64,000 nt of DNA from Diabrotica undecimpunctata. Lineage: Eukaryota > Arthropoda > Insecta > Coleoptera > Chrysomelidae. Where the stretch lies: assembly GCF_040954645.1 (NCBI RefSeq), contig NC_092811.1:84763063-84827062 (forward strand), read 5' to 3'. The position numbers and the translations under genes are program-made. Positions 1 through 64,000 of the stretch are shown here, in pieces. Numbering within the stretch: position 1 is the first letter of the stretch; every line of letters begins with the position of its first letter. The notes below the pieces were generated by a model. The model was not told the origin of the DNA, did not search any database, and worked only from the letters and a program-made list of their open reading frames with translations.

Positions 1-205
1 ATTAGTGTAAGATGCAAAATAATTATTTTTCTGTATTTTGTACTAATTTTGTTTATTGTAGCACCATGATGATGCACATAAAGATTTGCGAAAGCTTATT
101 AGACTAAAAAGAGTACTTCTTTGTCCTATCTTCCGCTGCACACCCAAATATTTGAGTTTTGTATTCTATTTGATCAGCGTTGATTACAAGCGTTATCGTT
201 TTTCA

Positions 206-298
<93 letters not shown>

Positions 299-301
299 TA
301 T
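206..301. repeat. (TA)n microsatellite
   Basis: Nearly pure TA dinucleotide run with a few TACA interruptions. Reading frames through it give only Tyr-Ile repeats and are not genes. Confidence 0.95.
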
Positions 302-368
302 TGTGATGATGTATTGTTTGTGAATGATTTTTTTAATGAGCAATGAGTGTTTTTTAATAATATATAAT

Positions 369-539
<171 letters not shown>

Positions 540-1490
540 TTTTATCGCGGTTCTCAAAGAATTAGTTTGTAAGCACTTTTTTAAATTATCTTTATTATAT
601 CTATTATGAAACACACATATATATTTAACATAGCCAATGTAAATTTAAAATAACCTATCTTTAAATTGTAATTCTTATGAAACTAATTAAATTATATAGA
701 CAATGTAAATTTTAAACAAACTATCTTTAAAATTGAAATTGTTATGACACTAACTAAATTATATTAACAAAATTTTGTACCTTTCTGTCACTGAATGCCT
801 AAATGAAACTGTTCTCCACTATATAGATTTTAATCACCACTCAATGTCTTCGTTCTCAGCTTCGGTTACCTTGTTTTTGTGAAATTACTTTTTCCAATTA
901 TCAGCTTCCACCAATTTAAATTATTTTTCTTCTTAATAGCATTTATATTTATTCTTCTTTTTAATATACCAATATCGAATCACCAAATATATTATATAAT
1001 TTTATTTTCAATTAATACTTTCTTGCGTTATCCAATCACCATTTATACATAACATAATTTTTAATCTTCAATAATATTCTTCTAATATACTTTCCAATAC
1101 TATCAAATTGTAATACTAAATCACTGATTATTGCATACTTTATACTTTCTTCCTAATTCTGACTAACTAATCTTGAACTTACTGAACACTTTACTTCACT
1201 AACTGTAACTAACTGTGTCTGTCTTCTTAATAACTAATTGTCTGACTGCTTACTGACTGACTGACTCCTGACTGAACTGAACATTTTGAATCCAAATCAC
1301 CGAGTATTTATACCTTTTCAATGTTCCAGAACCATCTGGCAAGAAATCCTATTCGAATTGTTCTATATATGAATGTTCTCGAAAAAGTATATCTTCGATC
1401 CACAGACATAACCATATTCGAGAAAGTTCTACCGTAAACAAAGGTTAAATTCTGTATTCTAGAGAATTCTTTTCGAGAATTTTATTGACA
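540..1490. other. AT-rich gene-free stretch
   Basis: No coding frame or RNA gene is recognisable. There is a short GACT/CTGA-rich simple stretch around 1236-1282. The right edge is the start of the Harbinger element. Confidence 0.6.
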
Positions 1491-1491
1491 T

Positions 1492-1523
1492 TAAAGGTGG
1501 ATTTTCACAGATCCGATATCCGA
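1492..1523 (+). repeat. Left TIR of Harbinger element
   Basis: Inverted match to 4663-4694 with one mismatch (ACAGATCC against ACAGGTCC). Such repeats are the transposase binding and cleavage sites in this superfamily. Confidence 0.9.
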
Positions 1524-1783
1524 TGACACGAAATACGAAATTTTTTTGTACGAATATATTTGATTGTCGTATCCGAAATTTTTTGACATATTATGTCGTG
1601 TGTCAGATTATTGGATGGGGATCACATGGGGATGGATTGATATTTATTTCAATGAACTGTCAAATAAAAATAAATGCACATGATAGTATATAAAAAAATA
1701 TATATACTCTGATGGTTTGTTATTGAACAGGAGCAAGGAGCAGACACAGACAGTTTTATCAACGAATATTGAGCTATAATATC

Positions 1784-2520
1784 ATGGACTCGTCAAATTA
1801 TTCGTTTGAAGAGGATACACATGTGAGTTATTGTTAGAAGTACCTAAAACTAAAAGTTTATAACTAATGTTAATAATTGAATTGTTTTAGGAAATTGAAT
1901 GTGAAGTGAGACAGGAAGAAGTGCCTTTAGAGGAACTACTAATTCAGTGCGTGCAGGCAAGACCTGCATTATGGAATTGTCGAATGGCACTCCAAGAAAG
2001 GTCAAAGGGTATAAGAGAGAAGCTCTGGACAGAAATTTTTGAAGAGTTTGGTAGCAATCCTGAATTTTCAATTGAATATCTGACAAAAAAATGGAGAAAT
2101 CTCCGTGATACGTATATTAGATTGAAAGGCGAGTATACACCGAGTGGATCTAGCGCTAAGAAAAAAAAGAAGTGGGTTTACTATGATTATTTATCATTTT
2201 TAAATGATAGCATTGGCTATAAACCAATGGTATCAAATGTTAAAGTGCAATCAAAACATCTCTTACCTTCTGATACTGACACAGTAATACATAACACTGT
2301 CAAACAAAATAAAAATGATAATATTGAAGTAGCTTTGATAGATACTTTACAAAAAATTAATGCACCTGCACCTTCACCCACAGTACCATCACCAGCACCT
2401 GTTAACCCGATATGCTCAAGAATATCAGATTTGTTAAGTGCCATGCCTCAAAAAGAAAGAACTTGTTTGGAAATAAAACTACTAAGCATGACTTTTGAAG
2501 GAGCAAAAGACTATTTATAA
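1784..2520 (+). CDS. MADF/BESS-type DNA-binding protein of the Harbinger element (2 exons)
   Basis: Exon 1 is 1784-1822, starting at ATG (MDSSNYSFEEDTH) and ending at donor CAT|GTGAGT. The acceptor TTGTTTTAG ends at 1890 and exon 2 runs 1891-2520 in frame, giving a 222-residue protein. A MADF-like domain covers roughly residues 25-105: the LIQCVQARPALWN start, LWTEIFEEFG in the middle, and the KKWRNLRDTY helix followed by YYDYLSFL. A BESS-like C-terminal helix follows (SRISDLLSAMPQKER). In Harbinger elements the partner protein binds DNA and helps move the transposase into the nucleus. It is divergent from the transposase gene in the same element. No frameshift or internal stop is visible, so it appears intact. 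The two-exon model is inferred from consensus splice sites. Confidence 0.85.
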
Positions 2521-2654
2521 ATACATATTTCACTTTTTTTTTATAACATGTGTAATTTTATTTTTAAGAATAAAACTTTAAACCTTGATTATTTATTTTA
2601 AATTATTTGATCTCTTTACATTTACTGCAATTTGTATAGTAATTAATATTTCAA

Positions 2655-2830
2655 TGGGAATAATCCACAATTAAAGGTTAAAGTATGTTTATTGACTTTT
2701 CAATTTCCACTTCGGAAATCATTCTCAAAATACAAACATTAGTAAATTAAACATTAATTAATTGTGGCTTATTCCCTTAATATATTAATTACTTCCAAAT
2801 GCCACAAGAAAATAGCTTCAGAACAATATT
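2655..2830 (+). mobile_element. Penelope tail fragment, inverted duplication, nested in Harbinger
   Basis: Bases 2758-2830 match the 3' end of the Penelope element at about 39995-40069 (shared TTGTGGCTTATTCCC and GCCACAAGAAAATAGC). Bases 2656-2740 are the same tail in reverse orientation, including the hammerhead-like block. The piece is therefore a short inverted duplication of a Penelope 3' end, placed between the two Harbinger genes without damaging either. Confidence 0.75.
2687..2737 (-). ncRNA. Degenerate hammerhead-like fold (Penelope tail copy)
   Basis: On the minus strand the order is GTTTgtATT, TTGAGAA, a wobble-paired helix II around GAAG, GAA, AAGT, C, then AATAAAC pairing back to the start. 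It matches the fold at 39933-39983. The core is TTGAGAA instead of CTGANGA (C3 to U, G8 to A), so it is probably inactive. Confidence 0.45.
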
Positions 2831-2941
2831 AGAATTTGTATATTTTTGTTACTGTAAAAAATCAAACAACGATCATTATTGTATGTTTGAATTCAAAAGC
2901 ATTATTTAACAAAACATTTATTCAACAATTGTACAAAAATT

Positions 2942-4446
2942 TTATTTGTTCCACTGGAAAGAAACTGCTCCTTCGTCCATAAAATAGTTTGTTAGCATTG
3001 CTCTCATTTTTTCTGAATTTTTACTGTACATATTGCTTCCTAGTCTCTGTATTGATAAAATATTTTGATTATCTTCTCCTCTGCAATCACCTTCAACTAA
3101 ATCTCCATTTTCATCTTCCCGATCAATTATTGCATTCCCAAAATATATTTTTTCGGAGTTCATAAGAAAATTATGAAGACAAACTGTAGCTTGGACTATT
3201 GCTACTACAGTTGACTCAGATGCTATTATGGGCTTTCTGTATATGCGCCATCTTGCTACTAGGAGCCCAAATGTATTCTCGATAACTCTGCGACCTCTGC
3301 ATAATCTAAAAATTAATGTTTTCCTAGTAATAATTTTTATGAAATATAATTTTATCCCGTATTTTTGTTAAATTCTGCAGAAAATGAAGTTTTTTTACAG
3401 TTAAAAAACCTAAAATACTTTTTGTAAAAATCCTACCTATAATTGAAAATTCTCTTGTTCAAAGGCAGAAAACGTCCAGCATATGGACGCATAATATTGG
3501 GTGAAAGTGGAAACGCCTCATCAGCACATATATAATAATTTACTGGTTCATCATCCACCAGTGGCACAGCATCGGGAATATTTAGCTGATTGTTAAATAA
3601 AAGTTTCCCAATATTTGAGTTTTTAAGTACACCCCCATCACTATGCCTTCCTTCACTTCCTATATCTACCAACGTAAATTTATATTCTGCATCACACATT
3701 GCTAATAACACAATACTATGGGTTCCCTTATAATTATAATAAGTTGAACCAGATTTTGGTGGAGCCTATAACATAACACAATTGTTTACAAGATGTTCGA
3801 ATTTATAAATGGATATTCTTACCTGAATAATAACATGTTTGCCATCCATTGCCCCTACACAATGTGGCAACTGCCATTTATCTAGAAAATCATTTTCAAT
3901 TTGTAGCCAATTTTCTGGAGTCGGTTTAAGCAACACTTCTTCATTCAAATAATCCCAAATAACTTTACAAGTTTCTCTAATAATATGTGTCACTGTTGAA
4001 GTTCCAATACGGAATGCATATGAAATAGACACCATACTATCTCCACTGGCTAAAAATCTAAAATATTTGTGTAATTATATATTATATGTGAAATATAAGA
4101 ATAAAATTTACCTTAATGTCAAGGCAAGTCTCTCACCGGCAGATATTGGCTCACGAGTATGGTATGTTTTTGTTAATTTTGGCCCAACAATTTTTAGCAG
4201 TTCTTGAAACGTTTCGCTTGACATTCTTAGGTAGTTAAAATATTTTTCACTGTCATTAAGGCGCATTTCTTGAAGAAGATTGTGGTAAGCCCCTTGATTT
4301 TTTCTGTTTTGAAAAATTGGTCTAACCCAAAATCTTTTTGGGCGACGCCGGCTACGTTCTCGTCGTTTTTGCCTCACATAGTGTAGAAGTCCCAAAATCA
4401 ACACTTTATTCATTGCATTGATATAATAATTAGGTCTTTGCTCCAT
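2942..4446 (-). CDS. Harbinger DDE transposase (DDE_Tnp_4 type, 4 exons)
   Basis: Joining 4112-4446, 3823-4057, 3437-3765 and 2942-3305 at GT-AG junctions keeps the frame through all three introns and gives 420 residues from ATG to stop. Landmarks: Arg/Lys-rich N-terminus, FLASGDSMVSISYAFRIGT (about 113-131), first catalytic Asp in GAMDGKH (D183), CADEAFPLSPNIMRPY with the likely second Asp (D272), and the acidic residue in GRRVIENTFGLL (E309). The family cuts and pastes the element at its TIRs, usually into TWA sites. No stop or frameshift lies in any exon, and the start, length and triad fit family norms, so the enzyme may be functional. Confidence 0.9.
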
Positions 4447-4662
4447 TTTAAATATATTTCAAATAGTAAACATAAACACTCCACAAAAGTAAGGTTAATG
4501 TTTAAGTTAGACTGTCAACAATATCAAAATTCATCCGATTTTCGTGCAAAAGTTAAAATATTTTCAACTTCTTCCGATGACTTTTTAATTTCGTACGAAA
4601 ATCCCACCTGTCATTTTTCAACCAATGAAATTCGCTAAAATTTATATCGTATCATCGTACCG

Positions 4663-4694
4663 TCGGATATCGGACCTGTGAAAATCCACCTTTA
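4663..4694 (-). repeat. Right TIR of Harbinger element
   Basis: Reverse complement of the left repeat at 1492-1523 over about 32 bases. Confidence 0.9.
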
Positions 4695-4699
4695 GGCTT

Positions 4700-5217
<518 letters not shown>

Positions 5218-5633
5218 ATCGACACCTGATATGAATAACATTGTAAATTAACTTACAATGTTTTTCAACTATGGATTAAATAAGATCAATAAAGGATAAC
5301 CTTTATTTTGGTTTAATATTTTTTATCCTTAATTTTATAAATATAAAGTTATTCAACAAAATAACCTCATTGTAAGTGCAAATTTTGAATCATTTCGTGG
5401 AAAAAACGTTGTAACCAATGTAACAATGTTGAAAATTTTTATTATTGATGAATATTTTTTATAAAAACATTGTAACGTTGTATACAATGTTTTTCTCAAA
5501 AAATTTATTGAGTAAGTTTTTACAACTTCATTGTAAGTTGTGATACAAGAAAGCAAGGTAGTGCAACATTACTATAAATAACATTCAAGTCAATTTACCA
5601 GGCTCTTCTAATCAGGAAGATGACAGACAAGAA

Positions 5634-5888
5634 GTGAATTCTTTATTATTAAATTCTGAGCATAGTGAGCATGTCTTAAATCTTAAAAACTCGCCTGAAA
5701 ATATTAGTTTAGAATTTCAAACAAAAATAATAAGACCTGTATCATTTACGACCGAACTAACTTCTACTGATAAAAATAAGGTACCAAATGTTGACAGTGC
5801 AATACATAATCAAGATACATCGACAGCGGAAACTTCTACATGCACCAAAGGTAAAAGTTCATCATTAAATACAGTTCGTCAAAGTTAG
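5634..5888 (+). CDS. Unrecognised short open frame, doubtful
   Basis: An open frame of about 84 residues rich in Ser, Thr and Asn, beginning at a GTG. The frame is open upstream only to a TAG near 5558 and has no ATG of its own. No domain is recognisable. It could be an exon of a mobile-element protein or chance; I do not assign a function. Confidence 0.15.
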   Translation: MNSLLLNSEHSEHVLNLKNSPENISLEFQTKIIRPVSFTTELTSTDKNKVPNVDSAIHNQDTSTAETSTCTKGKSSSLNTVRQS

Positions 5889-5889
5889 C

Positions 5890-6620
5890 TCTGTCTTTCA
5901 GTTTAAACTCTAGCGATACGAAAAATAAACAGAGAACGCATTCGGAGTAAACAAGATAGCAAATGCGTTCGGATTTTAAAATTATTTTATTATGGGTTAT
6001 ACTACGACTGGGGGAGGGTCAATTGAACTCAATAGGTATTGAAATTTAAATAATTAGGAGTAATTATTCCACGTAATATTATGTGATGAAAATTATCGAT
6101 TTTTATTGTTTTTAAAGATGAAATATATTGTAAAAAATTGATATTTAGATATCAAATTATTAATAAAATCATTTTAACATAATTTAACATGTTTGAAAAC
6201 TAAAAGCAATAAAAAAGTTCACATACAGATATTGCACAAAATTGCAAAGAAATACATAGCTAAGTAATTCTAGGTATGTCCTTAACAAAACAAGAGAAAG
6301 TAACCTGACTGTTAGAAAATTTATAATATATAAATGGTCATTTAATTTTATAATCAAGTTAATCTTCCAAAATCAGAATATTATTAATAACATAACTAGT
6401 TCATTTTTAAATTAAAAAACCATCTCCGTCGACCATCATCTTTTTTTATATGATCATTTTAGCATTGTATACATCATATTAAAATATAAAAATAAAATAA
6501 ATTGTTTAATCGTTTTTTTTTTTCATCTAAAACGTCCGTATTCTAACAGTATACTTACAAAATAACATTACAATAGTTCAATGCCTTAAATATCTGGATC
6601 GGAACTCGAATCTGTATCTT
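5890..6620. other. AT-rich gene-free stretch
   Basis: No coding frame, repeat boundary or RNA gene recognised. Confidence 0.5.
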
Positions 6621-6625
6621 CTAGA

Positions 6626-7813
6626 TCATCTATCACTATCAGCGTCATCGTTGTCATCATCATCATCCAAGTTAATTATCACTTTCTCCGTAACTAAGTC
6701 CACTGCTGGTGCGCTTTTCATAAAAAACTGTTCTGCCTGTTTGGCATTTTCACACCGTGATTTCCATTCATCCTCTGAAAATGTCTCAAAAAATTGATTA
6801 CATAAAACCTCCACATCTTTAAAGTTAAAACTTACATTCCGTTGTGCAACATAGTTTTTTATGGATGCCCAAACTAACTCAATGGGGTTTAACTCGGGAT
6901 GGTAAGGTGGTAGTCTTAATACTTACTACGTAGTCTTAATCTTTTTTTGATGCAGTCGTTATATTTTTTTCACTTTGAACATTGTGGTATGGGGCATTAT
7001 CAATCACTAATACACTTTGTGCTGGTAAGTTCGGTATCAACATTTCCACTAGCTACTTTTTATAATTTTGAAAGTTCATCTGACTATGGTAATCACCAGT
7101 TTTTAAATTTGATTTAAATTTTAAGTAGGAATTTTTTATGAACCCCATTTCTCCCCCTGCATGAACTATTATTAACCTCTGTCCCTTAGAGATAGGCTTA
7201 CGCCAACCATCGTGAGAATCATCATTCCAACTTTTATTGAATGTGTGATAAGAGTGGATGTATGTTTCGTCCATGTATACTATAGGACGATTTTCGTTTC
7301 TTAATACTTCGCAAAAAAGCTATTCTTTTTTATTGGATGTCAGGTTTTTCCATAAGCAATTTTTTCTTTGTCAACAGAAACCAATTTTATGTAATACTTT
7401 TCGTAAACTTCCATACGATCCTGTGTAATTAATTTTATTGACAAATTTCCTGTGTATGTCTCTCAACGTAGGAACTTTTTTTTCGTGGACGTGAAAATTT
7501 ATTACAAATCTCCGAAGAATTTCCTTACCCATATTATTCAACTCAGTTTTGGTCGCACTTTTTTGTCTTTTAATATTAGGTGTATGGAACGAATCACTTT
7601 CACCATCTTCAACTGATCTCATTTCATTTGAAATTTGCTTTACAGAACCAACACTAACACCAGTTGCGCGCGAAACACGTTCTTGAATTTTCGTTAGTTC
7701 TATTATCGGATGTTTAGCCTCGGCTTCTCGTCTCATAAAATATATCACATTTCTATAATTTCACGAGATTGACCACTCAAAACTTTACGATGAACTTTTG
7801 ATTTAAATTCCAT
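6626..7813 (-). pseudogene. Tc1/IS630-like (DDE_3) transposase, broken
   Basis: Reads right to left from the ATG at 7813 (MEFKSKVHRKVLSG). A helix-turn-helix region follows (SRATGVSVGSVKQI), then the catalytic block starting DETYIHSYHTFNKSW, the DNAPYHNVQ motif (second Asp), YHPELNPIELVWASIK (final Glu), and an acidic C-terminal tail. It is dead: a frameshift/stop follows IIEM near 7757, a TAG lies in the middle near 7050, and an insertion or duplication with a stop lies just before the NPIELVW block (about 6905-6950). Tc1/IS630 enzymes cut and paste into TA; I could not define TIRs here. Confidence 0.75.
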
Positions 7814-7934
7814 TGTAACGGAACCGGATTAATAAGTTCTACACCAGTGTAATTGATATGCGTCTGATCTGTTTGCTTCTGCTAACAAAATTGAACTGAG
7901 TATATTCGGGCTACTGACGGATCCTCCCCTCCAA

Positions 7935-8660
7935 ATTTATATTCTTGACACATATGACCTATCAAAACTCAGACACATTGCAATTCTTGACGAGCTGTAC
8001 GTCTGTAAGAAAAAACAATACCCAAAGAAGAAAAATCTGGGAAGGGACAGACAAAGGGATTCAAGTATGTGGAAAATGAATGTCTTGAAGAAACTGTGGA
8101 ACTCTCTGCAGCAAAACTGTAAAATTAACGAAAATGAGCGAATTGGGACCTGGATGTAACGATAAATGTAACAGAAAATGTAAATCGAAATTATCAGAAA
8201 ATGATAGACTCAATTTATTTAATAATTTTTTGGGAAACATAACAGATATATGATTAACTACGCTATTAAAAAAAATTGATAGGAAGGTGGAGGCTTTATA
8301 GCTAAAGATATGAGTGGTCGCCATAAGAACACAGCAAATGCTGTAGATGAAATTATTAAAAATTCTATTCTTGAGCATTAAACTCTATTCCATCAAAATA
8401 ATTCCACTACACAAGAAAAGAACAACTAAGATGTATTAACGTTTCCAAAATTGTTTTCACTATGTAATGAAATGATGTTAAAAAATCACCCATGCGATAA
8501 GCCAGTCACCAAAAAAACATATTTAATACTGGGTTTAATATTGCTTTTTTGCACCGAAAAAAATCAGTGTCTCACTTGTAATCTACATAACACTAAAGCA
8601 GAGAAAGACCAAATAGAAAAGGAATATGCTTTACATATTGCAAACATACGAATGTGAATC
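7935..8660 (+). pseudogene. Decayed relative of the 34-kb transposon protein
   Basis: Scattered frames, in order, match the layout of the intact protein at 33963-35809. A Cys-rich start near 8150-8225 (CNDKCNRKCKSKLSE, then DRLNLFNNF) is followed by KDMSGRHKNTANAVDE ending near EH at 8378, corresponding to the 'KDKRGG...NHINS' stretch. CLTCNLHNTKAE near 8569-8605 corresponds to the CxxC block (CKTCD) of the intact copy. Stops and frame changes are frequent. Only the N-terminal and middle parts remain; the catalytic half is missing. The assignment rests on motif order rather than alignment. Confidence 0.55.
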
Positions 8661-8945
8661 TTGGACCCTACGACAAGCGGAAACAAGAAAGATAGACGCC
8701 ATTGAAATGTTCTGTTGAAGAAGATTGTTACGAATTCTGTAGACCGATCACAGGGCAAATATTTCAATTTTAAATGAGCTAAAAAGTCAGCAAACAGCTA
8801 TCCAGCAAAGTTCGTCTCCAATCATTAAATACTTCAAATGTTATGAGAGCAGACACAGAAAACATCGAAAGATTATCCAAGGAAAGGTAGAAGGCCGAAA
8901 ATCACGAGGAAGATCTCCAACAAGATGGATCGATCAAATTATAGG
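8655..8945 (+). pseudogene. LINE ORF2 3'-end fragment (RTE-like)
   Basis: Translation gives ESWTLRQAETRKIDAIEMFC, RLLRILWTDHRAN, ILNELKSQQ, GKVEGRKSRGRSPTRW and DQI, the usual C-terminal tail after the RT domain of an RTE-like LINE. It contains a stop after FC and frame slips. It lies tail to tail with the RT fragment on the other strand (9004-9345) and is truncated at both ends. Confidence 0.6.
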
Positions 8946-9003
8946 CATCAAATACATAATCATATCAAAAGGGTCTTATTTCGGTCTTATATCATTTATT
9001 TAT

Positions 9004-9345
9004 TTATCATTTTGATGCCTTATTGTGTCGAAAGCTTTTTCGTAGTCAACAAATTACATGACTAATGGCTTGTTATATTCAACACTCTTTTCTATTAAGT
9101 TCTTAATTACTTGTAAATGATCATTCGTGCCATATCCTGCTCTAAAACCTGCTTGCTCTCTTGGCTGATAGAAATCCAACTTACTTCCTAGCCTGTTGGT
9201 AATAACTCTTGTAAATAGCTTATATACTTGTGACAACAAGCTAATGGGGCGGTAGTTTCTAAGGTCGCTGATATCTCCCTTATGAAGTAAGATGATTTCC
9301 GCGTTGTTCCACTGCGTCGGTGTTCGTACCGTACGGGGCCTAAAA
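9004..9345 (-). pseudogene. LINE reverse transcriptase fragment
   Basis: Minus-strand translation contains PTQWNNAEIILLHKGD, LRNYRPISLLSQVYKLFTRV, PREQAGFRAGYGTNDHL and VDYEKAFDTI, which are RT motifs 0 to A of an RTE-like LINE. There is a stop just before FVDYEKAF (TAA at about 9050) and no downstream YxDD block. It is a short internal fragment. Confidence 0.7.
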
Positions 9346-10560
9346 TGATAATATTTAACCGACAGAATACGAGGATGGAGACAAATCAAAGATGGCGACA
9401 TGTAATAATACCGTAAACTGGTAGCAATAAAATTGATTAACGCACAGAGGTGTGTGGCATAATACGTAACAGGATTTAACAAATAGGATACGATTTCATA
9501 CATCTCTATACATACGTTCACTTTTTAGACATAGTCAACTGCTCTACATTTGATAAACGCAAAGGAGTCCCAACGTTTACTGTTAGACGTTCACTGCATA
9601 CATCCACTGCTCCTTGTCGCTGTGATATATTGCCGTAAAAATATATGATGGCCATAGACGGTTCTATAATATCCAGAAATTTTTTTCCCTGATCATATTT
9701 AAAAAACATACGCTGTATATACTAACCCATGCTTTGCAAATATGGATTACGATCAAGTTATGTACAACTTCCTTTTTAAAGGTATATAGACGTGCATACG
9801 TGCGGGAAAAAGTCAATCATCCGTTCTATAACCCGAAGGGGACCATCAAATATTATTAAAATGTGATATAATGTAATGGTATGATATCTTTTTTCCCGTA
9901 CGGGTGCATACCTGTGTAACTTTAAGTTAATGATAATCCATAACTGCAAAGTATGTTGTCGCCTAGTATTTACAGTGCATTCCGTATGTTTTTGAAACAT
10001 TATGAAGGAAACTGTTGACTAGAGGCTACTAAAGAAGTTCTTAACAAATATTTTAAATTCTTTTATGGATTGTTTTCAAATAATCCAGGTTGTTTCAATT
10101 TTATACTTTTTTTATTGAATAGTGAAGATTATCTATTAACTAAATTACAGTGGTGTGATTTTATTTTTATTCTTTTAATTACATAACTATCAGATTTTTT
10201 TTATGTGAACGAATTATGAAATTTGAATAAAATATAATTTTGGTTTCATATAAGTACTTATCATTTTTAATTCAATACAAAAATACAGAATGTTTATTCT
10301 CTTGCTATATAATGTACTTTTCCTAAAAATTTTTAGTAACTTTTTCTTCTTTACAAAGTAATAACAGTTAGAATAACTTTGTTTTAAAACTTTCAGTTTA
10401 TTCTCTGTCTGAGCTCGTTCCCTTACGAGGGTAAATAAAAGGATGGCGCCCATTACTTTATTTTGATTTTAAAGATAATATATTGAAATCGATTGTATAT
10501 ACAGTTTGAAAGAACCACACCCAAATCTTTTCCGACACGAGTGATGTTCCTAGAATAATT
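9346..10560. other. Gene-free stretch
   Basis: No coding frame with recognisable homology. Open frames here are short and biased by AT content. Confidence 0.45.
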
Positions 10561-10676
10561 ATGTAGCTAATGCTATACAGGGTGCACCAATTGACTAAGG
10601 GGCACTTAGAAAGCTGTACCAATTAAATTTTTTTGATAAATCAATATATTCTCATTTTGTTGAATAGTGTGCCTAC

Positions 10677-10687
10677 AATATATATAT

Positions 10688-10776
<89 letters not shown>
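10677..10776. repeat. (TA)n microsatellite
   Basis: About 100 bases of TA repeat. Confidence 0.95.
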
Positions 10777-10780
<4 letters not shown>

Positions 10781-11133
10781 TAGCACATTGCAAAGTAAAA
10801 TTTCGTATCAGAGAAATAATTAAAAGCAGTAGTCATCATAAGCAACTGTGCTGTAGAGACTTACGCAAACTGTAGGCAAGAAGGAAACTTCGGACTCACT
10901 TGCGCTGTAGCACATAGATGAAATCTAGTCAAATGAATACCGCAATAATACGAGCAAATTCATGAATAGTAAATAATTTCCATTGTCAAAATTAAAATAT
11001 AATTTTATTTATTCATTTATGTTAATACTCAATAAATGCCACATATTGAATTCTAACGAGAACCCCCATTCACATTTGTTTTGTCCTATAGTTTCCACAT
11101 AAACAAATTTTTAAAGTGTCGTTTTTATTTTAG

Positions 11134-12710
11134 GTTTTTACCAGCACAGAATGGAACATATGAAAAAACAGACTGGAAAAGAGCCTTATAAATGTGAAAT
11201 TTGTTTTAAACAGTTTAGCGGAATAGATTATTTAAATCGACATGTAAGAACGCATACTGAAGAAAAATCTTTTAAGTGTAAAATTTGTTTTAAACAATTT
11301 GCTAGGAAAGATCAATTAAATCAAAATTTAAACATGCGCACTGAAAAAAAACTATACAAGTGTGAAAATTGCTTTCACCAATATACTACAACAGGTAATT
11401 TGAAACACCATATGAGGGTGCACACTGGAGAAAAGCCTTACCAGTGTGAAATTTGTTTTAAGCATTTTAGTCAATTAGGAAGTTTAAAAAAGCATTTGAG
11501 AGTGCATACTGGAAAAAAACCTTACAAGTGTGAAATTTGTTTTAAGCAATTTAGTGAAACAGGAAGTTTACAAAAGCATTTAATAGTGCACACTGAAGAA
11601 AAACCTTACAAGTGTGAAATTTGTTTAAAGCAGTTTACTACAGCAAGTTATTTGAAAATACATTTGAGAGTGCACACTGGGGAAAAACCTTACAAGTGTG
11701 AAATTTGTTTTAAGCAATTTATTAGAAAAGGAAGTTTAAAAACGCATTTGATAGTGCACGCTAAAGAAAACCCTTACAAGTGTGAAATTTGTTTCAAACA
11801 GTTTACTAACGCAGGCCATTTGAAAATACATTCGAGAGTGCACACTGGGGAAAAACCTTACAAGTGTGAAATTTGTTTTAAGCATTTCTTTCAAGCAAAT
11901 AATTTGAAAAAACATATGAGATTGCACACTGGAGAAAAACCTTACCAGTGTGAAATTTGCTCTAAGCAGTTTACTCAAGAAGAAGGTTTAAAAAAACATT
12001 TGAAAGTACACAGTGGAGAAAAACCTTACCAGTGTGAAATTTGTTTTAAGCAGTTTACTACAGCAAGTTATTTGAAAATACATTTGAGAATGCATACTGG
12101 AGAAAAACCTTACCAGTGTGAAATTTGTTTTAAGCAATTTAGTGAAAGAGGAGGTTTAAAACTGCATTTGATAGCGCACAATGAAGAAAAACCTTACCAG
12201 TGTGAAATTTGTTGTAAGCAGTTTACTGCAGCAGGTCAACTGAAAATACATTTCAGAGTGCACACTGGGGAAAAACCTTACAAGTGTGAAATTTGTTTTA
12301 AGCAATTTAGTGAAAGAGGAAGTTTAAAAAAGCATTTGATAGTGCACACTGAAGACAAACCTCACAAGTGTGAAATTTGTTTTAAGCAGTTTACTACAGC
12401 AGGTCATTTGAAAATACATTTGAGAGTGCACACTGGGGATAAACCTTACAAGTGTGAAATTTGTTTTGGACAGTTTACTACAGCAAGTTATTTGAAAATA
12501 CATTTGAGAATGCACACTGGGGAAAAACCTTACAAGTGTGAAATTTGTTTTAAGCAGTTTGCTCAAATAGATTATTTAAAAAGACATTTGAGAATTCACA
12601 CTGGAGAAAAACCTTACAAGTGTGAAATTTGTTTTAAGCAGTTTACTACAGCAAGTTATTTGAAAATACATTTGAGAGTGCACACTGGGGAAAAACCTTA
12701 CCAAGTGTGA
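11134..12710 (+). CDS. C2H2 zinc-finger protein, terminal exon, 18 fingers
   Basis: A splice acceptor (TTTATTTTAG) ends at 11133; the first ATG is at 11151, so this is probably the last exon of a multi-exon gene whose start I cannot see. From 11151 the frame gives 519 residues holding 18 tandem C2H2 fingers of 28 residues each (CEICFKQF...LKxHLRVH joined by TGEKPY linkers). Finger 2 has lost its His pair (NLNMR). Fingers of this type bind DNA, usually as transcription regulators; no KRAB, ZAD or other effector domain is visible. The frame closes at YQV* because of one extra A in TACCAAGTG, exactly at the junction of a 7-finger tandem duplication. The fingers continue downstream in other frames, so the stop is either a mutation or an assembly indel. 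Confidence 0.8.
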
Positions 12711-13860
<1,150 letters not shown>

Positions 13861-13874
13861 GTAAAAACCAAAAT

Positions 13875-14660
13875 TTGAAATTTCATAACGAAACGAAAGA
13901 TGTGGATATAGGACAAGTTTATAAAGAAAGGAATAAAGATAAGTTCCAGGGCCATAGAAACTATAATAACTCTAAAAGTAAAACCAACACTAATGAAAAA
14001 TTCAAGTGCAAACAGTGTCAATTAACTCATGGAGCCAGAGAATTTCCAGCGTATGGAAAGAAATGTAAGAAATGTGGGATTTAAACCATTTTGCAAAGTC
14101 GTGCAGAGTCAAGAATATTGATGTCATAGATGAAGGTAGCAGTGATGGATCATCTGATATTTTTGTAGGAAATGTTAATAAAGTATACCAAGATGTAAGT
14201 TGTCAAAATATTTGGGATGGAATTATTATAGAAATTGAAAATAAAAGAATTAAAGTAAAACTTGACACAGGTGCTGATGTAAGTATAATTCCATTAAAAA
14301 TTTTTAAGAAAATTGATAAACAGTTTAAAATTAGGCATAATCAGTATGTACTTAAAGGGTTTGAGGGTACTCAGGCTAAAACAATAGGTGTTGTAAATTT
14401 AGTTTGTAAATATAAAAATAAGTATGTTTATGATTACTTCACCATTATTGATGGGGCAACTCGAGTTCTTCTAAGTGGTAAATTATGTGTTGATTTGGGA
14501 TTAGTTAAACGAATCAACAATGTTGAGAGTTGTGGTACTTTAGAACTAGCCGAAAGGAATAAATTTATAAACCTTAACCCCGATGTTTTTAGGGGTCATG
14601 GTAAATTTTATGGTAAACATAGGATTATTACAGTAGACAATTTTGAACCAGTAAGTTACC
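13875..14660 (+). pseudogene. gypsy gag C-terminus and aspartic protease
   Basis: A gag tail rich in Lys/Asn leads to a CCHC knuckle (CKKCG then LNHFAKSC) broken by a one-base frame change at about 14075. The protease follows in the second frame: LDTGADVSIIP is the catalytic DTGA motif and VLLSGKLCVDLG the C-terminal flap region. In the live element the protease would cut the Gag-Pol polyprotein. Coding stops making sense after SYPP, where the SINE begins. Confidence 0.75.
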
Positions 14661-14663
14661 CAC

Positions 14664-14966
14664 CCATAAATGTAATAATAATAGTCTCCCGTTTTATACC
14701 GCTTCGTGGCTTTGGAAGTATAGCAGGGTAGTCTGCTATATCTAGGGCCTACGGTATACAAGGAAGGTAACATGGCCAGTGCTACGCTTCAACCGCCTAT
14801 TATTACCCCTGGTTTTACCCAAGGTACTCATTTTTATTCAGGCTGAGTCGACCTGGGGCCTATAGACATTTTTAAAAATGTCTAGTTGTTCTTGTCGGCG
14901 TTAGGATTCAAACTCCGGACCACCGGCATGCGAGGCAAGCATCCTACCGCTTGCGCTACGCAGGCC
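14664..14966 (-). mobile_element. tRNA-derived SINE inserted in the gypsy pol region
   Basis: On the minus strand the head (right end) has an A-box-like TAGCGCAAGCGG, an anticodon-loop-like GCCTCGCATGC, and a B-box-like GAGTTTGAATCC, i.e. a tRNA-like RNA polymerase III promoter. The tail ends at the left in a TAATAATA-type simple run. Pol coding resumes directly to the right (KRGAIVKVNE), so this is a clean insertion. A non-autonomous element that depends on a LINE enzyme. Confidence 0.8.
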
Positions 14967-14970
14967 CCGT

Positions 14971-16218
14971 AGCGGCAAAAGAGGGGCAATTGTGAAAGTT
15001 AACGAAATTGACCCGAGGGCAAGCATAAACCGCATTGTTATTGTGGAAAAGCAAAATGGTAAGTTACGTTTATGCCTAGACCCATCAGACTTAAATAAAC
15101 AAATTGTCCACAAACCAAGAATAGTACATAAATTGGAAGATGTTTGTGCACAAATGATGGGTAAAAAGATATTCTCTGTATTTGATCTCTCTGAAGGGTA
15201 TGATCATTTGGAACTTGATGAGGCATCATCCTGGAAATGCTGTTTTGCAACATCATATGGAATTTTCAGATATAAAGTATTGCCGTATGGATTATCAAAT
15301 TCCCAGGATCTGTTTCAAGAAGTAGTAGAAGATAAATTTAAAGGTATAGAGAATTTATTGATTTGTCATGATGATATGATTGTTATGGGAACAACAAAAA
15401 AAGAACATGACACAACTGTTAAAAAAGTTTTAGAAAGAGCTAAAGAAGTAGGAGCGAAGTTTAATAGTGACAAATTCCAATATTGTCAAGAAGAGGTCAA
15501 ATTTATGGGCCAAGTTTTTTCACACAAAGGGATGCAAATAGATCCTGATAGAGTGGAATCACTTTGCAAACTCAAAGAACCAAATAGTAAAATAGAATTG
15601 CAACGAATTTTGGGTGCATTCAATTATGTTAGACAGTATATTCCGAATATGGCTGAACATATTCAACCTCTTTGTCAATTACTTAAAAATAATGTAGAAT
15701 GGGTGTGGCTCCCTTCACATCAAAAATGTTTCGATAATTTAAAGAACATCATTTGTAAATCACCAGCTTTAGTCCCGTATGATCCTAATCAAAAAATTAT
15801 TTTATAATGTGATGCATCTAAAAATGGCTTAGGTGTTTGTATGTTCCAGAAATATGAGAAAGTTTTAAAATTAGTAGCTTGTGCATCACGAAATATGAAT
15901 GATAGTGAGATAAATTATAGTCAAACTGAGAAGGAACTATTGGCAATCTATTATGCTACTCAAAAATTTCACAATTTTATTTATAATTTTGATGTTGATG
16001 CAGTCAGATCACAAACCTATAATCTCCATTTTGAATAAGCCAATTTGCAAAATTGGATCAGTTAGACTCCAACGTTTAAGACTTAAACTTCTCAAGTATA
16101 GATTAAATGTTTATTTTGTTCCTGGAAAAGACATACATTTTGCTGATATGCTATCTAGGTCTAGTTTAAATATAAATACACAAGACCCAGAAATGTTTGA
16201 AAGTCCATTCCGTGAGTA
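14971..16218 (+). pseudogene. gypsy reverse transcriptase and RNase H
   Basis: RT motifs run from VIVEKQNGKLRLCLDPSDLN through FSVFDLSEGYDHLEL and YKVLPYGLSNSQDLFQ, to LICHDDMIV, where the usual YVDD has become CHDD. QRILGAFNYVRQYIPNMAE closes the RT connection, and RNase H continues as CDASKNGLG and NYSQTEKELLAI. Breaks: a TAA just before CDASKNG (about 15805) and a frameshift near 16000-16020, after which DHKPIISILNKP and LQRLRLKLLKY resume. Not able to make an intact enzyme. Confidence 0.85.
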
Positions 16219-17599
16219 AACATTTACCTATGAGTCAGGAAAAGCAATCTGAGTTAAGACTAGCTACTAGTCAGGATGAAGCATTGGTAGTAATTTTTGA
16301 TTTTTATTACAATGGGTGGCCAAAAGAAAAAAATGTTCCTCAAGTATGTAAAAAGTACTATGGTATAAGAGATTCGCTGTATTTTGAAGCTGGTATTGCA
16401 TTCATGCATGACAAAATAATTATTCCGAGAAAACTTAGACTTGACATGATAAAATTGCTTCATAAGGGCCATATAGGAGTCAGTAAAACTATAAAAAAAG
16501 CCAGGAGTATATTTTATTGCCCAGGACTTAATGATGATATAACAAACTATATAAAAAAGTGCAGGATATGTGAGAAATATAGACCAAATAATTTTAAAGA
16601 ACCAATGATGCCTCATGACATTCCTAGACTAAGATTCAATAAAGTTGGTACAGACATTTTAGAGTATGGTTCAAAGGCATATTTAGTAATTATTATTTAG
16701 TAGATTATTTTTCGCATTGGTTGGACATTTCAGTATTAAAAGATAAAACCCCCAGTTCAGTAATCAACTCATTTCAAGATACCTTTAGTAGATTTGGATA
16801 TCCAGAAATTTTAATTGCAGATAATCTACCATTTACCTCAGCGAAATGTAAAAATTATTATAGAGAAAAAGTCATTACAATTATGACATGCACCCCACAT
16901 TACCACCAGAGTAATGTACTTGCAGAAAAAGCAGTCAATATAAGCAAGCAAATTAATGAGGAAAATAATGATTTTAGAGATCTTGTAATGGAATATAATA
17001 ATACCTGCATAATAAATCTCGATGCATCTCCAGCTCAAATTTTACAGAGCAGGATCCTGAGACGACAATTACCAACTACAGCTAATAAATTAGAACCTAC
17101 AATCCAGAAACAAGTATATGAGAATTTGTGCAGAGAAAAAGAAAAATTACAATTACATTATGATAAGACATCACGAAGAAAACCAGTAGAGTTTAGAAAG
17201 GGAGTTGGTGTAGTAAAAAGAAGTTCAAAAGATAATTATTGGCATAAAGCAATTGTATTAGAAAAGGCAAATGAACCTAGATCATATTGGGTAAGAAAAG
17301 AAGGTAACAATAGAATTATTAGACGGAACTCACACCAAATGAAACACTTATGTAAGAGAACACTTGAAAAAGAATTCATTTTAGAACCCGAGTTGTACCC
17401 CGATATTCAGTCACAGAGTGTTCATAAAGATACTGCTAGCAGCCACGTAAATGATAATGTTAATAAAATAATTGGGTGTCCAAGCCCAAATGTAAAATCA
17501 GTACCTATGTTGAGTCATAATGTCAACCCAAATATTGAGACGACTTCTAACAGTTATAAGACCAGAGTTGGTCGTAGTATAAAAACCCCTTATAGATAA
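16197..17599 (+). pseudogene. gypsy integrase
   Basis: A zinc-binding HHCC domain (HKGHIGVS, then CRICEKY) precedes the catalytic core: D in VGTDI, D in IADNLPFTS, and E in VLAEKAVNISK. A C-terminal region with RKPVEFRKGVGVVKR follows. A TAG breaks the frame between YLVII and VDYFSHW at about 16698. The family inserts the cDNA into host DNA. The C-terminal extension to 17599 is variable and unrecognised. Confidence 0.8.
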
Positions 17600-17639
17600 T
17601 ATCGATCTTAGGGGGAAGGTGTTTAATATAATATATAGC

Positions 17640-18800
17640 TGTGTAGCAGGGGGCTACGTTACATACACATGACATGGCTTACTTCAGGCAGTCAACAATC
17701 AATCTACAGACAGATTGACATGTTTTTGATATTGATAAGATTGTAAAAAAATAAAGTTTAATTAGTACAATATTGTTTAACTTATAAACCCATAAAATAT
17801 AAAACAGAATCAATGACATTCCGAATTTTATATCACTTGTCAGACGCATTAGTAGCAGAGTTGACATTAAAATGTAAAAACGATCGGATTTTTTTAAAAT
17901 GCTTTTGAATCATACAATTTTTAACTATGTCAATGCCCACTTCTGCAGTCTAGTATGTTCTAATGTGTGTTATGTTTATTACTGACGTATATATGGATAT
18001 TCCTAACTATTTATTTAAAATCGTTGGGCGAAGATTCAAATGGTTTGGATGGATCCTTCTGGACACTGTACTGGATATAGTCTCATCTACGGTTTTTAGC
18101 ATAATTGTGTTATCTAAAAAATATTTAAAAAACTCTAATGGAGTCGTCAAATCCTTAAAGACATTAGGAATATTATCATTTCTTTTGAAATTAGCTGGCT
18201 ATAGATAGATAAGTAAAGATAGTAAAGCCGGAGTAATGATGAGAAAAGGAAAATTACAGGGCGCTACCTTATCTTTTTTCGAGGCAGGTACAAGGAAAAT
18301 TCGATATTTTAAATATGAGAAGATTGGATCAAGAAAGATGCAAAAAATGACAAATATGCTAAATTTCTCTTTAAAACCAAAATTCACACCTAGGTAAAAA
18401 TCGAGAAACAAACACACTTGCTTATATGGTCGCTTTACATTCTTGTCAGAATTATTTTGTTATTTCCAAAAGATAGGAAGATTGTGAAAGAAATTACACA
18501 ATACAAATTTGTTAGAAATTAGCTGTTTTTATTACACGCTGTAACATAAATTTAACTTTACATAATCGGTTATATCTTACAAACAAATGTCCATTTTAAA
18601 TTATTATTTTTTAAAATCTTTATCTAATGTTAAATATTAACCTCCCTCAATGACCTGGTAAAAATATTTGTATTAAAGGTGATCTCAATAAAAAACTATT
18701 TAAAAAAGTAACATTAAAATTTACCTTCGTTATTATCATATCATGATATGCAGTGATAAGAATTTATTTTTCTTATAATCTACATACAAGTTTTAACGAA
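17640..18800. other. Possible LTR sequence and AT-rich DNA, no gene
   Basis: The first part may be a decayed 3' LTR of the gypsy element. Short open frames (for example 17963-18208) show no recognisable domain. Confidence 0.35.
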
Positions 18801-18814
18801 ACACTGCACTGTAC

Positions 18815-19510
18815 TAAATACACGTGGAAGAAATTAAAAAAAAACCAGGAACATTTTGTTCATTCATCATTAGAAAATATTCAGCATTGTGTGGTGAATG
18901 GGTGAAAAACATAATGGACGTCTCCATAAAAGATAGAAAGTCTTGGACGAAGGATAGAAAGACGATATGGAAAGCGACAAATCTTACCCTCATCCCTAAA
19001 TCTGCGAAAGAAATGGAAGAACCGGGTGCTTTCAGGCCAATGTGCTTGCTAAATACACTAGGTAAGCTATCTGAAATTTTCATGAAGTCAAGGCTCAAAA
19101 AAGAAATAGAAGAAAAAGGAAACCTGTCGCACCGCCAGTATTGGTTCAGAAAAGGCAGATCTGGCATAGACACCGTAAAAAAGTTAGTAAGGTAAAAATA
19201 AGCATAAAGGGGTAGGTGGATGGTGCCACTCGTCCTGGACATCAAGAACGCACTAAACAACGCGAGCTGTGGGAAGATCTTCAAACTATTAGAAGAAATG
19301 GAAATATCCCCATATCTTCAGAACTTAGTGAGGGATTATTTCATAGACAGGAGCATTAATATAAATAAAGATGAGACAATTAAGACATCTGCGGAAGTGC
19401 CACAGGGCTCGGAGTTAAGGATGCTGATCAGAAATGTACTCTATAATGACCTAGTGGAGATAAACCTAGGAGAGAAAATACAGGCAATTGCTTACACATT
19501 TTTTTTTGTT
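18815..19510 (+). pseudogene. R1-like LINE reverse transcriptase fragment
   Basis: Two frames give LTLIPKSAKEMEEPGAFRPM, LLNTLGKLSEIFMKSRLKKE, LSHRQYWFRKGRSGIDTV, then LVLDIKNALNNASCGKI (motif A; Asp kept but FDVxxAFD degenerate), VPQGSELRMLIRNVLY and KIQAIAYT where the YADD box should be. Stops and a frameshift occur at about 19194-19215. The style (RKGRSTID, NVLYxDLL) resembles R1-clade elements. The element is cut off right at the catalytic box. Confidence 0.65.
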
Positions 19511-19849
19511 GGGGGTGTAAAAATCTTCTTAAGACGTTTGTTGGATTCAGAGTAAAAGGTACGTCCGAGTGCATTTCCCATCTTGGAAATGCAATCAGGT
19601 GCGTCCATGATGCCCTGCCTACCAAATAAAAGCACCTTCAGCTACACACGGGCGGCTAGTCTTGTCTGGACCGTCCTAATACGTACGCGCGGTTTTCCTT
19701 CCTTCGCGGTCCCTTTAGCGATTATGCCTGCTGTCGTTCTTTCTACCTCTAAGGATCTCTTTCCTTTTTATTATTCTAGTTATTGTCCACAGGTTAGATT
19801 TGTATTCATTTTCTCCTCTCCCCGTCACACCATTAAGTTGTTCGCCCTA

Positions 19850-21003
19850 ACTTCTCCCACGCTTTCGTATAGTTTTGCCCTCTAGTTCGTCGGTTAACGA
19901 CACGGCGCAACACTGTATGTTCGATTGCAAAAGGTTCACGAACTAATGTTCCCGTTTCGTGGTATCCTCTGTCCCTAAGTTCTTTTAACAACGCCATACC
20001 AGTAAATAAATTATCGAAATAAATATGCATAGGTAAACTTTTAAATTGATTTGGAAAAGTGTTTAGCATTTGTACCAAGAGTGCAGCACACTTTCCAAAT
20101 TTATTTTCGTAGTTATTGCTGTGAGGGTTTTTACCTTGGTAAACGTCAAAATTGATAAGATAGACATCAGAAGTATATATTTAAATTCCATACTTTATAT
20201 CAAAATCTAATAGGTTTATTTCGAATGCACTGCTTGCAACCGTACTTAACAAAATATTCTATCACTGACTCATCAAAACTAATATGTTGTTCGGTTGTTC
20301 GGGCTCATACAGTTCTGCAAATTTATTTTGTAATATATTTGCCAATAGCTTTAGTTTCCACATTTTATCCACCGTTGACGGAAAATTATTATCTGCAAGG
20401 TGTAATTATCGTGAAATTGCAATAAAACGATCCATTCTCATAGAATTGTAAACAAATTCATTGCCCAGATCCTCTTGTGAGTCCTAATAGTTTCTCTTTG
20501 AAGGTATTGTATTGTAACCAGTCAAAATTAGTATGGATAAGAAACCTTGAATCTCTTCAGAGATCACATTGAAATCTGAACAATTTTTTGAAGCAGCATA
20601 CTTATTACTTTCTTCACAAAAAAGTCGTAGAACGTTGTCATCTATAATCAAGCGAAATATATCGTATAGACTTAAATCTTTAGATAAGCTTTCTTTTCAG
20701 ATTTTTTAATAGAATTCCCTATGGTTTCAGCTACTTCATGAACCGAGGAACCGAGTCATTTATTTGCTGTTCATCCCCCTCAGATTCTAACTAATCCTGA
20801 CTCTCAATATATCAGTTCATCACAACCTCTGCACCTGCACGTAATTGTCTACCGGTTAGGTTATCAACTAGTCTTCCGTCCTCATCACCAGAGTCCTCGT
20901 CAGTTAGTACATTTCGATCTGGAGGCTCTATAAATATTTCATTTAAATCTTGATCGTCGCCGTTTTCAACCATAGCTAATGCTTCTTCCAAAGTAATACC
21001 ACT
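19850..21003 (-). pseudogene. piggyBac-type transposase (DDE_Tnp_1_7), decayed
   Basis: Reading from right to left: an acidic N-terminus (MVENGDDQDLNEIFIEPPDR, then RLVDNLTGRQLRAGAEV), then [17 protein letters not shown] and RNKPIRF (the catalytic neighbourhood of piggyBac), and finally [20 protein letters not shown] with [10 protein letters not shown]. Several TGA/TAA stops and frame losses lie between. piggyBac enzymes excise precisely from TTAA sites. I could not find the matching TIRs. The C-terminal Cys-rich domain is missing. Confidence 0.75.
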
Positions 21004-21105
21004 AAAACAATAAAAATAGGTTTAAATCATGAATGTGTTGCTTGTGTGAGTCCATTTCAAAAGGTAAAAGAAATAATAAATTAGACTTACTCACAATCAA
21101 TTTAA

Positions 21106-21178
21106 TTTAACTAATCAGACGACCGGTTTCGCTTTCTACAATATGCAAAGCATCTTCAGGTCACGATACAAAGTTAAA
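21106..21178 (-). ncRNA. Hammerhead ribozyme, type I (left arm)
   Basis: Exact mirror of the motif at 21787-21859: CTGAAGA core, helix II GCTTT/AAAGC, GAA, palindromic helix III ACCGGT, cleavage triplet GTC, helix I GAC/GTC plus TTTAACT/AGTTAAA. Confidence 0.75.
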
Positions 21179-21786
21179 TAAATAATGCCGGTACTCTATT
21201 AATTGATGGTTGAAAGAACATGGTTCAAACTATCTTGTATTGTTGATTGGAGAACTCAAGTCAACTATTGTAATTGTTTAACAGTAAACAGGGAAGTTCT
21301 TGAGGAGACAGATTTTATCCAATGAAGTAGAGATAGGTGAAATGTAATTGATTGTTTGATGAAAGTAATGTTCTATACCATTAAGTTCTTTAAAAGTTAT
21401 TTATATTTATTCTGGAGATATATTTATGAAATGTGTGTTATTTATTGAGATTTTCATTTTTGTTTTGGAAGGTGACAGTTGTGAGACAATTAATAAGAAT
21501 AGATGTACAGATTGTGTGGGTGTGCAATTATATCAGCTTGTAATTATCAAATTTCTTTGATAAAGTTATGTTGTAATATGTGGCAAATGGTTGTAAAGTC
21601 CACTATATAAAGTTAAAAATTAAAATTGAGACACTTTAAGACACACAGAAAACACTTAAAAAAAGGGGGGGACGAAACAGACATTAAATTTAAAAAAAGG
21701 GGGGAGGATTTGGAAGAACTACATCTCTTACTTGGAGACAATGAGTTTTTTTTAATCATCAATTAATAGAGTACCGGCATCATTTA

Positions 21787-21859
21787 TTTAACTTTGTATC
21801 GTGACCTGAAGATGCTTTGCATATTGTAGAAAGCGAAACCGGTCGTCTGATTAGTTAAA
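21787..21859 (+). ncRNA. Hammerhead ribozyme, type I (right arm)
   Basis: Helix I pairs TTTAACT (21787-21793) with AGTTAAA (21853-21859) and GAC (21803-21805) with GTC (21845-21847) around an asymmetric internal loop. The core CTGAAGA is at 21806-21812, helix II GCTTT (21814-21818)/AAAGC (21830-21834), GAA 21835-21837, helix III is the 6-base palindrome ACCGGT (21838-21843), and C21844 is the cleavage base (GUC). All core positions are kept. A helix III this short without a loop fits hammerheads that act as dimers. Confidence 0.75.
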
Positions 21860-22149
21860 TTAAATTGATTGTGAGTAAGTCTAATTTATTATTTCTTTTA
21901 CCTTTTTAAAAATAGGTTTATTACCAAAAAACAATAAAAATAGGTTGATATTACAAGATTACCAGACACAAAAAAATATTACCCACTGCCCACATTCACG
22001 CCTAGCGTGTTCAAATGATCACATCCCTAATAAATGTGTAATTCTGAAATACTGAAATACTATTTTGAAGTATAAATCATTTTAAGATAAAGTTTAACTT
22101 ATTTGTATTACATATTACACCACAAACCAAATTTTAAGTTTTAAGTTTT

Positions 22150-22440
22150 TTTATATATATACCCGGTATTTAGGCAGCACACGCCCTTCCGGTAGGGATC
22201 TATGGAGGAGTATCACCGAGCCGCAAGCCCTTATCTCTTGCCGTACTGCTCCACCATAGGCCGATCAGATACCAGCATATTCTAGACTAAGACGCAGATT
22301 CATTTAGAATTTTAAACTGCTGCGTTAGCCTTTTTGTTTTCTGTACACCGAGCTGGGGATCGAACTGACATCTCTCGCAGTGAAGCGAAGGAGAAGCCAG
22401 CCGCCCAGCCCGCTTGGCCATCCGATCGACTTTAAGACGA
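22150..22440 (-). mobile_element. tRNA-derived SINE
   Basis: On the minus strand, starting near 22440, an A-box-like TGGCCAAGCGG is followed by a B-box-like CAGTTCGATCCCC, giving a tRNA-type pol III promoter with an enlarged variable region. The tail ends near 22150 in TATATATA/poly-T sequence. Confidence 0.7.
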
Positions 22441-22779
22441 CTCTTAAACAACTCGGACGTACGGATTTGTCATTTTTCAAACTGCTAACCAGCAAATTCA
22501 CCACTACAAATAATACTTCTGAAAACAATTCAATGCACCTCACACTATTTATTATTTTAAACTAAGGCATAACCAAAGCAACGCATTGGCCTTGAGCGGA
22601 GGTTAAAAAAAGTGTTTAAAAAAAAATAAAATCTTGAGTCTTGTTATGTGTGAAAATATATGATCAAGCTAGCGCTAATGGGTTAAGAAAGAACATTAAT
22701 TAAGAAGATTGTTATATGTTATAATATAACTGTTTATGAAAGGAAAACAGTGAGAAATAATGAAAAATTTAAACGAAAA

Positions 22780-23590
22780 ACTTATATCCATTTCTTTAGG
22801 TTAGATGGTTCAGAAAACCCATATGTAGTGATAGATTTATAAGCTATTACTCTCATCATCCAAATAAGATGAAAATGAACCTTATAACATGATTAAAAGA
22901 ACGTGTTTTAAAACTTTCTCATCCAGATTATCTACATGAAGATCTTCAATTGTTAAAAAATATTTTAATTGAAAACTCTTATCCTCCAGATATGCTACAT
23001 AGGATGCTTTTTTCTAATATTGTTAATATAAATAACACCATTTTTTGCTAAATCTCAAAACATTGTATCTAACAATCAGAACATTTATTATCATCCACTA
23101 CCTTTTATACCATCATTAACACCTAAATTAATACAAACACTAAAGGTTATTGACAAAAATAGCATTGATAAAAATAGCAACAAAAAACATCAAAACTATT
23201 TCATCTTTATATTCCAAAACTAAATATCCTATAGGCAAATTTGAAAAAAACGAATGTAGTATACAGCATTAGTTGTACTCTGTGTGAAGCTGAGTATGTT
23301 GGTGAGACCGGAAGAAATCTTTCAAATCGCATTATTTCTCACAAAAATTGATTGCACAATTAAAAAATCATCTTGTGCTTTGGCAGAGAATGTAATCGAT
23401 AAAGACCATATTATGGATTTTGATAACATTAAAATTTTATGTAGTGAAAGTAATAAATTTAAAAAGACTTTTTTGGAAATAGTTTGTATTAGCAAAAGTG
23501 ATAATAATTTAAACCAAAGATCAGAAATTCAAAATCTAAGAAAAATTTATAATTATATAATGTATTTATTTATAATTTATATATGAAACT
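22780..23590 (+). pseudogene. Penelope-like element fragment (RT C-terminal part and GIY-YIG end)
   Basis: Broken frames in order read RVLKLSHPDYLHEDLQLLKN and LIENSYPPDML, typical of the stretch after the Penelope RT core, then CTLCEAEYVGETGRNLSNRI with ISHKN, the GIY-YIG endonuclease signature (YVGETGR in place of the YIG box). Several frameshifts. 5'-truncated; the catalytic YxDD part is absent. Penelope elements use the GIY-YIG nuclease to nick the target. Confidence 0.7.
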
Positions 23591-23599
23591 TGTAAAATA

Positions 23600-24160
23600 T
23601 CACATTTTGATTTAATTTTCCATATATCTGTTACATTTTTTCAGACATCTATCAATGGTGAATAAATCTTCTTCTTTTTTGTTACTAAACAAAAAAGAAT
23701 TTTTAAACAAAATTTTATTTTTCGCAATATAATTGTCAAAAATAAAAATTTTAAGTTGGCATTTATGACATTGAGGCTTATTTGTAATTAGTCGCTATTT
23801 TAACTTATTTATAAATTCAATTTTTTGTGTTAAGAAAATGTTTTCAAAATTATATTTAAGTTTCAGAGAAGCATTTATTAGATAAGGACATTTTTGTATT
23901 AATTCTTTTTGAGATGTATTAGCAGCAATTTTATTAACCAAACTAATTTTATTTGGTGAGTTAACAAAAATTTTTTTTTTCTTTACAGTTAAACTTTGTA
24001 AGATATTTTGTCTTTTTTAGCAGCTCTTGATAATAATTTTAAACACAATTGAAAGCTCGAGATAATAAATAGTTAACCAATAGCCCCTTTTATTGACTCC
24101 AACCCATCCAAAACATTTATATATTTGTTTCAAACGAGTCACAAGTACTTCTTTTTTCTT
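23600..24160. other. AT-rich sequence without gene
   Basis: Possibly the tail or reverse-strand remnant of Penelope sequence; nothing assignable. Confidence 0.35.
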
Positions 24161-24161
24161 A

Positions 24162-24164
<3 letters not shown>

Positions 24165-24220
<56 letters not shown>
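24165..24220. repeat. (TA)n microsatellite
   Basis: TA run directly bordering the left end of the Tc1 element, whose targets are TA dinucleotides. Confidence 0.9.
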
Positions 24221-24223
<3 letters not shown>

Positions 24224-24226
<3 letters not shown>

Positions 24227-26293
24227 TACTCTCCAAAATTAACGCACCACTTTAAATGGACCATGATTTTAAAACTATATTTCTTCTGAATCCTTAATTG
24301 GATTTCGATGATTTTTTTTCACATTGTAGGTATGTTTCTAGTTAATTACTGTATAATTGTTTTTCGAGAAATGTCAAGGTTTAACCTATATACGGGGTGT
24401 AAAAATTAAAATGTGTTTTTTCCTCCAATTTTTTAACACCCTGTGGAATGTATCAGAAACAACCGCTACATGGTGTTAATATTTCGAAATAGCTTTATCC
24501 TTTGTCAATATTTTCGTAAAAAAATCATCTTGATATCTCTATTATCAAAAAAGAAAAGTACATTCAAAGATTTTCTACTCTCCAAAATTAACGCGCCACC
24601 TCAATTGTACCATAATTTTTAAGCTATTTTTTTAATCCTTAATTTGATTTCAATGACTTTTTTTTGCATTGCAGATCTATTTTTAACTAATTACTCTATT
24701 AGTGTTTTTTGGGAAGTCTCAACGTTTTATCCATATAAGGGGTGTAAAAATAGTTGTTTTTTCATCTTATTTTGCAACACCCTGTGGAATTTATTAAAAG
24801 CAAACTCTACATCTTAATATTTCGAGATATATTTATTATCAAAAAAGAACACAGTACCTTCAAAGCATAACGTGATTTTATTGAATTGTAATAAGTTATC
24901 GTGAAATAGACTTGAGGTTAAGAGTATACAATATTACGAGTCATTCAACGTTTTCGAGAACCAAACGACCATACGAGATGGCGTGGACAAGGAAGAGGAA
25001 GACTCACAACACCACGCCAAGATCAGTTTATCAGGCTTGGTGCTATAAGAGAACGTTTTGTCACAATGAAACATTTACAAATACAAGTGGCAGATGTTCA
25101 TAATATTCGAATTAGTAGAAACACCGCCTCGCTGAACAATATTTGCATATAAGGATACCAGTCAGAGCACCAGCTTGAAACGTAAATCATCATAGAAGTA
25201 GATTATAATTTGCCAGAGAGCACCTTGACTGGAATGTTGATAAGTGGGAGCACGTGTTGTTCACTGATGCATCGAGGCATTGTTTATATAGCTCAGATAG
25301 ATATGTGAGAGTTATTCGACGGCCACGAGAACGCTACGTACAGTGCAAAATACGACCTATTACTTTATCTGTAGGAGGATTTGTAATGATTTGGGCAGGA
25401 ATATCTCTTACAGCGCGAACGGACCTTGTTGCTTTACGAAGAGATTCCGTAACAAGTGAAAGGTATATTTCAGACATTTTGTCTAACCACGTAAGTTGCA
25501 TTTGCTCCTTACATAGGAAAATTTTCTTTTAATGCAGTATAACGCTCGACCACATGTTGCACGTGTGGTCCGTGAGTATTTGGACGAGGTTGGAATACAA
25601 ACAATGATCTGACCACCCTGCAGACCTAATCTAAATTCCATAGAGAATTTGTGGGATATTATTGATCGCCAACTCAGGAGCCGGCAAAAAGAAAGTAGAA
25701 AGTAAAAGGTATGGTGAGAGAAGTTTGGGATGCAGTTAATCAAGACCAAATACGCCGCTTGATTTTAAGTATGCCTCGTCGCTGTGAAGAAGTAATTAGA
25801 TGTAGAGGTAGAAATACTCGTTATTAAGTGTTTTTGAGCAAGGAAATTGTTAAAGATTATTTAGGTTATGTTTTCTTAGGCTTTAGTTGTATTAAATGTC
25901 AATAAAGTTTACGTAATGTTTGCTTTAAATGTTAATAAAAACTTGTTACATTTAAAGTTCTGTATAATTTTTAATAATGAAGATATCGAGATAATTTTTG
26001 TACGAAAATCTTAAGAAAGGATGAATCTATCTTAAAATATTAATAAGATGTAGCGTTTCTTTCTAATAAATTCCACAGGGTGTTTCAAAATATGATAAAA
26101 GAACACAACTGTATTTTTACACCCCGTTTACCAGTAAAACGTTGATATTTTTCAGAAAATATTACAATGTTTTATTAGAAATATACCTATATTATAAGAA
26201 AAAAATCAGTAAAATCCAATCAACCATTCAGAAGAAAAATAGCTTCAAACTTAGGGTACATTTAAGGTGGTGCGTTCATTTAGGACAGTAGTG
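24224..26293 (+). mobile_element. Tc1/mariner element with long subterminal inverted repeats
   Basis: The ends are inverted copies: CACTACTCTCCAAAATTAACG at left (21-base limit respected by noting 24224-24243 only) and its complement with a few changes at 26255-26293. The inverted similarity extends about 300 bases inward (24574-24900 against 25976-26290, sharing the 'ACACCCTGTGGAAT' and 'GGGGTGTAAAAA' blocks). Both sides abut TA runs, as expected for TA-targeted insertion. The left end exists twice (24224-24573 and from 24574), as a direct duplication. It carries the broken transposase at 24900-25830. Confidence 0.8.
24900..25830 (+). pseudogene. Tc1/mariner transposase, broken
   Basis: Fragments in order: an HTH end with TTPRQDQFIRLGAIRERF, VADVHNIRISRNTA, then a catalytic region beginning HVLFTDASRHCLYSSDRYVR (first Asp kept; the usual DES is DAS), SVGGFVMIWAGISL, and NLNSIENLWDIIDRQLRS carrying the final Glu. 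Frameshifts and stops separate them, and the second-Asp block (DNAxxH) is damaged near 25540. Non-functional. Confidence 0.75.
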
Positions 26294-26294
26294 T

Positions 26295-26405
<111 letters not shown>

Positions 26406-26553
26406 TATAAGGTACCGAGCTTTGTTATCTGATTGTTTTATCGGTTTGTTAATTTTCAATAGAAACCTTTATTCTTCCCAACAATTACAAGTTTTTTCAA
26501 AATAAATAAATATTGGTTTGAAATACAGGGTGTGATTCCATATAAGTTTGGTT

Positions 26554-26556
<3 letters not shown>

Positions 26557-26611
<55 letters not shown>
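26557..26611. repeat. (TA)n microsatellite
   Basis: TA run of about 55 bases. Confidence 0.95.
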
Positions 26612-26789
26612 CGTTAATATATTGTAACGAAATAGCCCATCTCCGATGCATGGTACGCGTCACAATTCTTAGAAGGATGATTCTCGAATACACAATCGAT
26701 GACATTTTCAATAGCGCCTCCTTCGAGGTGCTGCGAACGAATTAGAGGTGGGCTACTCCAGAATATTTGCTTCTGGGCTGCAGTTAGCT

Positions 26790-27280
26790 TGGGACCCGTA
26801 GCTGCCCTTTTTTCTGCCAGGTTGCCTGCCTTAAGTCTCCTTCTAACTGTCCAAATGACGGTAACTACACCTCGGAACTCTCTAAGCTCTTTTTTGAGAA
26901 AAGCCCCAATCAAATGTCAATTTCTCAGGGATTTCGATACAAGAAATCGATTATTTCTCTCCGTTGTTATTCGTTTACGGCCTTCTTGTCGTCGGACATA
27001 ATCACCAGCATCTTGGTACCGGCGATATACTCGGGACACAGCAGATTGGCTTAAATTTAGTCGATTTGCCACGGCCCTCTGGCTCAGACCTTTTGTCAAT
27101 AATGCTACTGCTTGGGCTGCTTTAACGGATGTGGTATCCACTTGTAATGCAGTTGCGAACTTAAGTGACTGATTTATCAGTGAGTTGCTATGGAAATTGT
27201 CGGTGTGTGTCGATTTTAATGAGTCAAATTCTGACTCCCTCTCTACGTGTTGCATTATTTATTTGTAATACGTCATCTAC
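26790..27280 (-). pseudogene. Tc1-like transposase N-terminal part (second Tc1 family, copy 1)
   Basis: Starts at an ATG near 27255 (MQHVERESEFDSLKS) and shows a paired HTH region (GLSQRAVANRLNLSQSAVS, then RVYRRYQDAGDYVRR) and VVTVIWTVRRRLKAGNL. One frameshift near 26915. The catalytic half is missing: after GPKLT the sequence switches to unrelated DNA (26620-26790). Same family as the copy at 30610-31735, in opposite orientation. Confidence 0.75.
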
Positions 27281-27805
27281 ATCTACAACGTCTGTAAGTA
27301 GTTGGTTCTGTGTTTTTATTAATTAATCTGTCAATATGTCTCCATAATCGGGTCAAATTGTCCAAACAATTTGACCAGTTTTAAAAAATTGTCGTTATTT
27401 CTATCGTGTAATTTATCCGATGATCCACGAAAAGCCAAATTTTGTCCTCTCAAAAATGTTATTATTTCTATTGATCTTGTTAAAACATTTATTCTATGTT
27501 TCCTCTACATATGGGCTATATTATTTGTTCTTGGCAATTAATAGTAGTTTTAATTGTTTATTTTTTTTCCTAATTCTTTGCATTTTAGAAAGGTTTTCAT
27601 GTGATTTCTGCTTTTTTCTGCTAATTTGTAAGGCTTTCGATAAGTTTCTCCAATCTTAAATCCTGAGCTAAAACTACTAGATTCTGCAGTTGCAAAAATC
27701 TTACTACAAAAACAGAAAACGGAATTTAAAGATTAGGAATATGTTTTTTTTTTATTACAATCTTTAGCAATCAAAACACAAATAAAGTTCTATAAGCTAA
27801 TTTGC

Positions 27806-28985
27806 GGGCTGCGGAGCAAGGGGCTCCCATTGGCGTGGTGAGGTCTTCTCCAGTAACAAGAGCACTTTAACCGTTTTTCAGGTCAGCTGGCCAGTTCCTT
27901 TTGAGTCTCCTATGGGCTTGGTGTTCTAGCAGAGGTTAGAGTAAGGGGTTACTATGTGATTCCAGTGCTTCATGGTGCTTCGTGCTGTATTTAGTGATTA
28001 CATCCTGTACGAACGGGATTCTTAGGTCCTCATGAAGTGTTAGGTTTGACAGATACCAAGGTGCATTAGCTATCGTTCGGAGTATTTTTGATTGGCATCT
28101 TTGAATTATGGCTGTATTTGAGTTGCTCGCACATCCCTAGAGTTGAATTCCATACGTCCACATACGTTTTATGACGATTTTGTATCAAGGATTTTGTTTT
28201 CAAGGCTCAGTTTCGATTTCCTTCCTACTAACCAGTTTAGATCTTTCATTCTTAGGTCAATTTCTTTCCGCTTCTTAAGAATATGTTCTTTCCGGGTGAG
28301 TTTTGAGTTTTGAGTCAAGATGTATTCCTAGGTATTTAGTGCTAGAGGATTGGTGAAGTTGGATATTGTTAAGTGAAACTGGGGAACACGGGTCTCTTCT
28401 CAAGGTAAAAGTCACTTGCACTGATTTTGTTTCATTCATTTTAATTCTCGACTTGTAAGACCAAGTCTCGATTTCATTCAGTTGTACCTGTAGAATGTTA
28501 GATGCTATAATTGGATTTTCGTCGGCTGCAAGGATGACAGCATCATCTGCAAACGTGCCAGTGATGGTTTCATTAGTGGACGGTATATCAGGAATATTAA
28601 AGAATGGACAGGAATACACAATACAGGCGAGCTGTGTCACGCCGCCAAGAACAGAATTCTAGTAATGAGATAGTCGCCTACGCACTTTGGTGTATGGCAT
28701 GTTAAGAAGAAGATCTGCTGTGTATAGTACATATAATATTGGTCCAAGAACGCTGCCCTGTGGAACACCAGATTTTATAGAAAAATTATTGGTGTTACTT
28801 TCATTAACTCTTGTTCGGAATTGTCTCCCACTCAGATAGGATTTTAACAGTTTCAGGTACGTGATGGGTAAATATTTCTTAATTTTGAAAATCAGGCCTG
28901 TGTGCCAAACCTTATCAAAGGCTTGACTAATATCTAGAAAAGCAGCTGTGCAGTAGTGTTTGCTTTCCATTGCAGAATTTATGGT
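27806..28985 (-). pseudogene. Jockey-like LINE ORF2, 3' half
   Basis: Minus-strand frames read MESKHYCTAAFLDISQAFDK (RT motif A), SGVPQGSVLGPILYVLYTAD, then GTFADDAVILAADEN (motif C, FADD), and SSTKYLGIHLDSKL, a Jockey-type order. One frameshift near 28650. The 3' end near 27806 carries a typical tail (PIGDSKGTGQL-like). Its 5' part is found inverted at 29040-29868. Confidence 0.8.
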
Positions 28986-29039
28986 GTGTACTACACAACG
29001 AAATTGTCATTCTGTTAATAAGTGAAAGCCATTTCACAA

Positions 29040-29868
29040 GTCAAACTTACTTGCAGAACTACCAAACTTAAAGAGGCACAATAACTGTTATTTACAAACT
29101 ACATAACAAATCTAAACCGATACGATAACTCAATATGGAAACCGATCAAAAACTTCAAAAAACCCAAGACTCCGGTACCTCCAATTAGAAACGAACAGGG
29201 ACCAACACTACAGTAAGCCAGATGTGATGAAGAAAAAACAACGTTATTTGCCGAGCACCTAACTCAAGTATTTACTTCCAACAACGACGCTCCGGATATT
29301 GAAATTGAAAGGGACATAAATAACATTCCAGAGAACATACCAGTAATCACACAACTAACCAAAAATGAAGTTCAACAAGAAATCCAATATTTATACATTA
29401 GAAAAACTCCTGGGCTGGACAAAATAACACCCAAGACGATGAAGGAACTACCAGATAAAGGAATCATACTGATTACTCTCATCTTCGATGCTATTCTACG
29501 ATTAAACTACTGGACAAAGCTCTTTAAAACCGCTGAAATAATACTAATCCCAAAAGCAGGAAAAAATCCAAACGAGGTTTCATCATATAGGCCAATAAGC
29601 GTACTACCAGTCGTATCCAAAATACTTGAAAGATTACTGTTACAAAAAATTAACTCAGACCCCAATACGGAGGAATGGATAACCAACCACCAATTTGGCT
29701 TTCGAAAAAAAAAAAACACTCGACAATACAGCAGGTTCATAGTACACACCATAAATTCTGCAATGGAAAGCAAACACTACTGCACAGCTGCTTCTTTAGA
29801 TTTTAGTCAAGCCTTTGATAAGGTTTAGCACACAGGCCTTATTTTCAAAATTAAAAAATATTTACCCA
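29040..29868 (+). pseudogene. Jockey-like LINE ORF2, inverted 5' half
   Basis: Plus-strand frames give the EN-RT linker and RT start: IILIPKAGKNPNEVSSYRPI (motif 1-2), LPVVSKILERLLLQKI, WITNHQFGFRKKKNTRQYS, MESKHYCTAASLDFSQAFDK. A TAG follows FDKV. The last ~110 bases repeat, inverted and slightly diverged, the first ~110 bases of the 27806-28985 piece. Confidence 0.75.
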
Positions 29869-29877
29869 TGACACAAA

Positions 29878-30375
29878 CTACAACGCACAGACATATAAAA
29901 TGTGAATTAATAAAATCTGAATTAATCGACATGCTAGAAAATGCAACAAGAAATAAAATATTATCATGTATTCAAGAAGGTAAATATTATTCATTCATAC
30001 TAAACTGTACACCATATGAAAGTAAAACAAAACAAATGACAATAATAATACGTTTTGTTTCTTACACCGATGACATTGTGGAGATCAACGAAAATTTCTT
30101 AGAATTTATTAAAATTGATGATTCAACGGACCGCGGATTTTATGAAAAAAAAATCATCAATATTTGAGACATGAAGTATTTCCATTGGTGATTTCCGTGG
30201 TCAAGAATACGACAACAAAGCGAAGATGAAGGGGAAAAAGCAGGCTGTAAAATTTAATTTTAACAAAAAACCTCGGGCTTTTTTCTTCCATGTGCTGCGC
30301 GAACATTAAAGTTAATAAATGACGCTGCAAAGTAAATTCTGATACAATGTGTTTTTGCAACTCTGTTAGAAATTT
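29878..30375 (+). pseudogene. hAT-like (ZMYM1-type) transposase fragment
   Basis: Frames read LIDMLENATRNKILSCIQEG, KYYSFILNCTPYESKTKQMT, IIIRFVSYTD with VEINENFLEFIK and DDSTD, the core of the vertebrate/insect ZMYM1-like hAT proteins. A second frame (30155-30340) continues RIRQQSEDEGEKAG and PRAFF-type sequence ending INDAAK. Several frameshifts. Interrupted on the right by the Tc1 copy at 30610. Confidence 0.65.
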
Positions 30376-30609
30376 TAAGTAATAACTTTAATAATGAAAT
30401 TAAACATGAAGCAAAAATTGTTTGCCTTAAAATTAAAAAAATTAAATTTATAATACACTTGAGTAGAAAATAATCGACTCAAAAATATTTTGCGAAAGAA
30501 CGTCTCCTGTGTTAATCTAAAAACTGTAAATTTAAAAATATTTAGTGTACTATCATTGACCTTATTATTTAGTTCTAAAAAATTTTTGTTTTTTGGTGAA
30601 TCGGATGAC

Positions 30610-31735
30610 GTACTACAAATAAATAATGCAACACGTAGAGAGGGAGTCAGAATTTGACTCATTAAAATCGACACGCACCGACTTAACGCGTTCGGTTAAC
30701 ATCATACGCAACAATTTCCATAGCAACTCACTGATAAATCAGTCACTTAAGTTCGCAACTGCATTACAAGTGGATACCACATCTGTTAAAGCAGCCGAAG
30801 CAGTAGCATTATTGATAGAAGGTCTGAGCCAGAGGGCCGTGGCAAATCGACTAAATTTAAGCCAATCTGCTGTGTCCCGAGTATATCGTTGGTACCAAGA
30901 TGCTAGTGATTATGTCCGCCGACAAGGAGAAGGCCGTAAACGAATAACAACGGAGAGATATGATCGATTTCTTGTATCGAAATCCCTGAGAAATCGACAT
31001 TTGATTGGTGCTTTTCTCAAAAAAGAGCTTAGAGAGTTCCGAGGTGTAGTTACCGTCATTTGGACAGTTAGAAGGAGACTTAAGGCAGTCAACCTGACAG
31101 CAAAAAGGGCAGCTACGGGTCCCAAGCTAACATCTGGATCGGGACGACTATCAATGGAGTCAGGTATTATTCTCCTACGAAAGTAGGGTCTGTCTACATG
31201 GCAAGGACAGAAGGCGTCGAGTCTATAGAAGGCCAGGTTGAGCGATTTGCCCAATGTTGTATACGAGAAAATGTCATATTGAGGCGGTTCTTGTATATTT
31301 TGAGCCGGCATTTCCATGGATGGGAAAACCTAGTTGGTTCTCGTGCCTGGTGGAGGACGTGGAGGAGGTTTAATGACGGATCCTTACATCAGAGACATTT
31401 TGGAGGAACATGTGGCTCTATACGCGGGATTTATTGGTGATGCCTTTATTTTATTGCACGATGCCATACCGCACGAGTCACCACCACCCATCTAACTGAG
31501 ATCAGTATACCTACAATAAATTGGCCTGCGTTGAGCCCAATAGAGCATGTTTGGGATGAGCTTAAACGAAGGGTCCGGGACAGAAATCATGCATCAAGGA
31601 GCATAATAAAATTGAGAGCTGCGCTTATTGATTAATGGGAAGCAATGCCTCAAGAATTTATTAGAAAAGTCATCTAATTCATGCGAAGTCGATTGGAAAA
31701 TATAATTAGGAGTAGGGATGGTAATATCAAAAACG
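30610..31735 (+). pseudogene. Tc1-like transposase (second Tc1 family, copy 2)
   Basis: The ATG at 30626 (MQHVERESEFDSLKS) starts an open frame of 186 residues with the HTH pair (GLSQRAVANRLNLSQSAVS, RVYRWYQDASDYVRR). A deletion after KLT removes the first catalytic Asp. Then, in other frames, DPYIRDILEEHVALYAGF, FILLHDAIPH (second Asp), NWPALSPIEHVWDELKRR (final Glu) and QEFIRKVI appear. Stops and frame changes make it inactive. Orientation is opposite to the copy at 26790-27280. Confidence 0.8.
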
Positions 31736-31739
31736 TGCT

Positions 31740-32430
31740 GAAAAAAAAGAAATTCATTTTGTAGTTGATGATTTCTCTGTTTATAACGTCTTTCTTGCGT
31801 TAGTTCCAATGATGAGTATTGAGAAAACTCTGTTCGTATTGCATATTGTTTTTATAATGCGTATTCCAGATAATGCAATAGCAGTTTTTGTAAGTTCAAT
31901 AAGAAAGTTATTGTTTGCACATTACATCTTTTTATTTTCATGCTTCTTACATTGAAACAGAGGATGTAATCTCAAATATCGCTTTTGAGTCGATTGTTTT
32001 GCACGCAAGTGTATGTAGTTTAAGAATTTGGTACGATTTACTTAATATACTAATCCAGTACTTATATTTCTGAATATCGACACGATATAACTTAACAAAA
32101 TTTTTGGAAGCTGCAAAACAATTAAGTGAAAATCTGGATGGAGAAACAGAATTCAAATCTATATTAGAAGTTCGACAGCGAAAAAAGAAAGATCAATTTG
32201 TTTACACAGGCCGAAAAAAAAAAAAAAGATTTATAAAACTTTTCTTAAAAATTTATTTGAATCCTATGTATTTTTTGTCGCTAAGAAAGAATCTGAAATT
32301 AAATTTTACGTATCACCCACAGTTTTCCCACAATATTACACTGGTTTATTCTACATTATAAAAATTTGAAAAAGACAAAATACCGAAATACATTAAAATG
32401 AGACATGATTAGAATAATACCTTTTATTTA
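31740..32430. other. Mostly unassigned; possible hAT scrap at 32095-32175
   Basis: A short plus-strand frame reads FLEAAKQLSENLDGETEFKS followed by Lys/Arg-rich residues, similar in style to the region before the C-terminus of ZMYM1-type hAT proteins. It would fit as a continuation of the 29878-30375 fragment beyond the Tc1 insertion. The rest is AT-rich. Confidence 0.3.
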
Positions 32431-32439
32431 ATTCTTATC

Positions 32440-33380
32440 TTGTTTTTTTTCTGTAAAACTTCTCAAGTAGCTTTTTATCCTATGCGAGGCACTACGAGGT
32501 ACTTGAAACATTCTCCATCTTTAGGCAGAGCATTGACAAACTGTTTCATTAAGCCTAACTTGATGTGTAGAAGTGGAAGAAGGATCTTTTTTGGATCTAC
32601 CAAAGTTTTGTACAAAATGTTCTTCTCCCCAGGTGTTGAAACATATATTATGGGCCATTGTTTTGTGGACCACTGTTATCTCTTGCTCTGCTGTCCCCCT
32701 CACAAATAAAACATGGAAACTTTGTTAATCCCTTTTCTTTTTAAATCTCCACAGATCATCCAATCATGAGCTGAATACGATTTTCATATGTATCTTTCAT
32801 ATGGACTGAATGAGCAATAGGAAGTGAAGCATAAGTGTAAGAGTACAGCTTTTAAACTTGTTTTTGAAGAGACTATAAAATGCCTCCAAACATCCTTATT
32901 ATACTCAATAACAAACTCATTCATTAGATCACCAATATCATGACAGTAGACCAAATTCCTTCCTGCCTAAAAAACTGAGCAAACTGTTGATCTCTGTACC
33001 GCAAATAGATGTACCAAGCGATAACAAATTCTTTTCTTTTAATCTTAAGCCAAGCAATTCTGATTTTTCCATTGTTAAACCCAAATATCTTACTAAGTCA
33101 TCTAGCTTGGATAAACAACTGTGGTTGTAAATTTTCTGAAGGACATTGAAATTCACCATCACTTCCTGGACCACTTCTATCTGATTCTGATTCACTTCTA
33201 TTTAAAAAGGTCATCAATACGTAGAGGAGGCTCGGGGACTGGCAGTTCAGGTCCATGCTCTACCGAACGGATAGCAGACTGGAGGTTAATATAAACAATC
33301 ACTTCCTTATTTTTGGAGTTATATCCAAAAACATCGACAGTACAAAAATAATCATTTGAATGATTTTTTGCTCTCTCCAT
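32440..33380 (-). pseudogene. Unclassified transposon-associated protein, decayed
   Basis: Minus-strand frames in order: NDYFCTVDVFGYNSKNKE, LQSAIRSVEHGPELPVPEPP, LDDLVRYLGLTMEKSELLGL with RLKEKNLL, IAHSVHMKDTYENR, TKFPCFICEGDSRA. I recognise this motif order (PVPxPP, SAELLGSRLKEKNLL, SVHMKESYEN, FPCFLCxWDSRA) from a repeat-associated protein family abundant in arthropods and Hydra, but I do not know its biochemical activity. There are many stops and frame breaks. The C-terminal part is truncated near 32440. Confidence 0.5.
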
Positions 33381-33721
33381 ACCATAAGCACTGCAAATCT
33401 AAAAGCTTTTTGAAGTTATACTTCTATACGCGCGCTCCACGTTGGAAATTTGTACGGGAGTGAATCGGTGAAATCATTACATATGTAAGATAATGAGTAC
33501 GAGAGAGATAGAAGATATATTTTCTCTCTCTTCCTCTCTCGAGAATAAAAATGTTCCTTTTGTATATATATTTAATATTATATTTATATATTATATATAT
33601 AATATTTATTAATATTATTATTTATGTGATGTTTTGTATTATTTATTAAATGTTCATAATTATTTTAGTCTTTTGTGTTTCTAAATAATAATCTCAATAA
33701 ATTACTGTAAGACCGAGAACT

Positions 33722-33757
33722 GAAGAGTGGCCGAGCTAAGTGATCTAAGTACCAAAA
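33722..33757 (+). repeat. Left TIR of the 2.35-kb transposon
   Basis: Pairs with 36037-36072, 33 of 36 bases identical. Confidence 0.9.
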
Positions 33758-33962
33758 TTAACAATTGCCAGAAATCAAAAAAAACTTTATTAACCAAAAA
33801 AATAAAACAAATATATAATTGTTTATGGAAATTCCGCTTCATTAACAAGTACCTAAATAACGTATAACAAATTTTCGGTGTTAATATACTAAACAAACTT
33901 AGTAATACTCAATAACTGAAGAAAAAATGGAAATGATCTAAGTCCACAGGAATAATATTTGA

Positions 33963-35809
33963 CTAAATATCTAAAATAGAGGTGAAAAATGCTCTATTTT
34001 CGTGGTTAATGAATTCTAGCATGGCGCGAAGGTCTTTTTTCTTACTTTCGTTTATTTGCTGAACACCAGAAAAACCCAAGAGCTCTGTCGACTTTAACTT
34101 TTGGACAGTCACACCTTTTTTCAATATACGACACTTTTCCCATCCAATTAAGTCACTAAAATTTTTCTTGTACCACACTGTTCCCGGCTCTTCTTTCGTC
34201 ACACGTAACCACGATGCTTGAGTAATACCAAGTTTAGATGTATCTATACATTCTGATGATATTTTATCGAAATCAAAGAAAGTACATTCTCCCATATCTA
34301 AAAGTCTGTAAGGTCTGGAAGGTCTAGCAGCAGCAATTACAGTTTTTAAATCGTTTACTGTTTGAAGCTTGGAACATTTTGCTCGTTTCTCTATAAGAGC
34401 AAAATCTCTATCTGAAGATGAAAAGCTATGACCGGAAACTAAAAATTTATGATCAATGGTATCAAAATGTCCATTAGCTACTAAGAAAATGTATAAGAAG
34501 ATAAATATTCGGTTTTTCAGTTGACCTGCACAGTTGTCGCTCCATATACATAGTTTTCGCTTATAAGTTGAAAGCTCTCCTGTATTCAAGGCTTGTAAAA
34601 GACATGATGCCATTTGGTTCCCACCACGACCCGATTGTCCTTCATGCCAGATGCACATTATCCCATCTGCAGTATCTTGCATGTGTATTCCAAAATTGTA
34701 GCATGACAATTGGCGGCTGTAATACATACTACTATGCGTCAATTTGGGAAGCGAAAATACTTTTTGTAGATCCATGGTAATGGTACAGGTATCGCTACCT
34801 GGAAGAGTACTGCTCGTACTATCTTCTTGAAAAACATTCAGAGCTTTATCTGTTTTTCTATGATGTAATTCCAACTCATTTTTAGCTTTTCTGGATATAC
34901 TAAGGTCTTTGTCCTTGCCTCTTAAAAAAAGTAAATCACAAGTCTTACAGGTGTCAACTCTAGGTTTTCTAAAAGAAAGATTCGGAAAATCCTTCATAAA
35001 AACTTTCCTATAGAATTTGTATGTTATGGTGCTGTCAGGATGTTTTATTTTAAAAGAGTTGTATAGCTTATTAACATTGAGGTCTGGACTGAGATATTCC
35101 TTTTCACTTTTTGAACGACTGTAGTGGCTCTCGTCCCCCGGGAAGCTATTGATGTGATTATTTACCATCTGTCTGTCATGAAGAGTATACTTAAATTTTC
35201 TAACACCTCCTCGTTTATCCTTAAAGGTTGTATGTCCCTCCTTTTTACGCCTAACAAGCGTAGTAATCTTTTGCGGACTTATAGCAAATATTTCCAAAAA
35301 CGTTTTTTTACAAACTCTTTTCACATTACCTTCCCCATCTGGAACAAAAAAAGCTACGGTACACTGTCGTCTACTTTCTGATGAATCACCAGAACTACCA
35401 TTGCGGCGACGTTGGATTGGTAAAACTTGCAATAATCCCATAAGATAGCTGCCTTGCTCGTTGAGTTCAAGGCCATGATACAAGTCGAAAAGCTTAATTT
35501 TCATATCAACCACGTCTCTACAGCTGAATTTACATTTGCACGTGATCTAAAATAGAAAAATCTCATGATAATATATCATTTCAACAAAGCCAAAGTAGCG
35601 ATAAAAAAAGTTTTAGGTAGATATTCACAAATTTCAAGCGAAATATCTGTTAAAAATCTCGTACTAACCTCATTTTTTGGAACGGCCTTTCCAAGTTTTT
35701 GCAGCTTACAATTTTGTGTAATGTAGGGTTTTCCACTCAATGTAGCTTCACTCTGTTTTTTTCTTGACGATATTGTTTTCTTTTTATCATCAAACGCACT
35801 AGAATCCAT
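33963..35809 (-). CDS. Putative transposase of a DUF7869-like family (2 exons, 574 residues)
   Basis: Exon 1 is 35669-35809 (MDSSAFDDKKKT start, donor GAG|GTTAGT) and exon 2 is 33963-35546 (acceptor TATTTTAG). Both junctions are phase 0. Features: a Cys-rich start of exon 2 (TCKCKFSC), a CxxC pair at about residues 247-250 (DTCKTCD), then a candidate RNase H-like core with Asp in TITMDLQKVF (about 306), GIMCIWHEGQSGRGGNQMAS, Asp in SDNCAGQLKN (about 384), HKFLVSGHSFSSSDRDFALI and Glu in LIEKR (about 433). The family, common in insect genomes and usually annotated as uncharacterised, has the (D)N..GQ.KN signature. Flanking TIRs and an exact target duplication identify it here as the element's transposase. 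No stops or frameshifts. The catalytic assignment is inference. Confidence 0.8.
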
Positions 35810-36036
35810 TGTATTTACTTTAAAACACAAATTCATCAATCGATTCTAACGACAATACGCCAACCTGCAAATGGCACTTAGATCAATTAGCACAGCACAT
35901 GATCTCGGACTTACAGGCGGCTCCATCTTTGGGCTTCGTTTGCAATCACTAGAGTGAAGTTAGCACGTAGATCTCATAGGGGGACATTGGCATAGAAACA
36001 TAGATCATATTGATTGAATAAAAACAAAATTTTATG

Positions 36037-36072
36037 TTTTGGCACTTAGATCACTTAGCTTGGACACTCTTC
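36037..36072 (-). repeat. Right TIR of the 2.35-kb transposon
   Basis: Reverse complement of 33722-33757 with three mismatches, followed by AACT. Confidence 0.9.
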
Positions 36073-36076
36073 AACT

Positions 36077-36660
36077 GTCAATTTTGAAATAAGTTTGTGT
36101 CATGTCTGATTCGCAAATGTTTTACGTGTTTGGTTCATACGCTGGTGTATGTGAGTTCGAATCCCAATAAGAATTTACTTTTTTATTTTTGAAATATTTA
36201 AAAACCCCACGATCATTTTATTAAATATATGTAATATACGCAAAAATGCTAAATTTTAAAATAAAATGAAAATTTACAACATAATCCGAGTTGTTGGTTT
36301 TTGAAGTTATACTATTATTATATTGCATTATGTTGCAGTGTATTGTATTGAATTTTTATATTAATAACAAAATAAAAAATGAATTTCACTGCAGAGTACG
36401 TGTAAAATTTTTTTTTTAATTCAATTCCTTTTATACATATATGAAAATAAAAATATATATTTTCATCAAAATATTAATTCAATCCTTTATTTACTTACTA
36501 TACTTCTATTACAGGTCAAATGTTTATATACAGCAAACGATGCACCTTATACCTATATACCTAATTCTTTTTCTCTTTCTGCTCTCTCTTACCTATAGCA
36601 TTACATATATAATGATTGTGCAGATTGGCTCCATTATAAATTTGTAACGACGAACGCGTG
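36077..36660. other. AT-rich DNA with a tRNA-like B box
   Basis: GAGTTCGAATCCC at 36153-36165 resembles a pol III B box, perhaps a tRNA or SINE relic; no A box or cloverleaf could be built. Otherwise nothing. Confidence 0.3.
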
Positions 36661-36664
36661 TATA

Positions 36665-36693
36665 TGCCGGTAGAAGTATAACTTCTACCGGCA
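36665..36693. repeat. Perfect 13-bp hairpin
   Basis: TGCCGGTAGAAGT, a 3-base ATA loop, then ACTTCTACCGGCA. It contains the right copy of the AGAAGTATAACTTC motif also found at 33412. Confidence 0.8.
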
Positions 36694-37480
36694 GTCCCAC
36701 TGGACTACCACGCCCGTTTTTTTTTCTTTCTTCGACCACTTCTCTAAATTCTCAACACAAACATAACATATATTGCGAGGACCCCAACCTTTGTCTTGGT
36801 CACCAATTTTCACGCCAAAATATGCAAAAAATACAGATTTTTAACAAAGTCGGTAATGTTTCTCTAATGTTTTTTAATAAAAAAATCACCACATATGTAA
36901 CAAAATGCCTTTGGATAGTTTTTACAAACGTTACTAGCCATACTAGCGTATGAGTCAAACACTGAAAAGATGTTTATTAGAATAAAGGAACTATGCGTCT
37001 ATATTCTTTGAAGGAACTATAAAGCTGTTAATGAGGAGGAAGAAGTACAAAGAGTGTTTTACAATTCATGAACACTGCTACCAACCAAGCAATATTAGAT
37101 TTCTCTGCTCGTTAAACAAAATAAAATGTAATTATGCAATTTTGAATGTTAAATTGTGAAGCAATGGTGGGTGATCCAGCATTTTTAATATGATTTTCGG
37201 ACTCGGCACACTAAAATACATAAGATAGAGGTAATTTGATCAAAAAAGCTTTTTCCTTGTTGGCCTGTGTTATGAACAATGAAAAATATATTTAAAGTTG
37301 TTTTATATACTCTTATAGATACTGCTTTATGCCGTTAAACGAACGTTTTGACTGGTTACAAAATTACTTTAAGATTTATAAATAGTTAAGTGACAATTAC
37401 ATGTAAACCAGTAAGTGAACACATCATATTAGTTTTCATTAATATAACGTGATCAACCAGTTTTTGGTTGATTAGTAATT
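36694..37480. other. Gene-free stretch
   Basis: Nothing recognised apart from AT-rich sequence; the 5' UTR of the following LINE probably begins in 37440-37560. Confidence 0.4.
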
Positions 37481-37593
37481 TAACAATTATCAATAAGATG
37501 CGACTCAAGAAACATTATTCCAATCTTATTACCTGTTTGATTACTAGTCAGGTCCGTATTATTTTAAACACATGTCCCGTGTTAAAATAAAAA

Positions 37594-38021
37594 ATGGAAC
37601 CTAATATTCAGAGTCTGTCCAACACACCACAAGTATCGCAATTACAGACAAATACCAATACAACCTATTCATCAGCAGCTTCTACACAATTTCCCTCAAA
37701 ACATCAAGCAATTGTCTTCAGCGCTTTAGAAAATACACGACTGCAAGATTACTTAATTCCTTTGGGTAACCTAATTCATCCCAAAGATATGGATAACCTA
37801 CATCCTTTGGGTAACCTAATTCCTCCCGACTATCCAATAATCGGATTTGCATGTACCTTGCAAACAAACAAATCGTGGACGAATTCATGCAAAACCATGG
37901 ACACATACAAATCCAAAACAATATTGTACAAGCTAGAAGATTAATCTCACCAGCGGAACGTATTGTTTTTTCAAACGTATGTCCAACAATACCACACAGT
38001 CTGTTAGTTGATTATCTACAA
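37594..38021 (+). pseudogene. LINE ORF1 (Gag-like), N-terminal part
   Basis: The ATG at 37594 opens MEPNIQSLSNTPQV and FPSKHQAIVFSALENTRLQD followed by LIPLGNLI, in the style of I/Jockey Gag proteins. After a frameshift and a small internal repeat (about 37745-37830, duplicated LGNLI..P), frame 37851 continues LANKQIVDEFMQNHG and ERIVFSNVCPTIPHSLLVDY, where the Penelope insertion begins. Confidence 0.75.
38011..38021 (+). repeat. Target-site duplication of Penelope insertion (left copy)
   Basis: ATTATCTACAA, repeated exactly at 40067-40077. Confidence 0.9.
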
Positions 38022-38027
38022 CTAGAG

Positions 38028-39456
38028 TACCGAAAGTTCATAAAACGGATATACCACTTAGACCCATTTGTAGTACCATGAATTCTCCTTGTAGTGAACT
38101 ATCAAAATTTTTATTAAATATTTTAAAACCAATTGCAAATAAAAATGACACATTTATAAAAAATACACAACATTTTTTAAATAAATTATCAAAAATTGAA
38201 TTTAATTCAAATAATACTTTAGTAAGTTTTGACATAAATAGTTTATTTACGAATGTGCCATTAGATAAGACTTTAAATATTATAGTCAAGACAAAATTAG
38301 AGAGTGATGATACATTGGCAACCAGAACAAGACTAAATATATCAGCTATAATGGAATTAATAACATTATCTACTGATAATACATATTTTCAACTAAATAA
38401 TGAATTCTATAAACAAAATTTTGGTCTAGCAATGGGCTCTAGTTTATCTCCATTATTAACCGATATATTTATGGAAGATTTTGAAACAAATATTATTTCT
38501 AAACAAAATTTAAAACCCTTAGTATGGTGGAGATATGTAGATGATGTATTCTTAATATGGCCTCATGGATCAGAGTTGTTGGACACATTCCTAAATGATA
38601 TAAACATAAAGAAGAGACAATAACATTTACCATGGAAAAGGAATATAATAACACATTACCTTTCCTGGATGTTTTAATCTCTAAGAACGATACTGGATAC
38701 GAAACTCATTAATATATTATCAAATCATATTAATATTAAAAAGGGAATCATTAAATCCTTATACGATAGAGCCAAAATTACTTGTTCTAACGAAAATTCG
38801 TTCGTGGAGGAAAAACATTTGTTAACATCCGTTTTATTAAAAAATGATTTTCCTCTATCGTTTATAAATAAGGAATTTTCAACAATTGATCGAATAGAAC
38901 AAAACAAAGCAAAGAATGAGATTCTACAGCATATACAAGGAATAATACGAGGAAAATAACAATACCATACATAAAAGGATTATCGGAAAAGCTTAAAAGA
39001 ATAGGAAATAAATTCAACATTTTAACAACATTCAAAACAACAAACACGTTGAGATCCATTTTGTCCAAAACCAAACCTAACAATGAACAAGAAAGGACAA
39101 GGAACTGCGTTTATAAAATACCTTGTGAATGCAATCAGTTTTATTTAGGTGAAACATCAAGGCCATTAAATGTTAGAATAAGTGAACATCAATCCTATAT
39201 TAAAAATAGAGAATTTGATAGATCTCAAATATGTAAACACGCATGGAATAATGAACATAGGGTTCAATGGAATGATTCAAATATAGTCCTAAAAGAAACG
39301 GATGGTAAAAAGAGAAAAATCAAAGAAGCGGCTCTAATTATGCTAAATGAGACCAATTGTGTCGCGAATTCCTCGGCAGAATGTAGTAGGATCTGGTTAT
39401 CCATATTGAAAGAGGAAGTTATTAAAAGGAAAATACCAGTATTGGTAAGTCAGTAA
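38028..39456 (+). pseudogene. Penelope reverse transcriptase with GIY-YIG endonuclease
   Basis: The RT part (38078-38623) shows LVSFDINSLFTNVPLDKTL (motif A), QNFGLAMGSSLSPLLTDIFM (motif B) and WWRYVDDVFLIW (YVDD). After a frameshift and an apparent deletion near 38630-38710 (KRQ, then PITFTMEKEYNNTLPFLDVL), a connector follows (ITIPYIKGLSEKLKRIGNKF), then the endonuclease (39049-39456): CVYKIPCECNQFYLGETSR (GIY-YIG box) and LNVRISEHQSYIKNREF. Penelope enzymes nick DNA with GIY-YIG and copy their RNA by target-primed synthesis. The N-terminal part is missing and there are at least two frame breaks, so the copy is inactive, but both catalytic signatures are intact. Confidence 0.85.
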
Positions 39457-40066
39457 CATATAGAAGATACATCATTTATGTTTTTTAAATAACAAACATA
39501 TAAAATCGGAATTTGGTGTTTATTGAAGGTAAACTAAATGCACGATCAAATACTTACTATGTCGGGATAGTATTATGAGGTTTTTTTTTCCTGGTTTTTC
39601 CCTCATAATTTACTATGGAATCACTAACAGGAGAATTTTACTGTCATCATGGCAAGTATTTGTCTTTTTAAAGACGAATTACATGTTATGATCTTTTCTG
39701 ACGGATATTCCCAAGTTAAAGTTGATTTCATGTAATCGAATGAACTATCTTATAAGTAAAGTCGTCCCAGGAACGCAACTCAACAATATTGGCAATATCA
39801 TTTTAGAGTCGTCTGCTTTAAAATGTATAATGTATGTCTGAATTGTCAATATAGATGAGTCAGATAAAATTAAATTATTAGAAGAATTTTTCACTAAGTA
39901 ACAAAAAAACAAAATTTGTTTAATTTACCAATGTTTGTATTTTGAGAACGATTTTCGAAGTGGAAATTGAAACGTCAATAAACGTACTTTAACCTTTAAT
40001 TGTGGCTTATTCCCATTTAAATAGTAATTACTTTAAAATGCCACAAGAAAATAGCTTCAGAACAAT
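39457..40066 (+). other. Penelope 3' non-coding tail
   Basis: Non-coding sequence between the GIY-YIG stop and the target duplication. It contains the hammerhead-like fold at 39933-39983 and the tail shared with 2655-2830. Confidence 0.7.
39933..39983 (+). ncRNA. Hammerhead-like fold in Penelope tail, core mutated
   Basis: Helix I pairs GTTT (39933-39936) with AAAC (39980-39983) and ATT (39939-39941) with AAT (39977-39979). Core strand TTGAGAA (39942-39948) replaces CTGANGA. Helix II CGATTTTC/GGAAATTG pairs with wobbles around GAAG. GAA is followed by palindromic ACGT and C (GUC). C3 to U and G8 to A changes predict little or no cleavage. Confidence 0.5.
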
Positions 40067-40077
40067 ATTATCTACAA
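40067..40077 (+). repeat. Target-site duplication of Penelope insertion (right copy)
   Basis: ATTATCTACAA, identical to 38011-38021. Confidence 0.9.
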
Positions 40078-40566
40078 AGTATTGGACTTAATATGGTCTC
40101 TCCTGTCACTTTTCTAAAAATCAGTTCCACCCTTCCCGAATATAATCATATTTTAAGATTCAGAAGACAAGTATACGTCAGTCCCTATAATATCTCCTTG
40201 CCCGACTCATTCACCTTAGACTTCGATAATACAACATATCGAATATTCTTATCTCAAGAAACTATGGCCTGTTATAACTGCAAAAAGTCTGGACATATCG
40301 CCAACAACTGTCCCGATAAACTAGAATCAACAACAAATTTAATTGATTCTAATAACAGTCGATCTACTACTCCTTTCTCATCTGATATCATGCCTCAACC
40401 TGCAGCAACATCCATATCAAACGAACAAATTTCCGTCCAAGAAAAATTAGCAAACAATCTGAGCAATCCTAAAGGTCAAGAAGAAGTTAACACCATGGAA
40501 AGCTGCAAAGTAATTAATATCGATCTTCAGCCAAAACGTAGTATCAATGATGTTCTTTCGTCTTAA
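40078..40566 (+). pseudogene. LINE ORF1 (Gag-like), C-terminal part with zinc knuckle
   Basis: Reads VSPVTFLKISSTLPEYNHIL, RFRRQVYVSPYNISLPDSF, RIFLSQETMACYNCKKSGH and IANNCPD: a CCHC knuckle CYNCKKSGHIANNC, then a Ser/Asn-rich tail ending at the stop near 40566. Continuous with the 37594-38021 part once the Penelope insert is taken out. Confidence 0.8.
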
Positions 40567-40905
40567 TGTCATACATGCATAAAATCAACAAAATCATATG
40601 ACCTTGAGCCTGCCAAAGATTTTTTCCAAATACATTTACCCACATTTGTTCTCAATTTTGACCAATTAAATCTTCTATTCCTTCTAACTTAATTCAAGAG
40701 TTTACTTCTGACCTTTTGGGATAAGTTCACATGCTAACTAAAGTTCATCCGCAATTAAAAGATAGATCAACCAAACGTTATATCACCTTCTTAAGAAAGA
40801 AAATCCTCCGACACTTGGGTAACGACATCTCTGAATCCGAGGGAGAGTTATCTCAGGTTAACCCGTAAATTCATATTTTTCGTATATAATACAATTCACT
40901 AAACT
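40567..40905 (+). other. LINE ORF1-ORF2 spacer and ORF1 tail remnant
   Basis: Interrupted frames; probably the decayed end of ORF1 and the intergenic spacer. Confidence 0.4.
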
Positions 40906-41074
40906 ACTGCAATGGAATATAGATGGATTTTTTCATCGACTTCCAACCTTAGAAAAACTTATTTCTGAATTGTCTACCGAAATAATATGTCTCCAAGAAA
41001 CAAATTTAAACCCCCAAAAAACTATAATTCCAAATATTTTAACATTTTTAGAAAAGATAGAGTACATGACAATA
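40906..41074 (+). pseudogene. LINE ORF2 endonuclease, start
   Basis: Frame reads LLQWNIDGFFHRLPTLEKL, ISELSTEIICLQETNL, the Asn and Glu motifs of an APE-type endonuclease (QWN and LQET). It stops at the 12-base target duplication TACATGACAATA (41063-41074), where the 398-bp array begins, and continues at 43836. Confidence 0.8.
41063..41074 (+). repeat. Target-site duplication of the 398-bp array (left copy)
   Basis: TACATGACAATA, repeated exactly at 43824-43835. Confidence 0.95.
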
Positions 41075-41331
41075 TCGCTAAGAATTTTGCTTAGTTGAAA
41101 AGATATGTTGTGGAATGCAAGTTTTAGATTCCCCATGTCTCTCTTAACACCTTTATCAACGTCTGTTTTTGCCTTGCAATTCTTAGAAGGCACAGATTAA
41201 AGCGGAATTCTTGAATTTGGTTTCGAAAATTAGTCTACGATTTTATTATCAGATGTCGCTACATTGCGTCTATACGAAGCCATGTTATAGTTGCTTCCTA
41301 AGACAGAGAAGAATTATTTCACGTTCAGAGC

Positions 41332-41394
41332 GCTTGCGAAAGCCGTTCTGATGATGCCTATTGGGCTGAAATACGTATAAACGGATGCGCAAGC
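41332..41394 (+). ncRNA. Hammerhead ribozyme, type I (array unit 1)
   Basis: Helix I outer part is GCTTGCG (41332-41338) with CGCAAGC (41388-41394), the internal loop AAAG/ATG, and the inner part CCGTT (41343-41347) with AACGG (41380-41384). The core CTGATGA is 41348-41354, helix II GCC/GGC, then GAA 41368-41370. Helix III is the palindrome ATACGTAT (41371-41378), and A41379 is the cleavage base (triplet AUA). Confidence 0.85.
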
Positions 41395-41729
41395 TCCCTA
41401 TACGTGAAATAAAATCTTAACTGTCTTTTCCTTGTTATTTCGATATACTCTGTACGAGTACTAGAAACCAATTCGCTAAGAATTTTGCTTAGTTGAAAAG
41501 ATATGTTGTGGAATGCAAGTTTTAGATTCCCCATGTCTCTCTTAACACCTTTATCAACGTCTGTTTTTGCCTTGCAATTCTTAGAAGGCACAGATTAAAG
41601 CGGAATTCTTGAATTTGGTTTCGAAAATTAGTCTACGATTTTATTATCAGATGTCGCTACATTGCGTCTATACGAAGCCATGTTATAGTTGCTTCCTAAG
41701 ACAGAGAAGAATTATTTCACGTTCAGAGC

Positions 41730-41792
41730 GCTTGCGAAAGCCGTTCTGATGATGCCTATTGGGCTGAAATACGTATAAACGGATGCGCAAGC
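41730..41792 (+). ncRNA. Hammerhead ribozyme, type I (array unit 2)
   Basis: Same sequence and fold as 41332-41394, offset 398. Confidence 0.85.
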
Positions 41793-42127
41793 TCCCTATA
41801 CGTGAAATAAAATCTTAACTGTCTTTTCCTTGTTATTTCGATATACTCTGTACGAGTACTAGAAACCAATTCGCTAAGAATTTTGCTTAGTTGAAAAGAT
41901 ATGTTGTGGAATGCAAGTTTTAGATTCCCCATGTCTCTCTTAACACCTTTATCAACGTCTGTTTTTGCCTTGCAATTCTTAGAAGGCACAGATTAAAGCG
42001 GAATTCTTGAATTTGGTTTCGAAAATTAGTCTACGATTTTATTATCAGATGTCGCTACATTGCGTCTATACGAAGCCATGTTATAGTTGCTTCCTAAGAC
42101 AGAGAAGAATTATTTCACGTTCAGAGC

Positions 42128-42190
42128 GCTTGCGAAAGCCGTTCTGATGATGCCTATTGGGCTGAAATACGTATAAACGGATGCGCAAGC
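42128..42190 (+). ncRNA. Hammerhead ribozyme, type I (array unit 3)
   Basis: Same sequence and fold as 41332-41394, offset 796. Confidence 0.85.
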
Positions 42191-42525
42191 TCCCTATACG
42201 TGAAATAAAATCTTAACTGTCTTTTCCTTGTTATTTCGATATACTCTGTACGAGCACTAGAAACCAATTCGCTAAGAATTTTGCTTAGTTGAAAAGATAT
42301 GTTGTGGAATGCAAGTTTTAGATTCCCCATGTCTCTCTTAACACCTTTATCAACGTCTGTTTTTGCCTTGCAATTCTTAGAAGGCACAGATTAAAGCGGA
42401 ATTCCTGAATTTGGTTTCGAAAATTAGTCTACGATTTTATTATCAGATGTCGCTACATTGCGTCTATACGAAGCCATGTTATAGTTGCTTCCTAAGACAG
42501 AGAAGAATTATTTCACGTTCAGAGC

Positions 42526-42588
42526 GCTTGCGAAAGCCGTTCTGATGATGCCTATTGGGCTGAAATACGTATAAACGGATGCGCAAGC
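42526..42588 (+). ncRNA. Hammerhead ribozyme, type I (array unit 4)
   Basis: Same sequence and fold as 41332-41394, offset 1194. Confidence 0.85.
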
Positions 42589-42923
42589 TCCCTATACGTG
42601 AAATAAAATCTTAACTGTCTTTTCCTTGTTATTTCGATATACTCTGTACGAGTACTAGAAACCAATTCGCTAAGAATTTTGCTTAGTTGAAAAGATATGT
42701 TGTGGAATGCAAGTTTTAGATTCCCCATGTCTCTCTTAACACCTTTATCAACGTCTGTTTTTGCCTTGCAATTCTTAGAAGGCACAGATTAAAGCGGAAT
42801 TCTTGAATTTGGTTTCGAAAATTAGTCTACGATTTTATTATCAGATGTCGCTACATTGCGTCTATACGAAGCCATGTTATAGTTGCTTCCTAAGACAGAG
42901 AAGAATTATTTCACGTTCAGAGC

Positions 42924-42986
42924 GCTTGCGAAAGCCGTTCTGATGATGCCTATTGGGCTGAAATACGTATAAACGGATGCGCAAGC
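42924..42986 (+). ncRNA. Hammerhead ribozyme, type I (array unit 5)
   Basis: Same sequence and fold as 41332-41394, offset 1592. Confidence 0.85.
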
Positions 42987-43321
42987 TCCCTATACGTGAA
43001 ATAAAATCTTAACTGTCTTTTCCTTGTTATTTCGATATACTCTGTACGAGTACTAGAAACCAATTCGCTAAGAATTTTGCTTAGTTGAAAAGATATGTTG
43101 TGGAATGCAAGTTTTAGATTCCCCATGTCTCTCTTAACACCTTTATCAACGTCTGTTTTTGCCTTGCAATTCTTAGAAGGCACAGATTAAAGCGGAATTC
43201 TTGAATTTGGTTTCGAAAATTAGTCTACGATTTTATTATCAGATGTCGCTACATTGCGTCTATACGAAGCCATGTTATAGTTGCTTCCTAAGACAGAGAA
43301 GAATTATTTCACGTTCAGAGC

Positions 43322-43384
43322 GCTTGCGAAAGCCGTTCTGATGATGCCTATTGGGCTGAAATACGTATAAACGGATGCGCAAGC
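43322..43384 (+). ncRNA. Hammerhead ribozyme, type I (array unit 6)
   Basis: Same sequence and fold as 41332-41394, offset 1990. Confidence 0.85.
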
Positions 43385-43719
43385 TCCCTATACGTGAAAT
43401 AAAATCTTAACTGTCTTTTCCTTGTTATTTCGATATACTCTGTACGAGTACTAGAAACCAATTCGCTAAGAATTTTGCTTAGTTGAAAAGATATGTTGTG
43501 GAATGCAAGTTTTAGATTCCCCATGTCTCTCTTAACACCTTTATCAACGTCTGTTTTTGCCTTGCAATTCTTAGAAGGCACAGATTAAAGCGGAATTCTT
43601 GAATTTGGTTTCGAAAATTAGTCTACGATTTTATTATCAGATGTCGCTACATTGCGTCTATACGAAGCCATGTTATAGTTGCTTCCTAAGACAGAGAAGA
43701 ATTATTTCACGTTCAGAGC

Positions 43720-43782
43720 GCTTGCGAAAGCCGTTCTGATGATGCCTATTGGGCTGAAATACGTATAAACGGATGCGCAAGC
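43720..43782 (+). ncRNA. Hammerhead ribozyme, type I (array unit 7)
   Basis: Same sequence and fold as 41332-41394, offset 2388; the last ribozyme before the array ends. Confidence 0.85.
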
Positions 43783-43823
43783 TCCCTATACGTGAAATAA
43801 AATCTTAACTGTCTTTTCCTTGT

Positions 43824-43835
43824 TACATGACAATA
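43824..43835 (+). repeat. Target-site duplication of the 398-bp array (right copy)
   Basis: TACATGACAATA, identical to 41063-41074. Confidence 0.95.
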
Positions 43836-45775
43836 ATTTCTCTTCAGGTGGTGTTATGACACTTGTCAAAAAATCTTTGGTTGCAAATGTTTTTCCTGTC
43901 AATAGTAACATTGAAGCTATAGTTATAGAGATCACCGCCCCCGTTCCAATTTTTATTTGTAACATTTACCTTCCATCTAGTTCTTCAGCTACATATGAAG
44001 ATTTAAAAAGCCTTATCGAACAGATACCCTCTCCTCGAATCATCGTAGGTGATTTTAACGGTCATAACTTTATTTGGGGCTCTAAGCGTACTGATCACAG
44101 AGGAAAACTTTTAGAAAAGGTAGTGCAGGATCTTCAATTAAATTTTCTAAATGATGGTTCACCTACAAGATTTAACATCTGCACTGGAGAATCCTCACAT
44201 GATAGATACTCCGTGATAGATTTAAGCTTCTGTGATCCAGGTCTTGCTCTACGTCTCTCTTGGACTGTTCTCGAGTTTACTTATGGTAGCGACCATCACC
44301 CTATTACCATTAAGAATCTCTCAGGTCAGCCTTGCCCAATATCCTTCTTGCCCAAATGGAATATAAATTCGGCTGAGTGGATCGATTTTGAAAATTTTAT
44401 AGATAAGGCTTTGGAGAGTCTTATACTGAATGATAATATAAATGATTCTTTAGGTACTTTTAATAGTGTCATCTTTCAGAGTGCGTAGCTCTTCATCGGC
44501 AAAACAAAGCCCAATAAAAATCATGTTCCAGTGCCTTGGTGGAATTCGGAGTATAACGATGCAGTACGTGCCAGCAAAACAGCTTGGGCCCAATATGTCT
44601 CTAGCATTAACAGCTCCACTCCTGTAAGAGAAGTATGGAAGAAAATACGTAAAATTTCTGGTATAAAGGAGTCATCCCCAATATCTAGTCTTAAAATAGG
44701 TAATCAAATTGTCATCTCTCCTCTTGAAATTGTTAATACATTAGCTAAAAACTACAGAGACATGTCTTCCAATGAAAATTTTGACCCTGTATTTCTGGAA
44801 ACTAAACTAGAGACCGAAAGGTCTAACCTCTATTTAGAAAACGATAACATTCCATTAAACGCTCCTCTCACGTTACAAGAACTAAACAACTCACTGAACG
44901 ATCTAAACGAAACAAGTCCTGGACCTGATGATATCCCAACTATTTTCTTAAAACACCTACCCACTTCTGCTAAAAATTACATGCTTCAATTATTTAACTT
45001 CATCTGGCAGCGACACCAGTACCCATCTGTTTGGTCACAATCTATCATTCTCCCATTTCTCAAAAGCCAAAAATCTTGTCTAGACCCGAATTCCTATAGA
45101 CCGATAAGCTTAACTTGTGCAATGGGCAAGCTACTAGAAAAAATTATTAACTCAAGGCTGACTTGGCATCTAGAAAATTCGAACTTACTTATAAACGAAC
45201 AAAATGGTTTAGACAACATATTAGACCTGGAAAGTGATATTCACGAATCTCTGGCAACAAAACAGCATTGTATCGCAAGTATTTGTTGACTTAAGAAAAG
45301 CATGTAATACATGTTGGAGATTCAACATTTTAAAAAAGTTACAGTCATGGAGCATTTGTGGAAATTGCCTTCATTTTATTAAGAACTTTCTAGAAAACAG
45401 ATCTTTTCGTGTAAGAGTTAACAACTACTATTCCGAAATGCAGGAGGAAGAAAACGGTATCCCTCAAGGCTCAATTCTTAGTCCTACTAAACACGTTTAT
45501 ATGCATATGACTTGGTGGTTTATGTAAAAGGCAAAGATATTAATTTAACTTTAACAATTTTGCAAAGTTTCTTACAAAAACTCGAAAAGTGGTCTCGCGA
45601 TACTGGTTTTCGATTCTCGGTTACAAAAACCATTGGTATGGTATTCTCAAAAAAGAACTCAAATAATCCCAATCTCAAGTTTTTCAATACATCGCTATCC
45701 TTCAAATCATGTGTACAATTCTTAGGTATGTGGTTTGATAATCAACTTAATTGGAAAGAACATATAAGACAATAA
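43824..45775 (+). pseudogene. LINE ORF2: endonuclease rest and reverse transcriptase
   Basis: The endonuclease continues SSGGVMTLVKKSLVANVFPV, FICNIYLPSSS, IVGDFNGHNFIWGS (D and N motifs) and TYGSDHHPITI (SDH). A short break (TAG at 44486) leads to PWWNSEYNDAVRASKTAW, then RT: NETSPGPDDIP, SIILPFLKSQKSCLDPNSYR with PISLT, FVDLRKACNTCWRF (motif A damaged), NGIPQGSILSPTK, and DLVVYVKGKDIN where YADD should be (deleted to AYD). Frameshifts at about 45240 and 45500. Non-functional. Confidence 0.85.
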
Positions 45776-47035
45776 GTTTTGACTTGTCATAAGAAACTTA
45801 ACCTAATGAGAACACTGTCAAATAGATATTGGGGCTCTGAAAAATTGATTATGGATCAATCGCTTACGCCTCTGCTTCCCCCGCATTGTTAAAACAGCTA
45901 GGTGGTCACCGGTGGAAAGTTTATATTCTGAAAATGGGGAGCCTGCATTATATCACCGCCGAATTTCCTTAACATTTTCACACGCAACGTCTGTAGCATC
46001 AAATGTAAACAAACCTCTATTTAAATAAATATATAAATCTCTTTACCAATAGTACTAAACATAAGCCTAACTATGAGCGAGTACGGTGTTACCTGAGATG
46101 TCTTAATATCGAATTCCCAATTACCTTTCCAATCAATATTAAAAGCTCCTCTCCTTGGATAATTAATACCCCAAATTTAAATACTTGTCTAACCCAATAC
46201 AACAAACATATTAACTGTTACGCAGACATTAAGAATAATCTAGATCTAATTCTCCGTCAGCATTACAAACATTTCTATAAAATCTTTACAGATGCATCTA
46301 AGTGTGATAAAGGAGTAGGTGCTGCATTCGTTACTCCAAGCGATGCATATCAATTTCGTCTTCCAACCTTCTTTTCGATTTTCTCCGCTGAAACAGATCT
46401 ATCCTAAAGGTCCCCTTGAGAAACTGATAAAACTAGAACTCATGAAGGCTCAAGAAAATTCTAGGAGTATCAGATTTATATGGATTCCATCCCACATTGG
46501 CATTACTGGCAACGAAAGTGCGGACCAGTGCGCGAGTGAAATTGCTAAATGTGCCGATATAGAAAAAGCCGAGAATCGAAATACCGCGAGTGATATAAAA
46601 GCTTTTATAAAAAATCGAGTTTTGGTGCAAGTGGAAAAACGAATGGCAATCTTCTCAAACATCACTGAAGCAAATTAAAAATTACGTTACAGCTTGGGAA
46701 CCCTCAACCAGGAACAGAAGAGAATAATTGGTGATAACGAGATTACGAATTGAACACACGAGACTTACTCACTCATATTTACTGTCCAAAAGTGATCAAC
46801 CTATTTTTGAAACATGTAATGTACAAATAACCGTTAACCACTTATTAATTGAATGTCATAGATTTGCCAATTGTCGTCGTAGATTTAACATACCTAACAG
46901 TTTAAGTAATTTATTAGGCACTAATTTTTCTGTTATTAATATCGTAAATTTGTTAAAATCTATAGGAATATTTTATAAACTCTACTTTTGTAATTCTGTA
47001 GCCGCCGCTAATAACCATCATGGTGGATGACGCTG
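45776..47035 (+). pseudogene. LINE ORF2: thumb, RNase H and C-terminal tail
   Basis: Fragments show KIFTDASKCDKGVGAAFV (RNase H first Asp), QENSRSIRFIWIPSHIGITG with NESADQCASEIAK (last RNase H motifs), then ITRLRIEHTRLTHSYLLSKS and CNVQITVNHLLIECHRF, a Cys-His tail usual for I/R1-type ORF2. Many stops. The RNase H domain puts the element in the I-like group. Confidence 0.75.
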
Positions 47036-47059
47036 TAATTTCTAAATAAAAAAAATCAC

Positions 47060-47800
47060 TTTAATAGGTTTTAAAAGACGTTAACTCCACAGAACTTTTC
47101 GAGGAAATTTTGATATTTAAAGATATTTTTAGTACGTACAAATATGACTGTTTTGTATAAAACTTAATGAGGTCGCTGGTTAAATGATATTCGATAAATA
47201 ATAATAACGAAAAAATGAAATAATTTGTTTCTAAATCAATTAGCGAAAAATAGCAAATATAACTGTCAATAAATTAGGAAATTAACTGGTCTTACTCATT
47301 ATTGATGTTTGTACAAAGAAAGACTTACCTTTTGAAATATTGGAATCGTAGCCAAGGAAATCTCGTTGGTACCGCGTCGGGGCGCCGGCCGACGCTCGAT
47401 GGCGAAAACCTATCGCACTAGGTCTGTTTAGTTCGATGTCTTGGGATGAAGTGTCTTGAGATTGCAGGTCAGAAAAGAATCTTTTGGCCGTTGGGTCGAA
47501 GAGGGTACATCAATAAATCACCCTATTGTATTGTAATTGAGACCGTAATACGAAACCGTACACTTGTGTGCATATTTGTGACACAGAATACAAAGGAAGT
47601 CAAATTCTCCGCACTTATAACATAATACATGAGACAACCAGTTTTTACAGGAAGCAATATATTTACCAAAGTCGTTAGGATACATAGCATTATATTAGAT
47701 CACATTACAGTACCGTAACAGAAATATTAATAGTAAAAATATGAAAAGAAATAGTATATACTTTCCCAAACAATGACAATACCAGAAAATCCATTATAAA
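47060..47800. other. Gene-free stretch, locally GC-richer
   Basis: 47340-47480 is GC-richer than its surroundings (CGTCGGGGCGCCGGCC region) but shows no recognisable gene or tRNA. Confidence 0.4.
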
Positions 47801-47804
47801 TTTT

Positions 47805-48144
47805 AAAATTTATAATCTCAAATCATATATCTCTTTCAAATTTTTCCACAGCATTAAGAATTTTATTAACTGCTACAGTAAGCGTAACTAGTGGTGAACG
47901 CTTATTTTCAAAATTAAATTTAATTAAAACATATTTAAGAAAAAGTATGGCGCAGACGATACTTGATAGTCTAAAATTAATTTCAATAGAAAATGATGTA
48001 TTGTATGTATTAAAATTAGATATTAATAATCTTAATGATAATTTTGTAAAAATTAAAATAAGAAAAATAAATATTTTTAAACTATTTACATCGTGTTTTA
48101 CTAAATTTTGTACGCTTGCCAAAAGATTAAAGAAATATAATTAA
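47805..48144 (+). pseudogene. hAT transposase C-terminal dimerisation domain
   Basis: Frames read FSTALRILLTATVSVTSGER, LFSKLNLIKTYLRKSMAQTI, LDSLKLISIENDVLYVLKLD: the Dimer_Tnp_hAT signature (SxERxFSxLKLIKxYLR...RL..L..LSIE). Only the last ~110 residues remain, with one frame change near 47945. Same ZMYM1-type lineage as 29878-30375, but not contiguous with it. Confidence 0.75.
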
Positions 48145-48284
48145 ATTTAAAAAAACCGAAGGGCCCTTATGCTAGCTTTACGCACGGCAGTTTCTTAACA
48201 TAACATTAATCTTTATTTTTTCGAATCATTCCATTTTGATTGTATTTACATTTTTATCTAAAAATTAACTACCCTAATAGCACA

Positions 48285-48444
48285 CGTACGTCCAGTGGAC
48301 GTCCATAGTACGTCTCTCACGGACTTTAGGGACGTCTCTCAAACGCCGCTTTGGTCCTAAGTATGTCCTTTTAACGTCCTATATTGGTCCGAATGTCGCT
48401 GTGCCGAACGTCCTATGGACGTACATTTAACATCCCGAGCGGAC
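48285..48444. repeat. ACGTCC/GGACGT-rich repeat, left part
   Basis: At least ten ACGTCC/GGACGT/ACGTCTC hexamers on both strands in ~160 bases. The pattern continues after the inserted hAT element (from 49606). Function unknown. Confidence 0.6.
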
Positions 48445-48999
48445 GTACAGGGTAGTGATGTAACGAATATTCGCATTCGCGAATATTCGCATATTTTTGC
48501 ATATTCGCATTCGCATTCGCGAAATGTGTGCGAATGTTTTGCGAATATAAATATGTATAAAAAAAATAATTTGAAGATTAGGTTAATAAAATAAAAATCC
48601 ATTCACTTCTCAGTTTTTTTATTAAGAAAAAATCTCACTTTATTTTACAAGCTTAGAAAACTATAAAATTAGAAAACAAAAAATAAATGATGCAGTGTAA
48701 ACAAACAAAAACAAATTATTCTCTGAAACTTTTATTATCCAAAAGTTTTTAATTTTAGACAAGCATCTTGAAAAAGTCTAAGAATTATTAAACTACAAAT
48801 TAAAAATAGTCTATGTGTTTTTATGTAAAGAGTTTAAACAAACAAACATACACAGTTCGACTTCAGTTAGATAAGTTCAGATAAATTTATTAATTCAGCA
48901 ATTTTCGGGACAAGATACATATTATAATAAAAGAGGTTAGTCTTTGTATGTGGGTATATTTTATTTTATAAAAACCCTTAAAAGGGCAACATTACAAGC

Positions 49000-49035
49000 A
49001 CGAACGTTTTCGGAACAACTGTTCCATCATCAGGT
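49000..49035 (-). ncRNA. Hammerhead-like core (left palindrome arm)
   Basis: Mirror image of 49163-49198: CTGATGA, helix II GGAACA/TGTTCC, GAA, palindrome AACGTT, C. No convincing helix I. Confidence 0.45.
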
Positions 49036-49162
49036 TAAAATACAGGTTACCATGCCTGAGCCACCAAAATATTTGGGTAAAAACCCTTTAAAATGAAATG
49101 TGTGTTTTAAAGGGTTTTTACCCAAATATTTTGGTGGCTCAGGCATGGTAACCTGTATTTTA

Positions 49163-49198
49163 ACCTGATGATGGAACAGTTGTTCCGAAAACGTTCGT
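49163..49198 (+). ncRNA. Hammerhead-like core (right palindrome arm)
   Basis: CTGATGA (49165-49171), helix II GGAACA (49173-49178)/TGTTCC (49181-49186), GAA (49187-49189), palindromic helix III AACGTT, C49196 (triplet UUC). Core order fits a hammerhead, but flanks form only two helix I pairs, so probably degenerate. Confidence 0.45.
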
Positions 49199-49605
49199 GC
49201 TTGTAATGTTGCCCTTTTAAGGGTTTTTATAAAATAAAATATACCCACATACAAAGACTAACCTCTTTTGTTATACGTGGTATACAGCCAGCTACAGGAA
49301 TTATTTTCCTTGTGGATTTTATTTTACATATTATAATGTACACTACACCGCAATGTAATACAGTACATAATTTGTATAATTGTTCTGAAAATTGCTGAAT
49401 TACTAAATTTATTTCAACTTATCTAACTACACACCTCACACAAATGAAACTGCCGGCAGTGCCGGAGACAATTAACATTGTCACCAAATAAAAAAAAACT
49501 GAATATTCGCATTCGCATTCATATTCGCGAATGTCGGTGGCATATATTCGCATTCGCATTCGCGAATGTTCAAAAACTGACATTCGTTACATCACTAGTA
49601 CAGGG

Positions 49606-50065
49606 ACGTTAAATGGACCTTAATCGAACGTCCATAATACGTCCGGTGGACTTACTTGATGAACTTTTGTGATGTCTTTCGGACGTCTATTTTAGCGCTA
49701 AGGATGTAAATTAGACGTCAACGCCATTGTATAAAGTACTAAAAGTGGCTTCATCCTGTGCATATTAAGAATGTATTTTGGGAAATAAAACGTAAATGTT
49801 TAAAGAACTTATATTTATTATTACATTCATTTATATTTATTTATTATTAACAAACGGGACAAATCCAATGTCAAAATTACACAAAAATGCAATATTATAG
49901 AAATATAAAATAATTTTGAGTAATAAAACATAAATGTTTAAAGGAACTTACATTCAGAGAACGTCAATATTTAGTCCACCTGAAGTACGTCCCACTTCGT
50001 ACGTCCCAAGTACGTCCGTTTAACGTCCGGACCAAAACTGGACGTATATTTTACGTCCATATATT
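49606..50065. repeat. ACGTCC/GGACGT-rich repeat, right part
   Basis: Continuation of 48285-48444, densest at 49606-49735 and 49965-50065 (for example GTACGTCC, GGACGTATATTTTACGTCC). It may be the ends of an older transposon into which the hAT element jumped. Confidence 0.55.
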
Positions 50066-50527
50066 AAAAATAAAATACTATCCGCCAAAATTAAATATTT
50101 TATCTTTTCTGATACTTTGTAGACGGTTTTTACTTCTTGGCCTTTATTTTACAAGGACCTTATTTCTATTTTAATGAGAATTCTGGTACAGTCCACAAGT
50201 TCAGTTTAAAAAGGTGACTCATATAAATTTCACGCTCATTCTGGTACCTTCGTGTACACGATCATCTTTACGGCACAATATTATTGCTCTTTTCATTTTC
50301 ATATGCTGATACATATTAAATATGTCGAGGTGCGCATTGAAAGACAAGTATTACACATATATAATAAATAGACACACACTTCTAATGCATATTTATAGCA
50401 TTTACTACACTTTTGCTGTCTTAAATTTTATTATGCTTTAATTTAATTAAGTGTTTTGTTTCTTTGTTTTTACATTAATTCTCCCTTATTCTCGATCTGT
50501 TTATATTATTGTCAGTTTGTATTTTAG

Positions 50528-51175
50528 GTTATCTCCAAGAAGAAATCAAAATGGAAATTATGGAGGCACTAATTGAACATTCATCTCACGAAAGAAATTA
50601 TATGAGTCCGCACTCACTCTGACGGCAAAACATTAAATCAAAATAAGAAAGTTGTGACTGGACAAAGACCATACAAGTGCGAAACTTGTTTTAAACAGTT
50701 TAGTGAAGCAAGTAATTTAAAAAGATATTGGAAAGTGCACACTAGGGAAAAACCTTATACGTGTGAGATTTGTTTTAGTCAATTCAGTGAAGAAAGTACT
50801 TTGAAAAATCATTTAATAACACACACCGGGGAAAAACCGTATGAGTGTGAGATTTGTTTTAGGCAATTTATTCAAGCAAGAAATTTAAAAACACATTTGA
50901 GAGTACACACTGGAGAAAAACCTTATAAGTGTGAGATTTGTTTTAAGCAATGAAGAATTTTTAAAGATCATTTGAGAACACACACTGGGGAAAAACCTTA
51001 TATGTATATACGTGAGAATTGTTTTAAGCAAATTAGTACTGCGGGTAACTTGAAGACACATTTAAGAGTGCACACTGGAGAAAAAGCCTACAAATGTGAA
51101 ATTTGTTTTAAATGGTTTAATAACTACATAATACTACTTTGAAAGGACATTTAATTTTAAAGTGTGAAATTTAAT
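50528..51175 (+). pseudogene. C2H2 zinc-finger exon, broken
   Basis: A splice acceptor (TATTTTAG) precedes 50528. Finger coding from 50654 gives [20 protein letters not shown] (degenerate His), [40 protein letters not shown], then a fourth finger cut by TGA at 50950. Two further partial fingers follow after indels ([33 protein letters not shown]). An AATAAA-like signal is at 51174. Finger spacing and style match the 11-13 kb locus, so it is likely a paralogous remnant. Confidence 0.75.
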
Positions 51176-51214
51176 AATAAAGGATTACATTTTTATGTTA
51201 GTTGGTATATTTTA

Positions 51215-53480
51215 TTCGTCAAGTCAAGTCAAATTTATTGATCACATTCGACATTATACAAAGTACGTGTATAAAACAAGTTAAAGTTAGAGACATACAT
51301 CTTAAAAGTATATAAATTAATAAACACGATAAAACATACTTAAAAGTTATTTTTAGAATATGGCTCTAGCTCACAAATTTTAATGTATTGATATACACAC
51401 CTCCAAAAGTTTGGCTGATGTAAATTCATTCGTATATCTATTGGTAATTTGTTAAAGAAACTTATGGCTGCATAATGTGTGCTACCTTCCAACAAAACAG
51501 AACGAAGTTGTGGAAGCATAAAGTGATTGTCTCTGAATCTTGTTGAATAAACATGGTTAAATTGAAATTTATTAAATTCATAAATTTTGCTATGTAAATA
51601 CATTATACACGAAAATAGATACAGACCAGGATTTGTAAGAATATTGTTTTGTTTAAAGATGCCTCTACAAGAATCTCTAAATTTCATTTTATACTTTATC
51701 CTAATAGCTCTTTTCTGAAGTACGAATATCTGCTCTATTTTAGAGGTACAACCCTAGACTTCAATGCCATATTTGGCTATTGAGTAAAAATGGGCAAAGT
51801 ATACTGTTTTTAATATTGATGTATGAAAGAGACGTGAAAGAATTCTCAATGCATAACATGCGCTACTTAATCTGGATTTTAAATTAGAAATGTGGTTTGA
51901 CCGTTTAGAATTACTGTCTAGAAGTACCCCCAGCAACTTCGTGCAGTCTGTTTTATCTATTGCTGCTTCTATAGTGGCTTGATGGTTTAATAAATTATTT
52001 GACGTGAAAATCATATACTTTGATTTCTCTTCATTCAAAACTAATTTGTTGGATAGTATCTGTGTAGTTTTATTTTGCAAATTTTGATCAGACGTTCCTG
52101 TGACTAGAATGTTGGTATCATCCGCATAAATGATGATGTTAACCCCAGTCAGTGAATTAGTTACCAAAGCTATATCATTAATAAATACTATAAAAAGTAG
52201 AAAACCCAATACACTACCCTGAGGGATACCATAATGGATATCCAATGTGTTTGATTCGTTTACAAATTCATTAGATGTTATCTTTACTTTTTGTCTTCTA
52301 TTCTTTAGGTAGGAAGTAAACCATTTTAGAACTACACCACGAATACCAATCCCCTCAAGTTTTATTAGCAACAAATTATGATCCAAAGTGTCAAAAGCCT
52401 TGGACACATCGAGAAATAAACCACATGCCTTCTCTCGTCTGTCCATGGCATCCAACACTAAGCTGACGAAATTTGCAAGAGCTGTAGTTGTAGACTTAGA
52501 AAATGTAAAAGCATGGTGAAAATTATGCAGGGCACTATGCTTTTTTAGGAATGCGTTAATTCTAGTATAAACCAGAGTTTCAATTATCTTTGAAAATACA
52601 GATAAGAGACTTATGGGATGATAGTTGTTATCTTTATCATCTTTGTCATCTTTATCACCACTTTTGAATAAAGGGATTACAATAGATAGTTTAAACATAC
52701 TAGGAAAAATTCCTTCTTGAAAAGAGGAATTACAAATAGGTATCCGTCAGTGGATCTGCGAGAGCATGAATGCATTTTTTTAATAACTTAGGGGAAATCT
52801 GATCAAAACCACAACTGTGTTTGGATTTAAAACTTTCGACTATACTAGTTATTTCCTGTGGGTTAGTTGGATATAAAAACATAGAACAACTATTACGGTT
52901 TTTTGATGCTGATGTAAACCCACCTATTTTAGTAGGATCCAAAGCGGCAAGTAACTTTGGAGCCATTTCAACAAAATGGTGGTTAAATTTGTCTGCTAAA
53001 TTACTGTTATCATCACTAGGTACTTTTGAGTTATTTTGTTTCCCGACTGTTAAGTTTACTAAATGCCAAATACATTTCATTTTATTTGATGATTCGTTTA
53101 ACTGTCTCATGAAGTGACTACTTTTAGCTGTTTTTAATTTAATTGAATATTCTGCCTTTGCCAAATGAAGGACTGGCCTAAGATTACTATTTTGCTGACA
53201 GATCGTTTCTAAAAGTTTTAGCTGATCCATTAAATTGTACAGTTCCTCTGTAAACCAATTCGAACGTGTACATTTTTTAGGTTCACATTTAAATAGTGGA
53301 AAATGGGATCGAAAGTAATTTTGGATAGCATTTAAAAAAGCTAATGATTTATCCTCAGCAGAAATTGTATTAAATACCTGACCAATTTGTTGACTCAAGG
53401 GTTTAAACAAAACGATTTATGTTCCTTTCACTATATGAACGGATGAATATATAGGCATCATTGTCTGTGTTAACGATGTC
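51215..53480 (-). pseudogene. CR1-like LINE ORF2, 5'-truncated, little decayed
   Basis: Reads right to left. 53410-52730 is the EN-RT linker with CTRSNWFTEELYNLMDQLKL and SKHSCGFDQISPKLLK. 52698-51754 is RT: LSIVIPLFKSGDK, YHPISLLSVFSKIIETLVYT, GLFLDVSKAFDTLDHNLLL, YGIPQGSVLGFLLFIVFIND, IIIYADDTNILVTGT (intact YADD). 51687-51340 is the C-terminus (QLRSVLLEGSTHYAAISFFN). Only a one-base frameshift (about 52710) and one in-frame TAG (51754) break it. The 3' end carries short TTGAC-type repeats (51217-51232), as in CR1. No endonuclease domain. Confidence 0.85.
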
Positions 53481-53699
53481 AATCCATCTTTAACCATTAA
53501 CGCCATCTTTTCAAAAAAAAAGAAGAAAGCATTATTATTAAAGCATATTAAGAAAGCAGACAATTATTATATTTTTCTTGGGAAAATACTGTTTCTACAA
53601 ATTGTCTGATGTTTCCTTCTGGAGTCTTAGTCTCCTGAGCCCCCTCTAAACTACTGTTAACTATTCACTACACTATGGTTGCTGGGGACAGTGGACTAT

Positions 53700-54870
53700 T
53701 AATTTCTACCGTCGGCGATGACGTGGTTCGCTGACGAGGTCTTTGGGTGGGAGTTGTGAAGATTCCTGACGGCAGAAATTGGAGCGGAAGATATTTTCTG
53801 GAGGAGTGGTCTCCATATCGAAGGCAACCGGGTGCCGTCATATCTTTTATTAAGACAATTATCGGTTAATTCTTGGTTTATCAAAACGGTAGAGGGCTGT
53901 GGTTCTATAGTCTTCAAAATGAATTTTGTGACCAGTATGAAGATGATGTTGACCTAGAGCTGAAATTAAATCGGAATTGCGAATAAAAGTGGAATATTTA
54001 TAATCTCTATTTTAAATTCTACGATTGTTTAAGCCTATGTAAGATCAGGGGCAGTCTGCACAAGGAATTTCATAAACCCCGTGTTGTTCATTTGGAATGT
54101 TTGTGACTGATCGGACAAGAAATGAAAGTTGTTATAATTATCTTTATTCCTCCTGATTTGAGGATTTTATCAATAATACTTTTTGAGGCAAGGAAAGGTG
54201 TGCCTTTGGACGCCTGTGGATACTCTATTAAATGTGATTTTTGTGGTAATAATTTTGGATGAGGGATTGTTTTAAAGAAGAGAGCTTACCTGACCTACTT
54301 TGATGATCGCAAAGGCTTATTGATATGGATACGAGGACATAAATGACTGATTTAATTTGTGAAGGTGGGTGAGGGCGAATTGGTTTGGGTGGGCTTTTGG
54401 TAAACAGAATGATGAAAACCTTGTGATTGATTTTTCTTTATGAGAACGTCGAGAAACGCTAGGGGTGAGTTAGTTTTTATCTCCATCGTGAACTGGATAC
54501 ATATCATTCAGATGAGTTTTAAAACATACTACAGTATCCTAGCTGTGGGGCCAAATGACGACTATATCGTAAACAACATGTGGGTTTGAGAGTTGATGTG
54601 GATAGTGCTCGGGTCTCGAAGTCTTCCATAAAGATATTGGAAATTACCGGAGAGAGTAGGGACCCAATTGTGACATCATTTATATATCTGTAGAATTAAC
54701 TTTGGATGGAGCAGTCTGGATGGATACTGTATTTAGTTTCCAGATTGTTTGGGATATCGTCTATAGGGATGTTTGTAAAGACTGAAACGATGTCAAAACT
54801 TACTAGAATGTCTGACGGTGAGATAGGGTACCTACTTACTTTTTTTGACATATTTTTTAAATGTTTTTAT
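53700..54870 (-). pseudogene. Penelope-like element remnant (RT and GIY-YIG)
   Basis: Minus-strand frames: ILVSFDIVSVFTNIPIDDIP (motif A), GSLLSPVISNIFMEDFETRA (motif B), a broken motif C, then GVYEIPCADCP and SYIGLNNR (GIY-YIG box) and SALGQHHLHTGHKIHFEDYR. Multiple stops and frameshifts. Base composition is less AT-rich than the Penelope copy at 38 kb, so it is probably a different, older family. Confidence 0.75.
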
Positions 54871-54899
54871 TTTTATGGTAATTATTGTTATTGCAGGGT

Positions 54900-55780
54900 T
54901 AAATAATACCTAGTTACTTTCTTCATTTCAACTCTCCTTATGTTTGCCTCAAACCTCCATCTGCTTGTCTCAACCTTCCCTTCACAAACGGGGTTTGGGA
55001 CAAATGCACGTTGTACTTAAATCATTTATTTTTTGCTTAAATAACAATTTTTAAAATATTTATACTATTACGTTAATAAACTAAAACCCATAGTTAATCA
55101 ATTTGTAAAAAACTTTATGCGATTACTAAAGCAAGGCAGAAAATCAGGTCGCTAAAACAAAGTGGCTCATCCCTCCCCAGTGTCCCCTATACGTCATGTT
55201 TTTTTCAGTGTTGTGACGAAGACATGGGGTTATGATTTGTTGCTATTTATTACACTATAAACGTTGCTTAAGATTTTTATTGGGGTATGTAGATTAGGCA
55301 ACCATATTTCTCCTAAGATTTAACATCAAATATTGATCCATCTTCTTTATTACTATATCTTAGCACTATAGGTCACATTTAGGACGTCAAATATGCTAAT
55401 TTTAAAATTTTTGAATAAAACTAATAACGTAATTAAGTATATCAATATATTTATACACTTAGATTTTAGTGATTATTTATTTTATTTTGAAAAAGATATT
55501 ACAAATTGTATTGTAACCAGAACATACATCACGACATTGGCGAGTATCTAAAAATATAATAAATATATAAATTACTTATAACAAATACCTAGAAATATAT
55601 TTTTTATAGAAAAACTATAAAACATAATTTAAAATTTTATTGTTTTAATGTTAAGCGGAGTATTTTTTTTACATATAGTGAAACCTATGCTAAATGAAAT
55701 CACCAGATTAAACAAATTTTCGGACATAGATAAGATTCTCCGTTACTCAATTACACAGGAGAAGTTAAAGTCACGTTAAC
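54900..55780. other. Gene-free stretch
   Basis: AT-rich; no coding frame or repeat structure recognised. Confidence 0.45.
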
Positions 55781-55789
55781 GACTTCTTT

Positions 55790-56510
55790 ATCTTCAAGTG
55801 CTATCTCTGCGGCGGAGATCGGCAATCATCATAGCTATTCGGACTTTTGAGACGGCTGCTCTGAAAAGTTCATTTGATATACATTCGTACCACTCTTAGG
55901 TTGCGCAGCCATGACATTCTACGCCTCCCTATGCTTGTCTTTCCTTGGATCTTTCCCTGCCAGTTGGAGCAAGGTGTATTTCTCTTCACGTGTAATAAGT
56001 CCGAGATATTCCGATTTTCTTGTTTTAATTGTATTTAAAATTTCTATTTCTTTATTCATCCTTCACAGAACCTCTTTGTTTGTGATCCACGATATTTTAA
56101 GAATTCTATACCCCCACAGCTTGAATGATTCCAGTTTTTTAATTGATGTCGCATTCAAGGTATAAGATTTCATTCCATAAAACAAAGTCAACCTCGCCAA
56201 CCTAACTCTTAATTCCAATTTTAAATCCCTTGTACATATCACTCTTCTCATTTTATTGAAATTTGCTCTAGCCTTTTCTATTCTGATTTTGATCTCCTAA
56301 ATGTAATCATTTGTGGAGTTAATAATTGTTTCCAGATATGCATATTTGTCCACTTGTTCGACGTTGGTTCCGTTTATTAGAAGATTCTCGTTATTTCTTT
56401 GAGTTTTCGATATTCTCATAAATTTCGTCTTCTTGACGTTCATTGTTAGACCGTACTCTTTTCAATATCCAGCTATTCTGGTCACCAGTCTCTGAAGATC
56501 TTTAACGTTA
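55790..56510 (-). pseudogene. RTE-like LINE ORF2 C-terminal fragment
   Basis: Minus-strand frames: MNVKKTKFMRISKTQRNNEN, EIKIRIEKARANFNKMRRVI, LRVRLARLTLFYGMKSYTLN, ATSIKKLESFKLWGYRILKI and REEKYTLLQLAGK. This is the region after the RT catalytic box, with frame stops. It matches in order the better preserved copy at 60757-61473. Confidence 0.7.
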
Positions 56511-56676
56511 ACGACAAGCCGTCCTTTATCTAAAAACTGATTAAATGTTACGTGCTCTCCGATCGGTAATCGGAGCGAGCGGATGTGAGTGCATGCATCC
56601 ACGGAGAAAAGTATAGTGAGTATAGTAAGTAAATTAAGTAAGTAAAAATAGTTTTTCTGAGTGTATAATTCTGTAA

Positions 56677-58190
56677 GTGGTGCACAAGATCAAAAATCTT
56701 GGTCCCTACAACATCAAGGAGTGTCGCTTCTGTGTGGTTATTAATTCTGTGCCCATACTAGTAATAGAAGGTGAAATAAGTGAAAGTGAAGTAAATGAAA
56801 TAAGCAACAAACATAAACTGAAAAGGAAAAGATGTCATTCCGTAGGAAGTTGCTCGGATAAAGAAGAAATAAGGTGTATTAGATCAATGGACACATCGGT
56901 CGAACAGACGAAAAAGATGGAGGCAGAGAATAAGCGCCTATTGGATCAAATCCATCACATGCATGAAGAAAATAAGAAGCAAAAAGTCAAACGGGAAGAA
57001 ATTCAGAAATTGAGTCAAAAGCTATTTGAAATTATGGATAAAATAGCAGAGAAAGAAAGGGCGGTAACAAAACCGAACAAAAAACCGACGCAAGCTGAAA
57101 AAACGACCCAATAACAAAAAACGTAGAAAAACAAGCAACATACAAGAAAAGGAAAGACCTAGTACTAGTAACTAAAACTTAAAGGAAACAGAACATAATG
57201 ATACTGAATGGATAGTTCAACACAACCAGGGGAAAAACAATCAAAAATGCCAATACGGAAGAAAAAAACACCGAAGAAGAAAAACCAAAAAAAAAACTAG
57301 TGTTGCCGAAAAGCTATTAACAAGACAGAAACCAAATAAAGATGCCTGCGTAGCTAGATGCACGCTAAGAATGATACAAGATCAAGAAGAGGAACAACTT
57401 ACTGAAATGGAAAGACACCGAGAAGAAAACGGGAAATCGAAAAAGAATATGCCTAAACCACCAGCACAGAAACAAAATACCGTAACAACAATGGAAAAAG
57501 AACAATCAAAGAAGGATGCGCCCAAATCACCGGCGAGTATCCTTAAACCAATAGGAAAAAGTCAAGAAATACTGCAAAAACCACAGAAAGAGAAATCTGA
57601 TCGGCGAATAAATTCACAAAATCCTTAAGATTAATCATCATCCAGACGAATAACAGAGAAGAATACCTTGCAATGATCAAAGTACTTAAAGAACAGAATG
57701 CAAAGAGTTCTATTAAACACATCGCTTATCCAATAGATCAAGACAACACACCACAAGTTTAGTAATCAGAGGATTACATGAAATAACAGAAACAATAAAG
57801 ATACAACAATAACTAAGCGAAAAAGGAATCATGGCTATTAAAGACACAAATGTGCTCTCCAAAAAGAAAGACAAGAAATATTCGCCACTTTTCTTAGTTA
57901 CAATAAACAAAAAATATAAAGAAAAATTGAGAAGTTTGACAAATCTTTGCTATATGAGAATATATATGTCGAAGAAGAAATAAGTGTAGGAGTGTACGAG
58001 CACACTCAAATGCTCTGTAGTGTGCCTCAATTGCTCTGGTAAAACTGACAGTAACATAGTGGAAATATTAAAATTAATCGAAACATTTGAAAAATTCGAC
58101 GATGAATTACTCCCAATGATGCCATTTCTAACCCCCGTTCTTCCGCAAATATTCACCTTCGATACCGAATTATATCCTAAAGCATAGCCT
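56677..58190 (+). pseudogene. LINE ORF1 (Gag-like) with coiled coil and PRE_C2HC-like region
   Basis: Starts with a GTG-initiated frame in the ORF track sense; an upstream ATG was not confirmed. Residues 80-135 are a Lys/Glu-rich coiled coil (TKKMEAENKRLLDQIHHMHE). Later frames carry Lys/Pro-rich linkers and, at 57640-57990, a block like the PRE_C2HC domain of insect Gag-like ORF1 proteins: VIRGLHEITETIKIQQQLSE, KGIMAIKDTNVLSKKKDKKY, SPLFLVTINKKYKEKL. Zinc-knuckle Cys residues are partly lost at 58000-58040. At least four frame breaks; inactive. Family uncertain. Confidence 0.6.
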
Positions 58191-58199
58191 GGACATTCA

Positions 58200-58550
58200 A
58201 AGAAACTGAAAAAACAATGCTGAAAACAACTTTTAAATATATAATTATGCTCAATATTATCTTCCCTGGAAATTGTCCGTGGATTAAGCCCAGTGGAGAT
58301 ACCACTTAAAAAAATGCGGCTCCAGACTATACCTCATACATGGACGGGAACAAAGTCGATATTAAACTAATAACATAGGAATGTTTACAAAATAATTATA
58401 TGAATATAAAAATATAAAATAAAAAACTAAGCTTAATGATTCGTTTTTATATTCAAGAGCCAGGGCAATATCGGAGAGCTCTAAAACCCAGAGAAATTAA
58501 TGAAATTAAACAAATTTGTAGTAAAAATTATTCTTCTTCTTCAAGTTCCG
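58200..58550. other. Unassigned stretch
   Basis: Probably decayed LINE sequence; nothing assignable. Confidence 0.35.
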
Positions 58551-58553
58551 CTC

Positions 58554-58772
58554 CTATCGGAGATTGGCAATCATTCTGGCAATTATAATTTTGTTGGTTA
58601 CGCGCCTGAATAGTTCAACTGAACTGCATCCAAACCATTCACGGAGATTGCGTAGCCACATTATGCTTTTGATTTTTCCCTGCATTATATTCCTTAGTAG
58701 TTCGTATTTTTCACCTCTCATGATGTGCCCCAAGTATTCCAATTTCCTGATTTTTATGATTAAAAATTATTA
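58554..58772 (-). pseudogene. RTE-like LINE C-terminal tail fragment
   Basis: Minus strand reads LEYLGHIMRGEKYELLRNIM, QGKIKSIMWLRNLREWFGCS, RVTNKIIIARMIANLR*, the last ~65 residues of an RTE-like ORF2, matching the end of the 61.4-kb copy (KIEGRRG...WLRNLREWF...MVANLR*). Confidence 0.7.
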
Positions 58773-58979
58773 ACTTTGATCGAATGAAAGGCAGATATCG
58801 AGCACAGTTTATAATTAAATCTTGCCCAAGAAATGTTTTTTTAACTGAAGACAAATTAATAACTTCGATAAAAAACTCGAAGTTTTTCGAAAAACTCGAT
58901 GCCCTAGGAAGCGAAAGTACTTGGGCAAGATTTCATTATAAACTGTGCTTGATATCTGCCTTTTATTTGATCAAAGTTC
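58773..58979. mobile_element. Short foldback/MITE with ~58-bp inverted repeats
   Basis: Arms 58773-58829 and 58919-58979 are inverted repeats with a few mismatches, starting AACTTTGATC and reaching ATCTTGCCCAAG. The 90-base centre is non-coding and has its own small inverted repeat (ACTTCGA/TCGAAGT). AAAAATTATT occurs on both sides (about 58763 and 59013). Confidence 0.65.
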
Positions 58980-59589
58980 ATTTATTCGAGCATTCAATCT
59001 TATATCAATTTAAAAATTATTAGTTAAAAAATTGGGGTGTAGGGTTGTGTTATAGAGGTAGTACCTTTTATTGGAACGACCACATCGAGCGTCGTAGACG
59101 GGAGATTGTTCTTGATAACTGGTCCTCATAAGACACCTAACTCTCACTTATGGCTCCACGTGCCACACCCCGGGCAACTGCATTGGTCTGCAGGCTAAAC
59201 TAAGTGAGGGTAGCCAGATATGGCGAAAATTTCACTGAGTGATTGCCGAGTGTCGGATGAGTCCTCTTGACCGTGTTTGAGTGGAAGAGGTCTCCATTCA
59301 CACACTCCTAAATTCCTCAATACCAAGTGATTGCCGGTATAAGCGATCTCCCACTTACTGACCAACGGCTTCGGGCGGATGAGTTGATAAGTGGTAGGAC
59401 ACTCTTTTGTCCTGGAGTTGAAAAATCGGCTTCGAAGGCGAAGGAACTACTAAGTAGTCAATTGCATAAGGATGTGGAAAGCCATGGAATGACTACCACA
59501 TTATATATCCCTAGTAAAACCATCATGACGAGTAGGAGATTTAAAGATGATATGCCATGCAACCCGATTAGCAACCGGCGTCGTCGAGT

Positions 59590-60660
59590 TCCCGGGCTGC
59601 AACATGGAACGTAAAATTGATATTCTGGGGTTGAGTGAAACAAAATGGCCAGGTAATGGTAAGTGCGAGAAGGAGGATGCAACAATATTTTTTTTAGGCA
59701 GCAGAGAAGAAGATGTCAACCATAGGCATGGAGTAGCGGTTCTAGTAAATAATAAAATCAAAAAACATATATAAAAAAATTTATTCCATATTAAGAACGC
59801 TGCATGTTGATCCAGATAAGTGCGCACCCTCTAGACATAAATATAATTCAGGTTTATGCTCCCACATCTGAGAGTACTAATGAAGAAGTTGAAGAGTTTT
59901 ACGAACAATTAGACGAAATCATAAAAAACCTAAAGAAACAAGACATAACCATGGTAATGTGGGATTTTAACTCCAAAGTAGGAAAAGGCGAAGTCAGTGA
60001 AGTAGTTGACAAGTATGGGTTGGGAACAAGAAATGAGCGAGGTGATCGACTAATACAGTTTTGTCAAGAGAAAAACTTAATTATCACTAATACTTGGTCT
60101 AAGTTACCATTAAGAATCTTTAGAGATTATATCTTTATAATCTCTATAAGAGATAATATATCTTTAGAGATCAGATAGACTTTATAACAATTAACAAACG
60201 ATTCCGTAACACAATAATATCAGCCAAAACATATCCTGGAGCTGATATAAACTCTGATCATAATCCTTTGTAAACCAATTACGAGTCAGACTAAAAGCCT
60301 GAATCCAGAAACAGAATAACAAAAGATTAGATATGGATCAACTTAGAAATCCCGAGATAAAAGTCAAGCTTACAAATAGCATTAATAGTAATGTTGCTTT
60401 AACAATTAGTACTGATGATATTGAAAGAGACTGGATCAACTTAAGGGACGCTATATACAACGGTGCGAAAGAAGTCATTGGTGACTACTAGCGAAGAAAG
60501 AAGAACGAATGGATGGCAGATGAAATATTACACCTTATGCACAGAAGGAGAGAAAATAAGAATAATCCCGAACAATATAAAGAACTGGATAGAACTGTCG
60601 GCAGAAAGATAAAATAATCCAAAGAGAAATGACTACAAGAAAAATATCAAGAGATAGAAG
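59590..60660 (+). pseudogene. RTE-like endonuclease, broken
   Basis: RKIDILGLSETKWPGNGKCE (Glu motif), NHRHGVAVLVNNKIK, then after a frameshift INIIQVYAPTSESTNEEVEE, DITMVMWDFNSKVGKGE, GERxxRGDRLIQFCQEKNLI and, in another frame, RQIDFITINKR and GADINSDHNP. Together these are the motifs of an APE-type endonuclease in RTE-like elements (sometimes annotated 'craniofacial development protein 2-like'). Several stops, and a 20-base local duplication of TAGAGATTATATC-type sequence near 60120-60175. Confidence 0.75.
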
Positions 60661-60689
60661 AGCTAGAACGAAGACACGATAGTTGGCGT

Positions 60690-61473
60690 ACCTATAAGTA
60701 ATTTTCGATATGCAGATGATACTGTTATACTGGCCGATAACATCGAAGATTTACAGATGATGCTAAATAGAGTAAATACAACTGGCAACCAATTTCGACT
60801 GGAGATCAATAGAAAGAAAACTAAATTTATGGTGATCATTAAAAAGAACATTCAACATATCGACCTGAATATTGAAGCCGAACGTATTGAAAGAGTACAC
60901 CGATTTAAATATCTGGGATATACAGTAAATGATAAGTGGGACCCAGACGTAGAGATTAAGATTCGAATTGAAATAGCAAGATCCAAATTCATCAAAATGA
61001 GAAAGCTCTTAAGCAACCGCCACCTAAGCGTTAACTTCCGATGGCGCGCCACGAAATGCTACGTACTCTCTACGCTACTTTACGGAGTTGAAGGGTGGAC
61101 GTTAACAGCAGCAACTATAAAGAAGTTAGCGGCTCTAGAAATGTGGCTGTATCGACGCATACTGAGAATACCTTGGACAGACAGAGTGACCAACACAGAG
61201 GTATTAAGACGAATGGGTAAAGAGGTGGAATTGTTAACAGCTGTTAAAAGGAGGAAAGCGTCATACCCGGGCCATGTGTTCCGTAATGATAAGTACAGTC
61301 TGCTACAGCTTATCGTGAAAGGCAAGATTGAAGGTAGAAGAGGTTTGGGCAGAAAGAAGAAATCCTGGCTGAGAAACTTGAGAGAATGGTTTCAAATACC
61401 AGAAGCTGCGAACATAATACATGCGCCACAAAACAGAGAAACCTATCGTTTGATGGTCGCCAACCTTCGGTAG
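60690..61473 (+). pseudogene. RTE-like RT C-terminal half, long open frame
   Basis: Begins at FRYADDTVILADNIEDLQMM (YADD box, about 60705) and stays open for ~250 residues: TGNQFRLEINRKKTKFMVII, VHRFKYLGYTVNDKWDPDVE, TLLYGVEGWTLTAATIKKLA, LEMWLYRRILRIPWTDRVTN and the terminal WLRNLREWFQIPEAANI...VANLR*. Well preserved, but it lacks RT motifs A and B because of the deletion, so it cannot be active. Confidence 0.8.
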
Positions 61474-61661
61474 AAGACTGCACATAAAGAAGTTGAAAAC
61501 TTCCCTATAATATAGTTCTAATGTCTTTTTTTTGTAAAATGACAAAAATAAAATTTATAAGGCTCAAAATAGGACAGTGGCATGATTATACCACGTTTTA
61601 AACCGCTCTGTTATTTGTCAATTTTTAAATGTAAAATATATATATATTCAAGAGTTTCAAA

Positions 61662-62520
61662 ATGCCGGCTAGTAGTTTAACAGTCATCATTACCACGGAA
61701 TTAAATAAATTGAAAAAGAACGAACTTGTGGACATTTTAGTTAATTTTAAGTTACCAGTGACAGTGACAAACATTCAGTTAATAAATTATGTACATAAAC
61801 TTAGTGATAAAGCTACGAACTTAATAGACAGTGATAAAGAAGACAAATTTCATGACACGAGTGAAAATTTATCTTTTGTGATTGTGGAAGACTTGCGAAA
61901 GATTATGACGTTATTAAAAAAGAACTTGAAATCGTAAGTAGACTTTTTTATCAACTTGAAAAAAGAACTCAAGAACAAGAAGATTTAATATTATTGTTAA
62001 AACTACAAAATACTAATTCCATTTTGCAACATGTACCGCCATCTACCAGTAAAATATCAGATTCTATCAAAACATCAACAACAAATACAAATTCTAGAAA
62101 AAGTGAATATAAAATAAACGAGCAAAAAATTGTGTCGGCTAATGAACCTGAACAAAAACCTACTGAACAAAATATTGGTTCAAATACAAAACCCGTAGGA
62201 GAATCCGAAAGGAATTCCCCGACACAAAATAAAATAAATAAATACAACAAACCGATTTTCGGTAGCAAAATTTCTTCTAATTTTAATACACTCCATCGAC
62301 GGGGGCATCTGCACGTTTCACGTGTCGGTGCCAATATGAATTCAAATGATTTGAAGGATTTTTTTAAAAGAAACGGCGCCTGAAATATGTTTTGATTGTG
62401 AGGAATGGAATAGAACTGATAAGCAATCATCTTATAAAGTGTCCTTCCCTTTAGAAAGTCTAGACAATGTATACAACCCATCTATATGGCCCAGTGGATC
62501 TGTCGTAAGAAGATTCAAAT
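61662..62520 (+). pseudogene. CR1-like LINE ORF1
   Basis: The ATG at 61662 starts MPASSLTVIITTELNKLKKN with ELVDILVNFKLP. A frame change near 61905 leads to a coiled-coil stretch (VIKKELEIVSRLFYQLEKRT) and a Ser/Asn/Lys-rich linker, then HVSRVGANMNSNDLKDFFKR. A second change near 62382 leads to CFDCEEWNRTDKQSSYKVSF and DNVYNPSIWPSGSVVRRFKF, a C-terminal block typical of insect CR1-type ORF1 proteins. ORF1 proteins bind the element's RNA. Confidence 0.65.
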
Positions 62521-62569
62521 TCATTAAAAATTTTCGGGAAAGAACGCATTCAGCAGACAATTCATAACT

Positions 62570-64000
62570 TTGATTACAGTTACAGATGTGCCTGCAGCAG
62601 AGACAAGGGAAGAAAACTCCTTTGTAATCAAAAATATCGAGACTTTACAAAACTGTAGTGGAAATGCAGCAGTCCGCACAAATGGAAACAATCTAGATCG
62701 AGACGTAGGAAGTTTAGAAGTTCCTGAAAAACTAATTCATATTTTAAATAGCAAAAGCCTGGTGAGTATGTTCCATGTTAATGTTCAATGTTTAGCAAAT
62801 AAAGTACAAATGATCGATTTATTTTTGTTGGAATTTACCTTCGATGTTGTTTGCTTCTCAGAGCACTGGCAGAGTGAAGCAAATCTCCGATACATAAACA
62901 TCGATGGATATTTACTTGCTACCAGTTTCCGCAGGAAAAATAAAAGGAACGGCGGTACTGTAATATATGTTAAAAATACTTTAAAATTCGAAGCTATTAA
63001 CTGTGATAAATTTAATATCGAACAAACATCTGAATTTTGTGGAATTGTTCTACCAGATTTTAACACGGTTGTATTGGCAGTGTACAGATCGAGTAAATGT
63101 AACGATTTTAAGTCTTTTTTTTTACAAATTTCGAAAATTTATTAGGTTCCATTATGAGGCCAAATTTAAAAGTAATAATTTTGGGAGATTTTAATAATAA
63201 TTTTATTGCGAAAACGGCAAATACTAGTGAGCTGACTTCTCTAATATCATCATTTGGAATAAAACAAATAATCCATGCCTATACTAGGATTACTGATACA
63301 TCTGCCACTTGCATAGACAATATTATGACAAATGTTGAAGAAGATCAGTTTCGGGCAAATGTTCTTGAACCTTGTTTCTCTGATCATCGCGGCCAGTATA
63401 TCAGTATAAGCTTAACATCAATTCAGCAAAAGTCAAGTGTTTGCACTAGAGCCTTTACGCAGAAGGGTATTTTAAAAATGCGAAACTTTTTATCCGTGTT
63501 AGACTGGAACATTTTTAACGATAATCTTGATGTAAATTACCTAGCAACGTTTTTAATAGATAATTATAATCTTGCAGTATCTCAATATTTTCCACTAAAA
63601 AAACTGGTTATCAAAGACAGAAGATGTCCGGTAAACTGGTTAAATGACAAAATATGAGAAATTATTTGCAAACATATAAAATACGGGCTGATTCTACTAA
63701 AAACCCAGTACATTACAGCGAATATAAAATATATAAAAATCATTACAATGCTGAGTTGAAAAGAACGAAAAAGCTGGCATATGATCAATTGATATTAACG
63801 TCAAAGAGTAGATCCAAAACGTGTTGGAAGGTAATTAACTATGAGCGAAATAAAACAAATGGTTTACATAATTCAACAACCAACATATCTTGTGACTCTT
63901 TCAATAACTTTTTTGTTGAAATTGCTGAGAATATTATCAAATCCCTTCCAAATACACCAGACGATACAATTTTGAACTATCAAAAATTTCCAGCTCCACC
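62570..64000 (+). pseudogene. CR1-like LINE ORF2 (endonuclease, runs off window)
   Basis: Frame 62570-63145: SMFHVNVQCLANKVQMIDLF, VVCFSEHWQSEANLRYINID, LLATSFRRKNKRNGGTVIYV, TVVLAVYRSSKCNDF. After a frameshift near 63140, 63154-63657: VIILGDFNNNFI, ATCIDNIMTNVEE, CFSDHRGQYISI (SDH), PVNWLNDKI with a TGA. Then further frames reach YERNKTNGLHNS and FNNFFVEIAENIIKSLP by 64000. This is an APE-type endonuclease and the start of the RT linker; the RT lies beyond the window. Two or three frame breaks in 1.4 kb. Confidence 0.8.

Follow-up and report, generated by a model that had tools for sequence, protein, structure and literature searches.

A probable non-LTR retrozyme array with a 12-bp target duplication in a decayed LINE of Diabrotica undecimpunctata

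A LINE endonuclease reading frame of Diabrotica undecimpunctata is interrupted by a tandem repeat, and the locus raises the question of what this repeat is and how it came to be there. Within the window (the whole stretch of 64,000 nucleotides that was analysed), the repeat is best explained as a non-LTR (metazoan-type) retrozyme that was inserted by reverse transcription, in sense orientation, in the endonuclease region of a now-decayed LINE. The probability of this reading was put at about 0.8. That one-step copying of a circle made the array is a separate claim, which we consider fairly probable. The repeat and the complete monomers in it have the following positions.

41075..43823, + strand: probable retrozyme array (2749 bp; 6.907 head-to-tail units of 398 bp; 37% G+C; 2 substitutions)
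41380..43767, + strand: six complete cleavage-to-cleavage monomers of 398 nt each (arithmetic from the repeat period and the predicted cleavage sites)

Tandem Repeats Finder placed the repeat at 41070-43825, with a period of 398, 6.9 copies, 99% matches and 0% indels. The first-pass annotation had counted 6.9 near-identical units, and the count was borne out: the 2749 bp correspond to 6.907 units with two single-base differences overall. The units differ at two columns only, in each case by a T to C change in a single unit. The unit has a G+C content of 37.4% and codes for no protein, the longest stop-free run in the tripled 398-bp unit being 54 codons on the plus strand and 78 on the minus strand. 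No second array of the unit was found within the 64-kb window. Comparison of the unit with the rest of the window returned short matches only (≤28 bits), and no tail common to the unit and the neighbouring LINE or Penelope-like remnants was seen. The same annotation had called the copy young. A recent origin of the array is supported by its sequence, in which 2749 bp show two differences, against several stops and frame changes in the host LINE; so few unit differences beside a decayed host are expected if one template recently served all units. The T to C differences lie at window positions 42255 and 42405 (+ strand). A-to-I editing of minus-strand RNA would yield the same T to C change in the array units, and with two sites the pattern may be chance.

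The borders of the array and the LINE around it comprise five features.

41063..41074, + strand: TACATGACAATA, the 12-bp target duplication on the left side of the array (exact match)
43824..43835, + strand: TACATGACAATA, the 12-bp target duplication on the right side of the array (exact match)
41001..41074, + strand: LINE endonuclease frame to the left of the interruption, ...FNIFRKDRVHDN (frame and relatives; 41001 is approximate)
43836..45289, + strand: continuation of the LINE, with endonuclease and start of the reverse transcriptase (Pfam, frames, relatives)
40093..40566, + strand: ORF with a CCHC zinc knuckle (Pfam zf-CCHC)

The exact 12-bp duplication that had been noted on both sides of the array was found again at these coordinates, and on the plus strand of the window its sequence occurs only at the two array borders. 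In a test of random position pairs with the same spacing within the window, with 3 bases of slack on either side, none of 17,592 pairs reached a 12-bp match, the best being 11 bp. The endonuclease frame had also been said to resume after the array. Joining of the flanks (41074 to 43836) restored a single LINE endonuclease frame, ...FNIFRKDRVHDNNFSSGGVMTLV... / ...KYFNIFRKDRVHDNNFSSGGVMTLVKKS..., and 32 of the 81 aligned relatives cross the insertion point without an array-sized insert (81 alignments among the 120 listed of 133 proteins found). One relative, P0040 (FRKDRVAINSISSGGVATLVK), is ungapped at the insertion point, and four other inspected relatives have one- or two-residue gaps near it. 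Relative to P0040, the nearest full relative there, no codon was lost at the insertion site. An exact duplication without codon loss is what staggered cleavage by mobile-element enzymes typically leaves. The exact repeats and the restored empty-site frame thus uphold an insertion into the LINE with a 12-bp target duplication. The recent copy interrupts a frame that can be recognised, and this fixes the two array borders and the duplication to the base.

Among the matches listed, the named best relatives of the LINE belong to Diabrotica undecimpunctata, at 53-55% identity, and to Diorhabda, at 44%. To the right of the array, Pfam Exo_endo_phos_2 was matched in 43820-44488 (E 2.5e-21), and an RVT_1 match in 44531-45289 stayed under Pfam's cut-off (22.3 vs 29.6 bits). 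This part of the LINE is itself broken by stops and frame changes, and on the left the frame shifts just upstream of 41001. The ORF at 40093..40566 is probably ORF1 of the interrupted LINE. The LINE-1-type nick has the consensus TTTT/AA; no such nick was seen by eye at the insertion point, and the duplication alone therefore does not name the helper.

Hammerhead ribozymes recur through the array at the repeat period.

41328..41396, + strand: first type I hammerhead (descriptor, shuffles, structure), with six more at steps of +398, the last at 43716-43784

A hammerhead fold in each unit was among the initial proposals, and seven type I descriptor matches with the full core were obtained in the array. 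The core is present in 7/7 copies and consists of C3UGAUGA9, G12AA14, the A15.1-U16.1 pair and A as H17, with C3 at 41348 + 398n. Stem I has five inner and seven outer pairs, plus a further 11-bp arm. Stem II, between CTGATGA and GAAA, has 3-4 bp, the basal position being a U.U mismatch, and stem III has 2 bp and an ACGT loop. Cleavage is predicted between 41379 and 41380 and then at each 398 nt, which gives seven sites (41379 + 398k, k = 0 to 6). The descriptor was devised after the array had been read; it covers types I and III and tolerates the array's basal mismatch in stem II. In 60 shuffled 64-kb windows, searched on both strands, it gave a mean of 0.067 matches and a maximum of 1. No type III hammerhead was returned in the array by this descriptor. 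CTGANGA is absent from the minus strand of the unit, unlike in a viroid-like RNA with hammerheads in both polarities. Rfam cmscan gave no hammerhead, neither at gathering thresholds over the window nor at E up to 5 on 41000-43900, so that the case for a hammerhead is built on core, helices and fold and not on a family model. This null result counts against the call but was weighed less than the core and helices. The units, the hammerhead core and fold, the target duplication and the uninterrupted empty-site frame are shown at this locus.

Outside the array, two further, weaker sites also passed the type I descriptor, 21159 on the minus strand and 21806 on the plus strand. They form an opposite-strand CTGAAGA...GAAA pair with weak helices at 21133-21159 (-) and 21806-21832 (+). 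A near-perfect inverted repeat at 48923-49275, with 171-nt arms that are 99% complementary and an 11-nt loop, carries a hammerhead-like CTGATGA-stem II-GAAA core in each arm (49008-49033 minus and 49165-49190 plus). These two cores fail the type I and III descriptor, and we take them to be perhaps like the minimal motifs of Penelope-like elements.

The folding of the unit RNA was evaluated with models that omit tertiary contacts. The circular fold energy of the unit was 5.4 s.d. below dinucleotide shuffles, and that of the minus strand 6.0 s.d. below (100 shuffles each). Pair probabilities in the circular fold were 0.79-1.0 for stem I and stem II, the U.U at the base apart, and 0 for stem III. 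For the 69-nt motif alone, the hammerhead structure had an energy of -16.5 kcal/mol compared with -22.1 kcal/mol for the best fold. The circular unit is 63% paired, and the figure given for metazoan units is above 70% (PMC4918200). Judged by these folds, cleavage of a single hammerhead copy may be poor, in line with published axolotl units, where the HHR_Amex2 monomer cleaves 22% in an hour and the dimer much better (PMC7229834).

The array was compared with known systems as the cited sections of the respective papers describe them. Metazoan non-LTR retrozymes consist of non-coding tandem units of 170-400 nt with a type I hammerhead and a G+C content below 45%, and their target duplications, when present, are longer than 4 bp (PMC7229834). 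The array is likewise non-coding, of type I and below 45% G+C, with units of 398 nt and a duplication of 12 bp. Axolotl HHR_Amex2, like the array, is described with U.U mismatched at the base of its stem II and with a tetraloop on a 2-bp stem III (PMC7229834). Compared with the metazoan non-LTR retrozymes, the empty-site reading frame is the addition made by this locus. In another host, Nematostella vectensis, tandem type I hammerhead units also occur with a LINE-sized duplication, of 15 bp compared with 12 bp here (PMC4918200). Plant LTR retrozymes are likewise non-autonomous and hammerhead-bearing with a proposed circular RNA intermediate, but they have type III hammerheads, LTRs, a primer-binding site and 4-bp duplications, whereas type I and 12 bp were found here (PMC4918200). 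Penelope-like elements resemble the array in their tandem arrangement, their target duplications and the hammerheads in their pseudo-LTRs; however, they encode a reverse transcriptase and a GIY-YIG endonuclease (PMC11167929; PMC3846280), and the 398-bp unit has no stop-free run of more than 78 codons. In rotifer Penelope elements, target duplications of 8-10 bp are described for some copies and none for others (PMC3846280). Because 12 bp falls between these 8-10 bp and the 15 bp of Nematostella, the length of the duplication does not name the helper either.

The class, the unit size, the ribozyme type, the circular RNA, the long duplications and the circle-to-multimer model are already published (PMC7229834; PMC4918200). 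What is new here is a further retrozyme of the published class with an unusually clear insertion site. Retrozyme unit sequences are described as species-specific, with insects among the carriers (PMC7229834, Cervera and de la Pena 2020). Among the matches listed, covering titles and abstract openings of the open-licence retrozyme and hammerhead-Coleoptera literature, no description of a beetle retrozyme was found. An exact 57-nt core pattern had 0 matches in viral contigs. A looser core pattern matched 20 loci, of which 18 belong to prokaryote genome contigs and 2 to viral contigs. Three or fewer of six stem I pairs were present at 19 of these 20 loci; the remaining one, L014, has 5/6, with the innermost pair missing by eye. 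By the same count the array has 5/6, with the innermost position paired by eye. On stem I pairing, the 20 viral and prokaryote loci were taken as chance background.

In the published model for animal retrozymes, a transcript is cleaved by its hammerheads, a circle is formed by ligation, rolling reverse transcription is carried out by the helper of another element, and the product is integrated (PMC7229834; PMC7761336). This model most likely fits the present locus. A multimeric transcript of another array would be cut by its own hammerheads into 398-nt monomers, which a host ligase would circularise. The reverse transcriptase of another element, a LINE or a Penelope-like element, would nick the target DNA, prime on the circle and circle the template ~6.9 times. 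The second strand would then be made across the 12-nt stagger, giving the target duplication. Of these steps, we infer the cleavage, the circle, the helper enzyme and a single event for all seven units. The single locus agrees with the published integration model without extending it.

Units this alike could come from a single circular template, from a recent in-place expansion or from a uniform linear source. For an in-place expansion, a shorter retrozyme of one to three units would have been inserted with the 12-bp duplication and expanded later by unequal crossing over or replication slippage. The borders and the duplication would then be the same, and a recent expansion likewise makes near-identical units, but a second event is needed. 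Moreover, no variant is common to units, contrary to the tendency for a duplicated older, varied array; with two variants this argument is weak. As each of the two differences is private to one unit, one-step copying and later expansion are not told apart by them; the latter we nevertheless regard as unlikely. Slightly less likely still is a route with no circle, in which reverse transcription copied a linear, multimeric transcript of another array that had escaped cleavage. Such a transcript would likewise yield head-to-tail units with arbitrary end phases, and hammerhead mutants of a Penelope-like element left RNA insertion in vitro unaffected (PMC11167929). However, this requires that seven hammerheads stayed uncut and that the source array was no less uniform than the array at 41075-43823. 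It is highly improbable that break repair inserted an ordinary satellite block, or a circle of DNA excised from such a block, and that the hammerhead is incidental, given the complete hammerhead core kept in 7/7 copies and the exact 12-bp duplication with no codon lost against P0040, as is typical of staggered mobile-element cleavage. What speaks for it is that, in Schistosoma, a route through circular intermediates made of DNA has been discussed for the hammerhead-bearing W elements (PMC8490949). A long satellite block without target duplication was rejected, as 6.9 units stand between exact duplications at this locus. From the first-pass interpretation, the retrozyme-type unit, the insertion with a 12-bp duplication and the recent date were retained; the single insertion of a multimeric cDNA copied from a circular RNA, which it had favoured, is the likeliest route and not a proved one, since in-place expansion or an uncleaved linear multimer would leave the same sequence.

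For one-step copying of a circle, the preferred account of the array, the positions of the ends on the monomer were considered. The array start corresponds to position 94 of the monomer and the array end to position 56, phases that lie 37 nt apart on the circle. An array start 95 bases after the cleavage had been claimed. Start and end do lie away from the cleavage site, but the start is position 94.

41436..41472, + strand: 37-nt segment between the end and start phases, monomer 57-93 (first of six, at 398-bp steps)

A predicted hairpin, TACTC-TGTAC-GAGTA, lies within this segment at monomer 67-81, with pair probabilities of 0.76-0.89 in the circular fold; a hairpin near the array ends was sought only after the ends had been seen. 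The chance of two random ends lying ≤37 nt apart is about one in five (2 x 37 / 398). At the right border, unit and target have 2 nt (TA) in common, and at the left border CAAT is found in both, offset by one base. With one locus, and with ends that lie 37 nt apart and flank a predicted hairpin, the argument from "arbitrary" ends is weak. An unlikely proposal is that the ends are not arbitrary and that the helper reverse transcriptase recognises the hairpin at 67-81, starts a little upstream of it at position 56 with 2 nt of target homology, makes 6.9 rounds and stops at 94, on meeting the hairpin again. If this is true, an initiation site would be built into the circle, much as internal initiation has been shown for a Penelope-like element (PMC11167929), and end phases would be common to arrays genome-wide. 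The locus could serve as the reference point for testing end phases and duplication lengths across the genome.

As helpers of retrozymes, LINEs or Penelope-like elements are proposed, the latter as a strong candidate, in a passage that puts this forward without test; Penelope-like elements co-exist with retrozymes in the animals analysed there (PMC7229834). According to the cited section of a further paper, animal retrozyme units show no motif pointing to the helper (PMC7761336). Probable Penelope-like remnants are found near the array.

38078-38623 and 39049-39456: probable Penelope-like element fragments, ~2 kb upstream of the array

The first fragment encodes a reverse transcriptase (Pfam RVT_1), and its weak PDB matches include telomerase. 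The second gave no match in Pfam or PDB sequence searches; read by eye, it is a possible GIY-YIG endonuclease. The nearness of these remnants to the array proves nothing. At 14072-17599, remnants of an LTR-type retroelement contain a reverse transcriptase and the zinc-binding domain of an integrase; an aspartic protease was matched there too, under Pfam's cut-off. Long ORF-bearing arrays of zinc-finger-like repeats with an 84-bp period, C2H2 by eye, occupy 11335-13824 (29.6 copies) and 50657-51111 (5.5 copies).
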